Shown: positions 1 to 64,000 of the stretch, piece by piece
Layout: each line of letters starts with the position of its first letter
Numbering within the stretch: the first letter of the stretch is position 1
Source of the DNA: a virus
Reading direction: 5' to 3' (one strand)
Length of the DNA stretch: 64,000 nucleotides
Virus record (IMG/VR): IMGVR_UViG_3300028831_000505
Span: 1-64,000 of that record
Notes under the pieces: generated by a model
Told to the model about the DNA's origin: nothing
Seen by the model: the letters and a program-made list of their open reading frames with translations, nothing else
The model's database searches: none
Position numbers and translations under genes: made by a program

Positions 1-52
1 ACGGCGACCACCGAGATCTACACTCTTTCCCTACACGACGCTCTTCCGATCT
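1..52 (+). other. Illumina adapter remnant (technical artefact)
   Basis: These 52 bases match the 3' part of the Illumina TruSeq universal (P5/Read 1) adapter, from ACGGCGACCACCGAGATCT through to the closing CTCTTCCGATCT. This is untrimmed library adapter fused to the contig end, not phage DNA. It shows that the left edge of the window is a contig end, and perhaps close to a physical genome end, since reads that run off a defined DNA terminus continue into adapter. Confidence 0.97.
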
Positions 53-93
53 CTTCTGCCCCCAAGCACCCAAAAACGAGGAAGGAAAGTGGC

Positions 94-549
94 ATGACGG
101 ACGTCTATGGAATTGTTGAAACCAAACCACCGAGAATCCAACAATTATATATTCGCAGCAGCCAGTTTGGTCCAATGTTTGCCATTACCAATATCGACTG
201 CCGTGGGGTCGAACTGGTCTATGGGATCAACCAGAACGACTACTGCTGCTACGTGACGCTGCAAGAATACCTGTTTGCGTCGGAGAAACCCATCCCTATC
301 CTTCGTGTCCCAACCATTGTTGTTGGGCAGACTCGAACCTTCATCTGTGGCGACCCCTACGCCTACTACGCGGTGCAGCGACCGCACGTGCCAACGATGT
401 ATATCGCGGGCTGCCGCCGCTGGCGCTCGCTTGGTGAAGCGGAAAGTTATTATCAGCACACAGACATATCCATCGAAAAGGCTGAGGTGTCCCTCGCAAT
501 TCTGGCTGAATTGAAGCGCCGGGTTATTGCAGCCGGCATCGAACCGTAG
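94..549 (+). CDS. Hypothetical phage protein, 151 aa
   Basis: This is the first gene after the adapter. The ATG follows a good purine-rich ribosome binding site (GAGGAAGGAAAG), which supports the start. The protein is soluble with no signal peptide or membrane segment. It is rich in Tyr and Ile in the first half and ends in a helical stretch (IEKAEVSLAILAELKRR). I do not recognise a family. It heads the long plus-strand block, so it is probably an early gene. Confidence 0.7.
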   Translation: MTDVYGIVETKPPRIQQLYIRSSQFGPMFAITNIDCRGVELVYGINQNDYCCYVTLQEYLFASEKPIPILRVPTIVVGQTRTFICGDPYAYYAVQRPHVPTMYIAGCRRWRSLGEAESYYQHTDISIEKAEVSLAILAELKRRVIAAGIEP

Positions 550-585
550 AGTTCACCGAGGTCCCTAGAACTGGGAGGCAGTGCT

Positions 586-891
586 ATGCCTTACGGCGTG
601 AGAGTTGAAATGACCCCGGACGGGCTTTTCCGGACCATGATCTCCGAGTTTGACCCCGGGACGGGGAAAACTCACGGATACATGGAAATCACCGAGTGCG
701 AGGACCTGGAGTACGGGACCCGCGAGTGCATTCGGCGCTTTGAGAAGAGATGGGCTGACCAAAACCGTGTGGTCACCTACGTGTTCAATCCAATCACCAA
801 TGCGTGGGAGGAGCCGGATTGCATCACGGTGGCCGAGGCCACCTTCGCGTCCTACCACCACCTTGGGATCAAGGCCCCGGTGGCGTCATGA
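586..891 (+). CDS. Hypothetical phage protein, 101 aa
   Basis: The ATG lies downstream of CTGGGAGGCAG, a plausible ribosome binding site. The product is a small soluble protein with alternating acidic and basic residues and several aromatic residues, with no recognised motif. Its stop overlaps the next start in an ATGA arrangement, so the two genes are probably translationally coupled. Confidence 0.7.
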   Translation: MPYGVRVEMTPDGLFRTMISEFDPGTGKTHGYMEITECEDLEYGTRECIRRFEKRWADQNRVVTYVFNPITNAWEEPDCITVAEATFASYHHLGIKAPVAS

Positions 892-1181
892 GCCGCGACC
901 CGTTGATTGACATTGCTCTGCGATCCTTCAACGGGTTGATTGACGAACTGAATGCCGAAGGCTTCCTGCTCAACAACTTGTATCAGGAGCCTGACGGAAC
1001 ATTCCGGGTTAACTTCGCAATGCCCGGGCGGCTGGGGTATGCCTATGGCCACGGCAACACCGTTGCCGAAGCGTTTGAGGAAGGGTTAGCCAATGCCGAA
1101 AAAGCCCGCAGGAAAAGCGCGTGTGTCGGTCCTCGCCATCGGGGCCGCCCACCTCGCAAACGAGAGCGGCCGAGGCTCTAG
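888..1181 (+). CDS. Hypothetical protein with Arg-rich tail, 97 aa
   Basis: The ATG at 888 overlaps the preceding TGA by four bases; I chose it over an upstream in-frame GTG at 804 for that reason. Residues 1-70 look like a compact alpha/beta domain. The last 25 residues are strongly basic and end KRERPRL, a form of the Arg-x-Arg-x-Arg-Leu tail seen in other proteins of this phage. The tail coding overlaps the next gene by 89 bases, an unusually long overlap, so either this tail or the next gene's first residues may not be translated as drawn. Confidence 0.6.
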   Translation: MSRDPLIDIALRSFNGLIDELNAEGFLLNNLYQEPDGTFRVNFAMPGRLGYAYGHGNTVAEAFEEGLANAEKARRKSACVGPRHRGRPPRKRERPRL

Positions 1182-1488
1182 GCCGGAGAGCTTGTTCCGT
1201 TTGTCCTGCCTGAGCTTGCCCAGGGGCGGTCGGTTTCTCAAGAAACAATCGGTGCATGAGGAAGGAGCTCTGTGGGCTCACACACTGGTCGTCACCAAGG
1301 CCCTTGGCGAGGCCATGCGCTGTGTCGACCGGTCTGAGCGCGATGCACGCCTGCGCGCGGACGAGATCTTCATTACAGCCAATCATTTTATGTGGGCTCG
1401 GGGCCTCAAAATGTTTTATGAACGGGACTCACGTGGGGGCTACTCGCTTTTCGACATGCCTGATGAAAAAGATGCCCAAGTCACCTAG
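1093..1488 (+). CDS. Hypothetical protein, 131 aa, uncertain start
   Basis: An open frame from ATG 1093 overlaps the previous gene by 89 bases. The first 50 residues are basic and low in order. From about residue 54 the protein looks more conventional (HEEGALWAHTLVVTKALG onward). A GTG at 1252 is an alternative start, though it lacks a clear ribosome binding site. The C-terminus is acidic (DMPDEKDAQVT). No family recognised. Confidence 0.5.
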   Translation: MPKKPAGKARVSVLAIGAAHLANESGRGSRPESLFRLSCLSLPRGGRFLKKQSVHEEGALWAHTLVVTKALGEAMRCVDRSERDARLRADEIFITANHFMWARGLKMFYERDSRGGYSLFDMPDEKDAQVT

Positions 1489-2053
1489 CCTTGGAAAAAT
1501 TGTGGGTGACTTGGCTTCGCTCAAGCCGGATGAACTGCGCGCGGTGCAGCAGGCCGCCGACGCTCTGCTTGAAGGTGAGGCCACGGCCACGTCTGCCGAT
1601 GCGCCTGACCTTTATCACGCCATGCTGGCTGAACTGGAAACCATTGGGATGGTGCGAATCCCCTATCAGCGCTTCGCCAAGATGGCGGTGTTCAAATCCT
1701 GGAAAGTCCACTGCCCATCCACCGTAGAGTTTATAGACCGTCACTTTGGTAAGTTGAAGAAAACCATCCGTCATGCCCTTGAGCGCCACCTGTTTGAGTT
1801 GCTTATCGAAGACCTGCGTGCGCGCGGTGCCCCTGTGGCGCTCGGCGTCATCGTTACCAATATGGGGCGGCTGCCGGAAATCTTTGACGCGGCCTACCCC
1901 GGCTACATCGAGTCTGGACTGGCAATTCTTGTGCCAGACGCACTGTTGAGGAACCAACATGGACATGAAAAAGAGCACGGGTCCGTTCGCAGATCAAGTC
2001 GTGAAGGTCAAGTTCAAGGACCAGTTCGAGATCGAGGTCGTTCGCCTCGATAA
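1463..2053 (+). CDS. Hypothetical helical protein, 196 aa
   Basis: The start is ATG 1463, inside the end of the preceding gene; an in-frame ATG at 1256 lies deep in that gene and is less likely. The protein is helical (residues 1-45 and 85-120) with an aromatic centre. The last 32 residues are basic and low in complexity and are read from the same DNA as the first 95 bases of the next gene. No family recognised. The long overlap makes the natural C-terminus doubtful. Confidence 0.55.
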   Translation: MKKMPKSPSLGKIVGDLASLKPDELRAVQQAADALLEGEATATSADAPDLYHAMLAELETIGMVRIPYQRFAKMAVFKSWKVHCPSTVEFIDRHFGKLKKTIRHALERHLFELLIEDLRARGAPVALGVIVTNMGRLPEIFDAAYPGYIESGLAILVPDALLRNQHGHEKEHGSVRRSSREGQVQGPVRDRGRSPR

Positions 2054-2192
2054 AGGCACGCCGATTGAGCGCTACGTCATTATGACAACCACCGATATTG
2101 GATCGGTCGACGCCGACCAGCGCACAACCGAACTCACGATGGGAAAGCGCGACTTCGACGACTATGTGCGCCAACTGAACGCGCTGGTCTAG
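1959..2192 (+). CDS. Small hypothetical protein, 77 aa
   Basis: The ATG follows GTTGAGGAACC, a fair ribosome binding site. The protein is a small beta-rich domain (VKVKFKDQFEIEVV) with a helical C-terminus (KRDFDDYVRQLNALV). It lies immediately upstream of the DnaB-like helicase gene. No family recognised. Confidence 0.65.
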   Translation: MDMKKSTGPFADQVVKVKFKDQFEIEVVRLDKGTPIERYVIMTTTDIGSVDADQRTTELTMGKRDFDDYVRQLNALV

Positions 2193-2218
2193 GCCGCAAG
2201 GGGTCAGGGACTTTAGGG

Positions 2219-3652
2219 ATGGCAGACCTCAGCGGCGGGTTACAGGAGAACCTTCTGGTCCTCCTCTCGTTCGATCCCGAGCGCAGCATTATCATTCGTA
2301 ACGTGATTGAGCCCGAGCTCTTTGGCGGGCTGTACCAGCACATTGTTGTGGCAGTGTATGACTACATCGACCGTTACAAGGCCCCGCCCAAGGACCACCT
2401 GCCAGACATTTTGGCCGACAAGCTGACGTCCAAAAACCGCCGTGAGCAAACCCTGTTTAGGGACATCGTAGAGAGCATCTATGAAATGCGTAACCGGGTC
2501 AATGCCGAATTCGTGATGACCCAGGTAAGCGACTTCGTCAAACGGCAAAGCCTGCGCAGCGTGGCCGCCGAGATAGGCCGCGAACTGGTGCGCGACACGC
2601 CGGAGTCACTGCTCAAGGCCGAAAATCTTTTCCGGACCGCCAACGTGGGTGCGCTCAGGGTATTTGACTCTGGACTGCGCCTCAGCGATAAGAAGCGGGC
2701 ACTCAAGTTCCTTGAACGCAACAACGACTGTTTCGCTACCGGCATACCGGAACTCGACCGCCGCGGGCTTGGGCCTACCCGCAAAGAGCTTTTCCTTTAC
2801 ATAGCCAACACCAAGTCGGGCAAGACGTGGGCCTTGATCCAACTGGCCAAGGCCTCACTGGTACAGCGACTGCGCGTAGCCCATATCACGCTGGAGAACT
2901 CGGAGGAGATCACCTCCCAGCGTTATTTTCAGTCCCTGTTTTCGATGTCAAAGCGCCGTGAGCGCTTCAAGGTCACCCGGTTCAAGCGCGATAAGTTGGG
3001 CAGGATAGTTGAGTTTGAGGACTGGGACCTGCTGCCCAAGTTCTCAATGGATGACCCCAACATCAAGGAGAAGCTCGAGCGAAAGATTGACCAGTTTGCG
3101 GGCCGCCTGCTTGACAATATCGTTATTAAATACTTCCCCACCGGCACCCTGACCATGGGGCAATTGAACGCCTACCTCGATAACCTCTTTGCGGTTGAGC
3201 GGTTTGCCCCCGACCTGATCATCGTTGACTACCCCGACCTGATGGAACTGGGTAACGGGGAGGTCCGGTTTAGCCTCGACATAATCTACAAAAACCTGCG
3301 CGGCGTGGCCGGTGCCCGCAATGCTGCCATGGCCGTGGTCAGCCAATCGAACCGCGCCGGGGCAAAGGCCAAGCAGATTGGCCTTGAGCACCAAGGCGAG
3401 GCTTATAGCAAGGCGCAGCACGCCGACACCGTTGTGACCTACACCTCCACAATTCAGGAAGACCGCATGGGCCTAGCCCGCCTGCACGTTGCGGGCGCTC
3501 GCAACGACAGCGATAAATTCTCCGTCGTGATCTCGCAAAACTACGGCAGCGGTCAGTTTGTTGTCGACAGCGCCCTGATGACCGGGAACTATTGGGGCAA
3601 CGTTTCACGTGATGCAGGAGAGGATGTTGAGGATGAGGAAACCCCGGAGTAG
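2219..3652 (+). CDS. DnaB-like replicative helicase (RecA-fold ATPase)
   Basis: This is probably the replicative helicase, which unwinds DNA 5'-3' ahead of the polymerase. The N-terminal about 150 residues are helical, as in the DnaB primase-interacting domain. A RecA-like ATPase core follows. Walker A is at about residues 196-204 (ANTKSGKTW), with the DnaB-typical glutamate in AHITLENSEE nearby. Walker B is at about 331-342 (LIIVDYPDLM), and the sensor-like MAVVSQSNRAG at 371-381. The C-terminal segment LHVAGARNDSD sits where DnaB has its arginine finger. The length of 477 aa fits the family. The C-terminus is acidic. A RadA/Sms- or KaiC-like ATPase is a less likely alternative; the separate primase gene downstream supports a helicase. 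Confidence 0.85.
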   Translation: MADLSGGLQENLLVLLSFDPERSIIIRNVIEPELFGGLYQHIVVAVYDYIDRYKAPPKDHLPDILADKLTSKNRREQTLFRDIVESIYEMRNRVNAEFVMTQVSDFVKRQSLRSVAAEIGRELVRDTPESLLKAENLFRTANVGALRVFDSGLRLSDKKRALKFLERNNDCFATGIPELDRRGLGPTRKELFLYIANTKSGKTWALIQLAKASLVQRLRVAHITLENSEEITSQRYFQSLFSMSKRRERFKVTRFKRDKLGRIVEFEDWDLLPKFSMDDPNIKEKLERKIDQFAGRLLDNIVIKYFPTGTLTMGQLNAYLDNLFAVERFAPDLIIVDYPDLMELGNGEVRFSLDIIYKNLRGVAGARNAAMAVVSQSNRAGAKAKQIGLEHQGEAYSKAQHADTVVTYTSTIQEDRMGLARLHVAGARNDSDKFSVVISQNYGSGQFVVDSALMTGNYWGNVSRDAGEDVEDEETPE

Positions 3653-3932
3653 AGCTACGCTAGAGCTTGCTGCGGCAAACCCGACACCCCAAAAGGGAAC
3701 TATTCGGATATTGGCATCCGGAAGCTCCATCCTAAATGAAGTCAGTCTCAATGGGATCAATCGAGTTCGCATCAGTGCCTCCAATGGGGAGGAGTACGAA
3801 CTCGTTGTGGAGGCAGACTCCAAAGGACCGACCTTCTACATCCGGGCTCTCTACGGTCGGATTAAACTCATGCCAAATGCGGCCAATTCTGTAAGCGTCG
3901 CATATTATGACGAGGCAAGAAAAAGCAAATGA
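3633..3932 (+). CDS. Hypothetical beta-rich protein, 99 aa
   Basis: Several in-frame starts exist at 3609 (GTG), 3612, 3624 and 3633. I prefer ATG 3633 because AGGAGAGG lies 7-14 bases upstream. It begins inside the end of the helicase gene. After a short basic N-terminus (MRKPRSR) the protein is a run of beta strands (TIRILASGSSILNEVSL, YELVVEA). No family recognised. Its stop overlaps the next gene. Confidence 0.6.
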   Translation: MRKPRSRATLELAAANPTPQKGTIRILASGSSILNEVSLNGINRVRISASNGEEYELVVEADSKGPTFYIRALYGRIKLMPNAANSVSVAYYDEARKSK

Positions 3933-4288
3933 GAATATTTGTCTTTGGCAGTAATATGGCCGGCATCCATGGCGCTGGCTCAGCCCTCGAGGCCAAACGG
4001 AACTGGGGCGCTGAGATGGGCGTTGGGCGCGGGCGGACAGGCAACGCCTACGCAATCCCGACCAAGGACATGAATTTGCGGACCCTTCCCATTACCACTA
4101 TCCGGGTTTACGTCGATCAGTTCATTCGCTATGCAATCGATAACCCCAATATCGATTTTGAGGTTGTGGCCATTGGTACCGGATTGGCCGGCTACACTCA
4201 CGGCGAAATGGCACCACTGTTCCTCAAGGCGCCAGATAACTGCTGGCTGCACACCGAATGGAACAAAATCCTCGGCAGGCCCGAATGA
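3929..4288 (+). CDS. Macro-domain-like conserved phage protein
   Basis: The 119-residue protein begins MRIFVFGSNMAGIHGAGSA and contains NAYAIPTKD (residues 39-47) and VVAIGTGLAGY (about 80-90). This is the pattern of a conserved phage family with a macro-domain-like fold, whose glycine-rich loops resemble those that bind ADP-ribose. The exact biochemical role of the family is not known to me. The gene is coupled by ATGA overlaps on both sides. I infer a nucleotide or ADP-ribose related function, for example in host takeover or counter-defence. Confidence 0.75.
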   Translation: MRIFVFGSNMAGIHGAGSALEAKRNWGAEMGVGRGRTGNAYAIPTKDMNLRTLPITTIRVYVDQFIRYAIDNPNIDFEVVAIGTGLAGYTHGEMAPLFLKAPDNCWLHTEWNKILGRPE

Positions 4289-4608
4289 CTAGCCCTCACG
4301 GTGAGGGCGAGGAGGATCTGCGTGTTGCCGAGCAAGCGCAGCTACAGCGCCGCTTGACCGCCTTGCTCACCGTCATCATGGGCAGGCTAACCCATGAAAG
4401 CGCCCGGCCCGCGCTACAGGCATTTGTTGACGCCTGCCTCAGCCATGAGGCTGACCGGCTGCGGGTTGACCTGATACGGCACCGGGCCGCCCTGATTGAA
4501 CTTGCCTGGATGCCCTATGGTGCGGGCTTTGGTTGCCGTATGTGTGGGGGTATGGGCGGCACCAAGGAGCAAATAGTCCACAAGGAGGGTTGTGTACTTC
4601 GGGAATGA
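4285..4608 (+). CDS. Hypothetical protein with zinc-ribbon-like tail, 107 aa
   Basis: ATG 4285 overlaps the previous stop (ATGA). The protein is mostly helical (residues 10-75). It ends in a Cys/His cluster, CRMCGGMGG followed by HKEGC, that could bind one zinc ion. No family recognised. Its stop again overlaps the start of the SNF2 helicase gene, so all these genes are likely one co-translated unit. Confidence 0.65.
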   Translation: MTSPHGEGEEDLRVAEQAQLQRRLTALLTVIMGRLTHESARPALQAFVDACLSHEADRLRVDLIRHRAALIELAWMPYGAGFGCRMCGGMGGTKEQIVHKEGCVLRE

Positions 4609-6206
4609 TAGCCCCATCTGCCATAAGAGCGTTTCTGAACCGCCGGCTGGAGTCCTACACTTGGATGAAGGACCTCACGGCGCGGGAGCTTGACCGCGGC
4701 CTGGATGATCTGCATCCGCGCCCCAATTTCAGCGGCTTCAAGCTCAAGCCCTGGCTGCACCAGCTCGTTTGCTTCCTTCTTATCATCACGTTGAAGCGTT
4801 GGATACCATTGCTCGACATGGGTTTGGGGAAAACCATGCTCACGCTGATGGTCCTGCGCTACCGCAAGCAGCGCGGCGAGAAACCCCGGGCCATTGTGTT
4901 CGTGCCTTTCATCACTGCCATCGATACTTGGATCGAGGAAACCAAGCTGCACACCCCGGAGCTAAAGTGCGTGCCGCTGATGGGCACCACGCAGCAGAAT
5001 CTCGACCAGTTGATGAACGACACCGGCGACCTGTTCGTGATCTGCTACCATTCGGCGTTGGCCATGATCACCGAGAAGGTCAGTGTACGCAGTTCCAAGA
5101 AAAAAACGAAGCGCCGCGGTGCCAAGGTTCAATGGCAACTGACTGCCAAGGATGTCAGGTGGTTTTTTCAGGACTTCGACATGCTCGTCATGGACGAGCT
5201 GCACAAGATCAAAACGGTCAGCAGCCTGACCTACCGCATGTGCAAAGCTATCTCGCAAGTTTGCGAGTACGTGATTGGGCTTACCGGCACCCCCTTCGGC
5301 CGTGACCCCGGGGACCTGTGGCCACAATTTGCCATAGTGGATTTTGGCGCCACGCTGGGCGACACCTTTGGTTTGTTTCGATCCGTGTTCTTCGAGGAGA
5401 AGATAAATAAATGGGGCGGGTACGAGTACAAGTTCAAGAAGTCCCTGCTTGGCGACCTCAAGCGGATCATTCAGAACAGCTCGATCCGATACAACGTGGA
5501 GGAATGCCATGACATGCCCCCGCGCCAATACATCGTCAAATATGTGCGGCCGACGCAGGGCATGGCCACCTACTACAACAAGGCGCTCGAGCAGCTTGAG
5601 AAGATAAGGGCCAGCAAGGGTGGCTACCGGGCCATTGAGAATCGGTACATCCAGCTTAGGCAGCTCTCATCCGGCTTTATGACGCTGCGGGGTGAGCAGG
5701 ATGACAAAATCTATGTCAACCTCGACGAGAACCCCAAGGTGGAGGCGCTGCTTGACCTGATCGACGACATGCCCATTGGTCGGAAGATGATCGTGTTTCA
5801 CCACTTCCGCCAAACCAGCAAGGTTATCTCAGAGGCGCTGACCAAGGCAGGGATCAAGCACATTTGCATCCTTGGTGGGGTCAAGGACGCGGTCGCCCGG
5901 GTTAAGAAATTCAGGGATGACCCCTACTGCGACGTGCTGGTAATCAACAGTGAGTTGGGCTCCTCCTCGCTCAATATGCAGTGTGCGAACTACGTCGTAT
6001 ATTTTGAGCAGCCGGAGAGTAGCACCGACCGGGACCAGTCGGAGCGGCGCTGCTGGCGGCCGGGGCAACTGCGCAAGGTCTTTTTCTTTGACCTGTTGAT
6101 GCGAGGCACGGTAGACGTGACAAAGAACGGATACAATCAGCAGGGCCGCAACCTGCTACGCAGCATAGTGGACGGCAAGTCAAAGATAAGAAGGCTGGCG
6201 GTATGA
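4605..6206 (+). CDS. SNF2-family DEAD/DEAH-box helicase
   Basis: This is a superfamily 2 ATPase of the SNF2 type, expected to translocate on double-stranded DNA. In this 533-aa product the motif I Walker A is DMGLGKT at residues 71-77. Motif II is DELH at 197-200 in place of DEAH. Motif III is LTGTP at about 226-230. Motif VI lies near 475-488 (DRDQSERRCWRPGQ), which is characteristic of SNF2 proteins. The start ATG 4605 overlaps the preceding stop. Phage SNF2 proteins commonly sit in replication modules; whether this one acts in replication restart, recombination or host chromosome handling cannot be told. The tail is basic (KSKIRRLAV). Confidence 0.88.
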   Translation: MIAPSAIRAFLNRRLESYTWMKDLTARELDRGLDDLHPRPNFSGFKLKPWLHQLVCFLLIITLKRWIPLLDMGLGKTMLTLMVLRYRKQRGEKPRAIVFVPFITAIDTWIEETKLHTPELKCVPLMGTTQQNLDQLMNDTGDLFVICYHSALAMITEKVSVRSSKKKTKRRGAKVQWQLTAKDVRWFFQDFDMLVMDELHKIKTVSSLTYRMCKAISQVCEYVIGLTGTPFGRDPGDLWPQFAIVDFGATLGDTFGLFRSVFFEEKINKWGGYEYKFKKSLLGDLKRIIQNSSIRYNVEECHDMPPRQYIVKYVRPTQGMATYYNKALEQLEKIRASKGGYRAIENRYIQLRQLSSGFMTLRGEQDDKIYVNLDENPKVEALLDLIDDMPIGRKMIVFHHFRQTSKVISEALTKAGIKHICILGGVKDAVARVKKFRDDPYCDVLVINSELGSSSLNMQCANYVVYFEQPESSTDRDQSERRCWRPGQLRKVFFFDLLMRGTVDVTKNGYNQQGRNLLRSIVDGKSKIRRLAV

Positions 6207-6517
6207 CCTACGAGCTGAGCGACGCGGAACGGGCAGCGCTGGCCAAGATCAATGAGGGTTACGCCCAGCTCCTCCAAACCGGCTGGAAGCCCATGGTCTA
6301 TGTGACCAGCTCGAACGGTATCAATCTGCTTGTCATCGAACCCGGTTCAGGCGGCGTGCACAGCGCCCGTTGCCTCCACGGTCACTGGTTTGAAATAACT
6401 CCTTCCCGGCGCGACGCCCAGGGCTTTGCCATTGGTGGCACCGTCACCCCTATCAACCCCATCTTGTACCGCGTTCCCGAAACCAGCGGAGACCCCAATG
6501 CTCAAAAACGAGAATAA
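6203..6517 (+). CDS. Hypothetical protein, 104 aa
   Basis: The gene is ATGA-coupled to the SNF2 helicase. The N-terminus is helical and followed by a small beta-rich domain (VYVTSSNGINLLVIEPG). No motif recognised. The last 20 bases overlap the start of the ParA-like gene, which fits tight co-expression. Confidence 0.65.
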   Translation: MTYELSDAERAALAKINEGYAQLLQTGWKPMVYVTSSNGINLLVIEPGSGGVHSARCLHGHWFEITPSRRDAQGFAIGGTVTPINPILYRVPETSGDPNAQKRE

Positions 6518-7217
6518 GCTACCCGTTATCATCGTCGTGGGCGCGGACAAGGGTGGCGTCGGCAAGACCTTCCTGACCCGCTCCTTGCTGGACTATCTCG
6601 CGGCCAATACCAAGGCCGCCGCCTCCGGCAAAATCCGCGTGTTCGACAGTGAGCCCGGCGGCGCGGGCTTGAAGCACTTCCACCCCACCGCCAAGCTGGT
6701 CAACTTCGACCTCATGTCCGATCAGGCCAAGATCCTCGACGGCTTGACCTCGGAAATGTTAACGGTGCTCGACTGCCGCGCCGGCCTCCTGTCGGTCTTC
6801 CTGAAACGGTTTGCCGCGCTCGGACTCATGAACGACGTCAAGCAGGGCCGCGTCGAGCTGGTTGTCAAGCATGTGCTGGGCAACACCATCGCTTCCCTCA
6901 GCGAGATCGCCGACACGGCGGCTATCCTGGCCGACGGCGGCCACCACATTCTGGTGAAAAACCCGGCGCGTGACGCCCACTTCTTTGCCTGGGACAAGGA
7001 AACCGAGAAGCGGTACTTCGACATCATTGCGCCCGCCGACCTGATCACCTTGGACCACATGGACGGCGCAGTGGCCGAGTTGATCGACAAGGCTGCCATG
7101 CCAATGCGGCAGTTCATCAATGATCCCAGCTTCTCGGACACCTACCGGCGCGAGGCCAGCCGCTGGTATGAGAACACGGCGGCCGAGTACACCCGCGTGG
7201 GGTTCAACAACCTGTAG
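6498..7217 (+). CDS. ParA/MinD-superfamily ATPase (orphan)
   Basis: The product is a 239-aa P-loop ATPase with the deviant Walker A ADKGGVGKT (residues 16-24), whose first lysine is the signature of the ParA/MinD/VirC1 group. The start ATG 6498 follows CAGCGGAGACC and lies within the previous gene; the preceding in-frame codons belong to that overlap. The Walker B region is degenerate (RVFDSEPGG and MLTVLDCRAG). The C-terminal half resembles MobD/StbB-type ParA relatives more than plasmid ParA. No ParB or centromere-like array is visible beside it. Possible roles are positioning of phage DNA or of a replication compartment, or plasmid-like maintenance; all are inference. Confidence 0.8.
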   Translation: MLKNENKLPVIIVVGADKGGVGKTFLTRSLLDYLAANTKAAASGKIRVFDSEPGGAGLKHFHPTAKLVNFDLMSDQAKILDGLTSEMLTVLDCRAGLLSVFLKRFAALGLMNDVKQGRVELVVKHVLGNTIASLSEIADTAAILADGGHHILVKNPARDAHFFAWDKETEKRYFDIIAPADLITLDHMDGAVAELIDKAAMPMRQFINDPSFSDTYRREASRWYENTAAEYTRVGFNNL

Positions 7218-7223
7218 GGACGC

Positions 7224-7595
7224 ATGAACCTGTTCAGCGGAACCCCGCTCAACAAGATAGCCGTTGTCACAGTGGCACTAGCTGCGGCAGCGGCGCTTGC
7301 TGCCGCGTTGGAGTGGTGGGGGAAACGACAGAAAGGAGACCTCTTTCAGCGCTCCTATATTGAGGGCGAGCCCTGTCCCAAATGTGGTTTTGGGCTCTTG
7401 CGTAGGGAAGGAATGTTCTATTGGCGCGGAGACGAATTCCCCGCCGCCTTTTGTGAGCCCTGCCACTCAATGTGGGTTTACCGTGGGGAAGAAATGCCGC
7501 CGCTCAGGCCTAAGCGCCGGCCGCTTACCTCATTGTGGGTCATTCTAATTGTCTCGGGTGTGGTTGCCGTGCTCGTCTTTGCCTTGGCGCGCTGA
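7224..7595 (+). CDS. Membrane protein with zinc-ribbon-like loop, 123 aa
   Basis: The protein has two membrane segments, at about residues 12-30 and 103-122. Between them lies a hydrophilic loop with CPKCG at 51-55 and CEPCH near 77-81, which resembles a zinc ribbon. It probably sits in the inner membrane with the metal site on one face. Its place between the ParA-like ATPase and the primase raises the possibility of a membrane tether, which is speculation. Confidence 0.7.
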   Translation: MNLFSGTPLNKIAVVTVALAAAAALAAALEWWGKRQKGDLFQRSYIEGEPCPKCGFGLLRREGMFYWRGDEFPAAFCEPCHSMWVYRGEEMPPLRPKRRPLTSLWVILIVSGVVAVLVFALAR

Positions 7596-7598
7596 CCC

Positions 7599-8591
7599 AT
7601 GGATTGGCTCAAGTTTTTCAGTGACAACTCGATTGAGTATGTCACCGTAGGGCCAAACACGAAGTCTGGCGAAGCCTCTATTGCCTGCCCCTTCTGCGGT
7701 GACGACCCCAGTTTCCACATGGGGGTGCACCTTACCCTTGAGAAGTGGTCGTGCTGGCGCAACATCACAAGCCACTCAGGGCGCCGTCCGCACCGGCTGA
7801 TCCGTGAACTGCTGGGCTGCTCACACAACCATGCTGGCCTTGTGGTCCGGCAGTACAGCCGCCCTGACCCCAATACGTTGGAGGAGGTGCTGGCTGCGCT
7901 GGCAGACACTGAGCCGCTGCCGGCCGGGAAGGTGGTTGCCCCCACGGCACTGGAGTTTCCCCCCGACTTTCGTCCCATTGTAAATGCCCGCTCAACCCGA
8001 TACTTCTGGGAGTACCTTGCCGTCAACCGGGGTTTTGGTGACGACACGACCGAGGTGATCAAGGAGTATGGGCTATTGTGTGCGTCCTCGGGCAAGTACA
8101 AGCAGCGCATAATCATCCCCGCTTACAGCGAGGGGCGGCTAGTGGGCTGGACGGCCCGCGCCGTGGTTGAGACGGTTGACGCGCCGCGCTACCTTACCTT
8201 GAGTGAGAAGGATGGAGCGCTGTGCAACATCAAGGAAGTCGTCCTGTGGGAGGACGAGCTGCTGAATGACCGCGACGCCGACCTCCTGTTTGTAGCGGAA
8301 GGTCCGCTTGACGGCATGAAGCTCGACTACTACGGTTTTCGATACGGGGCGCGGGCCACGTGCACATTCAGCACTCACATTACTTTCTCCCAAGTTGAGG
8401 TCTTGAGAAGGATAGCCAAGCGCTATAAGCGCAAGGTCATCCTGTTCGACCCTGAGGCTGTGGGTGAGTCGTTCAAGGCCGCCGACCTGTTGCCGGGGTT
8501 TGAGATAGGTTCTATCGCTAACGGTATAGAGGACCCCGGGGCGATGACCCCCAAGCAGGTCCGCGCCATGTGCCGCCAATATGGGGATTGA
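7599..8591 (+). CDS. DnaG-type primase (zinc finger plus TOPRIM)
   Basis: This probably makes the RNA primers for the phage polymerase. The N-terminal zinc-binding domain has C30, C33 (CPFCGDDPSFHMGVH), C52 and H59 as candidate ligands, the pattern of phage primases related to T7 gp4. The TOPRIM catalytic part carries LLFVAEGPLDGMK (glutamate about residue 234, DG at 238-239) and the acidic VILFDPEAV near 280-288. At 330 aa it is a stand-alone primase with no helicase domain; the helicase is supplied by the gene at 2219. The gene is separated from its neighbour by three bases. Confidence 0.85.
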   Translation: MDWLKFFSDNSIEYVTVGPNTKSGEASIACPFCGDDPSFHMGVHLTLEKWSCWRNITSHSGRRPHRLIRELLGCSHNHAGLVVRQYSRPDPNTLEEVLAALADTEPLPAGKVVAPTALEFPPDFRPIVNARSTRYFWEYLAVNRGFGDDTTEVIKEYGLLCASSGKYKQRIIIPAYSEGRLVGWTARAVVETVDAPRYLTLSEKDGALCNIKEVVLWEDELLNDRDADLLFVAEGPLDGMKLDYYGFRYGARATCTFSTHITFSQVEVLRRIAKRYKRKVILFDPEAVGESFKAADLLPGFEIGSIANGIEDPGAMTPKQVRAMCRQYGD

Positions 8592-8595
8592 AAAG

Positions 8596-8988
8596 ATGGA
8601 CCTGCCAAAGCCGGTTGAGCTCTTCGCTGCCTACCACGAGCAACATGGATATGCGACCTTCAACGAGGATATCAATTTTGTGCGTGCACATGCCGCCGCA
8701 AGCGCCCAGTCCACCCGCTTCTCGGTTCTCAAGGTACGGGTCGTCGCAATTGAGGACGTGACGGTGAGAACACCCACACCAACTGGCTCATGGGTTCTCG
8801 TGAACAACAAGGGCTGGAGGGATCATGTTGGATGGGTGATTGATTTTGATATTCGCGACTTCGCCAACCGGCCTGACCACGTGATGACTGTTGTATTGGA
8901 CGCCAAAGGAACCCGCAGGGCGCTTCCCGCCAAGGTGTTGAGTGAAGCCCCGGTTGAAAGAAGGGGCTGGCCCACAGGCACAACCTGA
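8596..8988 (+). CDS. Hypothetical protein, 130 aa
   Basis: I chose ATG 8596, preceded by GGGGATTGAAAAG; ATG 8581 in the same frame lacks a ribosome binding site and lies further inside the primase gene. The protein has an N-terminal helix and then a beta-rich domain (VLKVRVVAIEDV, SWVLVNNKG, VGWVIDFDIRDF). No family recognised. Confidence 0.65.
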   Translation: MDLPKPVELFAAYHEQHGYATFNEDINFVRAHAAASAQSTRFSVLKVRVVAIEDVTVRTPTPTGSWVLVNNKGWRDHVGWVIDFDIRDFANRPDHVMTVVLDAKGTRRALPAKVLSEAPVERRGWPTGTT

Positions 8989-9054
8989 ACCCCCTTGCTT
9001 TTTCACGGGTTTTTGGGCTCCATGTTACATCAAAGTGATTTGCCACAATTTGGG

Positions 9055-9657
9055 ATGGATTTGCGCATGAGACGTTCGCGCCGCCGCAACCGTGCACCCT
9101 GGGTGAAGGTTGACATATGGGAACCGACCTGGAGCCCTGAGATCGTCGGTTGGTCCGTCAACTTCTACAACAGAAACAAGTGGCGCTTCGACAGCAAGGA
9201 CCGCTGTGATCCGGTCATGACGGTCGACGACCTGATGCAGGAAGCCTACATCATCTTTGAGCGCGTCCGCGCCAGCTACCCGCGCGTGATTGACCCGCGC
9301 CATTTCATGGCCCTTTACAAAACCTCCATCCAGAACGACATGACCGACAGGTCGCGGCTTGAGCGCAAACGGGACGCAACCATTGAGGATTTGGGGGAGG
9401 ATGCCTCCTCCGCGCTCGCGGGTCGTATGGACGACGAGAGTGGTTATCTGGCTGTGCTCCTCAGTGAGATGCCCCGAGAGGTTCAGTTGCTGATCGCCGG
9501 CATGCAAAGGGATGACGTTGCGGTGGCACTGCGCGAGCCCTATGAGAAGGACGAAGCCGGTGTCAGGAGCGAAACCTTTGGAGAACGTCTGTGCCGTCTC
9601 ATTGGCATTGACCCGGCAACCCGGCCGCTCCAACAGTTGCGGGAATTGCTTGCGTAA
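9055..9657 (+). CDS. Possible sigma-factor-like protein, 200 aa
   Basis: Residues from about 55 to 105 read DDLMQEAYIIFERVR, then FMALYKTSIQNDMTDRSR. This resembles sigma70 region 2 (DLxQEAxxxxxR, and the later helix ending in Arg residues before the linker). A second helical section near the C-terminus could be a region 4 relic, but the helix-turn-helix is not clear. A basic N-terminus (MRRSRRRNR) precedes it. Starts at 9022 and 9067 are also possible; TTGGG precedes 9055. If correct, it would redirect host RNA polymerase to phage promoters. The assignment rests on pattern only and could be another helical protein. Confidence 0.55.
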   Translation: MDLRMRRSRRRNRAPWVKVDIWEPTWSPEIVGWSVNFYNRNKWRFDSKDRCDPVMTVDDLMQEAYIIFERVRASYPRVIDPRHFMALYKTSIQNDMTDRSRLERKRDATIEDLGEDASSALAGRMDDESGYLAVLLSEMPREVQLLIAGMQRDDVAVALREPYEKDEAGVRSETFGERLCRLIGIDPATRPLQQLRELLA

Positions 9658-9690
9658 AACGACAATCCACCACCCCAGGAAGGAAGGCCC

Positions 9691-10431
9691 ATGGCTCAAT
9701 TCATCTACGACGATACCGAGCTCACTGCTGTCGAGCAGGAGCTGACCGAATCCGTCAAGTTCGAGGCGAAGTCAAAATACAAAACCCGGCAGGACTATCT
9801 GGCCGACCTCGGCAAGGCGGTGAACAAGATCGAGGACGCGGACTACGAGAAGCTGAGCGATCCCGCCGTCGAGTGGATGCAGTCGGCGCTGCCGGCAATC
9901 AAGGCGGGCGACACCATTCCTGACTTTCCCGACTATGAAGCGAAGGAAGGCGATGACGCCCCGGGCGAGGAGGCCGGCGACGGTGAGGGCGAAGGTGAGG
10001 AAGCCGGCGATGGCGAGAACTCGGAGCAGGAAGAGACCCCGCCTGCTCGAGGCCGTCAGCGCCAGCAGGCCGCCGCCCCCGCCAAGGGCAGGGGCAAGCC
10101 GGACAAGAAGGCCGCGGCCAAGGCCCCCGCCACCAGCAAGGGCGGGAAGGGCACGGCCAAGACCGGCGGCCCCAAGCGGCTGTTCAACGACAACCGCAAA
10201 CGCGACCGGTTCGGCCTCGTTGTGGGCAGCAAGGTGGCGAAGGCCGTTGCCCTGTTCGCTGGGGGCAAGGGTGCGACGATGCGGCAAGTTATCGACAGCA
10301 CGGGCGGACCGCAGAACAACGTGCTCAAGAAGCTGGCCGATGCCGGCCATCAGGTCGAGCGCTTCGGCGGCAACGTGATCAAGGTCACCCACAAGGACGA
10401 CATCAAGTCCGGCGCCAAGGGCAAGCGGTGA
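9691..10431 (+). CDS. Possible nucleoid-like DNA-binding protein, 246 aa
   Basis: The protein has four distinct parts. Residues 1-80 form a helical domain. An acidic stretch follows (about 85-112, GEEAGDGEGEGEE). Next comes a Lys/Arg/Ala/Pro-rich segment (about 115-165) resembling histone H1-like tails. The C-terminal domain (about 172-235) contains TMRQVIDSTGGPQNNVLKKL, which looks like a winged-helix motif. A strong ribosome binding site (AGGAAGGAAGG) precedes the ATG, suggesting high expression. I infer a DNA-coating or architectural role in replication; no specific family is identified. Confidence 0.6.
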   Translation: MAQFIYDDTELTAVEQELTESVKFEAKSKYKTRQDYLADLGKAVNKIEDADYEKLSDPAVEWMQSALPAIKAGDTIPDFPDYEAKEGDDAPGEEAGDGEGEGEEAGDGENSEQEETPPARGRQRQQAAAPAKGRGKPDKKAAAKAPATSKGGKGTAKTGGPKRLFNDNRKRDRFGLVVGSKVAKAVALFAGGKGATMRQVIDSTGGPQNNVLKKLADAGHQVERFGGNVIKVTHKDDIKSGAKGKR

Positions 10432-11000
10432 CGTTCACCGGAGGCGCGCTGCTCAAGGGCGTTCCCGTCAAGGTCAGCGCCGCATCTGCCCGGCTGCGCT
10501 TCATCCCATGCGGCCCCGTGTGCATTGCGCGGGGCTGCACGGCCAAGTGCTGCGACGCCCCTGGTGACCCTGTAGGCTGCAAGGTCTACGCCCACGAGTC
10601 GGAAGCCCCGGCCATCCGACGGTTGGGCGTCAAGGTAAAGGATGGGTTCATCCAACCCCGGTCAGGCGAGCGGGTGTGCCCGTTCAAAACCAAGGGCCAT
10701 TTGTGCTCACTGTTCAAGAAACCAGAACGGCCCATGGGATGCATCGTGTCCCCATTCGCCTTGAACCGAACCGGGACCTTGATTATCCGCAACCGCTACA
10801 AGCTGCACCTGCCCTGCTATGACCCCGAGGGGGGCCAGCCCGCCTATAAGGTGTTTCGAAGCAGCCTTGTGCCCCTATTTGGCGAGGGCGAGGTAGAGCG
10901 CCTCACCAAGCACCTGGACGCGGGCGGGGGTGACGTTTCATGCTATGCGAACCGTAAGGTTTACCACATGATGGTGCACCGCGAGGAGGCGCTCGGCTAG
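10428..11000 (+). CDS. Cysteine-rich metal-cluster protein, 190 aa
   Basis: The GTG start overlaps the previous stop by four bases. The product has about eleven cysteines, including CGPVCIARGCTAKCC in the first 45 residues, VCPF and LCSLF near 80-90, GCIVSPF and PCYD. The spacing resembles the CxxxCC-type (YkgJ-like) zinc or iron-sulfur binding proteins, though it is not a clear match. The reaction is unknown. Phages often carry relatives of this kind in early regions. Confidence 0.65.
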   Translation: MTFTGGALLKGVPVKVSAASARLRFIPCGPVCIARGCTAKCCDAPGDPVGCKVYAHESEAPAIRRLGVKVKDGFIQPRSGERVCPFKTKGHLCSLFKKPERPMGCIVSPFALNRTGTLIIRNRYKLHLPCYDPEGGQPAYKVFRSSLVPLFGEGEVERLTKHLDAGGGDVSCYANRKVYHMMVHREEALG

Positions 11001-11341
11001 TGATCTTCTGGTTGGATTGGAAGTTGTTTGGCAACGGCCGTGGGATGGCGTCACCCTACTTTGATGACGTGTTCTACTGGCTGAGCGGGCGCTTCTATCA
11101 ATTCACCGGCGGCTTTGGATCGCAGCTAGCCAGCTACGAGTGGCGCATTCCCACACCCGGCACGCGACGCCATCTTATGGGCGAGGACTTTATTGTTTAC
11201 AGTGCGAAGCGACGTTGGTTGCGGGTAGCTGTTAGTTGGACTCGGGCCAGACCCACTGTGGACGTTGAGGACATCAGGCTTCTGGAACAAAAGATAAAGA
11301 ACTGGGGTCACGGTACGGCGCGGTGCATCGAAAAGGACTAG
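11000..11341 (+). CDS. Hypothetical protein, 113 aa
   Basis: A GTG start at 11000 shares one base with the previous stop. The protein is rich in Trp, Phe and Tyr in the first 60 residues and basic at the C-terminus. It contains no membrane segment or known motif. It lies directly upstream of the DNA methyltransferase with a four-base gap. Confidence 0.6.
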   Translation: MIFWLDWKLFGNGRGMASPYFDDVFYWLSGRFYQFTGGFGSQLASYEWRIPTPGTRRHLMGEDFIVYSAKRRWLRVAVSWTRARPTVDVEDIRLLEQKIKNWGHGTARCIEKD

Positions 11342-11345
11342 GGGG

Positions 11346-12302
11346 ATGCTCGTCAAGACCAAGGATAAGGCCAGCGGGAAGGTCCTCGTAACGTCCCGAC
11401 CGCTCCTCATCGACTCCGTTCACGGCTACTTGCCCCCAGCCGTGGGGAAGGACTGGTTCGACACCACCACCACCATCTGGCACGTGGATGAAATGATCCG
11501 CCGCCGCGTGCGTGACTGGCGCCGCCTCACCGGGGAGACCGGACATACGGGCGAGCGCACCGGCACCATGCGGGAAGACCACGATTCGGTCTACACCGGC
11601 ACCCACAGCGTGTTCCCGATCCCGCTCATGGAGTGGATGCTTCTGCGCTACGGTGGGGGCAGGGGCGGCAAGGTGCTGGACGCCTTTGCGGGCGGGCCGC
11701 CGCGTGCGGTGTGCTCGGCATTCATGGGCTACGAGTACGTCGGGGTTGAACTGCGCAAGGAGCAGATCACCGAGAACGTGGCCACAATCAAGCGCCTGAA
11801 ACTTCCTGGCGTGGACTACATCCTTGGCGACGCCCGCTCCATGGTCGACTTGGTGGATCGCCCGGGTGACGGCTTTGATTTTGGCGCTACCTGTCCGCCC
11901 TATTTCAACCTCGAGGTCTACAGTGACCGCGATGACGATCTGAGCAATTACCAATACTACGATGAATTCGACAGAGCCATGAACGACGTGGCGCGTGGCT
12001 ACGCCCGGTTGATGAAACCCGGTGCGTTCGTGTGTATGGTCGTCGGCAATTTTCGGGACAAGAAAACTGGCGAGCTAACTGATTTCAGATCAGACACAGT
12101 GAAGAACTTTCGTCGCAATGGCTTCAAATTCTGGCAGGAAATCATCCTTAGCAAGAACTTTGGCAGCGCAGCCAAACGCAGCACCAATGCTTGGAAGGGC
12201 CTCAAGTTGGTTCCTCGCCACGAGTTCCTTTTGGTGTTCAGGTGGCCGGAGAGAAACACGGGGCACACCACTGCACGCAAACGCGAAAGGGTCAGACTAT
12301 GA
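11346..12302 (+). CDS. DNA adenine/cytosine-N4 methyltransferase
   Basis: This is an S-adenosylmethionine-dependent amino-methyltransferase acting on DNA. The AdoMet-binding motif is VLDAFAGG (residues 110-117), followed by YVGVEL. The catalytic motif is TCPPYF (182-187), a variant of (D/N/S)PP(Y/F). The order AdoMet motif first, catalytic motif second, differs from beta-class enzymes such as CcrM. No cognate restriction enzyme is adjacent, so it is an orphan, probably protecting phage DNA or altering host regulation. The target sequence cannot be read from the gene. The C-terminus ends KRERVRL, another copy of the recurring Arg-Leu tail. Confidence 0.85.
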   Translation: MLVKTKDKASGKVLVTSRPLLIDSVHGYLPPAVGKDWFDTTTTIWHVDEMIRRRVRDWRRLTGETGHTGERTGTMREDHDSVYTGTHSVFPIPLMEWMLLRYGGGRGGKVLDAFAGGPPRAVCSAFMGYEYVGVELRKEQITENVATIKRLKLPGVDYILGDARSMVDLVDRPGDGFDFGATCPPYFNLEVYSDRDDDLSNYQYYDEFDRAMNDVARGYARLMKPGAFVCMVVGNFRDKKTGELTDFRSDTVKNFRRNGFKFWQEIILSKNFGSAAKRSTNAWKGLKLVPRHEFLLVFRWPERNTGHTTARKRERVRL

Positions 12303-12724
12303 AAGAGTTTTCCCCGTCATGGAAGGAAGCCACCGCTGCGCTGATTGCCAAACTGGCGGCGTGGCGTGAGCCCGACTTCCACAAGGACCAGCAGCTTTCA
12401 GACGAGGTGCTGATTGCCGATGGATGGGTTCCCACCCAAGACGCCGAATTCGCCGGCGGCGTGGCTTGGAGGCACGGCCCCTTGACTGTCTCCGAAACTC
12501 AACGCCCCCACGTCCTCTATGACATGAGGCCAGCCTTGGGGGTGATCCCCCGCCTCTGCCAAGTCGTCCTGATGATCCCACCCAGCCTGCCCATCGCCGA
12601 CGTGAACGAAACCTGTTGCGTCCTGCAAGCAGCAGGCCGCACCGTGGGCTATGGCAGTTCGCTCAACCCCCAAATTGCGGTGCTGATCGCAGCGCTGCGT
12701 GCAAAGGAGAGATTAGGTGAATAG
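12299..12724 (+). CDS. Hypothetical protein, possibly phage ABA-sandwich type, 141 aa
   Basis: ATG 12299 overlaps the methyltransferase stop (ATGA). The C-terminal segment GYGSSLNPQIAVLIAALRAK resembles the end of the small phage ABA-sandwich domain, in which a catalogue of residues precedes a final helix. The match is loose. No catalytic motif is apparent. The gene overlaps the clamp-like gene by eight bases. Confidence 0.6.
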   Translation: MKEFSPSWKEATAALIAKLAAWREPDFHKDQQLSDEVLIADGWVPTQDAEFAGGVAWRHGPLTVSETQRPHVLYDMRPALGVIPRLCQVVLMIPPSLPIADVNETCCVLQAAGRTVGYGSSLNPQIAVLIAALRAKERLGE

Positions 12725-13781
12725 GGCACAACTCGTCGACATCCTCGACATTCTCAAGCCAGCGCTTGCGGGCAATACTCCCGTGCAGCTCTACACCTGC
12801 TACTGCTTCGTCAAGGACAAGGTCTACGCCTACAACGACCGTGTCGCGATTGTGGCCCCCTGCAAAGTCAACATGACCTGCGCGCTGCACGGCGGCACCC
12901 TCTATGGCTGGCTCAAGAACAGCAATGCGGATGACGCCGACTTCGACCTCACCGGAAACGAGGTGGTGCTCACCGCGGGCAAGAGCAAGATCAAGCTGCC
13001 CTACCACGAGATGGGTGACCTCCTTTTCGAGGGGGTGCAGGACAAGGACAAGGACAACAAGTGGTTGGTGACCGCCGATGTCGATGAGGCGCTGCTCGCC
13101 GGCCTCGAGGTCTGTACTAGCACCACCAGCCGCGACCTCACACAGATGGCGCTGACATGCGTCTACCTGATGCCCGGCAAGCTGTCATACTTCTACTCGT
13201 CCGACAGCGACTCGCTCACTCGCTACTTGGTGACCGCCAAGGCAACCGAGCAAGGCACCTTTGCCATCCCCAACAATTTCTGCGAGGAGGTGGTCAAGCT
13301 GGCCACCCGGTTCAAGGGTGAGGAGGGCCTTCTCAAGGCCACGTTGTCCGTCAACGACGACTGGGCGCGGGTGCGTTTCGAGAACGGCGTGACCGTGTGG
13401 GGGCGCATCCTGGACGTGCCTAGCCCCATTGACTTTGCGGCCATGCTCAAGTCGAAGGAAAAGGGCATGCCCCCCGCTGTGCCGCTGCCGCAGGGCCTGC
13501 AAGAAGCGTTGGCGCGGGCCTGTGTGCTGGCTGATCCTGAAAGCAAGCCCACGGAGTTCACCATCAAGGGCAACAAGCTTGGGATGTTCACCCAAAGTTC
13601 CATGGGTGAGGCCACCGAGTCGTTGCTCATCCGGGGTAAGCACCCCGACGCCGAGGCGTTGGTGAGCGCCCAGCTTGTGGCCCGTGCCATCAAGGCCTGC
13701 GACGAGTTCTCAATTGCACCCAGCGGCACGCTCTACCGTAACGGTAATTCCCTGCTACAGTTTGTCGCCAATATGGGCTAG
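12717..13781 (+). CDS. DNA sliding-clamp-like protein (DnaN fold)
   Basis: The 354-aa product is close to the length of bacterial DnaN (about 366 aa), which has three similar domains of about 115 residues that form a ring dimer around DNA. Patterns such as VYAYNDRVAIVAP near residues 38-50 and the alternating strand/helix texture fit that fold. The phage clamp loader and polymerase lie downstream, which supports the call. The start is GTG 12717. Sequence similarity to cellular DnaN is weak by eye, so a structure comparison would be the deciding test. Confidence 0.7.
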   Translation: MNRAQLVDILDILKPALAGNTPVQLYTCYCFVKDKVYAYNDRVAIVAPCKVNMTCALHGGTLYGWLKNSNADDADFDLTGNEVVLTAGKSKIKLPYHEMGDLLFEGVQDKDKDNKWLVTADVDEALLAGLEVCTSTTSRDLTQMALTCVYLMPGKLSYFYSSDSDSLTRYLVTAKATEQGTFAIPNNFCEEVVKLATRFKGEEGLLKATLSVNDDWARVRFENGVTVWGRILDVPSPIDFAAMLKSKEKGMPPAVPLPQGLQEALARACVLADPESKPTEFTIKGNKLGMFTQSSMGEATESLLIRGKHPDAEALVSAQLVARAIKACDEFSIAPSGTLYRNGNSLLQFVANMG

Positions 13782-13815
13782 GGTGCCTTTGGGCGACTGA
13801 GCAAGGAATTTGACC

Positions 13816-14361
13816 ATGCTAACCTTGGGGCGTGACTGGACGGAGTTTTTTCGGCTAAGCAAACGCGAATACTTTGCTGACTTCTTTATTACCCCTCCGG
13901 TTACGGCCCTCATGGTTGGCCTTTCCCTGTACAAGGGGGCCAGCTTGCGGTGGCCATTATTCTTTGGCCTCGGAGTGTTGGCGTGGACCCTTTACGAATA
14001 CCTCATGCATCGCTGGGGGCTGCACCAAGTGTGGGGGCTGCGTGTGCTGCATGCCATGCACCACAAGAACGACAGGGATTACATTGCCACGCACCCGGCC
14101 ATAACCGTGGCCGCTTATATCGGCTTCTGGTTCATGTTTGGTGTGACCAGTAGCGCCTTCGCGGCCGGCTTCTCGGCGGGCTACGTGATCTACGCAGCGA
14201 TGCACACGCTGTACCACTACACCACCATCCTGCCCGGCGATTGGTTGTTCGGGCTCAAGCGGCGTCACGCGTTGCACCACCGGTTCGAAACTTACAATTT
14301 TGGTGTCTCAACCCCGCTCTGGGACATCGTTTTTCAAACCTCCTACCAACAGGGAAAATGA
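13816..14361 (+). CDS. Fatty acid hydroxylase / sterol desaturase superfamily membrane enzyme
   Basis: This is a membrane-bound di-iron oxygenase-like protein. In the 181-aa product four histidine clusters are visible: HRWGLH (65-70), HAMHH (79-83), HTLYH (130-134) and HALHH (151-155). That is the hallmark of the fatty acid hydroxylase superfamily (sterol desaturases, FA 2-hydroxylases, carotenoid hydroxylases). Hydrophobic segments surround them (about 25-60 and 95-128). The length is short but enough for the catalytic core. The substrate is unknown; hydroxylation of host membrane lipids is the simplest inference. The start is ATG 13816 after GCAAGGAATT; a TTG two codons earlier is less likely. 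It sits between clamp and polymerase genes, so it is probably expressed early, as an auxiliary metabolic gene. Confidence 0.85.
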   Translation: MLTLGRDWTEFFRLSKREYFADFFITPPVTALMVGLSLYKGASLRWPLFFGLGVLAWTLYEYLMHRWGLHQVWGLRVLHAMHHKNDRDYIATHPAITVAAYIGFWFMFGVTSSAFAAGFSAGYVIYAAMHTLYHYTTILPGDWLFGLKRRHALHHRFETYNFGVSTPLWDIVFQTSYQQGK

Positions 14362-14364
14362 AGC

Positions 14365-14568
14365 ATGGCCGCTTTGCGCGACCCCTACGATGGGGAGCCA
14401 TTCTATTGTGTGACGTGCAGCGCAGGCTATGGCGAGTACGCCGCCTGCGAGGACGTTGCGTGTCAACTCGAGTCGAAGGCTGCGGCAGAAGCCCGTAAGG
14501 CCAAGCGCAGGCCGATCGGGTCCGATCTGCAACGCGCGTTGCAGACACAACGAGAGAAGGAAAGGTGA
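14365..14568 (+). CDS. Small Cys-rich protein, 67 aa
   Basis: The protein has CVTC and, 12-18 residues later, CEDVAC, which together could hold a zinc ion. The rest is a basic helix (AAAEARKAKRRP). The gene starts four bases after the hydroxylase gene ends and shares its last base with the next ATG. Function unknown. Confidence 0.65.
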   Translation: MAALRDPYDGEPFYCVTCSAGYGEYAACEDVACQLESKAAAEARKAKRRPIGSDLQRALQTQREKER

Positions 14569-14813
14569 TGGGCCGCTTTGAAGGAAGTATCGCCACAGGC
14601 TTGACCGCCACGGGGACACGGACCTACGTCAACGCGTCGAATACGGACCACCCCAACCTGATACTGCGGGACCTCATAACCCTCGAAATGAGGGCCAACG
14701 CGCTTGGCCTCTACCCGGCTGCCCGTGCGTTGAACAACGCGAAGAACGCGATTGGCTGGCAACTGGCCGGCGACATTGGGAAGGCCGACGCCGCATCCAC
14801 GCACCGGCTCTGA
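14568..14813 (+). CDS. Small hypothetical protein, 81 aa
   Basis: ATG 14568 is preceded by GAGAAGGAAAGG; a GTG three bases earlier is an alternative. The protein is helical in its second half (LRDLITLEMRANALGLYPAARALNNAKNAIGW). No family recognised. Confidence 0.6.
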   Translation: MGRFEGSIATGLTATGTRTYVNASNTDHPNLILRDLITLEMRANALGLYPAARALNNAKNAIGWQLAGDIGKADAASTHRL

Positions 14814-14816
14814 CCC

Positions 14817-15008
14817 ATGGCAGAACCGGAACGCTACTGCGGCTCGAGCGCGGCCTTCCACGAATGCAGATTTGCTGGCCCGGAGCTACCAATCTGCGCC
14901 GCTTCGGCAACGGCCCACTACGCTTGCCAATATCACCACAAAGGATTTGGCAAACCACCCATCCTTGAACCTATTGTCGTCCGCGCGCCATCTGGAGCTT
15001 GCGGCTGA
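14817..15008 (+). CDS. Small Cys/His-rich protein, 63 aa
   Basis: The product has several Cys and His residues (ERYCGSSAAFHEC, ICAASATAHYACQYHH), suggesting a metal site. It starts three bases after the previous gene. The final 15 residues lose this character, and a sensible-looking C-terminus (ending with ELAADEIERLTAL) continues in another frame. The two may be one protein split by a frameshift. Confidence 0.45.
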   Translation: MAEPERYCGSSAAFHECRFAGPELPICAASATAHYACQYHHKGFGKPPILEPIVVRAPSGACG

Positions 15009-15051
15009 CGAGATTGAGCGCCTAACCGCCTTAACAGCAGGTCAAAAATGA
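14872..15051 (+). CDS. Overlapping frame, possible C-terminal part of the 14817 gene
   Basis: This frame ends SARHLELAADEIERLTAL, a plausible helical C-terminus, and its stop overlaps the next ATG (ATGA), as expected of a real gene end here. No ATG precedes it outside the gene at 14568; TTG 14872 is the only reasonable start. I list it as either a small gene with a TTG start or the displaced end of the 14817 gene, with the shift near 14955-14970. Confidence 0.35.
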   Translation: MLARSYQSAPLRQRPTTLANITTKDLANHPSLNLLSSARHLELAADEIERLTALTAGQK

Positions 15052-15305
15052 GCACAACACTTATCGCCGGCATCAGGGCAATCGACGAGGTGGCGCGCCG
15101 CGCCAACATCAACGAACCTTTTACCATAACAGTGGAATTTCGGGACCCGGAGCTCGCGGAGTCCTTCATGATACAGGTTAAAGTCGAAATCGATAGTGAG
15201 GGGCTAGTCACCCCCAAGGTGGTCAGCACTTCGGCCAATTACCACCAATTACAAATTCTGGGCCTGCTTTTTCGTATAAAAAGGGGTAGCCCCGCAAAGG
15301 CCTAG
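15048..15305 (+). CDS. Small hypothetical protein, 85 aa
   Basis: The ATG overlaps the preceding stop by four bases. The product is a small alpha/beta protein (FTITVEFRDPELAESFMIQVKVEID) with a basic end. No motif recognised. It directly precedes the DNA polymerase gene. Confidence 0.65.
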   Translation: MSTTLIAGIRAIDEVARRANINEPFTITVEFRDPELAESFMIQVKVEIDSEGLVTPKVVSTSANYHQLQILGLLFRIKRGSPAKA

Positions 15306-15317
15306 AGCGCCCCGCCC

Positions 15318-18005
15318 ATGGGTTTTTTGTTTACCACGCCTCAGCAGCAGCCCAAGGGGCCGCCCAAGCAGCGCACGGGCCGCGCTGCGGGCGGCGTGGG
15401 GCCTAAAACGGCCGCCAGTGCCGCCACCTTGAACCGGCTGGGGTGTTCAGCCTGCCCGCTCAACGACGCCAAGGTCAATAGTCCCAAGATGCCGGCCTTC
15501 CTTCCTGTTAGGCCGTGTGACATTTACTTCCTTGCCGAGGCTCCGGGCGAAACAGAGGACCGTGAAGGGGAACCCTTAATTGGGAAGTCCGGCCAGTTGC
15601 TGCGCAGCCTCATCCCCAAGCGCTATGAAAATACCTGTGCTTACGACAACGTTGTGCGGACCCGCCCGCCCAAGAACCGCGACCCCACCTGGGTTGAGGT
15701 CGAGTGTTGCCGAGGTCACCACACCAAAAGCATCGAGAAGGCCAAACCCCGGTTAGTAGTTGGCCTGGGGAAATTCTCCCTCAACGCCGTGCTAGGCTCC
15801 ATGGATATGCAAGGCCTGCGCGGTCGTATGTTCGCGGTCAAGTTTGGCAACCACTCCTGTTGGTTCATGCCAACCTATCACCCGGCCTTTATCCTGCGGC
15901 AGGCCTATGACGACAAGAAGCCCCTGCTCTCGCGGATGGGCCATTGCTTCAAGATGGACATCAGGCGGGCCTTTGATGTGCTGGACGGGCTCAAGCCCCC
16001 GCGCATCCAAACAGAGGCAAGCATCAGGGCCGACATCCTGACCTTTGACGGGTCCGAACCCGGCCACTTCGAGCGGTTAATGAACTTGCTCATCGTAGCG
16101 CAGCAGGTCCCCGAAAAATCAGTCGACTACGAGACCCAAGGCTTACGCCCGTACAGGAAGGACTCCGCAGTCCTGACCTGTGCAATCAGCTATGACGACC
16201 CGGACGCGGGCGAGGCGCATTTCTCATTTGCCCTGGATCACCCCAAGGCCAAGTGGACCAAGGTGCAACGCAAGGCTATTGGGGCAAAGCTGCTCGAAAT
16301 TCTTAGCGACGACACCTTCAAGGTTGCCCACAACGTACCGTTTGAGGTCGAGTGGTCCATCTTCATGTATGGCGCCGCCCATGTGCGTCACGGGGCTTGG
16401 GACTGCACAATGATGCAGGCTCACTTCCTGGACGAGCGCCGGGGCAAGCAGTGGCGTGACGATGACCGCCGAGCGGCCTATCAGGACCTTGACTTCCTCT
16501 GCCGCCAGTATTTTGGTGTGGGCTACAAGTCGTTCTTTAAGCTGAACAAAAAGAACATGGCCGGCGCTGATCTGGGCGAAACCCTCATCTATAACGCTGC
16601 CGATACCAAGGTCGCATTGTGGCTGCACCGCGTGCAAGTAGCCCTGCTGAAACGGCGTGGCCTCTATGACGCTTACCTCGACTCGGTCCAGCGCCAGCCT
16701 GCCACGGCGTTGATGCAACACTTTGGAATACCCGTAAATCAGAAGGCCGTGGTACGCAACGGGAAACGTCTCAAGGCTGAGATTGAAGAGATCGAGGATG
16801 AGATAAACGACCTCAGGGTGGTGAAGGATTACACCCGGGACTATGGGGAGTTTAATCCGGGGTCGAACCCTGACGTTTTGAAGGTGTTCAAGGATTACCT
16901 CAAGCGGTCCGAGATAAAGGTTCCCAAGAAGTACCACAAGCCGGGGGAGAGTGAGTTTGAGTACTCGGTCGACGAGGCGGTGCTCAAGGAAATAGATCAT
17001 CCCCTGGCCGAGCTGGTTCTTGCCTTTCGTAACCGCAGCAAATTGAAGTCCACCTATTGCGACGGGCTGGACATGCGTAACTACGACAACCCGCAGTACA
17101 AGAAACGGGTGGTCATCCACCGTGACGGGCTGGCTCACAGTTCGTTCAACATGACGTTCACTGAAACCGGCCGCACCAGTTCTGACGATCCCAACCTTCA
17201 AAACTTCCCCAAACACAAAGACGCGTGGATACGCAACGAGATCTGGGCGCCCCCCGGCTATGTGCTGGTGGCGGCGGACTACAAGCAGCTTGAATTCTGC
17301 GCCGCGGCCTGTTGCAGCGGGGATAAAGTGCTGATCGACGCCGTTTGGAGCGGCTACGACGTGCACATGGATTGGGCTGAGCGGCTATCGGCGCGCTACC
17401 CGCAGGCGGTGGGCGGGCTCAAGTTCCGCAAGGACAAGGACGTAATGAAGGCGCTGCGCCAAAAGGTGAAAAACAAGCTGGTGTTCCCAGCTATCTTTGG
17501 CGCTCAGGACGACTCCATTGCGGGCTACCTCGATATGCCTGAGGACGTCATTGGCAAAGTCATGAACGACTTCTGGAGCATCTTCCACGGGATCAAGACG
17601 TGGCAAGATGAGATGATGCAAGGCTACTACGATGAGGGCTACGTCAGCACCATGAATGGGCGGTTGCGCTGGTACCCGTTGAACCGCAACCAAGCGATCA
17701 ACCACCCAGTGCAGGGCTCGGCCTGCGAAATCGTCTGCGACGGCATGACGCGCCTCTCGAAGCAGGCTGTGGAAACCGAGCAGTGGCACATCCACCCGCG
17801 CATGAACATTCACGACGACCTGTCGTTCTTGATACCCGACGACAACAACCGGGTGTTTGAGGAGTCGGTTGAGACCATCTACAAAGGAATGTTGAGTTGC
17901 CCCTACAAGTGGATCAACGTGCCGCTGGCCGTTGAGTTATCGGCCGGCGTTCACTGGGCAGAAATGGAAGCGTTTGGAAACTTCTCAAGCCACAAGGATC
18001 TCTGA
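15318..18005 (+). CDS. Family A DNA polymerase with N-terminal UDG-like domain
   Basis: This is the phage replicative DNA polymerase, 895 aa. Residues about 35-230 resemble family 4/5 uracil-DNA glycosylases: CSAC (43-46), AEAPGETEDREG (73-84), NVVRTRPPKNRDP (111-123) and YHPAFILR (187-194). The Fe-S cysteine expected in NVVxC is Thr115, while Cys130/131 remain. A 3'-5' exonuclease follows (VDYET 269-273, HNVPFEVEW 338-346, a late Asp near 429). The polymerase part has motif A DYKQLEF (654-660), motif B RQKVKNKLVFPAIFGA (714-729), HPVQGSACE (796-804) and motif C IHDD (831-834). It therefore looks active for synthesis and proofreading. Whether the UDG-like domain binds or excises uracil is unclear, given the altered metal ligand. 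Confidence 0.93.
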   Translation: MGFLFTTPQQQPKGPPKQRTGRAAGGVGPKTAASAATLNRLGCSACPLNDAKVNSPKMPAFLPVRPCDIYFLAEAPGETEDREGEPLIGKSGQLLRSLIPKRYENTCAYDNVVRTRPPKNRDPTWVEVECCRGHHTKSIEKAKPRLVVGLGKFSLNAVLGSMDMQGLRGRMFAVKFGNHSCWFMPTYHPAFILRQAYDDKKPLLSRMGHCFKMDIRRAFDVLDGLKPPRIQTEASIRADILTFDGSEPGHFERLMNLLIVAQQVPEKSVDYETQGLRPYRKDSAVLTCAISYDDPDAGEAHFSFALDHPKAKWTKVQRKAIGAKLLEILSDDTFKVAHNVPFEVEWSIFMYGAAHVRHGAWDCTMMQAHFLDERRGKQWRDDDRRAAYQDLDFLCRQYFGVGYKSFFKLNKKNMAGADLGETLIYNAADTKVALWLHRVQVALLKRRGLYDAYLDSVQRQPATALMQHFGIPVNQKAVVRNGKRLKAEIEEIEDEINDLRVVKDYTRDYGEFNPGSNPDVLKVFKDYLKRSEIKVPKKYHKPGESEFEYSVDEAVLKEIDHPLAELVLAFRNRSKLKSTYCDGLDMRNYDNPQYKKRVVIHRDGLAHSSFNMTFTETGRTSSDDPNLQNFPKHKDAWIRNEIWAPPGYVLVAADYKQLEFCAAACCSGDKVLIDAVWSGYDVHMDWAERLSARYPQAVGGLKFRKDKDVMKALRQKVKNKLVFPAIFGAQDDSIAGYLDMPEDVIGKVMNDFWSIFHGIKTWQDEMMQGYYDEGYVSTMNGRLRWYPLNRNQAINHPVQGSACEIVCDGMTRLSKQAVETEQWHIHPRMNIHDDLSFLIPDDNNRVFEESVETIYKGMLSCPYKWINVPLAVELSAGVHWAEMEAFGNFSSHKDL

Positions 18006-18011
18006 CCGGCC

Positions 18012-18290
18012 ATGACAACCTCCAATTCTCCACTTCGCCGTCTCAGAGCCCAAGCCGACGCTATGGCGGCAAACCTCAAGGCGTGGGAGCGCGGGGAGCT
18101 TCCCGTTGATCCCACCGGCAAGATTGCAGCCGCGCGAGCAAACGAGGCCATCAAATTTGTCATAGCGATGGACGACAAGGTCCTTAGCATTGAATTGTCT
18201 TGGATCACAATTCGTGATACCAGCGAAGAGGGAATCTCCGAGTACATCATCCTGCAAATGCAAGGCAAGGGTGACGCTAAAGGAAACTGA
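18012..18290 (+). CDS. Small hypothetical protein, 92 aa
   Basis: The product is helical in the first half (PLRRLRAQADAMAANLKAW) and beta-rich in the second. It lies six bases after the polymerase gene. No family recognised. Confidence 0.65.
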   Translation: MTTSNSPLRRLRAQADAMAANLKAWERGELPVDPTGKIAAARANEAIKFVIAMDDKVLSIELSWITIRDTSEEGISEYIILQMQGKGDAKGN

Positions 18291-18293
18291 CGC

Positions 18294-18608
18294 ATGATGC
18301 GAACTTGCCACTGGTGTGGGCAGCGCTACGACACGGATGGGGGCAGCAGCGTTTGGTGCGACAAGAACCCGCACCGTGGACGAGGGGCGACGCGGCTGCG
18401 CCCACGTATATTTTCTATGATCATGATCCCTTCCACCATGAAGGCAGCCGATGTCACCGCCCTCCTCAACCGCCCTGCACGTCAAGTATCGTCCGACCGA
18501 CTTCGACCTCGTGCTGGGTCAGGACGCCACGGTCAAAAGCCTCGAAAAGGCCGTCAAGGCAAACCGCGCCCACACGTTCCTGTTCGTAGGGCCAAGCGGC
18601 ACGGGTAA
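18294..18608 (+). CDS. Putative zinc-ribbon protein overlapping the clamp loader gene
   Basis: The first 22 residues have CHWCGQRYDTDGGSSVWC, a zinc-ribbon pattern. From about residue 53 the frame runs through the clamp-loader coding sequence for 158 bases and becomes basic and low in complexity, so the true C-terminus is doubtful. Only the N-terminal 50 residues look coding. ATG 18294 and 18297 are both possible starts. Confidence 0.45.
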   Translation: MMRTCHWCGQRYDTDGGSSVWCDKNPHRGRGATRLRPRIFSMIMIPSTMKAADVTALLNRPARQVSSDRLRPRAGSGRHGQKPRKGRQGKPRPHVPVRRAKRHG

Positions 18609-19404
18609 GACCACGCTGGCCCGGATCGTCGGAAGCAAGTTTTGCGGCGGCAGTATCAGCCCCGCCAACCTGATTGAGATTGACGCCGCTACCCATACCG
18701 GGGCTGAGGCCATGCGCGCGGTCACCCGTGACGCGGCATTCAAGGCCATGGGGGTCAACCCCAACAAGGTGATCATCGTTGACGAGGCGCACCGCCTTAG
18801 CGCCGCCGCCTGGGAGTCGCTGCTCAAGGTAACGGAGGAGCCTGCGCCCCACGTCTATTGGGTGCTGTGCACCACCAACGTGGCGAAGGTTCCTGCCACA
18901 ATCACCACCCGCTTCCTCAAATACGTACTCAAGCCGGTCAGCGACGAGCTGTTGCTTGAGCTTGTTGCTGCGGTTACGGAAATGGAGGGCTTGAAGGTCC
19001 CCAAGGATGTCCTTGAAACCATTGCCGAAGGAAGCGGAGGAAGTCCGCGGCAAGCGTTGGTGAACCTGGAGCTTTGCGCCTATGCCGAGGACGAGGCTGA
19101 GGCCCGCAAACTGATGCGTGAGGCCGGCGAGGGCTCCAAGGAGATCGTCGACTATTGCCGCTTCCTCCTGAAACCCAACGGTGGCTGGCCGGCTGCAATG
19201 AAACTGATCAAGGCCATCGACGCCGATGCGGAGTCGATTCGCATTGTTGTGTCCAACTATTTTGCGGCCGTGGCCGGTAGCGACACCAAAAACCTGCCAC
19301 GGCTGTTGTTCATCCTTGAGTGCTTCGAGCAACCCTTCAACAGTTCAGACAAGAACGCTCCGCTGCTGCTTGCTACCGGACGCGTATTGGGGATTGGCCA
19401 ATGA
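18451..19404 (+). CDS. Clamp loader AAA+ ATPase (DnaX/RFC small-subunit type)
   Basis: This ATPase probably opens the sliding clamp and places it on primed DNA. It starts with KYRP (12-15) and VLGQD (21-25), typical of clamp loader subunits. Walker A is GPSGTGKT (47-54), Walker B VIIVDEAH (107-114), sensor 1 LCTTN (139-143), and the ATTTRF-like segment (150-155) sits where an SRC motif occurs in true loaders. The three-domain length of 317 aa fits T4 gp44 or RFC small subunits. No second loader subunit is evident, so it may form a homopentamer or use a host partner. The ATG follows GAAGGCAGCCG. Confidence 0.88.
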   Translation: MSPPSSTALHVKYRPTDFDLVLGQDATVKSLEKAVKANRAHTFLFVGPSGTGKTTLARIVGSKFCGGSISPANLIEIDAATHTGAEAMRAVTRDAAFKAMGVNPNKVIIVDEAHRLSAAAWESLLKVTEEPAPHVYWVLCTTNVAKVPATITTRFLKYVLKPVSDELLLELVAAVTEMEGLKVPKDVLETIAEGSGGSPRQALVNLELCAYAEDEAEARKLMREAGEGSKEIVDYCRFLLKPNGGWPAAMKLIKAIDADAESIRIVVSNYFAAVAGSDTKNLPRLLFILECFEQPFNSSDKNAPLLLATGRVLGIGQ

Positions 19405-19652
19405 TGAAAGTTTGGGGAATCGTCAAGGTCTTCGGGGTTATCGCGGCGGTATTTGGCCCGCTGCCTTTCGACATAACTGAGTGTCACAAGCAGATGACCA
19501 TCAAGAATGCGGAACTCGACAAGATGTTCTCGTCCGGTCAATTTGACGGTGACGAACGGCTACGAGTCGATGGCCGCAAGGTAGGCCGGAAAGACGTGGT
19601 GCTGGCCTGCGTTGAGTCCCCCGTAAGCCCAGAACTCGGAAAAAGGAAATAA
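19401..19652 (+). CDS. Small protein with N-terminal hydrophobic segment, 83 aa
   Basis: ATG 19401 overlaps the clamp loader stop. Residues 4-22 (VWGIVKVFGVIAAVFG) form a signal peptide or membrane anchor. The rest is soluble with two cysteines. It may be exported or anchored in the inner membrane. No family recognised. Confidence 0.6.
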   Translation: MMKVWGIVKVFGVIAAVFGPLPFDITECHKQMTIKNAELDKMFSSGQFDGDERLRVDGRKVGRKDVVLACVESPVSPELGKRK

Positions 19653-19656
19653 TCTC

Positions 19657-20181
19657 ATGGCGTCAGCCAAACCGTCATTCAACATCGACGAGTTCCGCGC
19701 GTACCTTGCCATCGACAAGCACCGTCTCGACGAAGAGCTGATGGCCCAACCCGGGTTGTTCTTCAAGGTGAGCGACGAGTATGCGCTGGCTTGCGCTGAC
19801 CGTGACACGGCCAAGGATGATCTTGCCCGCCTCACCGCCGAGATCTATCCCAAGGTCAAGGCCAACCTTGAGAAGGCCGGCAAAGCTACCGAGGCAGCCA
19901 TTCAGGCGGGCATTGCGCTGGACAAGAAGCACCAAGCCGCCGTCAAGGTGTACTCGGACGCGCGCTACTGGGCCGACCTCACCCTTGCGCTCAAGGAAGC
20001 CTTCATCCAGCGCAGTTACATGCTGCGGGAAATGGCCCATCTGTTCTCGGCCAACTACTTCGACCGCGCTGTGGTTGAAGGCACCGGGCGGCGGGGTGAG
20101 TCCTTGAAGGCCGACGCCATCAAGGAGCAGATGTCCACTCGGCGTGACACCAATCGTTCCCGTCCACGCCTGAACGACTAA
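19657..20181 (+). CDS. Helical hypothetical protein ahead of the ssDNA-binding protein, 174 aa
   Basis: The protein is almost entirely helical, with a long Ala/Lys/Glu-rich region (residues 45-110) that may form a coiled coil, and then a helical domain to residue 150. The C-terminus ends NRSRPRLND, the recurring Arg-Leu motif. The position two genes before the ssDNA-binding protein and close to the recombinase suggests a replication or recombination accessory, which is inference from context. The ribosome binding site is AAAAAGGAAA. Confidence 0.65.
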   Translation: MASAKPSFNIDEFRAYLAIDKHRLDEELMAQPGLFFKVSDEYALACADRDTAKDDLARLTAEIYPKVKANLEKAGKATEAAIQAGIALDKKHQAAVKVYSDARYWADLTLALKEAFIQRSYMLREMAHLFSANYFDRAVVEGTGRRGESLKADAIKEQMSTRRDTNRSRPRLND

Positions 20182-20191
20182 GGGGAGTCCC

Positions 20192-20335
20192 ATGTACAAC
20201 TTCGAATCTGAATTGGATGACCTGATCAACCGCGCCCGGGAGGGGAAGGTCAAGACCACGTGGAGCGACATCATCAGCGCCTTTGAAATCAAACTCATGG
20301 CGCTGAAAGAGGAGCATGGGGACGACACGGACTAA
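20192..20335 (+). CDS. Small acidic protein, 47 aa
   Basis: A short gene starting ATG 20192 after AAGGGGAGTCCC, a good ribosome binding site. The translation begins MYNFESELDDLINRAREGK and ends in an acidic run, consistent with a small two-helix protein. Function unknown. Confidence 0.6.
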   Translation: MYNFESELDDLINRAREGKVKTTWSDIISAFEIKLMALKEEHGDDTD

Positions 20336-20371
20336 CCCCCACGTATAGCTAGGGGTAACGGGACCAGAACC

Positions 20372-20578
20372 ATGTTCGGCGGCGCAGAGGGTTTTAATTA
20401 CTTGCCCCTGCTGTACGCATCGGCAGCGGTTCTTGTTCTGATCATTGCCTTCATCTTGGCCTGCATGTTTCACCGTCAGGTCATCAAGGGCAAAAAGGAA
20501 GTTATCGACTACGCAGCCCAACGGCTGGCAGCAAGGCGCGGCGGGCAGGGCGGAACTGAACCCACGAGAGGAAGTTGA
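20372..20578 (+). CDS. Small single-pass membrane protein, 68 aa
   Basis: Residues about 10-32 (LPLLYASAAVLVLIIAFIL) form one membrane helix, followed by a basic cytoplasmic tail (QVIKGKKEVIDYAAQRLAARR). It sits between a 47-aa gene and the ssDNA-binding protein gene. Possible roles include membrane anchoring; nothing specific can be said. Confidence 0.65.
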   Translation: MFGGAEGFNYLPLLYASAAVLVLIIAFILACMFHRQVIKGKKEVIDYAAQRLAARRGGQGGTEPTRGS

Positions 20579-20580
20579 TC

Positions 20581-21972
20581 ATGGCGAAGCGCGAATTCAA
20601 ATACAAGCCCCGCTCGGCGGAGGACGTCCGTGAGCGGGCCAACCAGCAGTCGGGCAACTTCGACCGGTTCATGCCCGACAACGTGAAGATGTTCAAGCCG
20701 CGCGACGGCAAGAACATCATCCGTGTCCTTCCGCCCACTTGGGACGGCGCCAAGCACTTTGGCTACGAACTGTGGGTGGTGTATGGCGTGGGGGCGGACA
20801 ACCAGTCCTACCTCTCGCCATCCAAGATGAGGCAGGAGGACGATCCAATCGAGGAGATGCGCAGGGAACTCACCGAGGACCGTAACGAGAAGGCCGCCAA
20901 GTCGCTGACCCCCAAAAAGCGCGTCGGCATCTACCTGATCGACCGCATGGCCGAAGACGAGGGCGTGCAGTTTTGGGCCATGCCTTGGACCCTCGACCGC
21001 GACATTGCCAACCGCTGCTATGACGAGGACACCAAGGACGTCATCATGATCGATGACCCCGACAATGGCGCCGACGTCAGGTTTTACAAGGAAGGCACCG
21101 GCCGCAACACCGAATACAATGCGGCTAGGATCACGGTGCTTAAGGACTCGCCCCTCAGCGACGACAAGCGCACCATGAACGACTGGCTTGCCTACGTCGA
21201 AGACAACCCCATTCCCGAGAAGCTGGTGTACTACCCCTATGACCACCTGAAACGGGTGGTCGCCGGCACCGCCACCAAGAAGCCCGACGAGGATGACGCC
21301 GACGTGCTTGGGCGCGGCCGTGCTAGCCGCGAGGAAGAGCGTGGGCGTGGCGGGCGCGGTGGCCGCGAGGAGGAGCGGGGCCGGGGCACCCGTGACCGGG
21401 GCGACGAGCGCGGCGGGCGCAGCCGTGAGCCGGAGCCTAATCCCGAGGAAGATCGTGGCACACAGCGCGGCGGCCGTGGCGGCCGGGACGACCCGCGTGA
21501 CGATGACCGGCGCGGCGGTGGTGAGCGCAGCCGCGCCCGCCCGCGCCTCGACGAGCCGGACAACGACTCTGAGCCGGAACCGGAACCCGAGGATCGGGGC
21601 CGGGGGCGCACCCGGCGCGAGGAGCCCGAGCGGGGCCGTGATCGCGATGATCGAGGAAGTGACAGGGGCGAGGAACGCGGCGGCAGCGAGCGCAGCCGCA
21701 CCCGTGCCCGTCTCGAGGACGACCCCGCCGACGATGACCGCGGTGGTGGACGGGAACGCAGCCGGAGCCGCGACGATGATCGCGGCGAGGACCGGGGCGG
21801 GCGCCGTGAGCGTAGCCGTGCCGAGCCCGAGGAAACGGAGCGCGAGGCGCGTGACGATGACCGGCGGGGTGGCCGTGATCGTGACCGTGACCGCGAGGAT
21901 GACCGGGGCGGGGGCAAGGGGGGAAGTGTGCTTGACCGCATGCGTGCCCGGCGCCGTGACCCGGCCGATTGA
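20581..21972 (+). CDS. gp32-like ssDNA-binding protein with long RG/RD/RE-rich tail
   Basis: The 463-aa product has two unlike halves. Residues 1-about 230 have the texture of phage T4 gp32-type ssDNA-binding cores: a basic N-terminal arm, GKNIIRVLPPTWDG (43-56), and a mix of strands and acidic helices. Residues about 235-463 are almost wholly Arg, Gly, Asp and Glu (for example GRGGRGGREEERGRG), with no hydrophobic core, so they are disordered. Ordinary ssDNA-binding proteins have a short acidic tail; this one is about 220 residues and mixed in charge. The tail contains two internal copies of the recurring motif (RARPRLDE and RTRARLEDD). The ATG 20581 follows CGAGAGGAAG. Binding of ssDNA in replication and recombination is the inferred role; the tail may drive self-association. 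Confidence 0.75.
   Translation: MAKREFKYKPRSAEDVRERANQQSGNFDRFMPDNVKMFKPRDGKNIIRVLPPTWDGAKHFGYELWVVYGVGADNQSYLSPSKMRQEDDPIEEMRRELTEDRNEKAAKSLTPKKRVGIYLIDRMAEDEGVQFWAMPWTLDRDIANRCYDEDTKDVIMIDDPDNGADVRFYKEGTGRNTEYNAARITVLKDSPLSDDKRTMNDWLAYVEDNPIPEKLVYYPYDHLKRVVAGTATKKPDEDDADVLGRGRASREEERGRGGRGGREEERGRGTRDRGDERGGRSREPEPNPEEDRGTQRGGRGGRDDPRDDDRRGGGERSRARPRLDEPDNDSEPEPEPEDRGRGRTRREEPERGRDRDDRGSDRGEERGGSERSRTRARLEDDPADDDRGGGRERSRSRDDDRGEDRGGRRERSRAEPEETEREARDDDRRGGRDRDRDREDDRGGGKGGSVLDRMRARRRDPAD
21301..21960 (+). repeat. Low-complexity region encoding Arg/Gly/Asp/Glu-rich tail
   Basis: About 660 bases of strongly biased sequence (recurring CGCGGCGG, CGTGACC and GAGGAGCG-like words) encode the disordered tail. 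The order of words is irregular, so it is not a simple tandem repeat. Such DNA is prone to copy-number change between isolates and to assembly error. Confidence 0.8.
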
Positions 21973-21993
21973 AGGAGATATTGCCTTACGGGG

Positions 21994-22152
21994 TTGAGCG
22001 GCGATCCGCCGTGGATTGACCGCCGCCCCCTGGGCGTGGCACTCGCAGACGAGATCCCCTACCAGCGGTGGGATAGGGAACTGTCAATCCTGCACAGGTC
22101 CGGCTTTGACACTGTGCAGGATTATCTGCAGTGGAAGCATAGGAAGGACTGA
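21994..22152 (+). CDS. Small hypothetical protein with TTG start, 52 aa
   Basis: Between the ssDNA-binding protein and recombinase genes an open frame reads SGDPPWIDRRPLGVALADE after its first codon and ends DYLQWKHRKD. The amino acid texture is that of a real protein. The only plausible start is TTG 21994, with a weak GGGG upstream; AAGGAGATAT at 21971-21980 is further away. The stop lies three bases before the recombinase ATG. Confidence 0.5.
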   Translation: MSGDPPWIDRRPLGVALADEIPYQRWDRELSILHRSGFDTVQDYLQWKHRKD

Positions 22153-22155
22153 CCC

Positions 22156-23199
22156 ATGGCCAAAGCTGCCCCCGCTCCCAAACGCCAACGGGTCCGCCTC
22201 GAGGACGAGGCAAAGCAAGCCAATCACTACCTTGTGCAGCTTGAGGGGAAGGAGGTCGAATTCTTCTCCTCAGGGTGCGCCATCCTCGACTGCATTCTTA
22301 GCGGGGGTTGGGCCAGTGGCCGGGTGATCAACGTCGTTGGCGACAAGTCAACCGCCAAGACGGGCCTTGCAACCGAGGCCCTGATCAACTTCAAGGTCAA
22401 GTACCCGAAGGGATTTGCCAAGTATCAGGAATGCGAAGGCGCCTACGACTTCCAGTATGCCAAGGCCATGGGCCTACCGCTGGACGACATCGACTTTGGT
22501 GAGGAACCGCTTCTCACCGTTGAGGCTTTTGCCGAGGACCTCGAGCGTTTCACCGACCAGTGTGAGCAGGCCGGGCAGCCGGGCTTATATGTGCTGGATT
22601 CGCTTGACTCCCTGAGCGACAAGGCCGAGGGCAAGCGCAAGGTGGGCGACGCCAGCTTTGGCATGGCCAAGCCCAAGCTGCTGTCCGAAATGTTTCGCAA
22701 GCTGTGCAAGCGCATGGAGGCAGCCAAGGTCACCCTGCTGGTGATCTCCCAGGTGCGCGACAACATCAACGCCTCTTTTGGTGAGAAGCACACGCGGTCA
22801 GGTGGCAAAGCGCTGGACTTCTACGCTAGCCAAGTTGTGTGGCTGGCGCGCATCAAGAACCTCAAGCGCACCATCCAGCACGTCGAGCGCGTCTATGGTT
22901 CGCGCATCAAGGCCAACTGCAAGAAAAACAAGGTTGGCATCCCGTTCCGCACTTGCGAATTCGATTTCATATTTGGCTTTGGCGTGGATGATCTGAACGC
23001 CAGCCTTGATTGGCTCGACGAGGTGCGGCGCATGGACGCGCTGGGGCTCAAGGGCGCCGACCTCAAGGAGTACCTTGGGGCCGTGGCACTGCTAAAAACC
23101 GACGAGTACGCCCAGGAACGGGCGGCGTTGGCCAAGGTGGTGTTCACCGAGTGGGTCAGGATCGAGAAAACGTTCCTTCCAACCCGGACCAAATACTGA
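22156..23199 (+). CDS. RecA/UvsX-like recombinase
   Basis: This is a strand-exchange ATPase used in recombination and probably recombination-dependent replication. The 347-aa product has the core layout of RecA: FFSSGCAILDCILSGGWASG (37-56), a Walker A-like GDKSTAKTG (62-70), Walker B LYVLDSLDS (144-152), and VISQVRDNINASFGEKHTRS (about 197-216), which matches the NQ(L/V)R...FG loop. The residue before the P-loop lysine is Ala instead of Gly, as in other divergent phage recombinases. The N-terminus has KRQRVRLEDE (9-18), the recurring Arg-Leu motif. Neighbouring ssDNA-binding and SbcCD-like genes support the role. Confidence 0.85.
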   Translation: MAKAAPAPKRQRVRLEDEAKQANHYLVQLEGKEVEFFSSGCAILDCILSGGWASGRVINVVGDKSTAKTGLATEALINFKVKYPKGFAKYQECEGAYDFQYAKAMGLPLDDIDFGEEPLLTVEAFAEDLERFTDQCEQAGQPGLYVLDSLDSLSDKAEGKRKVGDASFGMAKPKLLSEMFRKLCKRMEAAKVTLLVISQVRDNINASFGEKHTRSGGKALDFYASQVVWLARIKNLKRTIQHVERVYGSRIKANCKKNKVGIPFRTCEFDFIFGFGVDDLNASLDWLDEVRRMDALGLKGADLKEYLGAVALLKTDEYAQERAALAKVVFTEWVRIEKTFLPTRTKY

Positions 23200-23438
23200 T
23201 GGACCTCATCTGGACCCTTTCGGCCAAAGCCGCCCCGCCCAAGGACCAGCCGCTGTGGTTCTACTCGGTGAGCTACTCTGCGGGTGCCATTCCCGGGTAC
23301 TGGAACAAAGACCGGGGCTGGTGGTCACGCGTTGGTGGTGGCGGGTCATGCCTTGCAACGGCGGAGAATCCTCCCACCTATTGGATGTTGCGTACCGAGC
23401 CCCCGGCACCGCCTGATTTTGCCGAACGTGGCGGCTGA
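23199..23438 (+). CDS. Small hypothetical protein, 79 aa
   Basis: ATG 23199 overlaps the recombinase stop by one base. The product is rich in Trp, Tyr, Gly and Pro (WFYSVSYSAGAIPGYWNKDRG) with no known motif. Its stop overlaps the next ATG. Confidence 0.6.
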   Translation: MDLIWTLSAKAAPPKDQPLWFYSVSYSAGAIPGYWNKDRGWWSRVGGGGSCLATAENPPTYWMLRTEPPAPPDFAERGG

Positions 23439-23698
23439 TGCCACCGCGTGTGCTAAACTACCTTGTAGATGGGATTCCGGACGACGCCGTCTGGTGCATG
23501 CGCCCCAGCAAGTACAGCAACAAGTTCCGGATAGGCGTGGACGGTGATCGGGATACCTGCTGTGACCGATTTGAGAAGGAAGTGCTGCCCACCCTTGACG
23601 TGAGCGACCTAAGGGGTAAGGATCTCCTTTGCTGTTGCAAGCCCTTGCGTTGCCACTGTGACTCGATACTCCGCAAGGCAAATGGGAGGCCCCCGTGA
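23438..23698 (+). CDS. DUF4326 domain protein
   Basis: The 86-aa product fits the DUF4326 pattern. RPSKYSNKFRIGVDGDRD (22-39) corresponds to the family's RPSKWGNPF..G.DGTRD, and LRGKDLLCCCKPLRCHCDS (about 58-76) to LRGKxLxCWCxPxxCHGD. The family is common in phages; its function is not established. The conserved Cys/His cluster suggests a metal or nucleotide-related site. The usual Trp of the CWC motif is Cys here. Confidence 0.85.
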   Translation: MPPRVLNYLVDGIPDDAVWCMRPSKYSNKFRIGVDGDRDTCCDRFEKEVLPTLDVSDLRGKDLLCCCKPLRCHCDSILRKANGRPP

Positions 23699-24078
23699 CT
23701 ATCAGGGACACCGTAGACAAGCTGATCCGCAGTACCGGCGCCACGCCACCCGTTGACCGCACGCAGCGCAGGATGACGGACGGGGCTCCGGAAGACCCAA
23801 ACCACCGTGAGATCGGCCCTGATGGAATGCAAAAAGGCTACATCGTCCTCAGCGAGGAGGAACGGGCACGGGGCTTTGTCCGGCCTGTCCGTCGCACCTA
23901 CAAGCACCTGACGTGCGGCGGCACAACAACCATGAGCATTCCGTTCGCCGAGACCTACGCACGTGATCCTCATTTCTACGCGGGAGCATTCTGCGTGCAC
24001 TGTCGCGCCCATTTCACCTTCGGGCAACCGAATGGGGACTTTGTTTGGGACGGGACCGACGAAAAATTGGGGGCCTGA
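23695..24078 (+). CDS. Conserved phage protein with Cys pairs, 127 aa
   Basis: The GTG start overlaps the previous stop. The protein contains YIVLSEEERARGFVRPVRR in the middle and a C-terminal part with TCGG and FCVHC (residues about 100-104) that looks like a zinc-binding fold. This combination occurs in many phage hypothetical proteins, as far as I recall. Function unknown. Confidence 0.7.
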   Translation: MTIRDTVDKLIRSTGATPPVDRTQRRMTDGAPEDPNHREIGPDGMQKGYIVLSEEERARGFVRPVRRTYKHLTCGGTTTMSIPFAETYARDPHFYAGAFCVHCRAHFTFGQPNGDFVWDGTDEKLGA

Positions 24079-24082
24079 AATC

Positions 24083-24637
24083 ATGCGGGCAGGCGGGGGC
24101 AAGGCAAAGGGAGCCAATTTTGAGAGGGAAGTCTGCAAGAAGCTTTCCTTGTGGCTCACCTTTGGCAAGCACGAAGGTGTATTCTGGCGCAGCGCCATGT
24201 CAGGCGGACGCAGTACCGTTGCCGCGCGCCGAGGCGTGCAGCTAGGCGAGCAGGCCGGCGACCTGTCCTCAGTCCACCCCGCGGGCAATGCCTTCATCGG
24301 TAAATTTGTGGTGGAGTGCAAAACCTACAAGAACCTCGACTTCCATGGGCTCCCGGTTGGCCGAGGTGCCTTGGTCGACTTCTGGGCACAGGTTACGGGT
24401 GAGGCCCGCCACTTTGGCAAGTTGCCCATCCTGATAGCCAAACAGAACCAGCAGCCGACCCTTATCTGTTTCAGCAATCCTGGACTGGTGGTCTGCGCCT
24501 TGGGGCGCCACGTTGTGCTGACCGCCCCGCAACTCGGGTTGAATGCGCTTTTGTTTGAGGAGTTCCTCAAAAGCGATCCATCGCGAATGATTGCTGCGCT
24601 CAAGGCGTCCCGCCTGAGCATGCGCGTCCGCCTCTGA
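24083..24637 (+). CDS. PD-(D/E)XK-type nuclease, possible Holliday junction resolvase
   Basis: The 184-aa product has the order of acidic residues found in resolvase-like PD-(D/E)XK nucleases. An early Glu lies in the helix FERE (13-16), D60 is in AGDLSS, and E78-x-K80 is in FVVECKTYK. The first residues MRAGGGKAKGANFERE match how many phage resolvase-type nucleases begin. The start ATG 24083 leaves four bases to the previous gene. The position next to recombination genes fits branch resolution. The C-terminus ends SMRVRL, the recurring Arg-Leu tail. The cleavage substrate is inferred. Confidence 0.7.
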   Translation: MRAGGGKAKGANFEREVCKKLSLWLTFGKHEGVFWRSAMSGGRSTVAARRGVQLGEQAGDLSSVHPAGNAFIGKFVVECKTYKNLDFHGLPVGRGALVDFWAQVTGEARHFGKLPILIAKQNQQPTLICFSNPGLVVCALGRHVVLTAPQLGLNALLFEEFLKSDPSRMIAALKASRLSMRVRL

Positions 24638-24650
24638 GAAGGTTTTACGA

Positions 24651-25208
24651 ATGGGAAGGCTCTTTGCAACGGCCACTGGCCACGATGCCGGGGGCAAGGT
24701 CAGGCTTGCCCTGCCTGCGGGCGTCACGGGGGCCGCCAAGTTCACCGACAAGGGGCGCAGGCGGCAATGGCTCAGCCGTGATCTGCCACCCATGGGCAAA
24801 CCCCTAACAATCCTCTTCATCGGGATGAATCCATCAACGGCGGGCAAAGCCTGGGACGACCCCACCGTAGCGAAGGAGTGTGTCTATGCCTTTTCCCTCG
24901 GGTACACGAAGTATGTTAAGTGCAATGTGATGGACTACATCGCTACACACCCCGATGATCTTCTCAAACTCGGGGTCAAACCATGCTCACCGGGCAACCT
25001 GTTTGTTATCCTTGGACAGGCCAAGGGCGCTGATCGGATTGTCGTATGTTTTGGTAAGCTGCACAAGCAGCTCTGGCCCTACGGCGGCGTGGTGACGAAG
25101 GCCCTGAAAACTGCCGGTTACGAACTTTGGTGCTTTGGGCGCAACGAGGACGGGTCTCCGAAGCATCCGTTGTATCTAAAGAAGAGCACCCCGCTGGAGC
25201 GGTACTGA
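24651..25208 (+). CDS. DUF1643 domain protein
   Basis: The 185-aa product shows the DUF1643 hallmarks: LFIGMNPSTAGKAWDDPTV (about 55-73) followed by YTKYVKCNVMDYIATHPDDL, and late on the GSPKHPLYLKKSTPLERY end. The family is widespread in phages and bacteria with no settled function. The N-terminal 45 residues are basic. The gene ends one base before the SbcD-like gene. Confidence 0.85.
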   Translation: MGRLFATATGHDAGGKVRLALPAGVTGAAKFTDKGRRRQWLSRDLPPMGKPLTILFIGMNPSTAGKAWDDPTVAKECVYAFSLGYTKYVKCNVMDYIATHPDDLLKLGVKPCSPGNLFVILGQAKGADRIVVCFGKLHKQLWPYGGVVTKALKTAGYELWCFGRNEDGSPKHPLYLKKSTPLERY

Positions 25209-26216
25209 ATGTTCTTAGTAACCACCGACCTGCACCTGACCGACAAGCCGCGCGACGCTTACCGGTTCGGGTTGTTCCCGTGGCTGCGCAAGCAGCAGGA
25301 GGAGCACAACGTGGAGGCCACGTTCATCCTTGGGGACTTGACCGAGGCGAAAGACCGCCACAGCGCACAGCTTGTGAACCAAGCCGTCGATGGCTTGTGT
25401 CAACTCCTCCCCCCGGTCTATGTGGATCGCGGCAACCACGATTACATTGACCCAAAGAACCCTTTCTTCAAATTCATCAACCGGATGGAAGGCCTCAGGC
25501 TGATCACAGTTCCCCGGGTGATCAAGCTATCCAATGTGAGTTGCCTTGTCCTCCCGCACGTGCACGCGGTTGAGGAGTGGGGGCCGTTGGAAGACCGCTT
25601 TGGGGGCAAGGTCGACTATGTGTTCATCCACCAGACCGTTGAGGGGGCAATTTCTGAGGCGGGTGGGCACCGGCTGTCTGGCTTCCCAACCGAGCCGCTG
25701 GAACGGCTGGGTGGGGTTATCTACTCAGGGGACATTCATCGTCCGCAAGAGGTGGGGCCAGTCACCTACGTGGGCTCACCCTACCACGTGCGCTTTGGGG
25801 ATGATTTTCGTCCCCGCGTGCTTTTGATTGACCCCCACCACTCGGTGAAGGAACTGCGCTTTGGTGCCCCCAGCAAGTGGCACCTGGCCATTCGTGACAT
25901 TGACGAACTGGCCCAACACAAGGGCTTGCGCGCGGGGGACCAAGTAAAAATCACCTTGGAGCTTAGCAAGGAAGAGGTCACCGACTGGTCCAACCTGAGG
26001 CGCAAGATAACCGACGTCTGCCGCAGCAAAAACCTCCAGGTCTATGGGATCGTTCTCAAGGTTAAGAAGGCCGCGGTTCATCGTTTCAGGCTTGAGGATG
26101 AAATCACTGACACCGGGATGGTTCGCGACCCTAGAGAAATCGTTGAGGCCTTCTGCAAAAGCGAGGGTCTTGGGAAGGCGGTCAAGGCTGCTGGCATAGA
26201 GATTTTGGAGGCTTGA
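25209..26216 (+). CDS. sbcD: SbcD/Mre11-like nuclease subunit
   Basis: This is a calcineurin-type metallophosphoesterase that with the SbcC-like ATPase forms a nuclease acting on DNA ends and hairpins. Metal-binding motifs are all present in this 335-aa product: TDLHL (6-10), GDLTE (42-46), GNHD (75-78), HQT (141-143) and GDIH (174-177). Downstream is the capping domain typical of SbcD. The T4 counterpart is gp47. It is followed by two small genes and then the SbcC-like gene. The gene symbol is by analogy. Confidence 0.88.
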   Translation: MFLVTTDLHLTDKPRDAYRFGLFPWLRKQQEEHNVEATFILGDLTEAKDRHSAQLVNQAVDGLCQLLPPVYVDRGNHDYIDPKNPFFKFINRMEGLRLITVPRVIKLSNVSCLVLPHVHAVEEWGPLEDRFGGKVDYVFIHQTVEGAISEAGGHRLSGFPTEPLERLGGVIYSGDIHRPQEVGPVTYVGSPYHVRFGDDFRPRVLLIDPHHSVKELRFGAPSKWHLAIRDIDELAQHKGLRAGDQVKITLELSKEEVTDWSNLRRKITDVCRSKNLQVYGIVLKVKKAAVHRFRLEDEITDTGMVRDPREIVEAFCKSEGLGKAVKAAGIEILEA

Positions 26217-26219
26217 GCA

Positions 26220-26573
26220 ATGTCAAATGACGAGTACCCTGCAGACTACGGCCGTTACCTCGATGAGTGCTATGTGCAGGAAAAGGGCACAGTTGGCAAA
26301 TCCTACGAGGAATGGAAGGCTGAGCAATCTCTCCCCAGAGTCTTCGTAAAAGGCAGTGTCTTTGTAAAAGCCGAAGAGCTTCGATTTTCCCGTCCAGGAG
26401 AATCCCCCAATGCCTTGATAACGGGCGAAATGGTTGAGGAGTTGGCCACGATGATGGCTGTTGGCAACAACGGCGGCACGTGGGCCGACCACTATACCGA
26501 GGATCAAAAGAACACGTGGCGCAACGCCGCACACAATGTCATTGCCTGGGTGATCGAACGGGTTGTTGGGTAG
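26220..26573 (+). CDS. Hypothetical protein, 117 aa
   Basis: This lies three bases after the SbcD-like gene. The N-terminus is acidic and aromatic (DEYPADYGRYLDECY) and the C-terminus helical (TWRNAAHNVIAWVIERVVG). No family recognised. Confidence 0.65.
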   Translation: MSNDEYPADYGRYLDECYVQEKGTVGKSYEEWKAEQSLPRVFVKGSVFVKAEELRFSRPGESPNALITGEMVEELATMMAVGNNGGTWADHYTEDQKNTWRNAAHNVIAWVIERVVG

Positions 26574-26577
26574 ACAA

Positions 26578-26739
26578 ATGTCCCTAGACGATATCCGCAA
26601 GCACATACGTGAGGCTGCCTGCTTGGAGGAAATGCTCGGGTGGTGGCAGGCAGGCCTTGACCTCCTCGCGCGCGAGCAGGCGGAGCGGGCTGAAAAGGCC
26701 GGCATCCTAATTCCCAATCCCCAAAAACCCAATGCTTGA
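26578..26739 (+). CDS. Small helical protein, 53 aa
   Basis: A short frame from ATG 26578 to TGA 26739 encodes a helical peptide (LDDIRKHIREAACLEEMLGWW, trimmed). It overlaps the SbcC-like start by eight bases and fills the gap between neighbours. Function unknown. Confidence 0.55.
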   Translation: MSLDDIRKHIREAACLEEMLGWWQAGLDLLAREQAERAEKAGILIPNPQKPNA

Positions 26740-28597
26740 CTTTGATGGCATAGTGATTGAGAACTTCCGCTCCTTTGCGGGCGTTCACAAATTTGATTTC
26801 CCCAAAGAGCCCGGCCTTTACCAGATGACCGGGGTAAACGAGCGTGCCCCACGGCTGGGCGCCAACGGGGTAGGGAAGACCTCATTCATCGACGCCATTT
26901 GCTGGGTCCTGTTTGGCCGCACCACCCGCTACCTGCGGGGCGCTGACGTGGTGACGTGGGGCGCCCGCAAATGTGCCGTGACGCTGCGGATGCGGGTAGG
27001 GAGTAAAACCCTCACCGTGAAGCGGACGCATGGCCCTATCAGCCTCACAGTGACAGACAAGGCCGGTGCGCGGCAGGTTGAGCAGCATGAGTTGGACGGC
27101 CTGATCCGGCTTAGCCAAAAGGCCTTTCTCCTTTCGGTCATCCTTCCCCAGTTTGGTGACTCGTTTTTTGACCTGGGGGCTACCGACAAGCTCAACCTGT
27201 TCTCCGACGTGGCCAACCTTGAGCATTGGGTAGCCCTCAGCAAGAAGGCGGACACCGCTGCCCTATCCTTGGCCGGCGACATTGGCTCCCTCGACATCGA
27301 GATTGAACGCGCGGATGAGCGCCTCAACGTTCTTGCGGCGGATATCACTGACCTGACCCAACGCTCGCGTGGCTTTGGCCGTGAACAGGACGAGCGCATT
27401 GGCAGCGCCCGCGCGGCGCTTAGCCTTGCAGACCAGCAACTCGAACGCTCCAAAGAGAACCTCGAGGCCGTCACTACAGCCCTTGTGGAGTTGGATGGAA
27501 AGATAGCCGAATATGCCGCGGGTCTCGGTGAAGCTGAGGAAGACTTGGCGCAGGCTACCACCGCACGTACCGCTGTGGTGGATAAGATAGCTGGTTTGGA
27601 CAGTGATTTGAAAGAACTTGTCCAATACATGGACGACGTCCGCGCCCTGAAAGCTATCTGCCCCACCTGCCACCAACAGGTTGACGCCCGGCACGTCAGG
27701 TCCCTCCTTGCAAAAGCCGACAGGGATATAGAGAAGATCGAAAAGGGCATTGCTGCCCTGAGCCCACAGGCCGAGACGCTGGCCGGGGAGCTACGGCAAA
27801 TAGCCGCTGATCGCCAAACGCTCAAGGTTGCTTTGGAGGGTTTCCAACGCAGCCGCTCGAACCTTACAATCGAGAAGGGAAGGCTCGAGTCCGACGTGAA
27901 CGGTTATTCTGGCACCGTCCGGGACCACGAGGAAAACATCAAAGCCATAAGGCGCGAGGCCAACCCCTATACTCAGATGATTGGCACAAAGCGCGCTGAG
28001 ATTGGTGAACTCGAAGACTTATTGGTTGAGGCGCGGGCCGAGCTGGCGCGGCTGAACCGCAAGCATGACGCGGTAACCTATTGGGTCGGCGGCTTCAAGC
28101 GGGTGCGGCTGTTCGTGATAGAGCGCGCCCTCAAAACCCTGGAAGTCGAGATCAACAATCACCTGACCGAACTGGGCTTGGTGGATTGGTCGGTAGAGCT
28201 GGACGTTGAGCGTGAGAACCAAAAGGGTGGGGTCACCAAGGGCCTTGTGGTCCTAATCAAGGGGCCGGGTAACGAGAAGCCTGTAAAATGGGAAGCTTTC
28301 TCAGGCGGTGAGGTCCAGCGCCTGCGGCTGGCGGGTGATTTTGCCCTCAGCAACCTCATCCTCGAGCAGGCCGGGCTCAACAGCAAAATTGAGTTCCACG
28401 ACGAGCCCAGCGAGCACCTGAGCCGTGAGGGCCTGAATGATCTTGTGGAGGCGCTGTACGAGCGCGCCATGAATACTGGCAAGCAGATTTGGCTGGTTGA
28501 CCACAGCGTTATTGACTATGGGGAATTTGCCGGCAAGTTGCTGGTCATTAAGGACAAGGCCGGCTCACACCTGCGTTATGACGAGGGGCTGAAATGA
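26732..28597 (+). CDS. sbcC: SbcC/Rad50-like SMC-family ATPase
   Basis: This is the ATPase partner of the SbcD-like nuclease. In the 621-aa product Walker A is GANGVGKT (43-50). Two long coiled-coil arms run at about 170-300 and 325-450. Between them lies a Rad50-type zinc hook, CPTC (310-313). The ABC signature is FSGGEVQR (523-530) and Walker B KIEFHDEPSEHLS (552-564). The Walker B Asp-Glu is intact. The length is short relative to bacterial SbcC (about 1050 aa) but close to T4 gp46. Four genes from 25209 form a likely operon. Confidence 0.9.
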   Translation: MLDFDGIVIENFRSFAGVHKFDFPKEPGLYQMTGVNERAPRLGANGVGKTSFIDAICWVLFGRTTRYLRGADVVTWGARKCAVTLRMRVGSKTLTVKRTHGPISLTVTDKAGARQVEQHELDGLIRLSQKAFLLSVILPQFGDSFFDLGATDKLNLFSDVANLEHWVALSKKADTAALSLAGDIGSLDIEIERADERLNVLAADITDLTQRSRGFGREQDERIGSARAALSLADQQLERSKENLEAVTTALVELDGKIAEYAAGLGEAEEDLAQATTARTAVVDKIAGLDSDLKELVQYMDDVRALKAICPTCHQQVDARHVRSLLAKADRDIEKIEKGIAALSPQAETLAGELRQIAADRQTLKVALEGFQRSRSNLTIEKGRLESDVNGYSGTVRDHEENIKAIRREANPYTQMIGTKRAEIGELEDLLVEARAELARLNRKHDAVTYWVGGFKRVRLFVIERALKTLEVEINNHLTELGLVDWSVELDVERENQKGGVTKGLVVLIKGPGNEKPVKWEAFSGGEVQRLRLAGDFALSNLILEQAGLNSKIEFHDEPSEHLSREGLNDLVEALYERAMNTGKQIWLVDHSVIDYGEFAGKLLVIKDKAGSHLRYDEGLK

Positions 28598-28974
28598 CCG
28601 AAAAGATTGTGCTCTATTTTGGTTGCCGCGATGGGATTGGTCACTACCTGCAAACCGAGAGCGCGACAATTTGGGGGGTGCCGCATGGTATTGGTTTTCC
28701 ATGGAACCTGGGTCATCTAGACGGCGGCCTCTTAAAAAACGGAAATCATCCGGATGTCTACGATGGCCGAGTCTTTTGGACCTGTGGCGGGACCCCACTC
28801 TGGCTGGCATTCTTTTGGTGGGATAATTCAGTTGACCACCGAAGTGGATCAAACTCTGGTTTCTATATTCGTGGGTTTGATGTCGTTGGAAGACAGGTGG
28901 CACTGGATTATGCCGGTACGGTCTTCCCCAAGGTAGTGGCCCGGCAGCGCTACCCCTTGGCGCTCCAGCCGTAA
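28594..28974 (+). CDS. Conserved phage hypothetical protein, 126 aa
   Basis: The gene overlaps the SbcC-like stop by four bases. It contains CGGTPLWLAFFWWDNSVDHR (63-82) and SNSGFYIRGF, a pattern I recall from many phage proteins with no assigned function. It is the last gene of the left plus-strand block; the minus-strand block ends seven bases later. Confidence 0.7.
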   Translation: MTEKIVLYFGCRDGIGHYLQTESATIWGVPHGIGFPWNLGHLDGGLLKNGNHPDVYDGRVFWTCGGTPLWLAFFWWDNSVDHRSGSNSGFYIRGFDVVGRQVALDYAGTVFPKVVARQRYPLALQP

Positions 28975-28988
28975 CCAAAAGCTACGGC
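28968..28988. terminator. Weak inverted repeat at the convergent junction
   Basis: GCCGTA at 28968-28973 pairs with TACGGC at 28983-28988 around a nine-base loop. It spans the meeting point of the plus-strand and minus-strand blocks, where a bidirectional terminator would be expected. The stem is only six pairs and has no T-run on either strand, so the call is tentative. Confidence 0.3.
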
Positions 28989-29485
28989 AAGAAGTCCGTG
29001 TAGTAATGCACGGCAATGGGAACAATCACGGTGATCAACGCAACCACCGGCCAATACCAAACTTTCCAGCGTTTGCGTGAAAAGACGCGCATCAGGCAAA
29101 GCCCGCCGATCACTGCCACAAAGGCCGCAGTGCTGATAAATCCATCGTAGTAGGCCTGATAGGGGGAGAAGTCGACGCCGTGGTTTTGTGCCCACAGCAT
29201 GGACCAGGTCGGCAGAGCGCGGAAGCATGAACCAACCAAGTACACGAAGAACCCGATTGACATTTGGGTTCCAAGATCGCGCCGCAAAAACGTGGTGAGA
29301 AATTTCCACGGAGACATGATGGTCTGCTTGAATGCTTCGCGAACTACCGAAATTAAATACACTGTCACGACAACCAGCATTCCAAAACTAACAAGGAACC
29401 ATTGCCCGTTCGTTATCTCGCGCAATACGAGATTGAACTGGCCATCCCCGAGAAAGTCCTCAAGCGAGAATTTGCCGAACCTCAT
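28982..29485 (-). CDS. Polytopic membrane protein, 167 aa
   Basis: I chose the start at 29485 (MRFGKFSLEDFLG); upstream in-frame codons lie inside the neighbouring gene. Four hydrophobic segments are visible, at about residues 30-50, 75-95, 112-130 and 142-160. It sits at the end of the lysis/membrane cluster and may contribute to lysis or superinfection exclusion. No family recognised. Confidence 0.65.
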   Translation of the reverse strand: MRFGKFSLEDFLGDGQFNLVLREITNGQWFLVSFGMLVVVTVYLISVVREAFKQTIMSPWKFLTTFLRRDLGTQMSIGFFVYLVGSCFRALPTWSMLWAQNHGVDFSPYQAYYDGFISTAAFVAVIGGLCLMRVFSRKRWKVWYWPVVALITVIVPIAVHYYTDFLP

Positions 29486-29735
29486 TGTCACTGACCTTGC
29501 CTTGGCGCAACCGCTCAGCCAATGCGGCGAAGGCATCCGAGCGGCGCTTCATGATTGATGCCGTGTGTACTAGGGACGCAGCCTCATTGGATAGTGCGTG
29601 GGACGCCTCGCGCAGTTCCTCCGGTGCCGGGTTGTCACTCTTCCCCGGCGCAGTCACAACAATTGAGGGCGTTGGCGCCGCCAGGGGCGGCCGGGTGCCA
29701 AACAGATTCCGCAGTGGCCCTATATTCAGTCTCAT
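29460..29735 (-). CDS. Small hypothetical protein, 91 aa
   Basis: The N-terminus is proline-rich and the C-terminal half helical (LREASHALSNEAASLVHTA, ALAERLRQGKVSDNEVRQI). It overlaps both neighbours, which supports its being a gene in a compact cluster. It could act with the adjacent membrane proteins. Function unknown. Confidence 0.55.
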   Translation of the reverse strand: MRLNIGPLRNLFGTRPPLAAPTPSIVVTAPGKSDNPAPEELREASHALSNEAASLVHTASIMKRRSDAFAALAERLRQGKVSDNEVRQILA

Positions 29736-30130
29736 CTATCGACTTTGGTTTTTGCGGCCCGGTGCGTGTCGTCACTCGTACCGCCAAAGCGCAAAAGAAG
29801 TAAGTCCCGAACAGCACTAATAATGTTCTGGGTAGCCCCGGTTGCAGTTACGTTCGCATTGACGGATGTGGTTGCGTCTGCGAGCGCCTTGATTACCCTC
29901 TCAAGAAGTTCCTTTTGCGATGCCTTGTTGGAGTCCTGCTCGGCTTTCAGCTCGGTACGCAGCTTGGCATTCTCAGCCTCGGCCTCGGAGCGCAGCCTGT
30001 TCACAAACCAGATGCCAAAGGCCAGGACCGCGATGACCCCGGTCCGCGTATCGATAAAAAAGTTCAACACCCACTTCAAGTCGAACGGGTCCACCTGAGC
30101 GAGAACAATTGCCGTAGCGTTGCCAAACAT
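29732..30130 (-). CDS. Membrane-anchored coiled-coil protein, spanin-like candidate
   Basis: Residues about 23-43 form one membrane helix, followed by a Glu/Lys/Ala-rich coiled coil (about 48-80) and a helical tail. A short N-terminal part, one anchor and a long periplasmic coiled coil is the plan of an inner-membrane spanin. The lipoprotein gene at 30512-30946 could be its outer-membrane partner, but no sequence family is recognised and a holin role is also possible. Confidence 0.55.
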   Translation of the reverse strand: MFGNATAIVLAQVDPFDLKWVLNFFIDTRTGVIAVLAFGIWFVNRLRSEAEAENAKLRTELKAEQDSNKASQKELLERVIKALADATTSVNANVTATGATQNIISAVRDLLLLRFGGTSDDTHRAAKTKVDR

Positions 30131-30209
30131 TCCCCTTCCCTAGCCCGGTTCGTGAACAGGGATTTCGTTAGCATGACCCCGTCCAAATAACAACTCTCAA
30201 CAGGTACCC
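30131..30209. promoter_or_regulatory. Divergent intergenic region in the lysis cluster
   Basis: These 79 bases separate a minus-strand gene from the plus-strand GcrA-like gene, so the plus-strand promoter must lie here or further right in the minus-strand genes. I see no convincing -35/-10 pair, only a moderately AT-rich section (ATTTCGTTAGCATGACC and CCAAATAACAACTC). Confidence 0.25.
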
Positions 30210-30515
30210 ATGCGGCATGACAACAGCGCGGGTACTGGGAGGGGCCGCAACGCCCTAGAACTATTTGATATCCCCAGCAGCTATCGATGCCACTGGGTCT
30301 ACGGCGACATCAGGCTCAAGACGGCCTACTGGTGTGGGCAGCCCGTAGCACAGCCGCTGAAAAGCGGGCACTGCGATGGGCCATGGTGTGCGAAGCACCG
30401 AGCGGTAGTTTACCCACAGTCAGCCGGGGCGCCCCTCGCACCACGGGCGTCCAACCGTTTCAGGCTGGACGCCCGTGTGTATCCCAAAGTGAAAAGGAAG
30501 CGCTTCCGGCTTTAG
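30210..30515 (+). CDS. GcrA C-terminal-domain-like protein, 101 aa
   Basis: The middle of the protein matches the C-terminal domain of GcrA, an alphaproteobacterial cell cycle regulator. Visible residues are C27-x-W29 (RCHW), G32-D33, C42-G43 (YWCG), then GPWC (57-60), H63 and a following Val/Tyr. In GcrA the same order is C-x-WPxGD, FCG, GPYC, xxH. The GcrA N-terminal DNA-binding helix-turn-helix is absent. In Caulobacter the C-terminal domain binds sigma70 region 2. A free-standing copy could thus occupy or redirect the host sigma factor. The gene is the only plus-strand gene in the lysis/tail half, and ends KRKRFRL. Its stop overlaps that of the convergent lipoprotein gene. Confidence 0.7.
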   Translation: MRHDNSAGTGRGRNALELFDIPSSYRCHWVYGDIRLKTAYWCGQPVAQPLKSGHCDGPWCAKHRAVVYPQSAGAPLAPRASNRFRLDARVYPKVKRKRFRL

Positions 30516-30946
30516 CCGGTCTTCTTGGGGTCAGCCGGCGGCTTCTTGCTGGGCAGCGGCTTCTTGCGGAAAAAGTCCTTGAACTTGTTCCATTTGCCGG
30601 GCTTCGGCGCCACGACAGGGGCCTTGCCCGTTGCCGGGGCTGGCGTGACCGTGGGTGCGTTTTGCGGTGCCGCCGCTGGGTCGGCCTGTACCGGGGCCGT
30701 TTGCTGTACGGCTGGCGGGCTCTGCTTGGTCTGACCGGGCAATTTGGGGTGAACGTACCCCGGCCTGAGCGCGCGGCGGCGTGGGGTTGCCGCAGGCGGT
30801 GTGGCCTGAGGCGCGGCCGTGGCCGCAGGCGCGACGCTGTACAGGGCCTTCTTCATTGCCGCCTCGAAGCTTGTGGCGTCATGGCCACAGCCCGCAACAC
30901 ACAGGGCCAGCACACAGGCCCCCAACACTGACATGATCCGTTTCAT
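30512..30946 (-). CDS. Pro/Ala-rich lipoprotein, possible outer-membrane spanin
   Basis: The start at 30946 gives MKRIMSVLGACVLALCVAGC, an apparent lipoprotein signal with the lipobox ending at C20. The mature 124 residues are rich in Pro, Ala, Thr and Lys, lack order, and end basic (FKDFFRKKPLPSKKP). Small proline-rich lipoproteins beside a holin are often o-spanins, which bridge to an inner-membrane partner in the last lysis step. Upstream in-frame codons belong to the holin gene in another frame and were excluded. Confidence 0.65.
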   Translation of the reverse strand: MKRIMSVLGACVLALCVAGCGHDATSFEAAMKKALYSVAPAATAAPQATPPAATPRRRALRPGYVHPKLPGQTKQSPPAVQQTAPVQADPAAAPQNAPTVTPAPATGKAPVVAPKPGKWNKFKDFFRKKPLPSKKPPADPKKTG

Positions 30947-30956
30947 GGTGATCCCC

Positions 30957-31346
30957 TTACTTCTTTGCCGCGTAGGCTTTGCGCAAGTTGTCAAGCAGGT
31001 AGAAGCCCAGCACCGCCATGACGATCTTCCACAGGTTGTCGTCCAGCGCGTCGGTGTGCCCCTGCGTCCATTGGCCCAAAGCCTTATCGTAGATAAAGAT
31101 TTTGGCCAGCAGGAACACAACCGGCAAAGCCAATCCTGCCCTCACAACTATATTCAGACGGGACTGTCCCGCCTCGGCAACCATCACCTGCTGTCTCATG
31201 CGCAGGATTTGAATGTTCTCGTCAGCCTGGATGCGCTCGGCGTCCGTGGTGGCGACAAGCTTCTTGTTTTGCCATTCGATTATCCCGGTGGTGATAGCCT
31301 GCACCGGGTTGGCAATAGCCTTGATGAAACCAAAGATCTCGAACAT
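30957..31346 (-). CDS. Holin, 3-TM gene-transfer-agent type
   Basis: The 129-aa product has an N-terminal amphipathic section (FGFIKAIANPVQAITTGI), a charged helix, and hydrophobic segments at about 68-86 and 106-122. This layout resembles the holin family described as three-TM holins for gene-transfer release, common in alphaproteobacterial phages and gene transfer agents. It should permeabilise the inner membrane at the end of infection. The family call is by pattern. Confidence 0.65.
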   Translation of the reverse strand: MFEIFGFIKAIANPVQAITTGIIEWQNKKLVATTDAERIQADENIQILRMRQQVMVAEAGQSRLNIVVRAGLALPVVFLLAKIFIYDKALGQWTQGHTDALDDNLWKIVMAVLGFYLLDNLRKAYAAKK

Positions 31347-31358
31347 GGGCCGTCACCC

Positions 31359-31856
31359 TTAGCCGGGGGATTCCCCGGCGGCGGCCTTGCTCGAGATCAG
31401 TGCAGCGGCGGGCAGCGTGGGGTCGTTGCCGGGGGCCTTCTCGACCACAGCTTCGACCACGTCGACGTTGGTTTCTCCGACCGGCTGCGGGCTGATGCTC
31501 ATGAGGAAGTTGGTGATCATCGCCGCGCCGCTGAGCACCAGCGGGATCAGGTACTGGAAGTCCGGCTGGATGAACGGGGTGATGTCGTTGGCGCCGAGCC
31601 ACGGCAGTACGGTGTCGTGGATGAAGGGCAGGGCGCCCGTCAAGCCCATCAAGTGCACCCACGTCTTGCGCTTGAGGCCGGAGGCGGTGACCCGTACCTT
31701 CGCCAGCCAGCCGGCTTCGGCCTCATCGAGGCGCTTGTAGATGCCGTCGAGGCCAAACTTGGTGCACCGGGCCGCCCACGGGCGCCAGATGAAGAAATAA
31801 AGATAGACGCCCACGCCGAGGGTGAGCAGGATGAGCAGGACGGTGGTGAGGTTCAT
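31359..31856 (-). CDS. Membrane protein of the lysis cluster, 165 aa
   Basis: There is an N-terminal membrane segment at about residues 3-22 (LLILLTLGVGVYLYFFIW), an amphipathic middle and another hydrophobic stretch at about 100-120. The C-terminal 40 residues are Ala/Pro/Glu-rich. It lies between the holin and another membrane protein, so a role in lysis is plausible but unproven. Confidence 0.6.
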   Translation of the reverse strand: MNLTTVLLILLTLGVGVYLYFFIWRPWAARCTKFGLDGIYKRLDEAEAGWLAKVRVTASGLKRKTWVHLMGLTGALPFIHDTVLPWLGANDITPFIQPDFQYLIPLVLSGAAMITNFLMSISPQPVGETNVDVVEAVVEKAPGNDPTLPAAALISSKAAAGESPG

Positions 31857-31933
31857 GGGGGTCTTCCTGTCTGCCTATGACTTGTCAATCTTGCAACCCT
31901 AATTCAACAAGGAACTAGAGTCCATACAGGGGC

Positions 31934-32347
31934 TCAACGCATGCCGCGCACAGCAAGGTAGGTGCTGATTATAGCAACAACGACAGTGATCACAAAGCCA
32001 ACAAGAACCCTGACGTTTGTATAACCCTCGGCTTTGCCTGCGGCCAGTGTGAGGGCCTTTGCGGTGGAAACTGCGCCGGCCAAGACCTGGTCCTTGAAGC
32101 CTTCAAAGGTAGCCGTCTTGACAAAGTTGAGCCGGTCCTCGGCACTTGAGGACTGCCATGCTTTGAGCAGGTTATTGTGCAGGTCGAACTTTTCCTTTAT
32201 CCAGGACGCTTCCTTCTCAATGTGACGACGTTCTGCGTCCTGGAGAATCGCTTCCGACCTTTCTATGGCGTGACGTAGGATGTCCTCATACCGCTCGCGC
32301 AGTCTGGTGGTTTCGTTAAGATGCTTCTCGAGCGATATGGTAGCCAT
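31934..32347 (-). CDS. Coiled-coil protein with C-terminal membrane anchor, 137 aa
   Basis: The start at 32347 (MATISLEKH) leaves nine bases to the next gene upstream; earlier in-frame codons fall within that gene. Residues 5-60 form a charged coiled coil (ETTRLRERYEDILRHAIERS), and residues about 112-133 a single membrane helix. Tail-anchored proteins of this type often accompany phage holins. Function unknown. Confidence 0.65.
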   Translation of the reverse strand: MATISLEKHLNETTRLRERYEDILRHAIERSEAILQDAERRHIEKEASWIKEKFDLHNNLLKAWQSSSAEDRLNFVKTATFEGFKDQVLAGAVSTAKALTLAAGKAEGYTNVRVLVGFVITVVVAIISTYLAVRGMR

Positions 32348-32355
32348 TGTCGGGG

Positions 32356-32748
32356 TTATCCGAAGCCAAGTTGTGTGGCTATCGCTGCTGCCCGCGTCGA
32401 CCCAAGCGCAGCCGTCAAGCCGGCCCACCCCTGAGCAAAGCCCTCCCCGGCCGTACTCACCGGCTTGTCGCCCTGCACGCGCAACCTGATCCACAACAGG
32501 CGAAGTGGGGTGCTGGCGGCCGTCGCCGTCTCAATTGCGACCAGGTCGTCGGCGGTCAGCAAATCGATCAGGTCGCGCGCGAGGAACGAAGGGGGCGATG
32601 CTTCCGGTGGCACATATGGCTCGGGCACATTGCCGGGTATTGCTGCCCATGCCTCGTAGTCGGCGCGGTCGCGGTTGGCAGGATCGTTGGGGATGTTGGC
32701 GCCATCGCTCTTGCGAATGACGATATCGGTTGCAGTGAGTTGATACAT
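32356..32748 (-). CDS. Possible tail fibre assembly protein, 130 aa
   Basis: The gene directly follows the tail fibre gene, sharing one base. It contains a Pro-rich centre ([15 protein letters not shown]) then a helical domain. Small proteins at this place often act as tail fibre chaperones, with a disordered N-terminal half like the one seen here. The call is from position and texture only. Confidence 0.5.
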
Positions 32749-34628
32749 TAGGGCCTCGCGTCTGCTTTGTATCCGTATGACACACCGTAGATACCCTCCT
32801 GATACATTCGGATCAATATTTTATCTTCGGCCACAAATACACCATTAGGCGTGACATTATTTGTTAATCCCGCGCCAAAATTCATTGTCGATACTTTGTT
32901 GGAAGTTCCAGCAACGTCGTAATAGGTAAGAGTGGGCGCCACACGCATTCGAGGCATAAGTCGATGGACTATACCAGCAACGCCGCCGGAATTGCTTCCA
33001 CCCCACATCTGATTTACGAGTTTTGCAGTATCGCTAGTTCCATAATTGGTTCCGGGTGCATCGGCGTACTCGTAGCTTTTTTGGAAATACCGTTGACACA
33101 ACATAAATTCCTGGGGATACGGACGCCGCGTGCCAAGCAAACGATGCAGCGCCTCGCCCGTGATCTGCGATGAAGCAGTCCACGGCAGCACCCCGACAGG
33201 AAACACATTGAAATAGGCGACCTGCACGAAGGCGTTGGTCGTGCCGCCCCAGTTCGTCATGGACGAGTGCGTGTAGAACTCACCTGCCGACCACGTATTG
33301 AGCGAAGTCACCTGATAGGTGGACCCCGCGATCACGCCGAGCGCCACGACCATCCCTACCGTATTGTCAGACGCCCACGTGCCGCTGGTGTCGCCGGGGA
33401 TAACCTCGAAGATGACCGTAGGCGTGTTGGCGACGAGACTGACCTTGCGAACATAAGACCGATTGCTCGCACCGTTGACAACCGACAGCGGATAGTCACC
33501 CGTAACTGATACCTGCACGATGCCAATGATGACAATTGACCGAGCGTCGCCCGTCCCCCAGCCGAGTGGTCCGGTGTCACATCCTTCCAGTTTCGCCGAG
33601 TGCGGCGATGCAATATCTCCCGCGCTGTAGGAAGACTGCAAGGTCGTCGCAATGACCTTCGTCGACGCGCGCAATCTCTTGAGGTCGGCCGTTCCTGAGA
33701 ACGGCGTGAGGATTTGCTGCGCGGACAACACCAGCGCGCCAGCCGAGCCCTCGATGGCAAAGGCACCGTCTGCCGCATATATCCGGTTCGCACCAATCGC
33801 GGACATCAGCGTCGTGCCGTTCTCCTGGCTGATTTCACGGAATGGGTTGACGCACAGGCCGAGGTCTTGCCCGGCATCAACCGACGCGGCGATGGTGTTC
33901 GCACGAGCCTGGTTTGCTTGTACGTCGCTCAACACAGCGGCCCGGCTGAACGGCACCAGCCCATAGGGCTTCACTACATGGAGCGCCGATCCGTCGCACC
34001 AGACGATGCCGCCTTCACCCGGCAACAGAGAAATCGTGGTCGAGTCGTCGATCGTCTCCGAACTGTTCGGATCGAGCACCCACGTGCCGGTGCTGGTGTT
34101 CTTCACCACACACCACCAGCCATCCCCAAGGGTTGCAACAGCCGTAAAGGCCAGCGTGTGTGACCCTGACAGCAGGAACAGCGCGCCGCGATCAATAGCC
34201 ACCGCCGTGTAATCGGCGCTCTTGCTAAGCGTCGCTTGCGCGATGTTGGCCTGTACCTGAGCCTTCTGTGTTGCAGAAAGGCTCAGCGCTGCGTCGTACA
34301 GAGTGGTGTCCTCAGCCGAGTGCAGGATGCGAATTGTCTGGTTGCCGCCAAGGCTCATCTTGGCAGTGCCCACACTACCCGCTATCTTTGATAGCCGGGC
34401 GGTGGCTTGGCGGGTGACCATGCGAGTTGAGGCCGTGTAAACGCCCGACTGAATTTCCCAGTCATTTCCTTCTTCAATCAAGTAAGTGTAGGTTTTTCCA
34501 TCCACTGCCCCGGCCTCGGCCTCAGTGACGTAGAGAATCGAGACGGCTGTGGTGAAATGCACAGGGCTGCCATTGCCCACTGTATCCGAAAAAGTCCGGA
34601 CCCTGTTCAGGTTGCTGCTGGCGGTCAT
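32748..34628 (-). CDS. Tail fibre / receptor-binding protein, 626 aa
   Basis: This is probably the distal tail fibre. The N-terminal about 130 residues look like a phage fibre attachment part, with a helical coiled segment ([21 protein letters not shown]). The centre is beta-rich with Gly, Ser and Thr. Near the end, [13 protein letters not shown] occurs in a C-terminal region shared by many phage fibres. The DNA for the last about 120 residues (32750-33110) is visibly AT-richer than the rest of the gene, which suggests that the receptor-binding tip was acquired from elsewhere. The protein ends YGYKADARP. Confidence 0.75.
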
Positions 34629-34635
34629 GTGGTCC

Positions 34636-35424
34636 TCACGTTGCTATCCAAATCGAAGTGACGCGCCGCTGACGTGCCGCAATCTCTGGCGCCGGCAGGC
34701 TGCTGGTTGACTGGGAGGCCGCGGGCCTGATCGCAGAACCCGAGGCAACCCTTGGAACAAACGAGTTCGTGAACGAAACTGATGGGATACGAACAGGTAG
34801 AGTCTCCGCCTTGCCCTCAGCCGTCGCAAACTCAGCCGTCGACGCTTCGCCTGTACCACCGCCAGTGCGCGGCATGTTTACTAGATAATCACCTGTAATG
34901 CGAGCGCCGCTTGCGAGGCGGGGGGTGGGGCTGGTTGAAGCGCTTGTCGTTCCCGGAGCCGCGACAAGGCAGCCTATGGCAATGCGGGAAGCAGGGTTGG
35001 TAGACGAACTGTTGCTGACCGGGGCGCTTATCCTTGAACCTGAGGCCAGCCGGGGCGTAGGGCTTGTTGTGGTGCTAGGGCTGTCCCCGGCCCGTACGTC
35101 TGCGCCTGCCGCAGGCCGTGGGGCTGGACTGGTCGACGTGCTGGCGCTGCCCCCAGCACGGACGTCTGCACCTGCCCCAAGGCGCGGCGCGGGGCTGGTT
35201 GAGGTTGAATTGCTCGCGTCCGCACGCACATCCGCGCCCGCGTCCACGCGCGGGGTGGGGCTCGTAGACGTACTATTGCTGACCCCCGGAATGATATGCG
35301 CGGGGTTAAGCTGCGGCACCGGGTTGGTGGAAGTAGAGGCACTACCGGGGGCAAGAATGAGTACGCCGCCCTCAGGCCCGGCGGTATCGCGTTGACCAGT
35401 GCTGAAAATGCCGGTCGTCGACAT
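34636..35424 (-). CDS. Tail-associated protein with 22-residue tandem repeats, 262 aa
   Basis: Residues about 27-180 are seven tandem repeats of 22 residues, with consensus close to SxSTSTSPTPRLxxGADVRAxx. Two weaker copies follow near residues 217-252. The protein has almost no long hydrophobic segment. The regular period and Ser/Thr/Pro content suggest an elongated fibre or a flexible spacer, and the gene lies between two fibre-type genes. No family recognised. Ser/Thr-rich repeats could also be sites for glycosylation by the phage cassette at 55-59 kb, which is speculation. Confidence 0.65.
   Translation of the reverse strand: MSTTGIFSTGQRDTAGPEGGVLILAPGSASTSTNPVPQLNPAHIIPGVSNSTSTSPTPRVDAGADVRADASNSTSTSPAPRLGAGADVRAGGSASTSTSPAPRPAAGADVRAGDSPSTTTSPTPRLASGSRISAPVSNSSSTNPASRIAIGCLVAAPGTTSASTSPTPRLASGARITGDYLVNMPRTGGGTGEASTAEFATAEGKAETLPVRIPSVSFTNSFVPRVASGSAIRPAASQSTSSLPAPEIAARQRRVTSIWIAT
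34885..35346 (-). repeat. Seven tandem 66-bp coding repeats
   Basis: These repeats encode the 22-residue units of the gene at 34636-35424. They are diverged at DNA level but keep the TCNCCNNCNCCNCGCCTNG-like core in each unit. Copy number may vary between isolates. Confidence 0.75.
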
Positions 35425-35458
35425 CAGCTAGCCTTGATTAGGGCAGGCCAAGCCGTTG

Positions 35459-35896
35459 CTAGTTGACCAGCCAAATTCCGCTTGCGTTCACCACATACAG
35501 GAAGTCGGTGTCCTGGCCGGCCGTCTCACCTTGGCCAAAGTCGATGTACCAGAGCGGAGCATCGTTGGCGTCGGTATCGTCGTATATGACGGCCGCGTAG
35601 GCATTGGCAATGTCGCCCCCAGTCGCCGTCTTGCGAATGTCGTCGGCGTCCAGCATGGCTTGGTTGGTGTTGACAATGGTGACGGCAACGTTCGCAAACG
35701 TTTCGCCCCCCTGCGTCCAACCGTTTCCGTAGACCTCCTTCGTGTGGCCGGCGCCGGCCACCGAGTTGAGGGCAGTGTGGGTAGCGACAAACGACGCGGT
35801 GTTGTTGAGCAGCATCAGCCGCAGGGTCGTCTTGGTGACCTCGCCGTTGATCCACTTCTTGTTCGTGTGATTGTACTTGCTGACCGTGACGGCCAT
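35459..35896 (-). CDS. Probable virion structural protein, 145 aa
   Basis: The protein is beta-rich with the opening MAVTVSKYNHTNKKWINGE and a region IYDDTDANDAPLWYIDFGQ that occurs in small phage structural proteins near the fibre genes. The last residues (SGIWLVN) resemble a strand that packs in a trimer. The exact position in the virion is unknown. Confidence 0.65.
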   Translation of the reverse strand: MAVTVSKYNHTNKKWINGEVTKTTLRLMLLNNTASFVATHTALNSVAGAGHTKEVYGNGWTQGGETFANVAVTIVNTNQAMLDADDIRKTATGGDIANAYAAVIYDDTDANDAPLWYIDFGQGETAGQDTDFLYVVNASGIWLVN

Positions 35897-35918
35897 GGCT
35901 TGTTATCCTTTCCTTTTC

Positions 35919-36890
35919 CTATCTGTATGCGACGATTACTATCGACACGCCGGACAAGGTGGCGTCACGCGGGTCGGGGGCGGTCACCAAAAGGAACTCG
36001 GTGTCGTGGATAACGGTTTCGGTGGGGCATGAGAACACGCCTACCCGTGAACCCAAAGCAAATGTGATGGTGGCGAACTGCGTAGCCACGTCAGCAACCA
36101 CTTTGTAGAGGTGGTAGACGGCGGCGGCAGTTGCGGCGACTTCCGAGTCAGCCCGGGACTTCGGCAAGGCGACAGGGAATGTCAGGTCCACGGGCGGCTT
36201 GCAGCGGAATATCTTTTCTGCGGTCTGTGGACGATCCGTATCCCAAATAGCGAGCGGAAACATATTACCGCTGCCAATGAGGTTGGCCCAAATGGTCTCG
36301 TCCGTCACCCCCAACGGGTCCACACCTGTATTGGGCTGCCGCGCATAGTAGACGTTGCCGCCGCGCCGCACCGTGTCGCCTATCAGGTAGTCGGTGTCGA
36401 CATCCCAATCATCCCGGAACGTTATGCCGGCAAAGAGCCCCTGATAGACCCACACCCCGCTGACCTTGAACCAAACCTTGAGCGGGCCGCTGTTGACCTT
36501 GATGGCCCATTGGTCGTTCGTTCCAACGCCGGGGTCGGGCGCATCCCCGGACACATAGAAAAAGATTCCGGCTTCATTCAAAAACTCACGGACTTCCCTA
36601 GCTTTGGATTGGGTCAGGGCGGTATCAAACCGGCCCTTGCCCACCTTCGAAATGGTAAAGTCACCCGTCGCTGTATCAGCGCCAGGCCAGGGGACGTAGA
36701 ACTCCCCACTGAGAAGGTCTTCCCCAATAGTGTTTATGACAATGCTGAGGCCTGCGATATTGAGCAAATCCCCCTGCTCAATATCGCTAAGATATCGACC
36801 CGCAATGGAAAAGCTTTTTGAGCCGCCAGTAACGGTCAGCGTGCCACCATCATTGCCGTCGAAGATGTCAGCAAACGTTGTCTGTGGCAC
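35919..36890 (-). CDS. Probable tail fibre or baseplate-associated protein, 323 aa
   Basis: This protein is rich in beta strands and aromatic residues. A segment near residues 160-190 (VDTDYLIGDTVRRGGNVYYA) resembles carbohydrate-binding-like modules in phage tails, such as the YxxGDxVxxxGxxYxA pattern. The C-terminal part (VHDTEFLL-like and SGVSIVIVAYR) recurs in tail proteins. I infer a host-surface binding or connector role. Confidence 0.6.
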   Translation of the reverse strand: MPQTTFADIFDGNDGGTLTVTGGSKSFSIAGRYLSDIEQGDLLNIAGLSIVINTIGEDLLSGEFYVPWPGADTATGDFTISKVGKGRFDTALTQSKAREVREFLNEAGIFFYVSGDAPDPGVGTNDQWAIKVNSGPLKVWFKVSGVWVYQGLFAGITFRDDWDVDTDYLIGDTVRRGGNVYYARQPNTGVDPLGVTDETIWANLIGSGNMFPLAIWDTDRPQTAEKIFRCKPPVDLTFPVALPKSRADSEVAATAAAVYHLYKVVADVATQFATITFALGSRVGVFSCPTETVIHDTEFLLVTAPDPRDATLSGVSIVIVAYR

Positions 36891-36904
36891 GGCCCATCCC
36901 CCGA

Positions 36905-37123
36905 TCAGAATTCGCTGACGACGCGCGGCTGCACAGTCACCGGCTTGGGCTCAGCCCCGTTCAACGTCCACACTTCGTAGTCGCCGGGAGCTGCTTGGCT
37001 CTGCAAGAACGACTGGAGGGCTTCCTTTTTGTAGAACGGCCCCCAGCAAAACGAGATAGTGCCCGCGGCCTTCGTGGCCTCGCTCTGCTTCTGGCTCAAA
37101 AAATAAGTGCTCTCGCCAGCCAT
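36905..37123 (-). CDS. Small tail-region protein, 72 aa
   Basis: The start at 37123 (MAGESTYFLSQKQSEATKAA) follows AGGAGGAAGGGACA, a strong ribosome binding site on the minus strand. Longer readings of the frame run into the neighbouring gene and are rejected. The product is a small alpha/beta protein with no recognised family. Confidence 0.7.
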   Translation of the reverse strand: MAGESTYFLSQKQSEATKAAGTISFCWGPFYKKEALQSFLQSQAAPGDYEVWTLNGAEPKPVTVQPRVVSEF

Positions 37124-37151
37124 TGTCCCTTCCTCCTGCCTTCGTGTGAAG

Positions 37152-37472
37152 CTACACCGCGCCCGTGGGCTTGTCCACCGGAGCGGGAAGAAGTTGTTGC
37201 TGCTCCTGCCGCGCAGCCTTTTCCTTAGCGGCGTCGAATTCCTTGTTCTCCAGAACTGCACCATCGTATTCGGCCAGTTCAATGGTTATATCCAAGGCTG
37301 GGGAAACCACGGCTGTCCCGGTTTCCGGGTCATAGGTCACCACCACAATATGCTGCCCGGGTCTCAACTGCTGGAGCATCACCTCGTGCGGCGGCATCTG
37401 CGCCAGTTGCTTGATGGGGGTTGAACTGTTTGGCTCAACCACGATTGCAAAAACGGCAAAATGGCTACTCAT
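37152..37472 (-). CDS. Hypothetical tail-region protein, 106 aa
   Basis: The gene overlaps the end of the J-like gene by four bases. The first 75 residues are beta-rich (FAVFAIVVEPN, HIVVVTYDPETGTAVV) and the last 30 are Glu/Gln/Lys-rich and probably helical. Function unknown. Confidence 0.65.
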   Translation of the reverse strand: MSSHFAVFAIVVEPNSSTPIKQLAQMPPHEVMLQQLRPGQHIVVVTYDPETGTAVVSPALDITIELAEYDGAVLENKEFDAAKEKAARQEQQQLLPAPVDKPTGAV

Positions 37473-40400
37473 CGTATGCCCTCATTGAGGATCAGCATGG
37501 GTTTACGGACTATACCAGCGCCGCCAGCACGGAGGGGGCCGGCAAATTGGATTCCGTTATTGACAACAACCAGATCAAAGGTCCATGAGCCCCCACCCAA
37601 GGTGAGCCAACCAAATGAAACCGGCGAGGTGCCCCCAAGGGCACCGACGACCAGACCGCCGCCGCCCGGGTTGTTATCTGCCATTCCAATGATGCACGGG
37701 CGCTCAATTTGTAAAATCCCGTTTGCATAAAGACGAATTCGCATGTCGTATGGGTCAGTTCTGTAGTCGAAGCTGACCTCGCCACGCAACAGGACGCTCC
37801 CATCCCCGACCGTTTTGGTAATTGAGCACAGCGTGTGGTTTCCGCTCAGCGCCGAGGCATCATAGTCGGACCCGACCGCTATGCGCTGCGCGGTCATTTC
37901 CTCGCCAAGGACGTGAAGCCTTGTGATCAGCGCATTGGCAATGTTCGCCGTGTTGGCAATAAGCTGATTGGTCCCCACCATGCGGGCAAGAAGGGCTCCG
38001 TCAGCCAGCACATCCGCCTTGATCACAACTTTGGGGCTTCCACCGACGTTGGAGATTTGGAAGATGGTAACCGGGCTGCCACCACTGACCCCAGGTTTGG
38101 CGATCAAAAAGTCGTCGGTGATGATGATGAATTGGCTCGTAGAACCGTCGTTGTAGGCTTTCACGCCAGTGACGTAGCCATTCACGTCCAGCGTCACTGT
38201 CCACTGCGCGGCCAGCCTGCCGCTGATGGTGGCCACCGCAGTAAAGTTTCCATTCACGGTGGCAGTCAGCCCACCATAGGATGTGCTGACGCTGTTATTG
38301 TACGTCGAAATGGCCGAATTGGTATTGACCAGCGCCTGACTAATAGCGTCGGCTTTGGCAGCCAGCACATTTGTCTTCGTTTCGTATGTGGCGGAGATCG
38401 AACTTCCGAGCGTCACAATCGAGCCGTCCGTATAGCTGGCAGCTTGAGCCAACGTATTGACGTCGCCGGTCGTGGCAAAGGTCTTCGTTGCAAAGTTGGT
38501 GTTGATAGACGTTTGCAGGTTGGCCAGCGCACCATCGGTATAGGTGGCCGCGGCCGCCACCACCGTGACGCCGGCCTGTTCCACAAAGTCTGTCGTGGCA
38601 TAGTTGAGATGCAAGTCAGCGATGACCGTCTCAATACGGTCAATCAGATCGCCACGGATGCCCACCACGTTGCGCTTGCCTGTAATCTCCTCGAGCATCG
38701 TGCCGGATTCGATTTCGACTATGTAGTTGGCAATCCACTGCTCGAAGGATTTGGTGCGCTTGGAAAATTCATCGACGGCGCGGGTAACCTGATCCTCAAG
38801 GGCGGGGATCAGACCCGGCAGACCAACCACGGGGTACTTTAGGTCGATGGACGGGGGCTCAACGGTTGTTATGCTGAACGTGCCGTGTTTCTTTCCAACG
38901 CCGGCCACGCGCACCTTGATAAACGCCAAGCTAACCATCTTGGAGTAGCTGTTGGCTCCACCCTGATAGAACGGCTCCCAAGTGGTGCCATTGTCGTAGG
39001 AAATATCCACGACATAGTAGTAGGCACCAGCCGCGGGCCACCATGAGACATCAAGCGTGGGTTCAAGAATGTTGGTTCGGAACGACGCGAGGATGCCGCT
39101 GATAACCGGGGCACCGGGGTCAAACAACGGTGTGGCCCCGGGGTCGTCGGGCAGATCGCCCAGGTCGGTGTCGTAAACCCCGGGGTCGTCTATCACGAGC
39201 GCCAGGGTCACCCGGTTGCCGTTGGGGCGGCCGGTGAGGACAACGCAGTTCTCAGCCATGTTGTCCTGGAAGCCAAAGTCGAAGGTTGGCCCCTCCGACC
39301 CATCCTGACGGTCCAGCGCATCTTCCAATGTTATGCCCCGCGCCGTCTCAACTGTAATCAAATCGGTAGCGTCAAGCACGGCAACGTTATCGGCTTCACC
39401 CTTCGTACACTTGATGGGGCCGAGGTACTTACCGGTCTTGGTTCTGACCCCGATGTAATTCTGCAAGCTATTCGACCACTCCGGCGCAACGTCGAGGGTC
39501 AGGTTGTGCCCATCCTGTTCTAGGACCTCACCACTAAAGCCCATGGTCTGCGGTAGTTCGCTCTGCACGCGGACCAGCGAGCCGAGGTTTAGCAGCCGGC
39601 CGTCGAGTTCAGTGTCCAGAGTCACAAACTGGCGGCGCAGAGTAGCTTGCTTAAAGTAGAAGGCGGCCAACACAAAGGCCAGTGGGCGCTCGGTGGCACC
39701 CTCCACCCTGATGCGCCGGGGCTTTTGTGCCTCAAAGTCCTGTGTCTCGGGTGGGAACTGCGCCTCAGCCTGTTGCCAGACCTCACGGTCAAGGTACTCA
39801 ACGATTACCGCATCGGCCTCGTTCTCATCCTGGAAGATAGTCTTGATGCTGATTGAGCCGCGAACGATCTGGCGGTCGCTGAGCATGAGATTGGGCACCG
39901 TGCGCAACTGCTCACGGGTAATGCTGATCATGTCTCCTGCCCAGCGGTGCTTCGCCATCAGGATGCGAAGCGCCTTGTCAATAGCGTCAGGTATCGGAAC
40001 CGTGCTCACAAACTGGAAGTCAAAATAGTGGCCCAAGCTGGTGCCCAGCGCATCCAGGGCAACGAACTCCGCGAAGTCCATCTTGTTGGGTGGGCGGGGG
40101 TTGCTGTTGTAGATGGTGTTGGTGGCAATGTCGTAGGCCGCCCACGCCGCGCTGCGGGTAGGCTGCTCCACCATGGCCACGCCATTCCACACCGGAAGGA
40201 TACGGGTCCAAATAACCGCAAGGCGACGCGACGACGCTTGGGAGATCTGAGCGGTGGCCTTGATCCGTAGCGCGACCGTGGTCTCATAGGTGAATGAGGA
40301 GTCGCCCACCAGAAAGCCGCGCAGGCCCAGCCATGTGATGTCGTCGCGGGTCGCATTGTCGGTAGGTAGTGGGGTGGTTCGCCTCAACCTGACCTGATAG

Positions 40401-41533
40401 CGGCCCGGAGTGGACGTGGTACGCTTCTCAGTGAAGCGCTTGGGGGTGTTGCTCGCCCCCGTGTAGGAAGTGTTGAACAAGCCCACATAGGGGCCAGTGG
40501 GCGCACCCGCGTTGTTGACCGGCCGGTATTGGCACTCAACCGCCACCGTTGCGGATGAGATTGTTCCATCTGGATTTGTATGGATCAGGAGAGCGCCAAG
40601 GTCAATCGCTATCGCATCAATCAGCGAGCCGGCCTCGTTCACGATGAAGCCGCCAAGCCATCCATCGTCGATTCCCGCTGGGTCGGGAAGGGTCTGGTTG
40701 CTGACCTCCGCCGCCTGCACAATGTTGGTGGGGAATAGGGTGACGGTTTGGCCGGGCAGGTAGACGGCTACATCGATGTCCGAGAAACCCTCAGCCAACC
40801 CGTTGGTGGGGTCCCATAACGGAGTGTCGTCAAGAAGGATTTGGTCAATGCGGTACTTGCCTGCACCAATGCAAAGCAAAACGTTCACTAGCTGGTCGTC
40901 CCCGCTGTATTCCGAGAACGGGCTCTGCGCGTAGTCGGGAAAGGTTTTCAGGCTGCCATAGCCAACCGGGATGGTTTGCAGAAGCCGGGCCGCGTTACCC
41001 GCAACGTTCAATGAGTAGATTTGCGGGGTCTTGTCGTCCTGAGCAGCCGGGGCGTCTGGCCGCAGGAACGTGGACAGCAACAGCGCGCCACCCATCACAA
41101 TGCCGGCTGCGATGAGTGCCCCACCAAAGGTCAGGGCCGCGCCCGTGAGCCCCAGCACGCCCGCGCCTGCGACCCACGTGCCAATAGGCCCCGCGATCGC
41201 GGTCAGCGCGATCATGGCAATGATGCCACCAATCTGGAGGGCTTTGTTGCCCCCGCCCGCACCGCCGGTCAGGCCGCCGAGCGGACGCGAAAGGAACATC
41301 AGGCTGTCGCCCCTGCGCAGGCGCACGCGGCGCCAGTTCGCCCGTTTGACTGGCATATGTGTACCGCGCCGGGTCAGGACGCAGATCGTGGGCAGCCGGA
41401 ACTTCCATTCAGTGTCGTTGAGCACACGCGAGATCTTGTGGCCAACACGCGCCACCGCCACGCCCTGCTTGTAGCCGGGCGCTACCATGTGGACTACGTC
41501 GATGCTGTCCTTTGTTTTGGTCGCGGTCTGCAC
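37469..41533 (-). CDS. Tail tip / host specificity protein (lambda J-like), 1354 aa
   Basis: This is the central tail tip protein and probably a receptor-contacting element. The N-terminal about 90 residues and the hydrophobic Gly/Ala stretch at about 100-155 resemble lambda I-type assembly proteins, and the fused part from about 170 (VGYGSLKTFP-like region) resembles J. Fibronectin-like domains occur around 820-900 (SWWPAAGAYYYVVDISYDNG). Between about 960 and 1110 there are repeated helical units (YTDGALANLQTSINTNFATK, YTDGSIVTLGSSI) typical of J C-terminal regions. The gene follows the NlpC/P60-like gene as in lambda-like tails. A trimer at the tail end is expected. Confidence 0.85.
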   Translation of the reverse strand: MQTATKTKDSIDVVHMVAPGYKQGVAVARVGHKISRVLNDTEWKFRLPTICVLTRRGTHMPVKRANWRRVRLRRGDSLMFLSRPLGGLTGGAGGGNKALQIGGIIAMIALTAIAGPIGTWVAGAGVLGLTGAALTFGGALIAAGIVMGGALLLSTFLRPDAPAAQDDKTPQIYSLNVAGNAARLLQTIPVGYGSLKTFPDYAQSPFSEYSGDDQLVNVLLCIGAGKYRIDQILLDDTPLWDPTNGLAEGFSDIDVAVYLPGQTVTLFPTNIVQAAEVSNQTLPDPAGIDDGWLGGFIVNEAGSLIDAIAIDLGALLIHTNPDGTISSATVAVECQYRPVNNAGAPTGPYVGLFNTSYTGASNTPKRFTEKRTTSTPGRYQVRLRRTTPLPTDNATRDDITWLGLRGFLVGDSSFTYETTVALRIKATAQISQASSRRLAVIWTRILPVWNGVAMVEQPTRSAAWAAYDIATNTIYNSNPRPPNKMDFAEFVALDALGTSLGHYFDFQFVSTVPIPDAIDKALRILMAKHRWAGDMISITREQLRTVPNLMLSDRQIVRGSISIKTIFQDENEADAVIVEYLDREVWQQAEAQFPPETQDFEAQKPRRIRVEGATERPLAFVLAAFYFKQATLRRQFVTLDTELDGRLLNLGSLVRVQSELPQTMGFSGEVLEQDGHNLTLDVAPEWSNSLQNYIGVRTKTGKYLGPIKCTKGEADNVAVLDATDLITVETARGITLEDALDRQDGSEGPTFDFGFQDNMAENCVVLTGRPNGNRVTLALVIDDPGVYDTDLGDLPDDPGATPLFDPGAPVISGILASFRTNILEPTLDVSWWPAAGAYYYVVDISYDNGTTWEPFYQGGANSYSKMVSLAFIKVRVAGVGKKHGTFSITTVEPPSIDLKYPVVGLPGLIPALEDQVTRAVDEFSKRTKSFEQWIANYIVEIESGTMLEEITGKRNVVGIRGDLIDRIETVIADLHLNYATTDFVEQAGVTVVAAAATYTDGALANLQTSINTNFATKTFATTGDVNTLAQAASYTDGSIVTLGSSISATYETKTNVLAAKADAISQALVNTNSAISTYNNSVSTSYGGLTATVNGNFTAVATISGRLAAQWTVTLDVNGYVTGVKAYNDGSTSQFIIITDDFLIAKPGVSGGSPVTIFQISNVGGSPKVVIKADVLADGALLARMVGTNQLIANTANIANALITRLHVLGEEMTAQRIAVGSDYDASALSGNHTLCSITKTVGDGSVLLRGEVSFDYRTDPYDMRIRLYANGILQIERPCIIGMADNNPGGGGLVVGALGGTSPVSFGWLTLGGGSWTFDLVVVNNGIQFAGPLRAGGAGIVRKPMLILNEGIR

Positions 41534-41535
41534 GC

Positions 41536-42033
41536 CTATTTCCGTTCCTCAATTGGCCTTGCTGTGCCGTGCTCGCCCCGCCCCTCAAGGTCGGCCGAGA
41601 ACTGCCCGGGCTCGGCCCCGTTGACACCAAGCCAACCGTGATACCCTTCGACCACAATGGATGGGCTTACCTGGAGCAAAGGAAGGTTGCCCTTTACGAC
41701 CCACCCGTCGCCGTTGGACGACCGGCGGTCAATTTCCCACTGCTCGCCGTTTGGGCACACCACGCAGATGGGCGGACGCTTCTCGGCCCAGTCACGCCAG
41801 TAGTGGGGCGAAAGGAAGCCACGCTTGCCCGGGTCTGGGGGCCGTTGCTCGAACATGACGTACTTGCCAGTTGCCCGGTACTTCCCGGTTGGGTCGAAGT
41901 ACCACGGCATATACCACGCCATACCGGGAAGGAACATCCTTCTATCGTTGCGCCACCAGTTTTTGGCAAGCGCCTCGTCCTGCATTGCCTGATACTCGTC
42001 AGGGGTCAAGATGCGGTTTATCCTAACCAGCAT
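41536..42033 (-). CDS. Tail-tip region protein, 165 aa
   Basis: The gene lies between the NlpC/P60-like and J-like genes. It is rich in Trp and aromatic residues with two Cys close together (ICVVCPNGEQWEID, residues about 89-102). The section WVVKGNLPLLQVSPSIVV looks beta-rich. This position in lambda-like tails holds an assembly factor, but no homology is seen. Function unknown. Confidence 0.65.
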   Translation of the reverse strand: MLVRINRILTPDEYQAMQDEALAKNWWRNDRRMFLPGMAWYMPWYFDPTGKYRATGKYVMFEQRPPDPGKRGFLSPHYWRDWAEKRPPICVVCPNGEQWEIDRRSSNGDGWVVKGNLPLLQVSPSIVVEGYHGWLGVNGAEPGQFSADLEGRGEHGTARPIEERK

Positions 42034-42487
42034 GGCGCAACACCTCCGCTGGTTCGTAGTAGCGGAAAACCCGCCAGCCCGACGGCATGCGCAGGACCGA
42101 GTCGTCCAGATACATCACCCCGAACGGTGCCTCACAGTTGACTACCCGGCGCTCCAGCTTGAGCCACGTGGCCACGTGGATTGGGCGGTTGCCGTAGGCC
42201 ATGAGCATAATGGCGCCGTCGGGCAAGGTCAGCACTGACGCGTGCGGCTTCTCAACCCAGAACCGGCGGTGAGGGTTCCCCTCAATCTGCTCCATCATCC
42301 ATTTTAGAGCCGCGGCCCGGCCCATGTTGTTGAGATCAGGTACTTCCACGTCAGGCATCTCACGGCCCCAAAGGTGCCGCTGGACGTAGGCGGTACAGTG
42401 ATAGCAATCAAACTCGTCCGGCCCCTTGCCGTTGAAGACGTGGGGCTTGCCGAGAATGGAGTTCAGGAAGGCGTCACGCCCGCTCAT
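42023..42487 (-). CDS. NlpC/P60-like tail tip peptidase, 154 aa
   Basis: This is a probable cysteine peptidase that opens peptidoglycan during entry or processes the tail tip, like lambda K. The catalytic Cys is likely C28 in EFDCYHCTAY and the catalytic His H104 in RPIHVATWLK. GAIMLMAYG (91-99) forms the strand before it. It begins MSGRDAFLNSILGKPHV, an arrangement typical of gene-transfer-agent and related phage peptidases. It overlaps both neighbours by a few bases. Confidence 0.8.
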   Translation of the reverse strand: MSGRDAFLNSILGKPHVFNGKGPDEFDCYHCTAYVQRHLWGREMPDVEVPDLNNMGRAAALKWMMEQIEGNPHRRFWVEKPHASVLTLPDGAIMLMAYGNRPIHVATWLKLERRVVNCEAPFGVMYLDDSVLRMPSGWRVFRYYEPAEVLRHAG

Positions 42488-43029
42488 ACCTGCCTCAGTG
42501 TCTTGAACCGCCTGATCGTGTAGATCAGGCTGGGGAACTTCGTGTTGGTAAGGTCGTCAATACGAATGGTACAATCCACCCGCTGCGCCGTCACCGTAAC
42601 GTCCCGCCCCACCATTTCCAGTGGGCCATAGGCCGGGGCTGACGGGTCGTCCAAAAGGTACTGCCGCAGGATTACCCGCATATTCGCGCGCGTGCGCGAA
42701 GCGGGCTTGATGTAAGGCGAGAGGTCGCGCCCCACGCCGTCAATGCTGATGCGGACCTCAGGCGGCTTGCCCTCTTCCCACTCAGGGTGGTCGGCCATGA
42801 ACGGGATAGCCTTGAACTTGACCGATTCGCCACCGTTGAGGGGCGCCCCTTCCTCCAAGGTAAAGAACGTGTCCTCAAAGGTTTCGGCCACAGCGCGCAC
42901 CGAGAACTGACCAATCTCCTCGTCGACGAACGCGGGGTGGATCAGCTCAAGCGTATTGCACTCCCGCTCCGCAGGCGGTGCGCTGGCCTCAGCCTCAGCC
43001 CAAGCATCTGACCATGGCTCAAAGGGCAT
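42484..43029 (-). CDS. DUF1833-like tail protein, 181 aa
   Basis: The opening ECNTLELIHPAFVD (23-36) and the C-terminal RRFKTLRQV fit the DUF1833 phage tail family, found just before NlpC/P60-like genes. The protein is likely part of the tail tip, at the level of lambda L. It overlaps the preceding gene by 11 bases. Confidence 0.7.
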   Translation of the reverse strand: MPFEPWSDAWAEAEASAPPAERECNTLELIHPAFVDEEIGQFSVRAVAETFEDTFFTLEEGAPLNGGESVKFKAIPFMADHPEWEEGKPPEVRISIDGVGRDLSPYIKPASRTRANMRVILRQYLLDDPSAPAYGPLEMVGRDVTVTAQRVDCTIRIDDLTNTKFPSLIYTIRRFKTLRQV

Positions 43030-43390
43030 TGAACACCCACAAGTCGTGCGTCACGCGGATAAACGGGCTGACCGAGGTTGGCTTGGGCTTGGATGCATAC
43101 TGCACCAGCTTCGTTTGCTCTCCATCACCAAACTCGATGGGCATAGTGAAACGCGCCAGCCCCATGTGGAGTGTGTTCTTGATAAACGCTTTGTAGATCG
43201 CCCACTGGGCCTGCGTGTAGAGAATATCAAAAGTGGTCCGCATAACATTGTCGCCGGGCCGACCACGCATGCGCTTGTTCCCACCCTCCATATCCGTGAC
43301 AAGCGGGTCCTGGTAAAGATCGGGTATCTGCCATGTGTCGATCAGTGGTGAGTGAGGCAGCGTCTCGACGGGATAGGCCGGCGTGGTCAT
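43019..43390 (-). CDS. Minor tail protein (lambda M-like position), 123 aa
   Basis: The protein carries PGDNVMRTTFDILYTQAQWA (about 45-64) and ITLARF-like strands, typical of small tail-tip proteins that follow the tape measure gene. By gene order it corresponds to lambda M or the DUF2460-type slot. It overlaps the tape measure stop by four bases. Confidence 0.7.
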   Translation of the reverse strand: MTTPAYPVETLPHSPLIDTWQIPDLYQDPLVTDMEGGNKRMRGRPGDNVMRTTFDILYTQAQWAIYKAFIKNTLHMGLARFTMPIEFGDGEQTKLVQYASKPKPTSVSPFIRVTHDLWVFNAL

Positions 43391-46300
43391 GACAACCCCT
43401 TCGTGCGGTCAAGGCCAAACTGCTGGGCTAGGGATTTGGATACCGGCCCACCAGAGTGGATGTCGTTGCTCATGGTATCCGCAATCATGTTGCGCAGGTA
43501 GACGTCGATGTTGGTGCCACCGTTCGGGCCGCGTGATTGCCGGACGTCTGCTTTCACACCTTGGACCTCGTGAACGTTGACGTAGACGTTGCTGCCCCCA
43601 CCCATCTCACCGCCCAGCGTGACGGGGATTGACCGGCCGTCGGGCAGGGGAACGTAGGCCTCAGGGCCGCGGCCCTCACCAAAGATAGCCATCTGTGGGC
43701 TGTTGGCCACGCCGCCTGTGCTGTAGGTTTGCAGCGGGGCAAAGCCCTTGGGGGTCATGATGCCGCCGAGCGCAGCGTGGCCAATGCCCCCCATGCCTAT
43801 AGGCAGGCCGCCCGGCAGCGGCGTGCCCCCGGGAGTACCCAGCAAACCCGCAAGCATGGGTGAAATGCCGCCAAAGATTGCTTGAAGCGCAGGCCGCAAG
43901 ATCATGATCTTGATCATTTCGTTCTGCACGTCGAGCAGCGACTTGACTACAGTATCCTTCCACGCCTTCCACGCATCCTCACCTTTCAGCAGCGCGTTCT
44001 CCACAGCGAGGAACGAATTCTCAGTTCCCGTTTGGACGGACTGCGTGATGGTGTTGAGGTCGTTGATTTTCTTTTGCTGCTGGAGCGTGATCTGGTAAAG
44101 GGCCAGCTCTCGGTCTTTCCTGACGTCCAGACCCTTGCCATATTTCTCATTCAGGTCGATCTGTTTCTCAAGCGTGGCCACGCCAATGCGGCGTTGGTCC
44201 TCGGTGGTATTGAAGAGTTCGATGGTCTTGTCGAGCACCTGCACCTGCTTCTCGAGCGCCCGCACCGCCTCCTCATGCCCCTTGGCGAACGGGATGGCGG
44301 CCAGTCTACCAGCGAGGTCAACGGCCTCCTTGAATTTGGCACTCTCCTTATCCTGATTGGCCAGAAGCAGCTCGTGCTCCTTCTGCGTGCGGGCTAGTGC
44401 CACAGCGCGTTGTAGCTCACCCGTGTTGCGGTCCCTGAGCAAGGCCACTTCCTGTTGTGCCAGATCGACCCGCATCTTGGCTTCCTTGATGCCAGTCTCG
44501 AGCTGGGCAAGGCGGTTCTGCTCCATCGTAAAGGCATTGATCAACATCAGGGTGCCAAGACGAAGCTTCTCTTCCCGGCTTAGCTGCTGGTTGGCCAGGG
44601 TCATGTTGCGGGTTAGGAGGAGCCCGCTCTGAATTCCCAGATTGACGTTGGATTGGGCCACGGCCAGTTGGAAGGCCGTCTGACCCTGCTGCTTGGCAAT
44701 CTCAACGTTTTCGGTTGCCACTACGGCATGGTTCTTCATGTCGTTGGTCAGCTTGCCGAGGTCACTGCCCAGGCGGTTGGCGATGATGAACCTCAAGCGC
44801 TCAAACTGTTCGCTGGACAGTCCCAGACCTGCCTGGATTTTCTTGAGCCCCTCGTCACTCAGGTTCAACACGGTGGTGTTGAAGCGCTTGATCTGGTTGT
44901 CGGCTGACATGCTGTTTTCGACAACCTTGAGATGGTTCTTGGCGAACTCAGCCAGCGCGTCACCGGCTACCCTTATCTTCTCAGGGGTGTCGGTGATCAC
45001 CGACACCGCAGCCGGCGTGGTCGGGGAAATGCCACCCTTTGCAGCCATCGCCTTGAGCGCGGCCGCCAGTTCAGGGCTGGCCTTGCGGGTGGACTCAAGC
45101 ACGTCTAGCATGGAGCGCTTCCAACTGGCGGAGAAATTCTTGCCGCCATCGGCAGCGTCGTCAATCTCCTTGCGCATTTCGCGCATGGCAATTTGCAGGT
45201 CTTCGGTTTCATTCCCCCAATCGATTGCCTTCCACAGGTCCTTGATGATGGCAACAGAGAACGCAAGGCCGGCGAGGACAAGTGCGGCGCCCTTACCAGC
45301 AACGGCCAGAAGCTGAACTACTGCAACAAAGGCTTGTCCTGAGGCCGTGGCCAGCTCGGCGTTCTTCTCAAAGTCCTTGACCGACTGGGTGATGTCCTCG
45401 AGTACCTTCACAAGGGCATTGACAGCGCCGGACTGCTCACCTGCCTTCTTAAAGAAGTCGGTGGATGCCTCACCGAGGCGGTGCCAAGCGCCCGCCAAGC
45501 CTTGAGATTGGCTGATAGCACCTGCCACATGCTGCCGCAGGCGTTCAAGGACAACCAGCCGGGCACCCAGCAGATTGCCACTTTCCTGCAAGTTCCTGAT
45601 TTGGAACTCCTCCATGGCGCTGAACTGAACTCCGGCCTCGGTAAGGCCCCGCAAGTTGCGGGTTGGGTCTTCGAGGACCTTGGCCAAGCGCCGCATATTG
45701 GTTTCAATGTCGCCGCGTGAGACCAGCGATAGGCCTTGAGCGGCTAGCAGAGCGGTCTGGAAAATTTCCTTATTGATGCCAGGTATCGTCAGAAGCGCCG
45801 CGGCCGCGTTGGCGGCACCTTCGCGGGTGGCGAGGGTGGTCTTCGAAACCACTTTCGCCATGCTGTCCACTTCCTTCGCAGTGACTTGCGCACGGTCACC
45901 CATCACGTCAATGACTGCGTTGAACCGACGCATCCGGTCTTCCTGCTCGGACGCCGACTTCACCATGGCAATAAAGGCCACGCCCAAGCCAATGATGGAC
46001 GTGATTGCGGTCGCGGCAATGATGCCGGCCAGGGACGTCAGCGAGTTGAACGCAGTCAGACGCGATGAGAGGCCAGAGAGGGGACCAAGGCCGATTTGAG
46101 TGCCCTTGGCGATCTCCTTGATGGCGTCACCATAGCCCCGGATAGTTGGTGCCCCGTCAATCGCTTCCCGCTTGACAGTATTCAACTTCGCCAGCATCTG
46201 GTTCTGAGCCGTGGTGAATGCCGTTGACGACAGCACGCCAGCGCTCAGTTGCTTCTCATAGTTCTTGAACGACTGCTCGAGGTCACTCACCACAGCGATG

Positions 46301-46887
46301 TTGGTGCCCCGCTTATTCATCGCATTCATGAGGTCCATGTAGCGGCCACGAACCTTCTCAACCGCCACCTGTTGGCGGTCCATTGCGGCTTCGAATAGCT
46401 TCGATTGTGCCGCCTGCTCGGCCTGCGTTCTGTTGAACGCCGTCAGCTCCCGGTTCGACAAGTTGAAGGCCTGCGCAAGCGCTGTCTTGGCCCGCGTCAT
46501 TTCAGCGGAGGTCAGGACCCCACGCCGCATCTCGTCTTCAAACACCGCAAAGGCTTGGGTGTTGCGTTGAATGATATCGAACCCGGCCCCCGAGGCGGTC
46601 ACAGAAGCATTGAGGGCAAGCATGCGGTCGCGCCCGGCCGCTATCGCGGCCTCCTGCCGCGCCATGGCCGTTTCAACTGACCGGGCTGATCGGGTGGCGT
46701 CGTCGCCCACCTGCTGGGACGCGCGCGAGGCGCGGGCCATTGACTGCTCAAACACCGTAGCCATGCGGTCCACGGTGGCTTGCAGCTTTTCGAGCACCTT
46801 GTCCATTTGCTGGATTGGGCTAATCGCCTGGGTCATCCCCTGGGTATTAGCGCCAATCAGGTACTCGAGATCGGCAAGTGTGGTCAT
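43387..46887 (-). CDS. Tail tape measure protein, 1166 aa
   Basis: This long helical protein sets tail length and passes into the host membrane on infection. It has an N-terminal coiled-coil region (residues 20-270), hydrophobic segments at about 284-309 and 520-545, more coiled coil, and a Gly/Pro-rich end including GEGRGPEAYVPLPDGR, a hallmark of tape measure C-termini. At 1166 aa it predicts a tail of roughly 170-180 nm if the usual about 0.15 nm per residue applies. The gene follows the frameshifted chaperone, as in most long-tailed phages. Confidence 0.92.
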   Translation of the reverse strand: MTTLADLEYLIGANTQGMTQAISPIQQMDKVLEKLQATVDRMATVFEQSMARASRASQQVGDDATRSARSVETAMARQEAAIAAGRDRMLALNASVTASGAGFDIIQRNTQAFAVFEDEMRRGVLTSAEMTRAKTALAQAFNLSNRELTAFNRTQAEQAAQSKLFEAAMDRQQVAVEKVRGRYMDLMNAMNKRGTNIAVVSDLEQSFKNYEKQLSAGVLSSTAFTTAQNQMLAKLNTVKREAIDGAPTIRGYGDAIKEIAKGTQIGLGPLSGLSSRLTAFNSLTSLAGIIAATAITSIIGLGVAFIAMVKSASEQEDRMRRFNAVIDVMGDRAQVTAKEVDSMAKVVSKTTLATREGAANAAAALLTIPGINKEIFQTALLAAQGLSLVSRGDIETNMRRLAKVLEDPTRNLRGLTEAGVQFSAMEEFQIRNLQESGNLLGARLVVLERLRQHVAGAISQSQGLAGAWHRLGEASTDFFKKAGEQSGAVNALVKVLEDITQSVKDFEKNAELATASGQAFVAVVQLLAVAGKGAALVLAGLAFSVAIIKDLWKAIDWGNETEDLQIAMREMRKEIDDAADGGKNFSASWKRSMLDVLESTRKASPELAAALKAMAAKGGISPTTPAAVSVITDTPEKIRVAGDALAEFAKNHLKVVENSMSADNQIKRFNTTVLNLSDEGLKKIQAGLGLSSEQFERLRFIIANRLGSDLGKLTNDMKNHAVVATENVEIAKQQGQTAFQLAVAQSNVNLGIQSGLLLTRNMTLANQQLSREEKLRLGTLMLINAFTMEQNRLAQLETGIKEAKMRVDLAQQEVALLRDRNTGELQRAVALARTQKEHELLLANQDKESAKFKEAVDLAGRLAAIPFAKGHEEAVRALEKQVQVLDKTIELFNTTEDQRRIGVATLEKQIDLNEKYGKGLDVRKDRELALYQITLQQQKKINDLNTITQSVQTGTENSFLAVENALLKGEDAWKAWKDTVVKSLLDVQNEMIKIMILRPALQAIFGGISPMLAGLLGTPGGTPLPGGLPIGMGGIGHAALGGIMTPKGFAPLQTYSTGGVANSPQMAIFGEGRGPEAYVPLPDGRSIPVTLGGEMGGGSNVYVNVHEVQGVKADVRQSRGPNGGTNIDVYLRNMIADTMSNDIHSGGPVSKSLAQQFGLDRTKGLS

Positions 46888-46911
46888 CTAAGTTCCCCTA
46901 CGTGCGGGACC

Positions 46912-47423
46912 TCAGCCGGGGGGTCGCTGTCCCGGTCGCTGCCTCCGCGCACGTTCTTCTGCCTCAATGACGAAGAACGCCAACCACTCAGCAATTTCGT
47001 AGGGGGTCAATTGTTCTTCAACTTCGTGGACAAATTTATTGAGTTGCCGGGCAACGATCAGGATTGCCCGGCGCGTGTGGTCCCTTCGGAGTTTTTTTCC
47101 GCACTCCGCAGATCAATGCCGGTGAGCGCCGCCACGTGTGTGGATAGCTCGTCCACCCACTTGCCCGTCTCAAGGTTGCCGATGGCAGCCACGTCAGCGT
47201 CATCGAACACCTTCTCGTCGGTGCCGGGCACGTAGGCGTAGCGGATCAGCATCGCCGCCAGTGGCGGGATCTCGCTTTTCTCGTTCATCATCTTTTGGAG
47301 CTCGGCGACCGTAAAGGCGCGTAGCTCAACGTCGGCGCCGAAAAGCTGGATCGTTTTGATGCTGCGCGGGCGGCTGGCAAAGACCTTGGCGCGGATCTCG
47401 TCACGGGAAGTGGTGAGGCTCAT
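46912..47423 (-). CDS. Tail assembly chaperone, -1 frameshift product (G-T type), about 170 aa
   Basis: The first 111 residues are those of the chaperone at 47058-47423. Ribosomes that slip back one base at A AAA AAC continue in the -1 frame for 59 residues to a TGA at 46914-46912. The extension includes PYEIAEWLAFFVIEAEERAR, a helix of the kind seen in T-domain extensions. It would recruit the tape measure protein, as lambda gpGT does. This explains the otherwise empty 170-base gap before the tape measure gene. Confidence 0.8.
47058..47423 (-). CDS. Tail assembly chaperone (lambda G-like), 121 aa
   Basis: This is the unshifted product. The position between tail tube and tape measure genes, and the content (a short beta-rich N-terminus, then helical FTVAELQKMMNEKSEIPP), fit the tail chaperones that coat the tape measure protein before tube assembly. 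The final ten residues after the slippery site differ from those of the frameshift product. Confidence 0.8.
   Translation of the reverse strand: MSLTTSRDEIRAKVFASRPRSIKTIQLFGADVELRAFTVAELQKMMNEKSEIPPLAAMLIRYAYVPGTDEKVFDDADVAAIGNLETGKWVDELSTHVAALTGIDLRSAEKNSEGTTRAGQS
47091..47097 (-). promoter_or_regulatory. Slippery heptamer A AAA AAC for -1 frameshifting
   Basis: On the minus strand the reading frame is GCG GAA AAA AAC TCC, which contains the canonical X XXY YYZ heptamer A AAA AAC. It lies 11 codons before the zero-frame stop, the usual distance in phage tail chaperone genes. Confidence 0.85.
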
Positions 47424-47450
47424 GGTAGTACGTCCCTTCCTTGCTTGATC

Positions 47451-47465
47451 AGGGGCGACACCCCT
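47451..47465 (-). terminator. Small hairpin between tail tube and chaperone genes
   Basis: AGGGG, a five-base loop and CCCCT form a short stem in the 67-base gap after the tail tube gene. There is no T-run. It may weakly attenuate transcription so that tube protein exceeds downstream products. Confidence 0.3.
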
Positions 47466-47490
47466 CGGCGCCGCCCCAGCGGGTTAAGCG

Positions 47491-48546
47491 CTAGTCGGAT
47501 TGAACCCCACGGTCGGGTGAGCCCGAACCCTGGAAGTTCGCGGTGAACTCATTCATCGCCTCAAGGCCTGACTTGAGGGACACGTCGGTGACGATGGCCT
47601 GACCCTGCATGCCGACCTCGTCCTCCCCTTCGGGAAGGTAGCGCAGGTCGAGCAGTTCCTGATTGAGCCAGGAGTCCAGCACCACGCGAATCGCGGCACT
47701 GAGGGTGCTGCTATTGTCATGCACCCAATCGAAGACCGTGTTGATGCCCTCCGGCACGCTCAGCTCGAAGGTTTTCGTTTCCTCCTCCTGCGCCCCCACG
47801 TTGCCCGACTGGCTGCGGTTTTGCAGTTTGAAGAAGCCCCGGCACAGGCTCAAGCCACTACCGTCCGGGTTGACCTCGATGATGACTTCGGCGCGCTGCT
47901 CGAGAAGCGTCCAGAACGCCGAGCTGGCCTTGTAGAAGCCGCCCACCTGCAAGCTGACCGTGCGCAGGCCGGGTTCGCTGACGCGGTAGCCGCCGTTGCC
48001 GCGCGCCGTGGCAAAGTCGGTCTTGTCGATGACCGCGGCGCGTTGCGTGAGCGTGAAGTCATTGGCGCCGGCCACTTCCGTCGTGGGCAGATACTTGCCG
48101 TCAATGGTGATGGCGCCGCCGGGGGTATAGGTGTTCTTGAACGTGACGCGGCCGAACAGGTAGTTGATGGACACGATGTTCGCGGCATCCACCGCCACGC
48201 CGCCGTCCTTGACCGTCACCGCCGTGTTGCGATCCAGAATGCGCTTGGCGGCGTTCGTAACCTGATAGGTCTTGCCGCTCAGCAGCGTCGTTTCCTCGTC
48301 GGTGATGGTGGTGGGGGTGCCGGATTTCTTGATGCTGGCCACATAGCCGGCGAAGCCCTTGTACAGGGCCTGTGAGTTCGAGGACCAGGTGATCAGGCCC
48401 GGTTGGTTCGACTGGAACGTCGAGCCGAAGATCGTGTCGTTGATCGCCGACCCCTCATCGGTGAAAGACCCGGTGCCGCCCGGCAGTGTGTGCCACACAG
48501 TTCCGCCGTCACCGGAAACATCGACCCGCTTTGCCAGCGTCGTCAT
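47491..48546 (-). CDS. Major tail tube protein, 351 aa
   Basis: This protein should form the tail tube. It is beta-rich and acidic, with SGDGGTVWHTLPGGTGSFTDEG near the N-terminus (trimmed: VWHTLPGGTGSFTDEGSA) and an internal repeat-like fold. Its place between the tail terminator and the chaperone genes, and its length, match tube proteins of large siphoviruses. An Ig-like addition cannot be excluded at the C-terminus. Confidence 0.8.
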   Translation of the reverse strand: MTTLAKRVDVSGDGGTVWHTLPGGTGSFTDEGSAINDTIFGSTFQSNQPGLITWSSNSQALYKGFAGYVASIKKSGTPTTITDEETTLLSGKTYQVTNAAKRILDRNTAVTVKDGGVAVDAANIVSINYLFGRVTFKNTYTPGGAITIDGKYLPTTEVAGANDFTLTQRAAVIDKTDFATARGNGGYRVSEPGLRTVSLQVGGFYKASSAFWTLLEQRAEVIIEVNPDGSGLSLCRGFFKLQNRSQSGNVGAQEEETKTFELSVPEGINTVFDWVHDNSSTLSAAIRVVLDSWLNQELLDLRYLPEGEDEVGMQGQAIVTDVSLKSGLEAMNEFTANFQGSGSPDRGVQSD

Positions 48547-48559
48547 TGCCCAAATCCTC

Positions 48560-48982
48560 CTATAGCGGACGCCGATTGGCGCCCTCAGCCGGTTCCCTGA
48601 TGACCCGCCACGTGCTCACAAAGATGGAGCGCTTTGCCTCATCCTGCATTAGAAAGCCCGTGTCGATGACCACGTAAACGCCAACGTAACGTGTACCATT
48701 GATTGTCTGCGATGGCAAACCAAGAAGAAGGTCCCGGACAGCATTCGCTTTTGACCATCCTATGGCATAATCCACGGCACGCACCCGCACCTGGAAGCGC
48801 GGCTCATCCACCAACCATTTTGGGTTGGGTGCACCACCGGGGGTGTCGTACAGGGTGATAACATTGACCGGCTCACTCGGCTCCTTGCCGATGTAAATGG
48901 CCCAATCGGCAACACCACCAATGGCGCCAATCGATGGAGCAAGCAGCGGCCTCAGGTCTACAGTTGGCGGGTTGATTGGCAT
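48560..48982 (-). CDS. Tail terminator / tail completion protein, 140 aa
   Basis: The protein has the alpha/beta layout of tail terminators (lambda U-like). It begins with a helical section, then DEPRFQVRVRAVDYAIGWSK (about 60-79), and later strands with GVYVVIDTGFL. By order (neck protein, this, tail tube) it is the terminator. Confidence 0.7.
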   Translation of the reverse strand: MPINPPTVDLRPLLAPSIGAIGGVADWAIYIGKEPSEPVNVITLYDTPGGAPNPKWLVDEPRFQVRVRAVDYAIGWSKANAVRDLLLGLPSQTINGTRYVGVYVVIDTGFLMQDEAKRSIFVSTWRVIREPAEGANRRPL

Positions 48983-48984
48983 GG

Positions 48985-49431
48985 CTACCGCACCCTTTTC
49001 TTCGGGATGGCAGCCAGTTCGGCTTTGATGTAGGTGTCGTACTCGATACGAGCGGATTCCGCGCCCTGCTCGAGGTACTTGTAGCCCCGGCCCTCGGCGT
49101 TCTCGTGAACGATGAGTGCGTAGGTGACGATGCCAAGTGGGGCATTGGGTGTGGGGGTCACAGGGTTATCGATGCCGCCAAAAGTAACCTTCCCACGCAC
49201 GCCCTTGGGCGTAACCTCAGCGCTGGCCGCGCCACTCTGCGAGAGGCCGCCGTACTGCACCGGAACGAACGGGTAAGTGTGATTGAGCACAATTTGAGCG
49301 GCGCCCTGAAAGATGCGAAAAGCCTCGGCGTTCACGACCTTTGCGAAGTCGTTGTAGGCCGTCAGGCACAGGTTCAGGGCACGGCTACCACCGATCCCCT
49401 TCGCACCAATGTTTACCCGAGTCGCCATCAA
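48985..49431 (-). CDS. Neck / minor capsid-type protein (HK97 gp10-like slot), 148 aa
   Basis: The section NHTYPFVPVQYGGLSQSGA followed by ALIVHENAEGRGYKYLEQG is typical of small phage proteins in the HK97 gp10-like position, where a loop HE(N/D)... precedes a conserved Tyr/Leu/Glu. The N-terminus is helical. It overlaps the previous gene by four bases. The start may be the second ATG at 49428. Confidence 0.7.
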   Translation of the reverse strand: MMATRVNIGAKGIGGSRALNLCLTAYNDFAKVVNAEAFRIFQGAAQIVLNHTYPFVPVQYGGLSQSGAASAEVTPKGVRGKVTFGGIDNPVTPTPNAPLGIVTYALIVHENAEGRGYKYLEQGAESARIEYDTYIKAELAAIPKKRVR

Positions 49432-49760
49432 AGATAGGCCTTCCGTTCAAATACCTCGGCCACAAGGCCGGGTATTTTCCTGAACTCCTTGACGTCGAAA
49501 GCCCCCTTCAACGCCTTGGGGTCAGCCTGATTTGTTTCCCCCAAGTAGAGGTAATCCCCGGCAGCAACGTCCTGATCCAAGAACACCCGCGCCCGGCTTT
49601 GCACCCGCACGCCCTCAGCGGTGACGATCTCAGTTGACCGCTCTTCCCAACGGCACGAGATCACGGCTGGGGCCGCAAAGGTGTCGGCGCCGAAGCTGTC
49701 TGCCGCTCCCTTCGACCACCATGTGGCCTTCTGAACAAGACCCATTGTTAAGAAGGTCAT
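49428..49760 (-). CDS. Head-tail joining (adaptor or stopper) protein, 110 aa
   Basis: The small beta-rich protein (VISCRWEERSTEIV, ARVFLDQDVAAGDYLYLG) has the appearance of head completion or stopper proteins, which sit between the connector and the tail terminator. The gene overlaps its neighbours at both ends. Confidence 0.65.
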   Translation of the reverse strand: MTFLTMGLVQKATWWSKGAADSFGADTFAAPAVISCRWEERSTEIVTAEGVRVQSRARVFLDQDVAAGDYLYLGETNQADPKALKGAFDVKEFRKIPGLVAEVFERKAYL

Positions 49761-50428
49761 CAGTAGGGCCTCGTGTAGTATCTGATGACGTTGGCCACGG
49801 AATTTGGGTAGCCGGCAAGGGCAGAGTCCGCCTTTCCCCTATCCCAACTAACATCGGTATCTCCGATCCGGTAACGGGTCACGGAGTTGTCGATGCCGTT
49901 TGCATCCGACCGATAGTCGGCTTTAACGATGGACGTAATGGCCCGCTCAAGATCATACGGGAAGTCTTGTTTCAGTTCATTGGTGGAGTTGGGCCGGGTG
50001 ATGTACCCACCCTCATAGGTGAATTCCCAATCGTCCTTGAAGAAGTTGGACTCGGCGCTGTCAGGGGTGTTCCAAGGAACGGTGGTGGTTATCCACCCCC
50101 CGTCACGCTGCACAATCCCCGCATCCTTGTCGATCACTCGATACTCGTCGGCGCCAATAAGCGCTTCCTTGTATTTGACCGCACTGATGCTGATGATTGG
50201 GGTAACGCTGAGAAGGATGTTCGGGGTGCCCTTTCCGGGAAGGGTCTCCTTGTAAATCTGGCGAACCCAATTGCGGCCGGTGATCCTGATAACCGTAGCG
50301 GTTACGGCCAAAATCAGGTCGGTGAGCGTCGTGTCCTGACCGCTGCCTGAGATGCCAAGCTGGGCCTTGACGGTATCCAGCTTTAGCAACTCAGGTTTTG
50401 CGGCCGGTGTTACAATCTCAATTGCCAC
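49760..50428 (-). CDS. Head-tail connector protein (gp6-like), 222 aa
   Basis: The protein is helical at the start (KLDTVKAQLGISGSGQDTTL), then VTATVIRITGRNW (33-60), matching the gp6-like connector pattern LxxVKxxLxI...D..L..LI..A......GR.w. It should form a ring below the portal. The C-terminal about 60 residues contain another helix and a Tyr-rich end. Confidence 0.8.
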   Translation of the reverse strand: MAIEIVTPAAKPELLKLDTVKAQLGISGSGQDTTLTDLILAVTATVIRITGRNWVRQIYKETLPGKGTPNILLSVTPIISISAVKYKEALIGADEYRVIDKDAGIVQRDGGWITTTVPWNTPDSAESNFFKDDWEFTYEGGYITRPNSTNELKQDFPYDLERAITSIVKADYRSDANGIDNSVTRYRIGDTDVSWDRGKADSALAGYPNSVANVIRYYTRPY

Positions 50429-50448
50429 GGCTCACCTGCCAGTCGTCC

Positions 50449-50763
50449 TCAGTCGAGCTTGGGGCGGTCCCGGCCACGGCCTACGGGCTTGGCGTCGCCG
50501 GGCTTGCCCCCATCACCCTTGGCGTCCTTGCCGGCGCCGCCAGCGGCGGGGCCAGCACCCTTGTCCGGGCCACCCGGACCTTGTGGATTGGGGGTGCCCT
50601 TACCGGGCTCGGTAGTCATTTGCCGGTTGGTGTACACCGCTTTTCCTCCATTTACGAGACGATCTGCTTCCGCTGGAGTGAAGCCGGCCCTGTCCCCCTT
50701 GATCCAGGGGGCATTCGACCGGATGAACTCCACTTGAACCCGTGGGCCTTTTCGCGCCGCCAT
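50449..50763 (-). CDS. Small head-region protein with disordered tail, 104 aa
   Basis: The start at 50763 (MAARKGPRVQVEFIRSNAPW) is preceded by AAGGTAGGGACACT on the minus strand. Residues 1-45 form a small domain resembling ones found near capsid genes, and residues 50-104 are Gly/Pro/Lys/Asp-rich and disordered. The end GRGRDRPKLD is a variant of the recurring Arg-Leu motif. Confidence 0.65.
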   Translation of the reverse strand: MAARKGPRVQVEFIRSNAPWIKGDRAGFTPAEADRLVNGGKAVYTNRQMTTEPGKGTPNPQGPGGPDKGAGPAAGGAGKDAKGDGGKPGDAKPVGRGRDRPKLD

Positions 50764-50770
50764 AGTGTCC

Positions 50771-51082
50771 CTACCTTCCTTGCCGCCGTTTGAGGTTGAT
50801 CTTGTCAACCGTATCCCCGCTATCCGTACACACAAATAGCTGGGAAGTGAATACCGCCCAGATTTCCGATCCCTGACGCTTGAATGTTATCTCTGCCGTT
50901 TCAAGCCCTTCCCTGAGTGGGTTACCCCCCTTAGGGAAACACTCGGAAGCTATCAGATTAACCACCCCAGTTGGGAGATCCTCACGCCGCCTGACTAGCC
51001 TGATTTTGTTGGAGTAGTGGTAGCTGTCGACCTTGTCGAAGCAGTGCCACCCACCAACGCCATCCTCAAACTTGAGCAGCAT
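50771..51082 (-). CDS. Hypothetical head-region protein, 103 aa
   Basis: The protein is beta-rich with GVGGWHCFDKVDSYHYSNKI at residues 8-27 and a basic end (NLKRRQGR). It lies between the decoration-like protein and the gene at 50449. Function unknown. Confidence 0.6.
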   Translation of the reverse strand: MLLKFEDGVGGWHCFDKVDSYHYSNKIRLVRRREDLPTGVVNLIASECFPKGGNPLREGLETAEITFKRQGSEIWAVFTSQLFVCTDSGDTVDKINLKRRQGR

Positions 51083-51107
51083 TGTCTACCTGCCTGCCTT
51101 AACGCCT

Positions 51108-51144
51108 GCCGGGCGCAGTTGGTTCAAGTGCAACCGCGCCCGGC
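51108..51144 (-). terminator. Strong hairpin downstream of capsid genes
   Basis: GCCGGGCGC (51108-51116) pairs perfectly with GCGCCCGGC (51136-51144). Inside it GTTG (51118-51121) pairs with CAAC (51131-51134), leaving a nine-base loop: a 13-pair stem with one mismatch. No T-run follows on either strand. It lies between two minus-strand genes, so partial termination or mRNA stabilisation after the capsid genes is likely. Confidence 0.55.
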
Positions 51145-51166
51145 GAACTACCCCTCCCGTTGGCCG

Positions 51167-51640
51167 TTAGTCGGAGTCACCCGCGCCGGCCAGCACCGGC
51201 AGTTCCTGGAAGCCACCGAACACGACCACCGCGGTGAAGTCTGCGGTGTCGGTGTTGGCTGCCGACAGGTCAACCATCCAGTCGAACCGAATCTGGTCGT
51301 CAGCGCCGGTGAGGTCGAAGTTGGCTTGGTGCAGTTCGCTGTCGTTGAGCCCCTGATCCACGGGGGCACGGGTGTCCTGCACGGTCCACACCGAGCCCTG
51401 CGGGCTATCCGACATGCGAATGGAGATCGACGACTTGTCGCCGCCTTGCTGCCCGGCGGTCTTGGCCAAGAAGAACACCGCGCACGAGCGGGGGCGCGAA
51501 CGCCACTGCTTGAGGTCGATGGTGAGGCCGTTCTGCCAGACGTTGTCGTTGCCGGAACCCGCCACCGCCTGGGTGGTGAGGGCCGCGATGGCGCCAACAA
51601 GGTAGGCGCCAATGTTGTGTTGCATGGGCTTGGTGGTCAT
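51167..51640 (-). CDS. Probable capsid decoration or head protein, 157 aa
   Basis: The gene follows the major capsid gene, the usual place of decoration proteins. It is beta-rich (LTIDLKQWRSRPRSCAVFFL, FTAVVVFGGFQELPVLAG) with a hydrophobic N-terminal stretch (YLVGAIAALTTQAV). High expression is expected from its position. No family is recognised, so the role is inferred from context. Confidence 0.6.
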   Translation of the reverse strand: MTTKPMQHNIGAYLVGAIAALTTQAVAGSGNDNVWQNGLTIDLKQWRSRPRSCAVFFLAKTAGQQGGDKSSISIRMSDSPQGSVWTVQDTRAPVDQGLNDSELHQANFDLTGADDQIRFDWMVDLSAANTDTADFTAVVVFGGFQELPVLAGAGDSD

Positions 51641-51659
51641 GTGGTTCCTCTGCGAGTTC

Positions 51660-51688
51660 GGGGAGGGGGTTTTCCTACACCCCGCCCC
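51660..51688 (-). terminator. G/C hairpin after the major capsid gene
   Basis: GGGGAGGGG and CCCCGCCCC-like arms (51660-51669 and 51680-51688) are separated by about ten bases. On the minus strand the hairpin forms right after the capsid stop and may lower read-through or protect the capsid mRNA. It lacks a T-run. Confidence 0.4.
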
Positions 51689-51718
51689 TCAGGTTACGGG
51701 TCTGGTGGAGCGTGGGGC

Positions 51719-52951
51719 TTAGCCGCCCCAAGCCACGCCGGTCTTCACGGCAACCGATTCGCCGTGGCGCATGGCGAAGTCGTGCCGGCTGATCGCGCGG
51801 ATCAGCGTCTCGTCGCGGGAGAAGGCCGACTGCACTTCGCCGTTCTCCACGTAGGCCGCCGAGGAATCCGTGACGATCTCGAGGGCGGTGGCTTCGCCGA
51901 TGATCGCGTCCGTCATTTCGGCGAGCATGATCTCGGAGTCGTCGCCATTGCCCAAGTTGGCCGGAACGCTCGTCGAGACAAACACCGGCCAGCCGTACAG
52001 CACCGGCGCGGTGCCACGGATTTCCGGGTAGATGAGTTCGCCGTTGGTGGTGCGCAGGTTCCGCAGGTAGTTCTTGCGGGTCGGGTGCATGAACCACGCA
52101 GGCTTCTGCATGGCCACGTTCGCGCTTTCCAGGGCGTTGATCAGGTCCCGGAAGTCCTCCTCGATCTGCGTCGAGGACGTGCCGGCCGACGGGATGACGT
52201 TGCCCGGCACCGCCCAGTTGCGCATGCCCTTGGGGGTGTGCTGGGAGCCGTCGTCGCGAAGGAAGGCGCGATCCTCACGGATGGCCATTTCCAGCACGAG
52301 GTCGTCGCGAACGAACTCGTCGGCCGAGGGGCCGGACGTGAACGCCAGCAGGTCATTGCTGATCGGCACAATCGCGGCGAGCTTCTTGCTCGACAGGTCG
52401 ATCTGACCGACTTCCGGCGCGGTGGTCGGAATGTTGCGCGACTCACCGACGTACGAGGCGCTGGAACCCGCCGTCTGCTTGCGGATCGTCAAGGCACCAC
52501 GGTTCATCGGCACCACGCGGGCGCCTGCACCACGGACCACGGTCCGGGCACGAAGCAACTCGATGATTTCCGCCGCGTACTCGGGCGGGATGAGCGCACC
52601 GGCCTGGGTCAGGTTGGACGCCATCAGCGCCTTCTGGACCTCGGTGCCGAGCTCGTCGTCGAAGGCCTTCGAGCAGAAGTACTTGACCTTCTCCATGTTG
52701 CCGTTGGCGAACGCCAGGGCGCGGACACAGCGCGCGGCCGCAATGCCCTTCATGTTGTCCTTGATGGTAAACTTGCGGTCACGGATGATGCGCGATCCGT
52801 TGGTCTCCTCAAGCGGGGGGTCGCTACGCTGCTCCCCGCCACCGCCCTTGACGTTCTTGGCCACGGCGGCTTCGACCATCGGGCCAAGCTTGGCCAGGAT
52901 GCCCGCCGAGAGGGCTTCCATGTTGGTCGGTTGGGTGGTACGGTCGTTCAT
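51719..52951 (-). CDS. Major capsid protein (HK97 fold), 410 aa
   Basis: This forms the icosahedral head. The start at 52951 (MNDRTTQ) follows GAGGACGA on the minus strand; a start eight codons upstream lacks such a site. Residues up to about 105 form the cleavable or scaffold-like N-terminal part. From there the HK97-fold pattern is clear: ASNLTQAGALIPPEYAAEII (about 110-130), RTVVRGAGARVVPM, then AAIVPISNDLLAFTSG (about 200-216), and a C-terminal section with VFVSTSVPANLG and AFSRDETLIRAISRHDFAM. The prohead protease lies directly upstream. Confidence 0.92.
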   Translation of the reverse strand: MNDRTTQPTNMEALSAGILAKLGPMVEAAVAKNVKGGGGEQRSDPPLEETNGSRIIRDRKFTIKDNMKGIAAARCVRALAFANGNMEKVKYFCSKAFDDELGTEVQKALMASNLTQAGALIPPEYAAEIIELLRARTVVRGAGARVVPMNRGALTIRKQTAGSSASYVGESRNIPTTAPEVGQIDLSSKKLAAIVPISNDLLAFTSGPSADEFVRDDLVLEMAIREDRAFLRDDGSQHTPKGMRNWAVPGNVIPSAGTSSTQIEEDFRDLINALESANVAMQKPAWFMHPTRKNYLRNLRTTNGELIYPEIRGTAPVLYGWPVFVSTSVPANLGNGDDSEIMLAEMTDAIIGEATALEIVTDSSAAYVENGEVQSAFSRDETLIRAISRHDFAMRHGESVAVKTGVAWGG

Positions 52952-53011
52952 TGGGTCGTCCTCGATGCAGGCCACCTTCTGGCCTTCGTTGCAAAATGGG
53001 TATGCCGACGG

Positions 53012-53887
53012 TTAGTCGAGCTTCCCCCGCTGGCGGTCAAGAGCGGTCTTGACCAATTCGTCGATCTTCGGTCCGAGCCCTTCGAGAAAGCTCTTGATGA
53101 AGGTGTCCACGTCGCCGGCTTCGGTGGGCACGGTAATATCGAGCGTCGTGCCTGCCGCACGGCTGACCTTGCCGGCCGGATCGATCAGGTCGGCGAGGTC
53201 GCGCATAAAGCCCGCGTTGAACTTGAGGCGGCGGGCAAGCTGCTTGTCCCCACCAGCCTTGAGCGCGCCCTTGTCCAGCACCGCTTCGAGGCCATTGAGC
53301 ACCGTTTCCAGCACACCCACGACCTCGAGGTCGGTGGCCTTGCGCTCGGTGATGGCCTTGGTGTCCACGACCTTGCCGTCGACCCGAAGCTCCTCCGCAC
53401 CACCATCCTTGTTGGTGTGCACGATGAAGATGTCGACGCTGGAGCCGGCCGGGGTTGCCCGGGTGCCTTTGTCGGTCTCGTCCTTGGGGTCCTTGGGCGC
53501 GGGCGCCGACGGGGTCTTCGTCTCCACGGCCTTGGAGCTTTGCAGTTCGGCCACCAGTGCCTTGCGCTCCGGATCATGGGAAAGCACCTTGTACACTGCG
53601 GTGAGGTTGGCACCCTTCACGGTGAGGGTGGTGGTCGCCATCTTGTCCTTGCCCTCGCCGGTCTCGGTGACGTCCACGTCGATCACCTTGTTGCCGAGCG
53701 CGCCGTCACGGTCCGTCAGGGCCTCGGTGGTGATCAAGGTCTTCTTGGGCAGGTCCTTGCCCAGGATGATCTTGCCACCCTCATTGGCCACAATCAGCTC
53801 CTCGGCATCCTTGTGCTCGGGGGCCTTGGTAACGGGAAGCCCATCGAGAAGGGCCTTGAAGTCGGCGGCGGTCTTGGGATTGGCCAT
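53012..53887 (-). CDS. Nested scaffold protein from internal start, 291 aa
   Basis: In frame within the protease gene, ATG 53887 (MANPKTAADFKALLDGLP) is preceded on the minus strand by CAGGAGCCCACC, an excellent ribosome binding site six bases away. Codon 252 of the long protein is this Met. A nested scaffold made from the 3' end of the protease gene is known in lambda (C and Nu3). The product is charged and helical, as scaffolds are. Its separate synthesis is inferred from the ribosome binding site. Confidence 0.65.
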   Translation of the reverse strand: MANPKTAADFKALLDGLPVTKAPEHKDAEELIVANEGGKIILGKDLPKKTLITTEALTDRDGALGNKVIDVDVTETGEGKDKMATTTLTVKGANLTAVYKVLSHDPERKALVAELQSSKAVETKTPSAPAPKDPKDETDKGTRATPAGSSVDIFIVHTNKDGGAEELRVDGKVVDTKAITERKATDLEVVGVLETVLNGLEAVLDKGALKAGGDKQLARRLKFNAGFMRDLADLIDPAGKVSRAAGTTLDITVPTEAGDVDTFIKSFLEGLGPKIDELVKTALDRQRGKLD

Positions 53888-54640
53888 GGTGGGCTCCTGT
53901 TGCGATTTCTGAGCGCGAATTTTGTTGAGGTTGGATTCACGCAAGCGGGCTTCCATATCGGGGGGCAAGTGGATGGTGACGCCTGCGCCCGCTGCTGTGC
54001 GGCGGACCTGCTCCATCTTCGCTCGGTCAGCGCCGTAGATCACATTGATCTCGTCGCCTACTGTCTTCCAGTCGTCGAGTACCATGCCGGCCCACTTGGC
54101 GATGGGGGCGGTGTCAATGCCCTTGCTGCGGGCGTCAATCAGGGCGTCGGGGTTGGCCGGGATCGGCACGCAGCTATATTCGAGCAGCTCCTGTTTGAGG
54201 AAGCGGTAGCCGGTGATGTTCTTGTCGTCGTCTTCAATGTACTCCCACTTGATGGGAATGAAGCCGACGCTCACAGCGCGCAAATACCTGCCCACGTACA
54301 TGCGGAAAATGCTGTATGCGAACGGGCTGGTGTCCCGATCCATAAACTCGCAGGTTGATTTGAGCGCAGTGTCCTTCCAGATTTTGATCGACTGGCCGAC
54401 CGGGGGGATGTAGTTGTTGTGAGCGAACAGCACAACGGGGTTGCGCTTGTATTCGGCAAGCTGCCACCCGTTCACCTGAACAGAGTCCCCGTATCGGTCC
54501 TCACGGTCGGTGCTGATGGTGAAATCAATGAGACGCTTCTCTTCGTCGATGGACCGGATGTCGTCGCAGACGTACTGGCGCCGCTGGAGCACCCCTTCTG
54601 CAATGGCAGGATGCCCGGCCTTGAGAGCGTATTTAAGCAT
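53012..54640 (-). CDS. Prohead protease fused to scaffold-like C-terminal half, 542 aa
   Basis: The first about 175 residues are an HK97-family serine protease that matures the head. Catalytic residues are likely H74 (VVLFAHNNY) and S124 (LRAVSVGF). Residues about 252-542 are Lys/Glu/Asp/Ala-rich with a coiled-coil-like end, and look like a scaffold. An internal start at 53887 allows the scaffold half to be made alone (listed separately). The C-terminus DRQRGKLD is a weak variant of the recurring Arg-Leu motif. The gene is the first of the head operon; the next gene upstream is on the opposite strand. Confidence 0.88.
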   Translation of the reverse strand: MLKYALKAGHPAIAEGVLQRRQYVCDDIRSIDEEKRLIDFTISTDREDRYGDSVQVNGWQLAEYKRNPVVLFAHNNYIPPVGQSIKIWKDTALKSTCEFMDRDTSPFAYSIFRMYVGRYLRAVSVGFIPIKWEYIEDDDKNITGYRFLKQELLEYSCVPIPANPDALIDARSKGIDTAPIAKWAGMVLDDWKTVGDEINVIYGADRAKMEQVRRTAAGAGVTIHLPPDMEARLRESNLNKIRAQKSQQEPTMANPKTAADFKALLDGLPVTKAPEHKDAEELIVANEGGKIILGKDLPKKTLITTEALTDRDGALGNKVIDVDVTETGEGKDKMATTTLTVKGANLTAVYKVLSHDPERKALVAELQSSKAVETKTPSAPAPKDPKDETDKGTRATPAGSSVDIFIVHTNKDGGAEELRVDGKVVDTKAITERKATDLEVVGVLETVLNGLEAVLDKGALKAGGDKQLARRLKFNAGFMRDLADLIDPAGKVSRAAGTTLDITVPTEAGDVDTFIKSFLEGLGPKIDELVKTALDRQRGKLD

Positions 54641-54695
54641 GTAGGAACCCCTGACCCATGATCAGCGGCAAAAGGAAATACCTTCTTCGAGCAAA
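54641..54695. promoter_or_regulatory. Divergent intergenic region upstream of the head operon
   Basis: These 55 bases separate the protease gene and the plus-strand gene at 54696, so both transcription units start in or near it. The sequence is mildly AT-rich (AAAAGGAAATACC). I see no clear promoter hexamers; a phage-specific or sigma-like-directed promoter cannot be excluded. Confidence 0.25.
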
Positions 54696-55277
54696 ATGTC
54701 AACAAGGATCACAAGGATGGATGAAAAGTTGGACCTTCCCACCCGCATTCGAATCCTTCTTGCTCAAGGACCAGCCAAAGACGACTGGACTTCCCAGCTT
54801 GAGGAGATCTTTGGATGCGCCAAGGGTTTCCTTGCAGACCCCAAACTGTCTGAGGTTGAGGTCTTCCAAAACCTCAGCAGGCCAGAGTGGGGGCAATTCA
54901 CCGTCAGCCAAAACGACGAGGGGCTAACAGCCACGTGGCTCCGCACTGACGGCGGGCCGCCTGTTGCTGTGCAGTACCTACGCGAGACTAGCCGGGACGG
55001 CGCCGTGTTCGTTGTTCTACAGGCCCTATTGGCTCACGCTTTACAGGAGCAGGGTCTGGGAACTTACGTCGATGTGAGGACGCCGAACTGGCGACGGGCA
55101 AGGGTCGTGGTTAACGGCAAAGAAATGGAGGGGGTTGTGCGGGCGTGCGCGGTGACTGGATTTTGCGAAGTTATAACACCGAAGTCGAAGGTTGGACCCG
55201 ACAACAGGCTGGCCACACAAAAACTACGGGGCTTGGTGACCATCACCTTCGATAAGGTCGACAGGACCTTCTTCTGA
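54696..55277 (+). CDS. Hypothetical protein, 193 aa, alone on the plus strand
   Basis: The reading starts at ATG 54696, or at ATG 54717 (MDEKLDLP), which has ACAAGG upstream. The protein is alpha/beta with LTATWLRTDGGPPVAVQYL and a helical section (VFVVLQALLAHALQEQGLG). It ends FDKVDRTFF. Its 3' end overlaps the end of the convergent gene at 55224 by 54 bases. No family recognised. The position interrupts the usual portal-protease order. Confidence 0.6.
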   Translation: MSTRITRMDEKLDLPTRIRILLAQGPAKDDWTSQLEEIFGCAKGFLADPKLSEVEVFQNLSRPEWGQFTVSQNDEGLTATWLRTDGGPPVAVQYLRETSRDGAVFVVLQALLAHALQEQGLGTYVDVRTPNWRRARVVVNGKEMEGVVRACAVTGFCEVITPKSKVGPDNRLATQKLRGLVTITFDKVDRTFF

Positions 55278-55793
55278 AAGCCACTCGGCCGTTGGTAGGC
55301 CGAACGTTTCGGCCGTCCATCCGGAGAACGACCTGAGGCATTTGGCAAGCTCAGCGGCTTGGTCGTTCCACGCCTTCCTATAATGCTGTGAAGCCGTCCA
55401 TGGAACCCCACGCACAAAGTGCCCGCCGTCAGTAGTCATCGGGATGCCACAGGCGACAATCCTCGTTGCCTTAGCCCTGAACCGCGCCACGTTGACGGCG
55501 AGCAGCCCCGAGGAGCCGCCCGTATGTGGAATCTGTTTGAAGGGCAGATTGAAATGGCGCTTCCGGTGGGCGGCTGTCCATAACACAGGGTCATGGTAGT
55601 CGTTCTTGCGCCGTGCTTCCAGCCATCGGTTCATCTTCTCAGGGTGCATGGTGCACCAGTGGTCAACCGCGGGCAGATTGATTGCAATATCGTTTGCGGC
55701 CACCACCACATCGGGTTTGAATAGCTTGGTGGCCAGCTCTATTTCTTTCCAGACACACTCAGCACCGCCAATCACCAGTGCTTTCATCGCCAA
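55224..55793 (-). CDS. Rossmann-like protein of the glycosylation cassette, 189 aa
   Basis: The opening KALVIGGAECVWKEIELA (4-21) looks like a nucleotide-binding Rossmann strand-loop-helix, followed by VVVAANDIAI and DHWCTMHPEKM. Such a layout occurs in small sugar- or nucleotide-related phage proteins near glycosyltransferases. The exact activity is unknown. It is the last gene of the minus-strand cassette that starts at 58772, and overlaps the next by ten bases. Confidence 0.6.
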   Translation of the reverse strand: MAMKALVIGGAECVWKEIELATKLFKPDVVVAANDIAINLPAVDHWCTMHPEKMNRWLEARRKNDYHDPVLWTAAHRKRHFNLPFKQIPHTGGSSGLLAVNVARFRAKATRIVACGIPMTTDGGHFVRGVPWTASQHYRKAWNDQAAELAKCLRSFSGWTAETFGLPTAEWLSEEGPVDLIEGDGHQAP

Positions 55794-56491
55794 TTCTCCT
55801 TAACCCATGGATAGTTATCCGCCACCCCAGGCGTCCACGGATCAAACTTGCCGTGAAAGAACACAGCGCGGGCATTTGAAGGCAAGGCTGTCCGACCAAG
55901 GCGAATAAAATAGTTACGGAAGCTGTAGATTCCGTCAGCCTCGCCCCACGTGGCCTCCTTTGGGCCAAGGACATGGCTGATCCACGCCTGATCCGAACCA
56001 ACTATCCCGGCCAAGGCCGTTATGCCGGGGGACTGCCTTGGGTCGAACTCGTCCCACACCCGTTGCCGGGCGCCCGGGGTGAGCAACATCATGGAGCCGT
56101 TGTAGAAGGTATTCTTGGCCGTGTCGCCCCAAGCAATGAAGTCTTCCTTGCGTGAAGCCAACGGGGTCATATCCTTCACAATGACCGAGTCGAGGTCCAG
56201 TGACAGAATGCGGTTGCCAAAGATAGGAATGACCTCGGACGAGAACATGCGCAGGCGCCGGTAGCAGTTGGGTTTGTTGTTTGGGCGGGAGAGCGGGGCA
56301 ATCTCGTCCCACAGCGGTACTACCTCAACCCGGGGATCAATCCCTACAGGGTCATCGGTGGCGCAGATGAAGCGGTGTGGCATGTGGAGGTGTCGTTCGA
56401 CCATGTTCCGCAGCACATTCACATGCCGCGCCGTGAACACCGACCGGTAACCGGGCTTGGCCTGCCACTTCCACGTAACTACGGACAGCAT
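55784..56491 (-). CDS. Glycosyltransferase, GT-A type (GT8-like), 235 aa
   Basis: It has the metal-binding D-x-D in RILSLDLDSVIV (D99, D101), preceded by a Rossmann-like N-terminus and PNNKPNCYRRLRMF. Later, NGSMMLLTPG (130-139) and VFFHGKFDPW match GT8-like enzymes, which transfer a hexose from a nucleotide sugar. Donor and acceptor are unknown. Confidence 0.75.
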   Translation of the reverse strand: MLSVVTWKWQAKPGYRSVFTARHVNVLRNMVERHLHMPHRFICATDDPVGIDPRVEVVPLWDEIAPLSRPNNKPNCYRRLRMFSSEVIPIFGNRILSLDLDSVIVKDMTPLASRKEDFIAWGDTAKNTFYNGSMMLLTPGARQRVWDEFDPRQSPGITALAGIVGSDQAWISHVLGPKEATWGEADGIYSFRNYFIRLGRTALPSNARAVFFHGKFDPWTPGVADNYPWVKENWR

Positions 56492-57381
56492 TGAGGCTCT
56501 CCAAAACTTCCCGCAAGGATCTCGTCCATCAGGACGTCAAAGATGAAGGCTCCATTTCTGCCAGCCGGCAGAAAACGGCAGCCATAATAAGCGGGCAGCG
56601 TCCAGCCAACGGTAGTCTCAAGCAGGCGCCACGGTCCGCCCTCCCCGTCACGCACAAGGTCAATGCCGGCCCAGGTCAAATTGTGCTCCACAGCTATCTG
56701 TTCGCCAAATGCAAGGGCGCTCAGCGCCTCTTCCTCTGGAAGGACAATTGGCAAGGTCAGGCCTGACCCCGACGCCATGGGTCGATCCGGCCGGTTGCCA
56801 CGGCGCATCATGAGGCGTCCGGTTTTGCCAATGAACAGAATCCTAAAGTCGTTGTCGTTTCCAGGACAGAACTTTTGCCAGATCAAATAGTCCTTCTGCC
56901 TGAGGCCATACTGACCCTTGATGCCGCCCTTATGGAACACATTGTGGGCTTCGCCAGCCGCCTCACGTGCCGTTTTGATCAGCCGCACATTGCGTGAGCC
57001 AGAACCAATCGAGGTTTTGGATATGAATGGGTACTGAGCCGTTTTGGCGTGGGCCATGGCGTCATCGTAGTTCTCAAACACTCTTGTCTCGGGCATCCAC
57101 CGCTTAAAAACCTTTGCCTGACGAAGTTTGTCATCGTAAAGGCGTGCCGAAGCGGCGTCCGGGATCACCACAAACTCCGGGCGCGCGGCGAATCTAGCCA
57201 CAAGATCCTTATCCTTCCTGCGGCGGCCGGGGCTATTGTGCATATGGATAAAAATGTACCCACTTTCCCCTTCAAGTGGGTCGTCCCTTTTGAAAAGCTT
57301 GGCATTCCACCCACGTTGACAAGCCAGGGTATAGAGCAGCAGGCCCCAACCACTCTCGTCGTTGTAGACAAACAGCCTCAT
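56479..57381 (-). CDS. ATP-grasp ligase-like protein (RimK type), 300 aa
   Basis: The start at 57381 (MRLFVYNDESGWG) was chosen because it overlaps the upstream gene by four bases; an earlier in-frame codon lies inside that gene. ATP-grasp features are FISKTSIGSGSRNVRL (119-134), a glycine-rich loop with the Lys, then IWQKF (167-171), FRILFIGKTGRLMMRR (179-194) and AGIDLVRDGEGGPWRLLETT (238-257). ATP-grasp enzymes form amide or ester bonds through an acyl-phosphate. The last Asn of the usual (E/D)xN is replaced by Thr. Substrates unknown; it may join an amino acid or a peptide to a sugar or protein. Confidence 0.75.
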   Translation of the reverse strand: MRLFVYNDESGWGLLLYTLACQRGWNAKLFKRDDPLEGESGYIFIHMHNSPGRRRKDKDLVARFAARPEFVVIPDAASARLYDDKLRQAKVFKRWMPETRVFENYDDAMAHAKTAQYPFISKTSIGSGSRNVRLIKTAREAAGEAHNVFHKGGIKGQYGLRQKDYLIWQKFCPGNDNDFRILFIGKTGRLMMRRGNRPDRPMASGSGLTLPIVLPEEEALSALAFGEQIAVEHNLTWAGIDLVRDGEGGPWRLLETTVGWTLPAYYGCRFLPAGRNGAFIFDVLMDEILAGSFGEPQCCP

Positions 57382-58103
57382 GCCTGCGCAGCCCAGTCGA
57401 TCTCGCTCCACGGGAAGGTAAGGTTATGAGGAGTGGGGTCTTTCGCGATGAGAGCACGTGCTTTTTGCACCCCCTCGCGGTCCATCTGCTGCTTGCGCAA
57501 GTAATTTGTTGTGGAAGCGTCAGGTACGACTTCGCGACCAACGCGAATGACCGGGTAGCGGAGCATGATGGGCTCACCCGTTCCACGGACCACACGGTCA
57601 CGAAATTCCCCATCTGAGCCATAAAATCCTGAGAATCGCTCATCGTAACCCCCGATTCGCTGGAAAACGGCCCTTTCCATGAGCCAAGTGTTGGGATGAG
57701 GCTTGTAACTATGCATCTCTGGGGCCGAGACGCGTTGGAATCGGAAGGCTCGACCAGCCTCCAGCTCGTGAGAAAGCACCGCTTGAGCCGTGCGTTCTGG
57801 CACCAAATGATCAATATCGGTCATCAGAATCCAGTCAGTTCGGGCCTTTTCAGCCCCTAGATTCCGGCAAAACAGCCAATTCCAGCGCACATCCACGCCA
57901 CATCTGAACAGCCGTAAGCTGCCAAAGCCTGGATTGCTGGTAATTCTGGCTATCTGATCGGGGGAACCGTCATCGACCACGATGAGGTCCCAGCAACCCA
58001 GCAGCCCCGGCCCCCACGCCCGCATATGGTCAAGCTGCGCGGTGAGCATTCCAGGATTTCGATAGTACGGGAGGATCAAGGTAACCCGGCGACGCGCTTC
58101 CAT
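57378..58103 (-). CDS. Family 2 glycosyltransferase, 241 aa
   Basis: The protein has the GT2 core: LILPYYRNPGM (9-19), LIVVDDGSPDQ (40-50) and WILMTDIDHLV (90-100), where D95-x-D97 is the metal site. GGYDERFSGFYGSDGEFRDR corresponds to the acceptor-side region. It probably transfers a sugar from a UDP- or GDP-sugar. It overlaps the ATP-grasp gene by four bases. Confidence 0.85.
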   Translation of the reverse strand: MEARRRVTLILPYYRNPGMLTAQLDHMRAWGPGLLGCWDLIVVDDGSPDQIARITSNPGFGSLRLFRCGVDVRWNWLFCRNLGAEKARTDWILMTDIDHLVPERTAQAVLSHELEAGRAFRFQRVSAPEMHSYKPHPNTWLMERAVFQRIGGYDERFSGFYGSDGEFRDRVVRGTGEPIMLRYPVIRVGREVVPDASTTNYLRKQQMDREGVQKARALIAKDPTPHNLTFPWSEIDWAAQA

Positions 58104-58112
58104 GTGTCCTGC

Positions 58113-58772
58113 CTAAACCTGTTCCCCGTCCCTTCGACGAAGAAACATGCCCATATGCCCTAGATCTATGGCATGCACCCCCGCCCGCGCAAGTTCCCAA
58201 GCCAAAACCGTGGCGGTAGCCCCGAGACACAGTATGACCCGCCGTTTCTCGGGGCGCAGGCGCGCGACCAGCGCGTTATACTCAACATAGGCGTGTCTGA
58301 CCGGGGCAATGACCTCTTCAACGCTGGCGGCGCCCGGCATGCGTTCAGGCAACAACGATTTGCCGCCCCCGCGCACCAGCACCACGTCAAGGCCGCGCCA
58401 GAGGCTGCGCACCTTCTCCCAATAGGGCGGGGTATCAATCCACGGGGCTGAGTCCGGCCGGCTCACAAATGACGACCCGTAGATCCACGTCGGGTCGTAG
58501 AGGTTCGTGTATTTTGGTGCCGCGTATTGCCCCCAGAACACGTGCTTGGGCGTTGTGCTCATGACGTTGGGGATGCAAACCAGACATTCCTTGGACCTCG
58601 ATTTGAGGATAACACGCAGCTTCTCGCAAAGCTCAGGGTGAAAGTCCTGTGACTTGGCCGAGTGCCCCAACGCAAGCTTTAGTTCTCCATCGCCGTAGCG
58701 CGACATCGACTGCCCAGCCAGCACCATATCCAGCGTTTGCCTCTCGTCGATAACGTTGGGGTAAGCTGGCAT
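58113..58772 (-). CDS. GT-D-fold glycosyltransferase-like protein, 219 aa
   Basis: The signature SMSRYGDGELKLALG (22-36) with R25-Y-G-D-G-E matches the GT-D family (formerly DUF1792), found in bacterial glycan synthesis such as the third glucosyltransferase of serine-rich repeat proteins. A segment VFWGQYAAPKYTNLYDP follows. It is the first gene of the cassette; AGGAAA precedes its ATG on the minus strand. Confidence 0.75.
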   Translation of the reverse strand: MPAYPNVIDERQTLDMVLAGQSMSRYGDGELKLALGHSAKSQDFHPELCEKLRVILKSRSKECLVCIPNVMSTTPKHVFWGQYAAPKYTNLYDPTWIYGSSFVSRPDSAPWIDTPPYWEKVRSLWRGLDVVLVRGGGKSLLPERMPGAASVEEVIAPVRHAYVEYNALVARLRPEKRRVILCLGATATVLAWELARAGVHAIDLGHMGMFLRRRDGEQV

Positions 58773-58784
58773 GATTTCCTGCCC

Positions 58785-58813
58785 TTGCTGCGTATAGCTT
58801 GGCTGACACTACA
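58785..58813 (+). promoter_or_regulatory. Candidate promoter for the right plus-strand block
   Basis: In the 54-base divergent gap, TTGCTG (58785-58790) is followed after 17 bases by ACTACA (58808-58813), close to the alphaproteobacterial housekeeping pattern TTGaC-N17-GCTAnA. The transcript would start about seven bases before the next ATG. This is weak evidence on one site. Confidence 0.3.
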
Positions 58814-58826
58814 GCGGGGCTTTGCA

Positions 58827-59132
58827 ATGAGCAATCCAGATAGAACTGTGCTGGTCTCCGGAATGAGACTGCGGTCAGGCAAGACCATCGATGTGCTGGC
58901 CCCCAATACCGGGGATTGGATGGATTATATCCTGGTCGTGATAGAAAAGCCGGCACTGCAAATTATGGAATTCTTTGTGCCCATCTGCACAAGCCTCACC
59001 TATCAGGAGTTCAGATCGCTTCCAATTGAGGAAGGGGCAGCCATTCTCGAACCCATCACAAAAGAGATTAATTCAGCAAGTCCATTCCTCCTGGCGGCGC
59101 TAAAGACCACGTCAGAACGGAAACCGCAATGA
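58827..59132 (+). CDS. Hypothetical protein, 101 aa
   Basis: ATG 58827 (MSNPDRTVLVSGMRLRSGKT) is chosen because upstream in-frame codons lie inside the GT-D gene on the opposite strand. The product is alpha/beta with a hydrophobic centre (YILVVIEKPALQIMEFFV). No family recognised. It overlaps the next gene by four bases. Confidence 0.65.
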   Translation: MSNPDRTVLVSGMRLRSGKTIDVLAPNTGDWMDYILVVIEKPALQIMEFFVPICTSLTYQEFRSLPIEEGAAILEPITKEINSASPFLLAALKTTSERKPQ

Positions 59133-59617
59133 TCCTCGCGGTCACAGGTCACCGGCCGGACAAGCTGCTCGGCTACGGCAAGGCCGCGCGTGACGCGCTT
59201 GAGGCCTTCGCCATAACCGAACTGCAACGATTGAAGCCATCCCAAGTTATCACCGGCATGGCGCTGGGCTGGGACACGGCCATTGCCGAAGCAGCGGCAA
59301 AGCTGTCCATCCCCTTCATTGCCGCCGTCCCTTTTGTTGGCCAGGAGAGGACGTGGCCGGCTGAGGCAAAGGCCCAATACCGGGGACTGCTTAGGGAGGC
59401 CAAAGAGGTCCACGTTGTCTGCCCCGGGGGTTACAGTGCATCGAAGATGCAAATGCGCAATGAGTGGATGGTCGGGCGCTGCGCCAAGCTGCTCGCCTTA
59501 TGGAACGGCTCGCCCGGGGGCACCTCCAATTGCATTGCTTATGCCGAATCGTTACGGTGCTCCGTCGAAAACTGCTGGGACCGATTTCAAAGCAGATGCG
59601 AAAGCGCTGGGTCATAA
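59129..59617 (+). CDS. SLOG-superfamily protein (YpsA/DUF1273-like), 162 aa
   Basis: The pattern TGHRP (6-10), VITGMALGWDTAIAEAA (40-56), FVGQERTWP (69-77), MRNEWMV (109-115) and LWNGSPGGTSN (123-133) matches the SLOG family (YpsA or DUF1273 type). SLOG domains bind nucleotides or NAD-derived ligands, and some act as sensors in defence systems. The Gly-rich and Arg-Asn motifs are intact, so binding is likely. Its role in the phage is unknown, but may involve sequestering or making such ligands. Confidence 0.8.
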   Translation: MILAVTGHRPDKLLGYGKAARDALEAFAITELQRLKPSQVITGMALGWDTAIAEAAAKLSIPFIAAVPFVGQERTWPAEAKAQYRGLLREAKEVHVVCPGGYSASKMQMRNEWMVGRCAKLLALWNGSPGGTSNCIAYAESLRCSVENCWDRFQSRCESAGS

Positions 59618-59940
59618 GCCACCCCGAGTACGGGGTGTTGGTTGCCATACAGGATCAAGGTGTGGGGGAGGACGGCCGTCCCAAGCACCTGACGTTCTGG
59701 TCGCATCTTGGTTGCGACGGCTGGGGCAGCGTCATTACCTTCCCAACTGAACACGAGGCGAAAGAGGTCCTGGGCGTGTGGGCGGGGTATGTAGCGCAGC
59801 AATGCAATCTCGTCTTCGTGCGCTGCTCTGGCACACGCGCACGCCCTGAGGAGCTTACTGAGGCCGGGCTGTTCGAAGCCGCGGCCCCGCTATTCTTTGA
59901 GCGGGCCGTGAGCGGGCCGGACGGGGTGACACTGCAATGA
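59596..59940 (+). CDS. Hypothetical protein, 114 aa
   Basis: ATG 59596 (MRKRWVISHPEYGVLVAIQD) lies 22 bases inside the SLOG gene; further upstream codons are in that gene. The protein is beta-rich at first (YGVLVAIQDQG, SVITFPTEHEA) and helical later. No family recognised. Confidence 0.65.
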   Translation: MRKRWVISHPEYGVLVAIQDQGVGEDGRPKHLTFWSHLGCDGWGSVITFPTEHEAKEVLGVWAGYVAQQCNLVFVRCSGTRARPEELTEAGLFEAAAPLFFERAVSGPDGVTLQ

Positions 59941-60143
59941 GCAGCCCGGATAGCAAGCTGACGGACGATGAGTGGGATTACCTCAATCAGCACGGGGCCA
60001 TCTACCTTGAGGACCAAGACAAGAAACTGGTACGTGTGACAGTGGAGTCCACCGTACTCCTCGGTAAGCACTACAATATGGTTATGATTGGAGAAAAGGT
60101 GGTTTGGATGAGAAAAAGCCCTAACTGGCCGGCAAAGGATTAG
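59937..60143 (+). CDS. Small hypothetical protein, 68 aa
   Basis: The gene is ATGA-coupled to the previous one. The middle (TVLLGKHYNMVMIGEKVVWMRK) resembles parts of the genes at 60148 and 62486, which suggests related small domains. Function unknown. Confidence 0.6.
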   Translation: MSSPDSKLTDDEWDYLNQHGAIYLEDQDKKLVRVTVESTVLLGKHYNMVMIGEKVVWMRKSPNWPAKD

Positions 60144-60147
60144 GGTT

Positions 60148-60423
60148 ATGGCAAATAAGAAGCCAACCTTTGACCAGTTTGCGGCCGAGGTCAGGGCAAT
60201 GTGTTGGGACGACCTGCCGGGTTTGGATAATAGCTTCCAAATTAGCGGATACAAATGCCGTCGTCACATCACGAATCGTCTTGGGCGTCTTTTTGAAGTT
60301 GTCCAGGCCAATCACAAAATAGTAAAAATGCGGGCGTGGCGCTGGGCGCCCCCAAGCTGCCAGTCAGGTAATTACGACTACCTTATACTAGACGATGTAT
60401 ATGTTGCCGGCTTTTCCAAGTGA
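60148..60423 (+). CDS. Small hypothetical protein, 91 aa
   Basis: The protein has NRLGRLFEVVQANHKIVKMR (43-62), similar to RFLGRYYEVIEANGVILTMK in the gene at 62486. The two are probably distant paralogues. The DNA here begins an AT-richer stretch that continues to 61330. Its last 29 bases overlap the HNH gene. Confidence 0.6.
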   Translation: MANKKPTFDQFAAEVRAMCWDDLPGLDNSFQISGYKCRRHITNRLGRLFEVVQANHKIVKMRAWRWAPPSCQSGNYDYLILDDVYVAGFSK

Positions 60424-60826
60424 GGTTCCATTTCGTTGGATCAACCTATCCATCAGACACGACATCTGGTGCTTGGTTGACGAAGACGATTACAACTGGC
60501 TCATTAAGTTCAACTGGAACTGGGCGTGGCACGATAAGACACCCTGGAAGCACTATGCCAAACTCAACGTAGGGGTTGCCCGTTCAACCATCTACCTCCA
60601 CCGCTTGGTGATGATCAAACATGACCCCCGGACAGAGCTATTCCGGGCAACGCATCACGTGGACCATATCAACGGCCAAAGCCTGGACAACAGAAAGGCA
60701 AACCTGCGCTGGGTCACCCCCGGTGAAAACATAGCAAATCGCATAGCGCGCAACGCCGTGCCCTCACTGAAACAAATAGCCCTAAGGCTACTCGCAGAGC
60801 ATACCCATCATGAGATGCCATTTTAG
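60395..60826 (+). CDS. HNH homing endonuclease, 143 aa
   Basis: The C-terminal half has the HNH pattern HHVDHINGQSLDNRKANLRW (87-106), with H88, D90, H91, N93 and N99 candidates, followed by NIANR. The N-terminal half contains IYLHRLVM, as in free-standing phage HNH enzymes. It would cut a cognate site in related genomes lacking the gene, and spread itself. The overlap with the gene upstream and the AT-rich DNA suggest it arrived by transfer. Confidence 0.85.
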   Translation: MYMLPAFPSEVPFRWINLSIRHDIWCLVDEDDYNWLIKFNWNWAWHDKTPWKHYAKLNVGVARSTIYLHRLVMIKHDPRTELFRATHHVDHINGQSLDNRKANLRWVTPGENIANRIARNAVPSLKQIALRLLAEHTHHEMPF

Positions 60827-61013
60827 AACCCCACGCGCGAACTTTCAAAAACGGGGCTGGAAGGACCCCAAAAGGATCGCCGAAATTCTTGAGAGCCGTC
60901 TCATCGGTGTTGAAAGAAAAAGGATGACGTGGGCGCTTGCCCCCAACCTTGAGCACATTTGCAAACCAATTGCTTTGGGAAGCCTTTTCCATCTACGAAT
61001 CCTTTACCTTTAA
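60810..61013 (+). CDS. Hypothetical protein fragment, 67 aa
   Basis: The frame begins MRCHFRTPRANFQKRGWKDP and becomes less protein-like after about residue 45. It overlaps the HNH gene start by 17 bases and the next frame by 77. It may be the first part of one gene that continues in the frame of the next entry. Confidence 0.4.
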   Translation: MRCHFRTPRANFQKRGWKDPKRIAEILESRLIGVERKRMTWALAPNLEHICKPIALGSLFHLRILYL

Positions 61014-61329
61014 GTTTGGAAGAACCAAAATATACTACTGCCTCGGCCTCCTGTTTGGGGAACTGCATGAAGCATACATCGCTGAGGGCAGAATACTCAG
61101 GCTGAGAAAGTGGTGGCGGCCCGGCATGAAACTCCTTGTAACTGTAGCGGTAACGGAAACAATGGCGGGCAGATTGGGCCGGTCAATGAATATCCCGCTG
61201 GACGTAAAGGCAATCTCCCCGGCCGTGATTTATGAATTATTCCTTCCATTTGATCCAAACGATCCCGTAGGGCAGACCCTGCGGACAAAGTGCCGAATCA
61301 CAAATAAACTGAGGCCGTTTAACGTATAG
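60937..61329 (+). CDS. Hypothetical protein, 130 aa, TTG start or frameshifted continuation
   Basis: A plausible protein texture runs from about residue 10 (LLWEAFSIYESFTFKFG) to the end. No ATG begins it; TTG 60937 is the first possible start. It may be the continuation of the frame at 60810 after a shift near 60970-60990, in which case the two are one broken or mis-assembled gene next to the homing endonuclease. No family recognised. Confidence 0.45.
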   Translation: MPPTLSTFANQLLWEAFSIYESFTFKFGRTKIYYCLGLLFGELHEAYIAEGRILRLRKWWRPGMKLLVTVAVTETMAGRLGRSMNIPLDVKAISPAVIYELFLPFDPNDPVGQTLRTKCRITNKLRPFNV

Positions 61330-61349
61330 TTTGAGTGGAGGGTGTGCCC

Positions 61350-61571
61350 ATGCCCGATATCATCTTAGGCTTGGCTGTTTACTATTGGCTCGGCGCTACC
61401 TGGATAGCATCAGGTTGCCTGCCCCAACCATGGGGGTGGCTGACTTTTCCCGACAAGAGCCTATGGCGCCCACTAGCTTGGATTGTACTCTACGGGGCCA
61501 TTTGGCCCCTCATCCTTTGCAAGATTGTGAAGGTCCTCGTTTGGGACGGAAAGAGGGAGATCCACTTCTGA
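61350..61571 (+). CDS. Small membrane protein, 73 aa
   Basis: ATG 61350 follows GAGTGGAGGGTG. The protein has a hydrophobic N-terminal segment (about 3-22) and another at about 44-66 (WIVLYGAIWPLILCKIVKVL). It shares its last base with the next start. Probably an inner-membrane protein of unknown role. Confidence 0.65.
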   Translation: MPDIILGLAVYYWLGATWIASGCLPQPWGWLTFPDKSLWRPLAWIVLYGAIWPLILCKIVKVLVWDGKREIHF

Positions 61572-61972
61572 TGATCCGGCGCGGCCAACCCCCATATCTG
61601 GAATGCAGCTCGCGAGGCGCCAAGGAGTTTAGCGCCTTCTATGCGCGCATCAGGGCACGGGGCAACCGCAGCATTGAGCAAATCTATCAGGCGGCGAAAA
61701 TCTTCGACAATGCTGAGACCGGCCTGACGTGGCGCCAAGCCAAAGGGCGCAAGCCGGTCAATGTGGCGGAGTGCCGAATGTTGTATTCCGAGTTGTGGGA
61801 CGAGTATATTGCCGAAAACCCACACCTGCTTGTAAAGCTCAAATCCGCATCCGGGCTATCTGATATGTTTGGTCAGGAAGGCCACGCCTGCCAAGCCGTT
61901 GAACTGTGGCGCATCAGGAATAAGGGATCAAGGTCCTATGACGACAGAATCCGGCCGAGCGCCGAGCGCTAA
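61571..61972 (+). CDS. Conserved phage protein, 133 aa
   Basis: The opening PPYLECSSRGAKEFSAFYAR (8-27) and the end HLLVKLKSASGLSDMFGQEG then CQAVELWRIRN look like a phage protein family I have seen in several genomes, but I cannot name its function. ATG 61571 is chosen over upstream in-frame codons in other genes. Confidence 0.7.
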   Translation: MIRRGQPPYLECSSRGAKEFSAFYARIRARGNRSIEQIYQAAKIFDNAETGLTWRQAKGRKPVNVAECRMLYSELWDEYIAENPHLLVKLKSASGLSDMFGQEGHACQAVELWRIRNKGSRSYDDRIRPSAER

Positions 61973-62285
61973 CCCCGCAATCTCCAACCGACCCAAAAAG
62001 GCAAAAAGGTGCCGCGCATCGGTAAGGAAGAGCAAGAATGAGACCCGTCAGGGAGTATCAGGGAGTACAGGAATGACTCTTGATCAAGAGATTGAGGCCG
62101 TCGATATCCGGATCACGTCGCTAAAGATGAAGAAGATCATGCTCAGGCGCGGAGTCAAAGCGATCCGCTCCAATTGCCCGCGCCAAGGCTGCGGCGGGGT
62201 GCTGCACGCCCAACTGGACAAAAACTCTTACGTGCACATGTCCTGTCAGAACCCGACATGCACTTACCGAGACATCGCGCGATGA
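61938..62285 (+). CDS. Zinc-ribbon-like protein, 115 aa
   Basis: The C-terminal half has CPRQGCGGVLH (80-90) and CQNPTCTYRD (103-112), a four-Cys zinc ribbon preceded by a helix (LDQEIEAVDIRITSLKMKK). ATG 61938 overlaps the previous gene; ATG 62073, with AGGGAGTACAGGA directly upstream, has the better ribosome binding site and gives 70 aa, which may be the true product. Confidence 0.55.
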   Translation: MTTESGRAPSANPAISNRPKKAKRCRASVRKSKNETRQGVSGSTGMTLDQEIEAVDIRITSLKMKKIMLRRGVKAIRSNCPRQGCGGVLHAQLDKNSYVHMSCQNPTCTYRDIAR

Positions 62286-62335
62286 AGCGGGCCGAGACCA
62301 TTGTCGAAGCCGTGAGGGTGGCGGTGAAGCAATGA
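62282..62335 (+). CDS. Possible 17-aa peptide gene, coupled on both sides
   Basis: ATG 62282 overlaps the stop of the zinc-ribbon gene (ATGA), and its own TGA overlaps the ATG at 62332. The peptide is MKRAETIVEAVRVAVKQ, amphipathic and helical. The double coupling is suggestive, but such a short frame can arise by chance. Confidence 0.35.
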   Translation: MKRAETIVEAVRVAVKQ

Positions 62336-62475
62336 CCAAGGAAGCGGATAAGGATAAGGGGAAAAAAGGAAGACGGCGCCGACCGCCCATGTGCGAAGGG
62401 TGTGGGGTCAACCGGGCCGATCCGCCCAGCCCCTTGTGCGTCGGCTGCCAAGCCTACGCCGAGCATCAACAATAG
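62332..62475 (+). CDS. Small zinc-knuckle-like protein, 47 aa
   Basis: The product starts with a Lys/Arg-rich stretch (KEADKDKGKKGRRRRPP) and ends with CEGCG and LCVGC, two Cys pairs 16 residues apart that would bind one zinc. It may bind nucleic acid. A strong purine-rich stretch precedes the next gene. Confidence 0.55.
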   Translation: MTKEADKDKGKKGRRRRPPMCEGCGVNRADPPSPLCVGCQAYAEHQQ

Positions 62476-62485
62476 GGAGACTGCG

Positions 62486-62917
62486 GTGAACGAGGCGTGG
62501 TGGGATCAGATGGCGGCGGCGCTGCCGGTTATCCAGTCCGTCGTGGTGGATGGGGAGCGGTACAATGTCAGCCACGGAATGATCCGCTTCCTTGGCCGCT
62601 ACTACGAGGTAATTGAGGCCAACGGGGTCATCCTTACCATGAAGGCTGCGCCTCGCGGGATTGAACCCTTGCCCAACGAGACTTGGGATATATGGGCTGA
62701 GTGGAACTACCAAGGAGACACGCGCTACGCGCATGAGCCGTCGGTTTTCCCCGACCGTCCGGCGGGGCGCTGCGAACGCTTTGACGAGGCCTTTCCGACA
62801 AGTTGGCCACAGGCACACCCACGCAACATAACCATCGGGGGCATCGTCCGTGGCGGCCTTGCCGCAGTATGGTTTTGGCTCGTCATGCTTGAGATCGGGA
62901 AGGCAGTTTTTAGGTGA
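62486..62917 (+). CDS. Hypothetical protein with C-terminal hydrophobic segment, 143 aa
   Basis: I chose GTG 62486 because AGGGAGACTGC precedes it; longer versions lack a site. Residues about 32-55 (RFLGRYYEVIEANGVILTMK) resemble the gene at 60148. The C-terminus has a hydrophobic helix (GGLAAVWFWLVMLEIGKA). Function unknown. Confidence 0.6.
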   Translation: MNEAWWDQMAAALPVIQSVVVDGERYNVSHGMIRFLGRYYEVIEANGVILTMKAAPRGIEPLPNETWDIWAEWNYQGDTRYAHEPSVFPDRPAGRCERFDEAFPTSWPQAHPRNITIGGIVRGGLAAVWFWLVMLEIGKAVFR

Positions 62918-62920
62918 ACC

Positions 62921-63208
62921 ATGCTCTACACCATTGGGCACAAAGCCAGCTACGACGAGTACTTGGCCACGGACAAGACCCCCATGAAGATGGGGAAGCG
63001 CGGTGCGCTGAGGGGTGGGGCGCCCTACCTGGGCGGGGCCGTGTTCCTGACAAAGGCCGAGGCGGAGGCCTTTATCAAGAACACACCGCGGCACAATGAC
63101 GACTTCGCCGTCTATGGCCTTGCCACCACGGCGGAGAACACATGGCAGGTACCGGATGAGCCCTACCGCCGGCTCATCCACGATGCGCGCATTGTAAAAG
63201 CCGAATAG
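62921..63208 (+). CDS. Hypothetical protein, 95 aa
   Basis: The protein has the layout of a small nucleotide-like-fold phage protein (YTIGHKASYDEYLATDK, GAVFLTKAEAEAFIKN, FAVYGLATT), but no family is identified by eye. It follows the previous gene by three bases. Confidence 0.65.
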   Translation: MLYTIGHKASYDEYLATDKTPMKMGKRGALRGGAPYLGGAVFLTKAEAEAFIKNTPRHNDDFAVYGLATTAENTWQVPDEPYRRLIHDARIVKAE

Positions 63209-63219
63209 GGAGAGACAAG

Positions 63220-63549
63220 ATGTCAAGGGATACGACGAAGGCCCTGTTGTGCGTAGGTGGACCGCGCGCCGGGCAGCGCATGGCCATACTCCACGGTACC
63301 GGCTTTTCCGTAGCGGTCAGGCCGGACGTGCCTGAGAACGACCCGGCGCATGCAGACTTCAAACCCAACAGGCAGGTGACGGAGTTCACCAGCTACCGGG
63401 AAGAGATATTTCATGCCCCAGAGGGCGACGTCTCCTTCTGGGTGCCAACCGGGCAGAGCCAGCAGCAGACCATTCTCATGTTGCTGGAGGTCTACGAGCA
63501 GGCCCACATACCCGAGGGCAAGCGCATGCAGGCCCTCTCAAGGGGTTGA
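63220..63549 (+). CDS. Hypothetical protein, 109 aa
   Basis: ATG 63220 has AGGGAGAGACAAG upstream. The protein opens LLCVGGPRAGQRMAI, a glycine-rich loop found in several small phage proteins, and ends with a helix (MLLEVYEQAHIPEGKRMQAL). Function unknown. Confidence 0.65.
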   Translation: MSRDTTKALLCVGGPRAGQRMAILHGTGFSVAVRPDVPENDPAHADFKPNRQVTEFTSYREEIFHAPEGDVSFWVPTGQSQQQTILMLLEVYEQAHIPEGKRMQALSRG

Positions 63550-63555
63550 GTCCCC

Positions 63556-63735
63556 ATGGCATGGATGAGGGTAAGCCTACCCAGCAACGAGCGCCAGAGG
63601 GACAGGGTTATCCTTCTTTACTGGTGCCCGCACACCCAACGGCTGATAGGCCGCCTTGACGGCACGTGGAAATCCGGATGGGCGCTCCCAACCGAGTACT
63701 ACCGCTGGAATCTCGAGAACCAAGGAGGGGAATGA
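63556..63735 (+). CDS. Small hypothetical protein, 59 aa
   Basis: An open frame from ATG 63556 to TGA 63735 encodes a Trp- and Arg-rich peptide (MAWMRVSLPSNERQRDRVIL, then WKSGWALPTEYYRW). It ends directly before the next ATG, with GGAGGGG as that gene's ribosome binding site. Function unknown. Confidence 0.55.
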   Translation: MAWMRVSLPSNERQRDRVILLYWCPHTQRLIGRLDGTWKSGWALPTEYYRWNLENQGGE

Positions 63736-63951
63736 ATGTCCCGCCACAATAAGCAGCGCAGCTACGGCCACCGCATCCAGTATTTTGGAACCAACACCTA
63801 CCGGGTGTCCTGGGTCGTGGACCGTTACTGCGCGGGCTCACGGCTGCGGTACCCCACAAGCTACAGCCGGGCTACCAACAAGGCCGGGGCCATGCGCTTT
63901 GCCAAGAAATGGAAGTGCAAGAGCTTTGAAATTGGGGGGAAGACAAAATGA
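63736..63951 (+). CDS. Small basic protein, 71 aa
   Basis: A strong GGAGGGG precedes ATG 63736. The product is basic and rich in Arg, Tyr and Ser (RQRSYGHRI-like start, SRATNKAGAMRFAKKWKC), and may bind nucleic acid. The stop overlaps the next ATG. Confidence 0.6.
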   Translation: MSRHNKQRSYGHRIQYFGTNTYRVSWVVDRYCAGSRLRYPTSYSRATNKAGAMRFAKKWKCKSFEIGGKTK

Positions 63952-64000
63952 AAAAGCCCAGACGGCCGTTCTCGGAAGTAGAGGCCGGCGACAAGTTCAG
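63948..64000 (+). CDS. Partial gene at the window edge
   Basis: ATG 63948 overlaps the previous stop (ATGA) and the frame is open to the end of the window, starting MKKPRRPFSEVEAGDKF. It continues beyond base 64000. Confidence 0.6.
   Translation, partial: MKKPRRPFSEVEAGDKF

Follow-up and report, generated by a model that had tools for sequence, protein, structure and literature searches.

Tailed phages attack the host cell wall and punch holes in its membranes. Among bacterial enzymes that modify lipids, rhizobial OlsE has been assigned to the FA_hydroxylase superfamily. OlsE hydroxylates the ornithine head group of ornithine lipid (PMC3972451). Yeast Scs7 and mammalian FA2H are sphingolipid fatty acid 2-hydroxylases of the same superfamily, in which two metal ions, O2 and two electrons are used for lipid oxidation; both carry an N-terminal cytochrome b5 domain, which the plant enzymes do without (PMC10002949).

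Here we describe a phage gene of this type in a stretch of 64,000 nucleotides from the IMG/VR virus record IMGVR_UViG_3300028831_000505, the whole of which we call the window. An ATG-to-TGA frame at 13816-14361 on the plus strand reads as a protein of 181 amino acids, hereafter P0001. The features of the gene and its surroundings are as follows.

12717..13781, + strand: DNA polymerase sliding clamp, left neighbour (PHROG 947, 9.8e-24)
13803..13807, + strand: AAGGA, probable ribosome-binding site, 8 bases 5' of the ATG (sequence)
13816..14361, + strand: FA_hydroxylase-superfamily membrane protein P0001, stop codon included (ORF, Pfam, alignment, model, fold match)
14008..14025, + strand: histidine motif 1, HRWGLH (H65-x4-H70), at the inner end of helix 2 (alignment, model)
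14050..14064, + strand: histidine motif 2, HAMHH (H79-x2-H82-H83) (alignment, model)
14080..14097, + strand: phage-clade signature YIATHP with the extra invariant H93 (alignment)
14203..14217, + strand: histidine motif 3, HTLYH (H130-x3-H134), at the inner end of helix 4 (alignment, model)
14266..14280, + strand: histidine motif 4, HALHH (H151-x2-H154-H155) (alignment, model)
14365..15305, + strand: three small frames (14365-14568, 14565-14813 and 15048-15305) between hydroxylase and polymerase, no family match
15318..18005, + strand: DNA polymerase I-type, right neighbour (PHROG 17, 9.4e-98)
30957..31346, - strand: holin-like protein with three transmembrane segments, marking the phage's own lysis region (PF11351, 4.2e-5, 24.5 bits vs a cut-off of 24.8)

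The first of the small frames (14365-14568) begins 3 bases past the hydroxylase stop and encodes 67 amino acids with a C-x2-C-x9-C-x4-C pattern, for which zinc or iron binding is conceivable; its operon-like position led us to consider it as an electron donor, for which we found no support. Elsewhere in the window, a frame at 20575-21972 resembles a T4 gp32-type single-strand DNA-binding protein extended by a very long tail rich in Arg, Asp and Glu, and a cluster of minus-strand frames at 55224-58772 has the look of glycosyltransferase genes together with one for an ATP-grasp enzyme, possibly a surface-sugar module. Positions 2-59 are 95-100% identical to the ends or edges of unrelated Chryseobacterium, Klebsiella and Enterococcus phage records, and look like technical sequence, such as an adapter, and not like DNA of the phage.

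The membership of P0001 in the FA_hydroxylase superfamily is far beyond chance. The protein scored 64.3 bits (E 2e-17) against Pfam FA_hydroxylase PF04116, and 64.7 bits in a second scan, which is about twice the curated cut-off of 31 bits, and this was the sole domain found in the Pfam scan. A phmmer search of the PDB gave yeast Scs7 as the sole meaningful match (9e-5); the sole NCBIfam match, to SemiSWEET, was dismissed as meaningless. Ten histidines (H65, H70, H79, H82, H83, H130, H134, H151, H154 and H155) were invariant in all 34 sequences of an alignment that takes in distant bacterial homologues. The AlphaFold2 model built with these 34 homologues (mean pLDDT 91.3, pTM 0.85) has four membrane-length helices (residues 22-39, 45-71, 94-108 and 110-135) with the histidine clusters at their inner ends, as well as two short helices (73-84 and 145-156) that bear motifs 2 and 4. 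Scs7 was again the sole significant match of the model in Foldseek (E 5e-6), and VIA-align superposed the two (4zr0) with a Z of 16.4 (rmsd 2.8, 177 residues, 27% identity), the next-best match being stearoyl-CoA desaturase at a Z of 5.2. The original prediction had read the gene as a di-iron hydroxylase-like membrane protein with four histidine clusters in superfamily order, and had proposed a comparison of its predicted structure with the FA2H-type fold: the clusters are present and align with the motifs of Scs7, the fold matches Scs7 along its whole length, and the protein is of the di-metal FA_hydroxylase type, the metal site being probably di-iron. Positive charges are commoner in the N-terminal and histidine-bearing segments than in the loops of the opposite side, which fits a cytosolic metal site; P0001 would then lie in the inner membrane, with the ten-histidine site facing the cytosol. 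The protein is very probably an active lipid oxygenase.

Eight relatives of P0001, 48-56% identical to it, came from six uncultivated viral contigs (L001, L002, L003, L011, L104 and L105, all from IMG/VR) and from two putative prophages on contigs of Beijerinckia sp. L45, one with an integrase nearby (L005) and the other with tail and lysis genes (L055). All nine phage proteins group in a single clade (100/100 support) on a long stem. They are further set apart by an eleventh histidine, H93 in the motif YIAxHP, which is invariant in nine of nine phage-clade proteins and absent from the bacterial homologues in the alignment. Searching DNA for the pattern HHx4[DE]YIAxHP recovered the known viral loci and added L104 and L105 as genuine members; matches in L100 and L102 were due to chance, in unrelated frames reading HHHGHREYIALHPEW. 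The expectation that such oxygenases are uncommon in phages was borne out, as tblastn searches of 50,697 phage records with P0001, its L002 relative and a clade consensus gave no match even at E 10, one with a protein of the second lineage described below gave none either, and a PHROGs search with P0001 found no matching family. The search of other phage genomes that had been recommended yielded its eight clade relatives from outside those records. Across samples of 298 genomes from the family of this Beijerinckia, 397 from its order and 385 from its class, phage-type genes were found in that one Beijerinckia only. Within family and order, the bacterial homologues that came next reached 93-134 bits with A2, the first phage profile, and the class-wide sample (385 genomes) held no homologue past E 1e-25 apart from that Beijerinckia genome. 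This distribution suggests that the hosts of the phage clade are Hyphomicrobiales. Host assignment by capsid was abandoned: the best Hyphomicrobiales match was the L055 Beijerinckia contig itself, at 39%, and a Burkholderia phage matched better, at 51%.

The two Beijerinckia copies are informative about how the gene travels. Their proteins are 86% identical, and DNA similarity (82%, L005 7962-8492 vs L055 9086-9616) covers exactly this gene and nothing beyond, with a dN of 0.099, a dS of 0.716 and a dN/dS of 0.14 for this one pair. Similarity confined to the gene, together with the low dN/dS, points to a cargo gene that is exchanged singly and kept under purifying selection. A comparison of the surroundings of the first seven loci is in keeping with this, the hydroxylase being the one gene common to all seven and the other neighbours mostly unrelated. 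At the selected stretches where the window was compared with its relatives, almost nothing else was in common: ParA-like ATPases of the window (6480-7214) and L002 (7185-7907) are 34% identical, a tail-region gene of the window recurs in L005 (60%), the window's capsid protein has a distant relative on the L055 contig (36-39%), the L003 contig gives a weak helicase match (24%), and L105 and L011 have one small gene in common (48%). A clade linked through shared neighbours was rejected, none of the ParA-like, small and tail-region genes being clade-wide. The hydroxylase gene passes alone between phages that probably infect Hyphomicrobiales. As a side observation, the ParA-like gene of L002 lies directly 5' of the hydroxylase, which might point to partitioned, plasmid-like prophages, and L005 carries adjacent DprA-like and phosphoribosyltransferase-like genes (47-1581) near its integrase, possibly a defence pair.

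Another recurrent feature of these loci is the proximity of endolysin genes. The stop codon of a GH25 endolysin overlaps the hydroxylase start in L001 (TGATG), as does that of a GH19-type endolysin in L104/L118 (ATGA), while in L003 an M15 endolysin lies 1.0 kb upstream and in L055 one of the GH19 type lies 2.4 kb upstream. An endolysin is thus found within 2.5 kb of the hydroxylase in four of nine clade members, the window copy not among them, and none was identified beside the gene in L002, L005, L011 or L105. A rough binomial estimate, with a distance limit picked after the data were seen, puts the chance of at least four such cases in nine at 6e-4 to 1e-2. Adjacency is also seen in a second lineage of hydroxylases, from Hyphomicrobiales genomes and scored among the bacterial rows (L032, L038 and L041), all three of which adjoin GH19-type endolysins. 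The wider stretches of this lineage hold baseplate and tail fibre proteins in L123, which make at least L123 a prophage, and a tail protein in L122, with no tail match in L121. Support for the second lineage as sister of the phage clade (45/69) was too weak to claim. Given this weak support and the same position beside endolysins, phage use of this enzyme family there may have arisen more than once. Lysis regions are, at the same time, common landing sites of unrelated cargo genes, and for this reason endolysin adjacency is not proof of a role in lysis. In L011, a protein with a transglycosylase domain is encoded 3.6 kb from the hydroxylase, and the region 9484-10569, about 1 kb after the hydroxylase, weakly matches a high-potential iron-sulfur protein (PF01355, E 0.0057, short of the cut-off), a possible electron donor.

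How the protein sits in the membrane, what reaction it carries out, on which lipid, with which electron donor, when, and to what effect on lysis, we infer along the following lines. P0001 would be an integral inner-membrane monooxygenase with four membrane helices and a di-metal, probably di-iron, centre, taking O2 and the electrons of a host donor, which is assumed because no redox partner for P0001 is evident in the window. Its target would be a membrane lipid of the infected cell, whose hydroxylation could alter how the envelope packs or how permeable it is, mostly in time with the lysis programme; in the window phage, whose gene sits in an early-type strand block, the modification may start earlier. 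We tentatively read the purpose as remodelling of the envelope, linked chiefly to the lytic programme, and give this slightly less than an even chance. Blocking of other phages, support of a membrane-linked replication site and easier lysis had all been put forward as roles; the genomic context favours lysis, through four of nine clade members and three of three in the second lineage, and speaks against the replication site. Counting against the lysis reading, hydroxylation can stabilise membranes instead of weakening them (PMC10002949). Rather doubtful is a role as a lysis accessory in the strict sense, whereby Hyphomicrobiales phages would combine their endolysin with an oxygenase in the membrane that alters membrane or outer-envelope chemistry, so that holin, endolysin and spanin then open an envelope reinforced with hopanoids and long-chain lipids, or so that oxygen supply times lysis.

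The window copy itself lies among replication genes, as had been noted, between clamp and polymerase and on the same strand, about 17 kb from the holin-like gene, which is on the opposite strand, and outside the lysis block. While this position could be taken to mean that the hydroxylase supports a membrane-linked replication site, Vibrio phage OPA17 has the same order of clamp, polymerase and clamp loader, with a clamp about 26% identical to that of the window, and there clamp and polymerase are separated by 2 bases, without a hydroxylase. Nor did any of the eight relatives in the clade turn up beside replication genes, so the location stands but a functional meaning for it is not supported, and we regard a replication role as very improbable. 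The abutting clamp and polymerase of OPA17 make the hydroxylase segment look inserted into a conserved replication block, loss of the hydroxylase elsewhere being a possible alternative. Equally improbable is that P0001 is no longer a lipid oxygenase and has become a structural membrane protein, for example a holin-like one: its small size, four membrane-length helices and the nearby lysis genes would suit this, but all ten ligands are invariant in nine phage proteins of only 48-56% identity, and the dN/dS of the one pair is 0.14.

The strongest rival to lytic envelope remodelling is superinfection exclusion or lysogenic conversion, in which hydroxylation of an envelope lipid (e.g., an acyl chain or an aminolipid) would make rivals adsorb or inject poorly, or render the lysogen stress-tolerant. 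Two copies do lie in prophage-like Beijerinckia contigs and L123 is a prophage, the gene moves singly as other phage cargo genes do, the window copy is outside the late block and hence could act before lysis, and hydroxylated ornithine lipids aid stress resistance in related bacteria (PMC3972451). The overlaps of hydroxylase start and endolysin stop, however, argue for late joint expression in at least two phages, as opposed to autonomous expression from a prophage, and we consider exclusion or conversion possible but on balance unlikely. General membrane homeostasis, with fluidity or permeability tuned and the cell kept productive until lysis, while lysis timing and other phages are left untouched, would be compatible with early and late gene positions alike, and in eukaryotes lipids interact more strongly with one another when they bear 2-hydroxyl groups (PMC10002949); it leaves the repeated endolysin adjacency unexplained, and we think it distinctly unlikely. 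Both lytic envelope remodelling and its rivals now have concrete test genes in the two copies of one Beijerinckia genome, and HHx4[DE]YIAxHP provides a diagnostic motif for finding further members.

Compared with known systems, P0001 is like yeast Scs7 and mammalian FA2H in its fold (Z 16.4), in the order and spacings of the four histidine motifs and in the layout of four transmembrane segments, but differs from them in being only 27% identical, in its length of 181 amino acids and in lacking the cytochrome b5 domain. The nearest bacterial sequences are chromosomal FA_hydroxylase proteins of Hyphomicrobiales, annotated as 'sterol desaturase family', the aligned ones sharing 29-40% identity with P0001; unlike the phage proteins they fall outside the phage clade, are without YIAxHP and stand in varied chromosomal contexts. 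OlsE, compared by description only, is a lipid hydroxylase from the same bacterial order. Among viruses, the fatty acid hydroxylases of giant viruses belong by name to the same superfamily, have eukaryotic hosts and gave weak structural matches (best E 0.014), as did A0A6J5T0W1 (E 0.93), 94 aa long, named 'fatty acid hydroxylase' and hence also of the superfamily by name, from an uncultured Caudovirales phage. The literature searched, with partial coverage, yielded no report of the gene in tailed phages. The enzyme family is already known, and the full-length hydroxylase clade in tailed phages is one for which we found neither a report nor a database family. If our reading is right, a host-lipid-modifying enzyme, kept intact in otherwise different phages and often placed by endolysins, would be a new element of envelope control.

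Follow-up and report, generated by a model that had tools for sequence, protein, structure and literature searches.

The SID-only gene and its surroundings

The window analysed here comprises 64,000 nucleotides (positions 1 to 64,000) of the IMG/VR virus record IMGVR_UViG_3300028831_000505, which contains 64,075 bases. At 30210-30515 on the plus strand it carries a gene whose 101-codon product (MRHDNSAGTGRGRNALELFDIPSSYRCHWVYGDIRLKTAYWCGQPVAQPLKSGHCDGPWCAKHRAVVYPQSAGAPLAPRASNRFRLDARVYPKVKRKRFRL) resembles the sigma-interaction domain (SID) of the cell-cycle activator GcrA (Table 1). An in-frame TGA lies about 10 codons 5' of the ATG, so there is no in-frame space for an N-terminal domain. As originally predicted, the gene stands alone on its strand: it is the sole plus-strand gene amid minus-strand genes and sits inside a 381-nt gap, flanked below by a gene for a membrane protein (29732-30130) and above by one for a lipobox protein that weakly matches Rz-like spanins (30512-30946), both on the minus strand. 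The surrounding module is lysis-like and includes a GTA-type holin that scores slightly under the Pfam cut-off. Its remaining gaps do not exceed about 80 nt, and the 381-nt gap by itself therefore favours the presence of a gene. Codon usage of the SID open reading frame (ORF) is the best of the six frames yet poor for this phage (-0.16, compared with 0.10 at the 5th percentile of true frames).

Table 1. Features of the window and SID-only proteins of other phages
Feature	Position or source	Strand	Basis or description
SID-only gene, 101 aa	30210-30515	+	Exact ORF, ATG to TAG; profile match
SID core, residues 25-70	30282-30419	+	HMM alignment, SID alignments, peak model confidence
Weak possible Shine-Dalgarno core AGG	30202-30204	+	6-8 nt 5' of ATG; putative, from sequence
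Intergenic gap between divergent minus-strand gene and SID gene	30131-30209		79 nt
Strong hairpin in 3' part of SID ORF	30442-30477		15-nt arms, 93% complementary
Terminator-like hairpin at SID-gene stop codon	30506-30519	+	Followed by TCTTCTT
Possible phage sigma-like factor	9055-9657	+	tblastn to phage proteins
SID-only protein	Komagataeibacter phage phiKM1		68 aa, unannotated; start overlaps preceding stop
SID-only protein	Microcystis phages Mwe-JY25/JY07		75 aa, "hypothetical"
SID-only protein, weak	Rhizobium phage RHph_N65		74 aa

The isolated position had also been taken to mean that the gene has its own promoter, a step that the data do not bear out. A promoter scan of the 79-nt upstream gap found zero promoter-like sites, and read-through into the SID gene is equally possible because the early plus-strand genes end at 28974. 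The lysis-type neighbourhood points to no particular timing of expression. The strong hairpin within the ORF also lies about 35 nt beyond the stop of the minus-strand gene 30512-30946; the RNA-fold score of the segment around it (30425-30520) is pronounced (z -4.38), and a U-run is absent on both sides of the hairpin. Terminator-like sites such as that at the SID-gene stop codon are not significantly more numerous than in shuffled sequences.

The product of 9055-9657 has homologues (E 6e-14 to 1e-8) in Edwardsiella phage ZHS and in Vibrio MAR10-like phages, and some of those from Vibrio phages are deposited as RNA polymerase sigma factor; no Pfam sigma domain was found in any of the three proteins tested on this question. 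The same phages, Vibrio MAR10-like phages and Edwardsiella phage ZHS, provide the closest matches to a DNA polymerase A (15318-18005, plus strand) that is fused to an N-terminal uracil-DNA-glycosylase-like domain. A fatty acid hydroxylase family protein (13810-14361, plus strand; Pfam E 2e-17) is unusual phage cargo, and a series of genes at 55224-58772 (minus strand) resembles, as judged by eye, glycosyltransferase and sugar-related proteins. Neither a tail-protein search nor megablast recovered kin of this phage.

Homology to the GcrA sigma-interaction domain

The core pattern of the 101-aa protein is C27-x-W29-x2-G32-D33...C42-G43...C60-x2-H63. All eight signature residues of the GcrA C-terminal domain are present in order, so the Cys/His/Gly/Asp pattern on which the original prediction was built is real. 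Against 24-28 aligned GcrA SIDs, C27, W29, G32, C42, C60 and H63 never vary, and D33 and G43 hardly do; conservation of the Cys/His residues (C27, C42, C60 and H63) in relatives, a point on which the prediction had been open to challenge, was thus upheld.

A SID profile was built from 57 GcrA proteins of public phages, viral contigs and alphaproteobacterial genomes, with the query left out; as a positive control, the SID model matched in 237 of 385 alphaproteobacterial genomes. This profile ranked the window ORF first of 1,198 (29.6 bits, E 2.4e-8), and the top score among 20,000 shuffles was 13.8 bits. Two of the 57 profile loci had been picked through likeness to the query, and on their removal the window ORF scored 18.0 bits (E 9.7e-5). 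A query-independent profile, whose set included the SID-only phiKM1 and JY25 proteins (both found by GcrA consensus), gave the window ORF the same first rank among the 1,198 (23.7 bits, E 1.6e-6; top of 20,000 shuffles, 12.5 bits). When searched against the PDB, a profile of the query and 28 SIDs found GcrA at E 3e-24, a value that tests the family and not the query.

Searches with the single sequence were empty in Pfam, NCBIfam, PHROGs and PDB; PF07750 had no match above the Pfam cut-off in the protein or the record, and a viral scan with the protein alone returned no match. tblastn against public phages gave insignificant matches only, mostly to unrelated Klebsiella and Acinetobacter phages, with one match at E 4 that led to a Rhizobium phage GcrA. 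A 68-aa match in a bacterial genome (E 1.5e-6) was rejected as an out-of-frame ORF in an apparent chromosomal gene, without the Cys/His pattern, which indicates that BLAST E-values are optimistic for such composition. A weak SID-like ORF at 14258-14623 (minus strand) was dismissed as chance. Taken by sequence comparison, the product of 30210-30515 is homologous to the GcrA SID, and its family placement is well supported.

The predicted structure points to the same domain. For residues 21-70, taken in blocks of ten, an AlphaFold model computed with 24 GcrA SIDs in the alignment has pLDDT values of 77-88; when the sequence was modelled by itself, pLDDT was 43.6 and the result unusable. A Foldseek search of 350,542 PDB chains placed three GcrA chains at the top, 5yix_B (probability 1.00, TM 0.79 on target), 7ye2_G (probability 1.00, TM 0.68) and 7ye1_G (probability 0.97), and the first non-GcrA chain followed at probability 0.01. 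The Foldseek E-values are modest (0.02 at best), which is to be expected for a domain of this size. In the viral library BFVD, the five best matches are named GcrA, one of them just 77 aa long. A different fold, which would have told against the original prediction, was not obtained, although the model cannot count as independent evidence of homology, since GcrA SIDs were part of its alignment. The assignment of a GcrA SID fold to the 101-aa protein is a prediction, and it is well supported.

The absence of the DNA-binding part was also correctly anticipated. A model of the GcrA DNA-binding domain (DBD) found none in the ORF and none in the 64,075-base record, whereas its two positive controls, phage Mwe-JY13 and the genome of a bacterium with GcrA, were both matched. 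The ORF at 62358-62486 bears a weak DBD likeness (E 0.013) that was dismissed as chance. The longer ORFs showed neither a terminase nor a portal gene; the record may therefore be incomplete, and a DBD may be encoded beyond it. As far as the record shows, the SID stands alone.

Caulobacter crescentus GcrA (PF07750; 5yix, 7ye1 and 7ye2) shares with the window protein the signature C-x-W-x2-GD...CG...C-x2-H and the predicted SID fold. The window protein differs in having neither the N-terminal methylated-DNA-binding domain nor the linker, in missing both prolines of the canonical WP-x-GDP motif, in an insert of about 7 residues before the third Cys and in a basic C-terminal tail. The missing prolines and the insert mean that the sigma contact might be changed or abolished.

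SID-only and two-domain GcrA proteins in phages

The two-domain architecture is the rule: DBD and SID occur together in 57 of the 57 profile GcrA proteins and in eight further phage GcrA proteins. Full-length phage GcrA proteins, such as phiCbK gp222 and its relatives and those of Brevundimonas phage Bajun and Rhizobium phage RHph_X2_24, have phage-encoded GcrA-family SIDs like the window protein; those proteins have both domains, whereas the window protein has the SID alone. Such full-length homologues have been discussed as assisting host replication genes (PMC3556154), and phage GcrA homologues in general as aiding host replication or cell-cycle progress (PMC3556154, PMC6630229, PMC9437464).

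A free SID had been put forward as a new kind of phage regulator. A search of other phages, suggested at the same time, sustains the SID-only form and removes its uniqueness, as SID-only proteins also occur in phiKM1, in Mwe-JY25/JY07 and, weakly, in RHph_N65 (Table 1). GcrA is the best Pfam match of these proteins (E 1.9e-3 to 1.5e-4, under the cut-off), the matches are confined to SID positions, and the DBD model found nothing in the phiKM1, JY25 and RHph_N65 records. They share with the window protein a SID without a DBD and are shorter (68-75 aa). In phiKM1 and JY25 the start of the SID-only gene overlaps the stop of the preceding gene, whereas the window gene is isolated within a minus-strand module. 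The window protein, phiKM1 and loci L027, L074 and L075 have a phage-type SID whose core, C-x-W-[IV]-x-GD, lacks the proline of the canonical WP; L027 and L074 retain the DBD. Judged from these sequences, the SID-only form is a phage GcrA variant that is rare yet recurs. No description of a SID-only GcrA-family protein was found in the literature searched.

A second divergent type of phage GcrA (L070 and L078-L085), all with a DBD, has C-x-WPLW in place of C-x-WPIGD. Separately, GcrA-family genes occur in phages deposited with cyanobacterial hosts (L004, L068, L070, L071 and L073; Synechococcus, Microcystis and Pseudanabaena). GcrA-family genes are typical of Alphaproteobacteria, so the true hosts of these phages may be co-cultured Alphaproteobacteria.

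Possible actions on host transcription

GcrA binds sigma region 2 through its SID and methylated promoters through its N-terminal domain (reviewed in PMC7403470). A SID alone should then bind the holoenzyme without selecting these promoters. We tentatively regard a decoy for host sigma70 as the most likely action of the protein, with sigma70 binding, competition, timing and the host all inferred. Made while the phage infects a probably alphaproteobacterial host, the protein would take up the GcrA site of the sigma70 holoenzyme with no link to methylated promoters and compete with host GcrA for sigma70 region 2. Host transcription would be uncoupled from GcrA/CcrM cell-cycle control, and polymerase would be freed for phage promoters, perhaps for the phage-encoded sigma-like factor. 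Speculatively, a host-sigma decoy and a phage sigma (9055-9657) would form a coherent takeover. GANTC is the CcrM site, and it is depleted in the window (1-64000), with 103 occurrences against an expectation of about 224, the lowest value among eight permutations tested; this depletion is compatible with a CcrM-bearing host and is no proof of one.

Rather unlikely is a second action on the same target, in which the SID alone would bind region 2 as a remodeler without DNA contact, altering open-complex formation globally or favouring phage promoters. Crl provides the precedent, as it attaches to sigma region 2 and needs no DNA contact to activate (PMC6917491), and all of the region-2 activators reviewed strengthen the sigma/RNAP interaction (PMC7403470). 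The window protein would likewise be small and bind region 2 without contacting DNA, although Crl is a cellular activator that targets sigma-S and we claim no relation to it in sequence or fold. Activation by GcrA, RbpA and GrgA, unlike that by Crl, is described as requiring their additional DNA-contacting domains (PMC6917491), which argues against activation by a SID that lacks this part of GcrA.

It is unlikely that the SID fold has been reused for a partner other than host sigma70, such as a different host protein or the possible sigma-like factor encoded by the phage itself (9055-9657). The divergent sequence, missing prolines and insert would suit such a change, as would the possible sigma-like factor of this phage; however, the zinc-ligand-like residues are all retained, as are W29 and the G-D pair, and the sigma-like factor is without Pfam confirmation.

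Quite improbable is a decaying, functionless remnant left after a full-length phage GcrA lost its DBD. Weak codon usage, the common two-domain form of phage GcrA and the DBD still present in the related phage-type proteins L027 and L074 speak for decay, but the frame is intact with start and stop, all signature residues are kept, no DBD fragment adjoins the gene, and SID-only genes recur in other phages with a tight stop/start overlap with the preceding gene. A spurious ORF with a chance likeness to the SID, as the internal hairpin, weak coding score and empty single-sequence family searches might suggest, is highly improbable given profile E-values of 1.6e-6 to 2.4e-8, well beyond 20,000 shuffles, eight of eight signature residues in order, and a frame that occupies an otherwise unusual gap.

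A decoy for host sigma70 would resemble AsiA, gp39 and P7 in being a small phage protein, and those proteins seize host sigma or RNA polymerase. They act on sigma region 4 or the beta flap (PMC7403470), whereas the window protein would target region 2 and has its origin in a host-type regulator. More generally, and with greater doubt than for the decoy itself, SID-only proteins may represent a class of phage proteins that arose from a host cell-cycle activator minus its DBD and that obstruct or commandeer host transcription by way of sigma70 region 2, uncoupling polymerase from GcrA/CcrM.

Short phage GcrA-family proteins escape annotation, as the window protein is missed by Pfam, NCBIfam and PHROGs alike. 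GcrA couples promoter methylation to sigma70 in Alphaproteobacteria, and a natural SID-only protein splits these two functions. If active, such a protein would be a phage tool against sigma region 2 and a ready reagent for testing the SID by itself.
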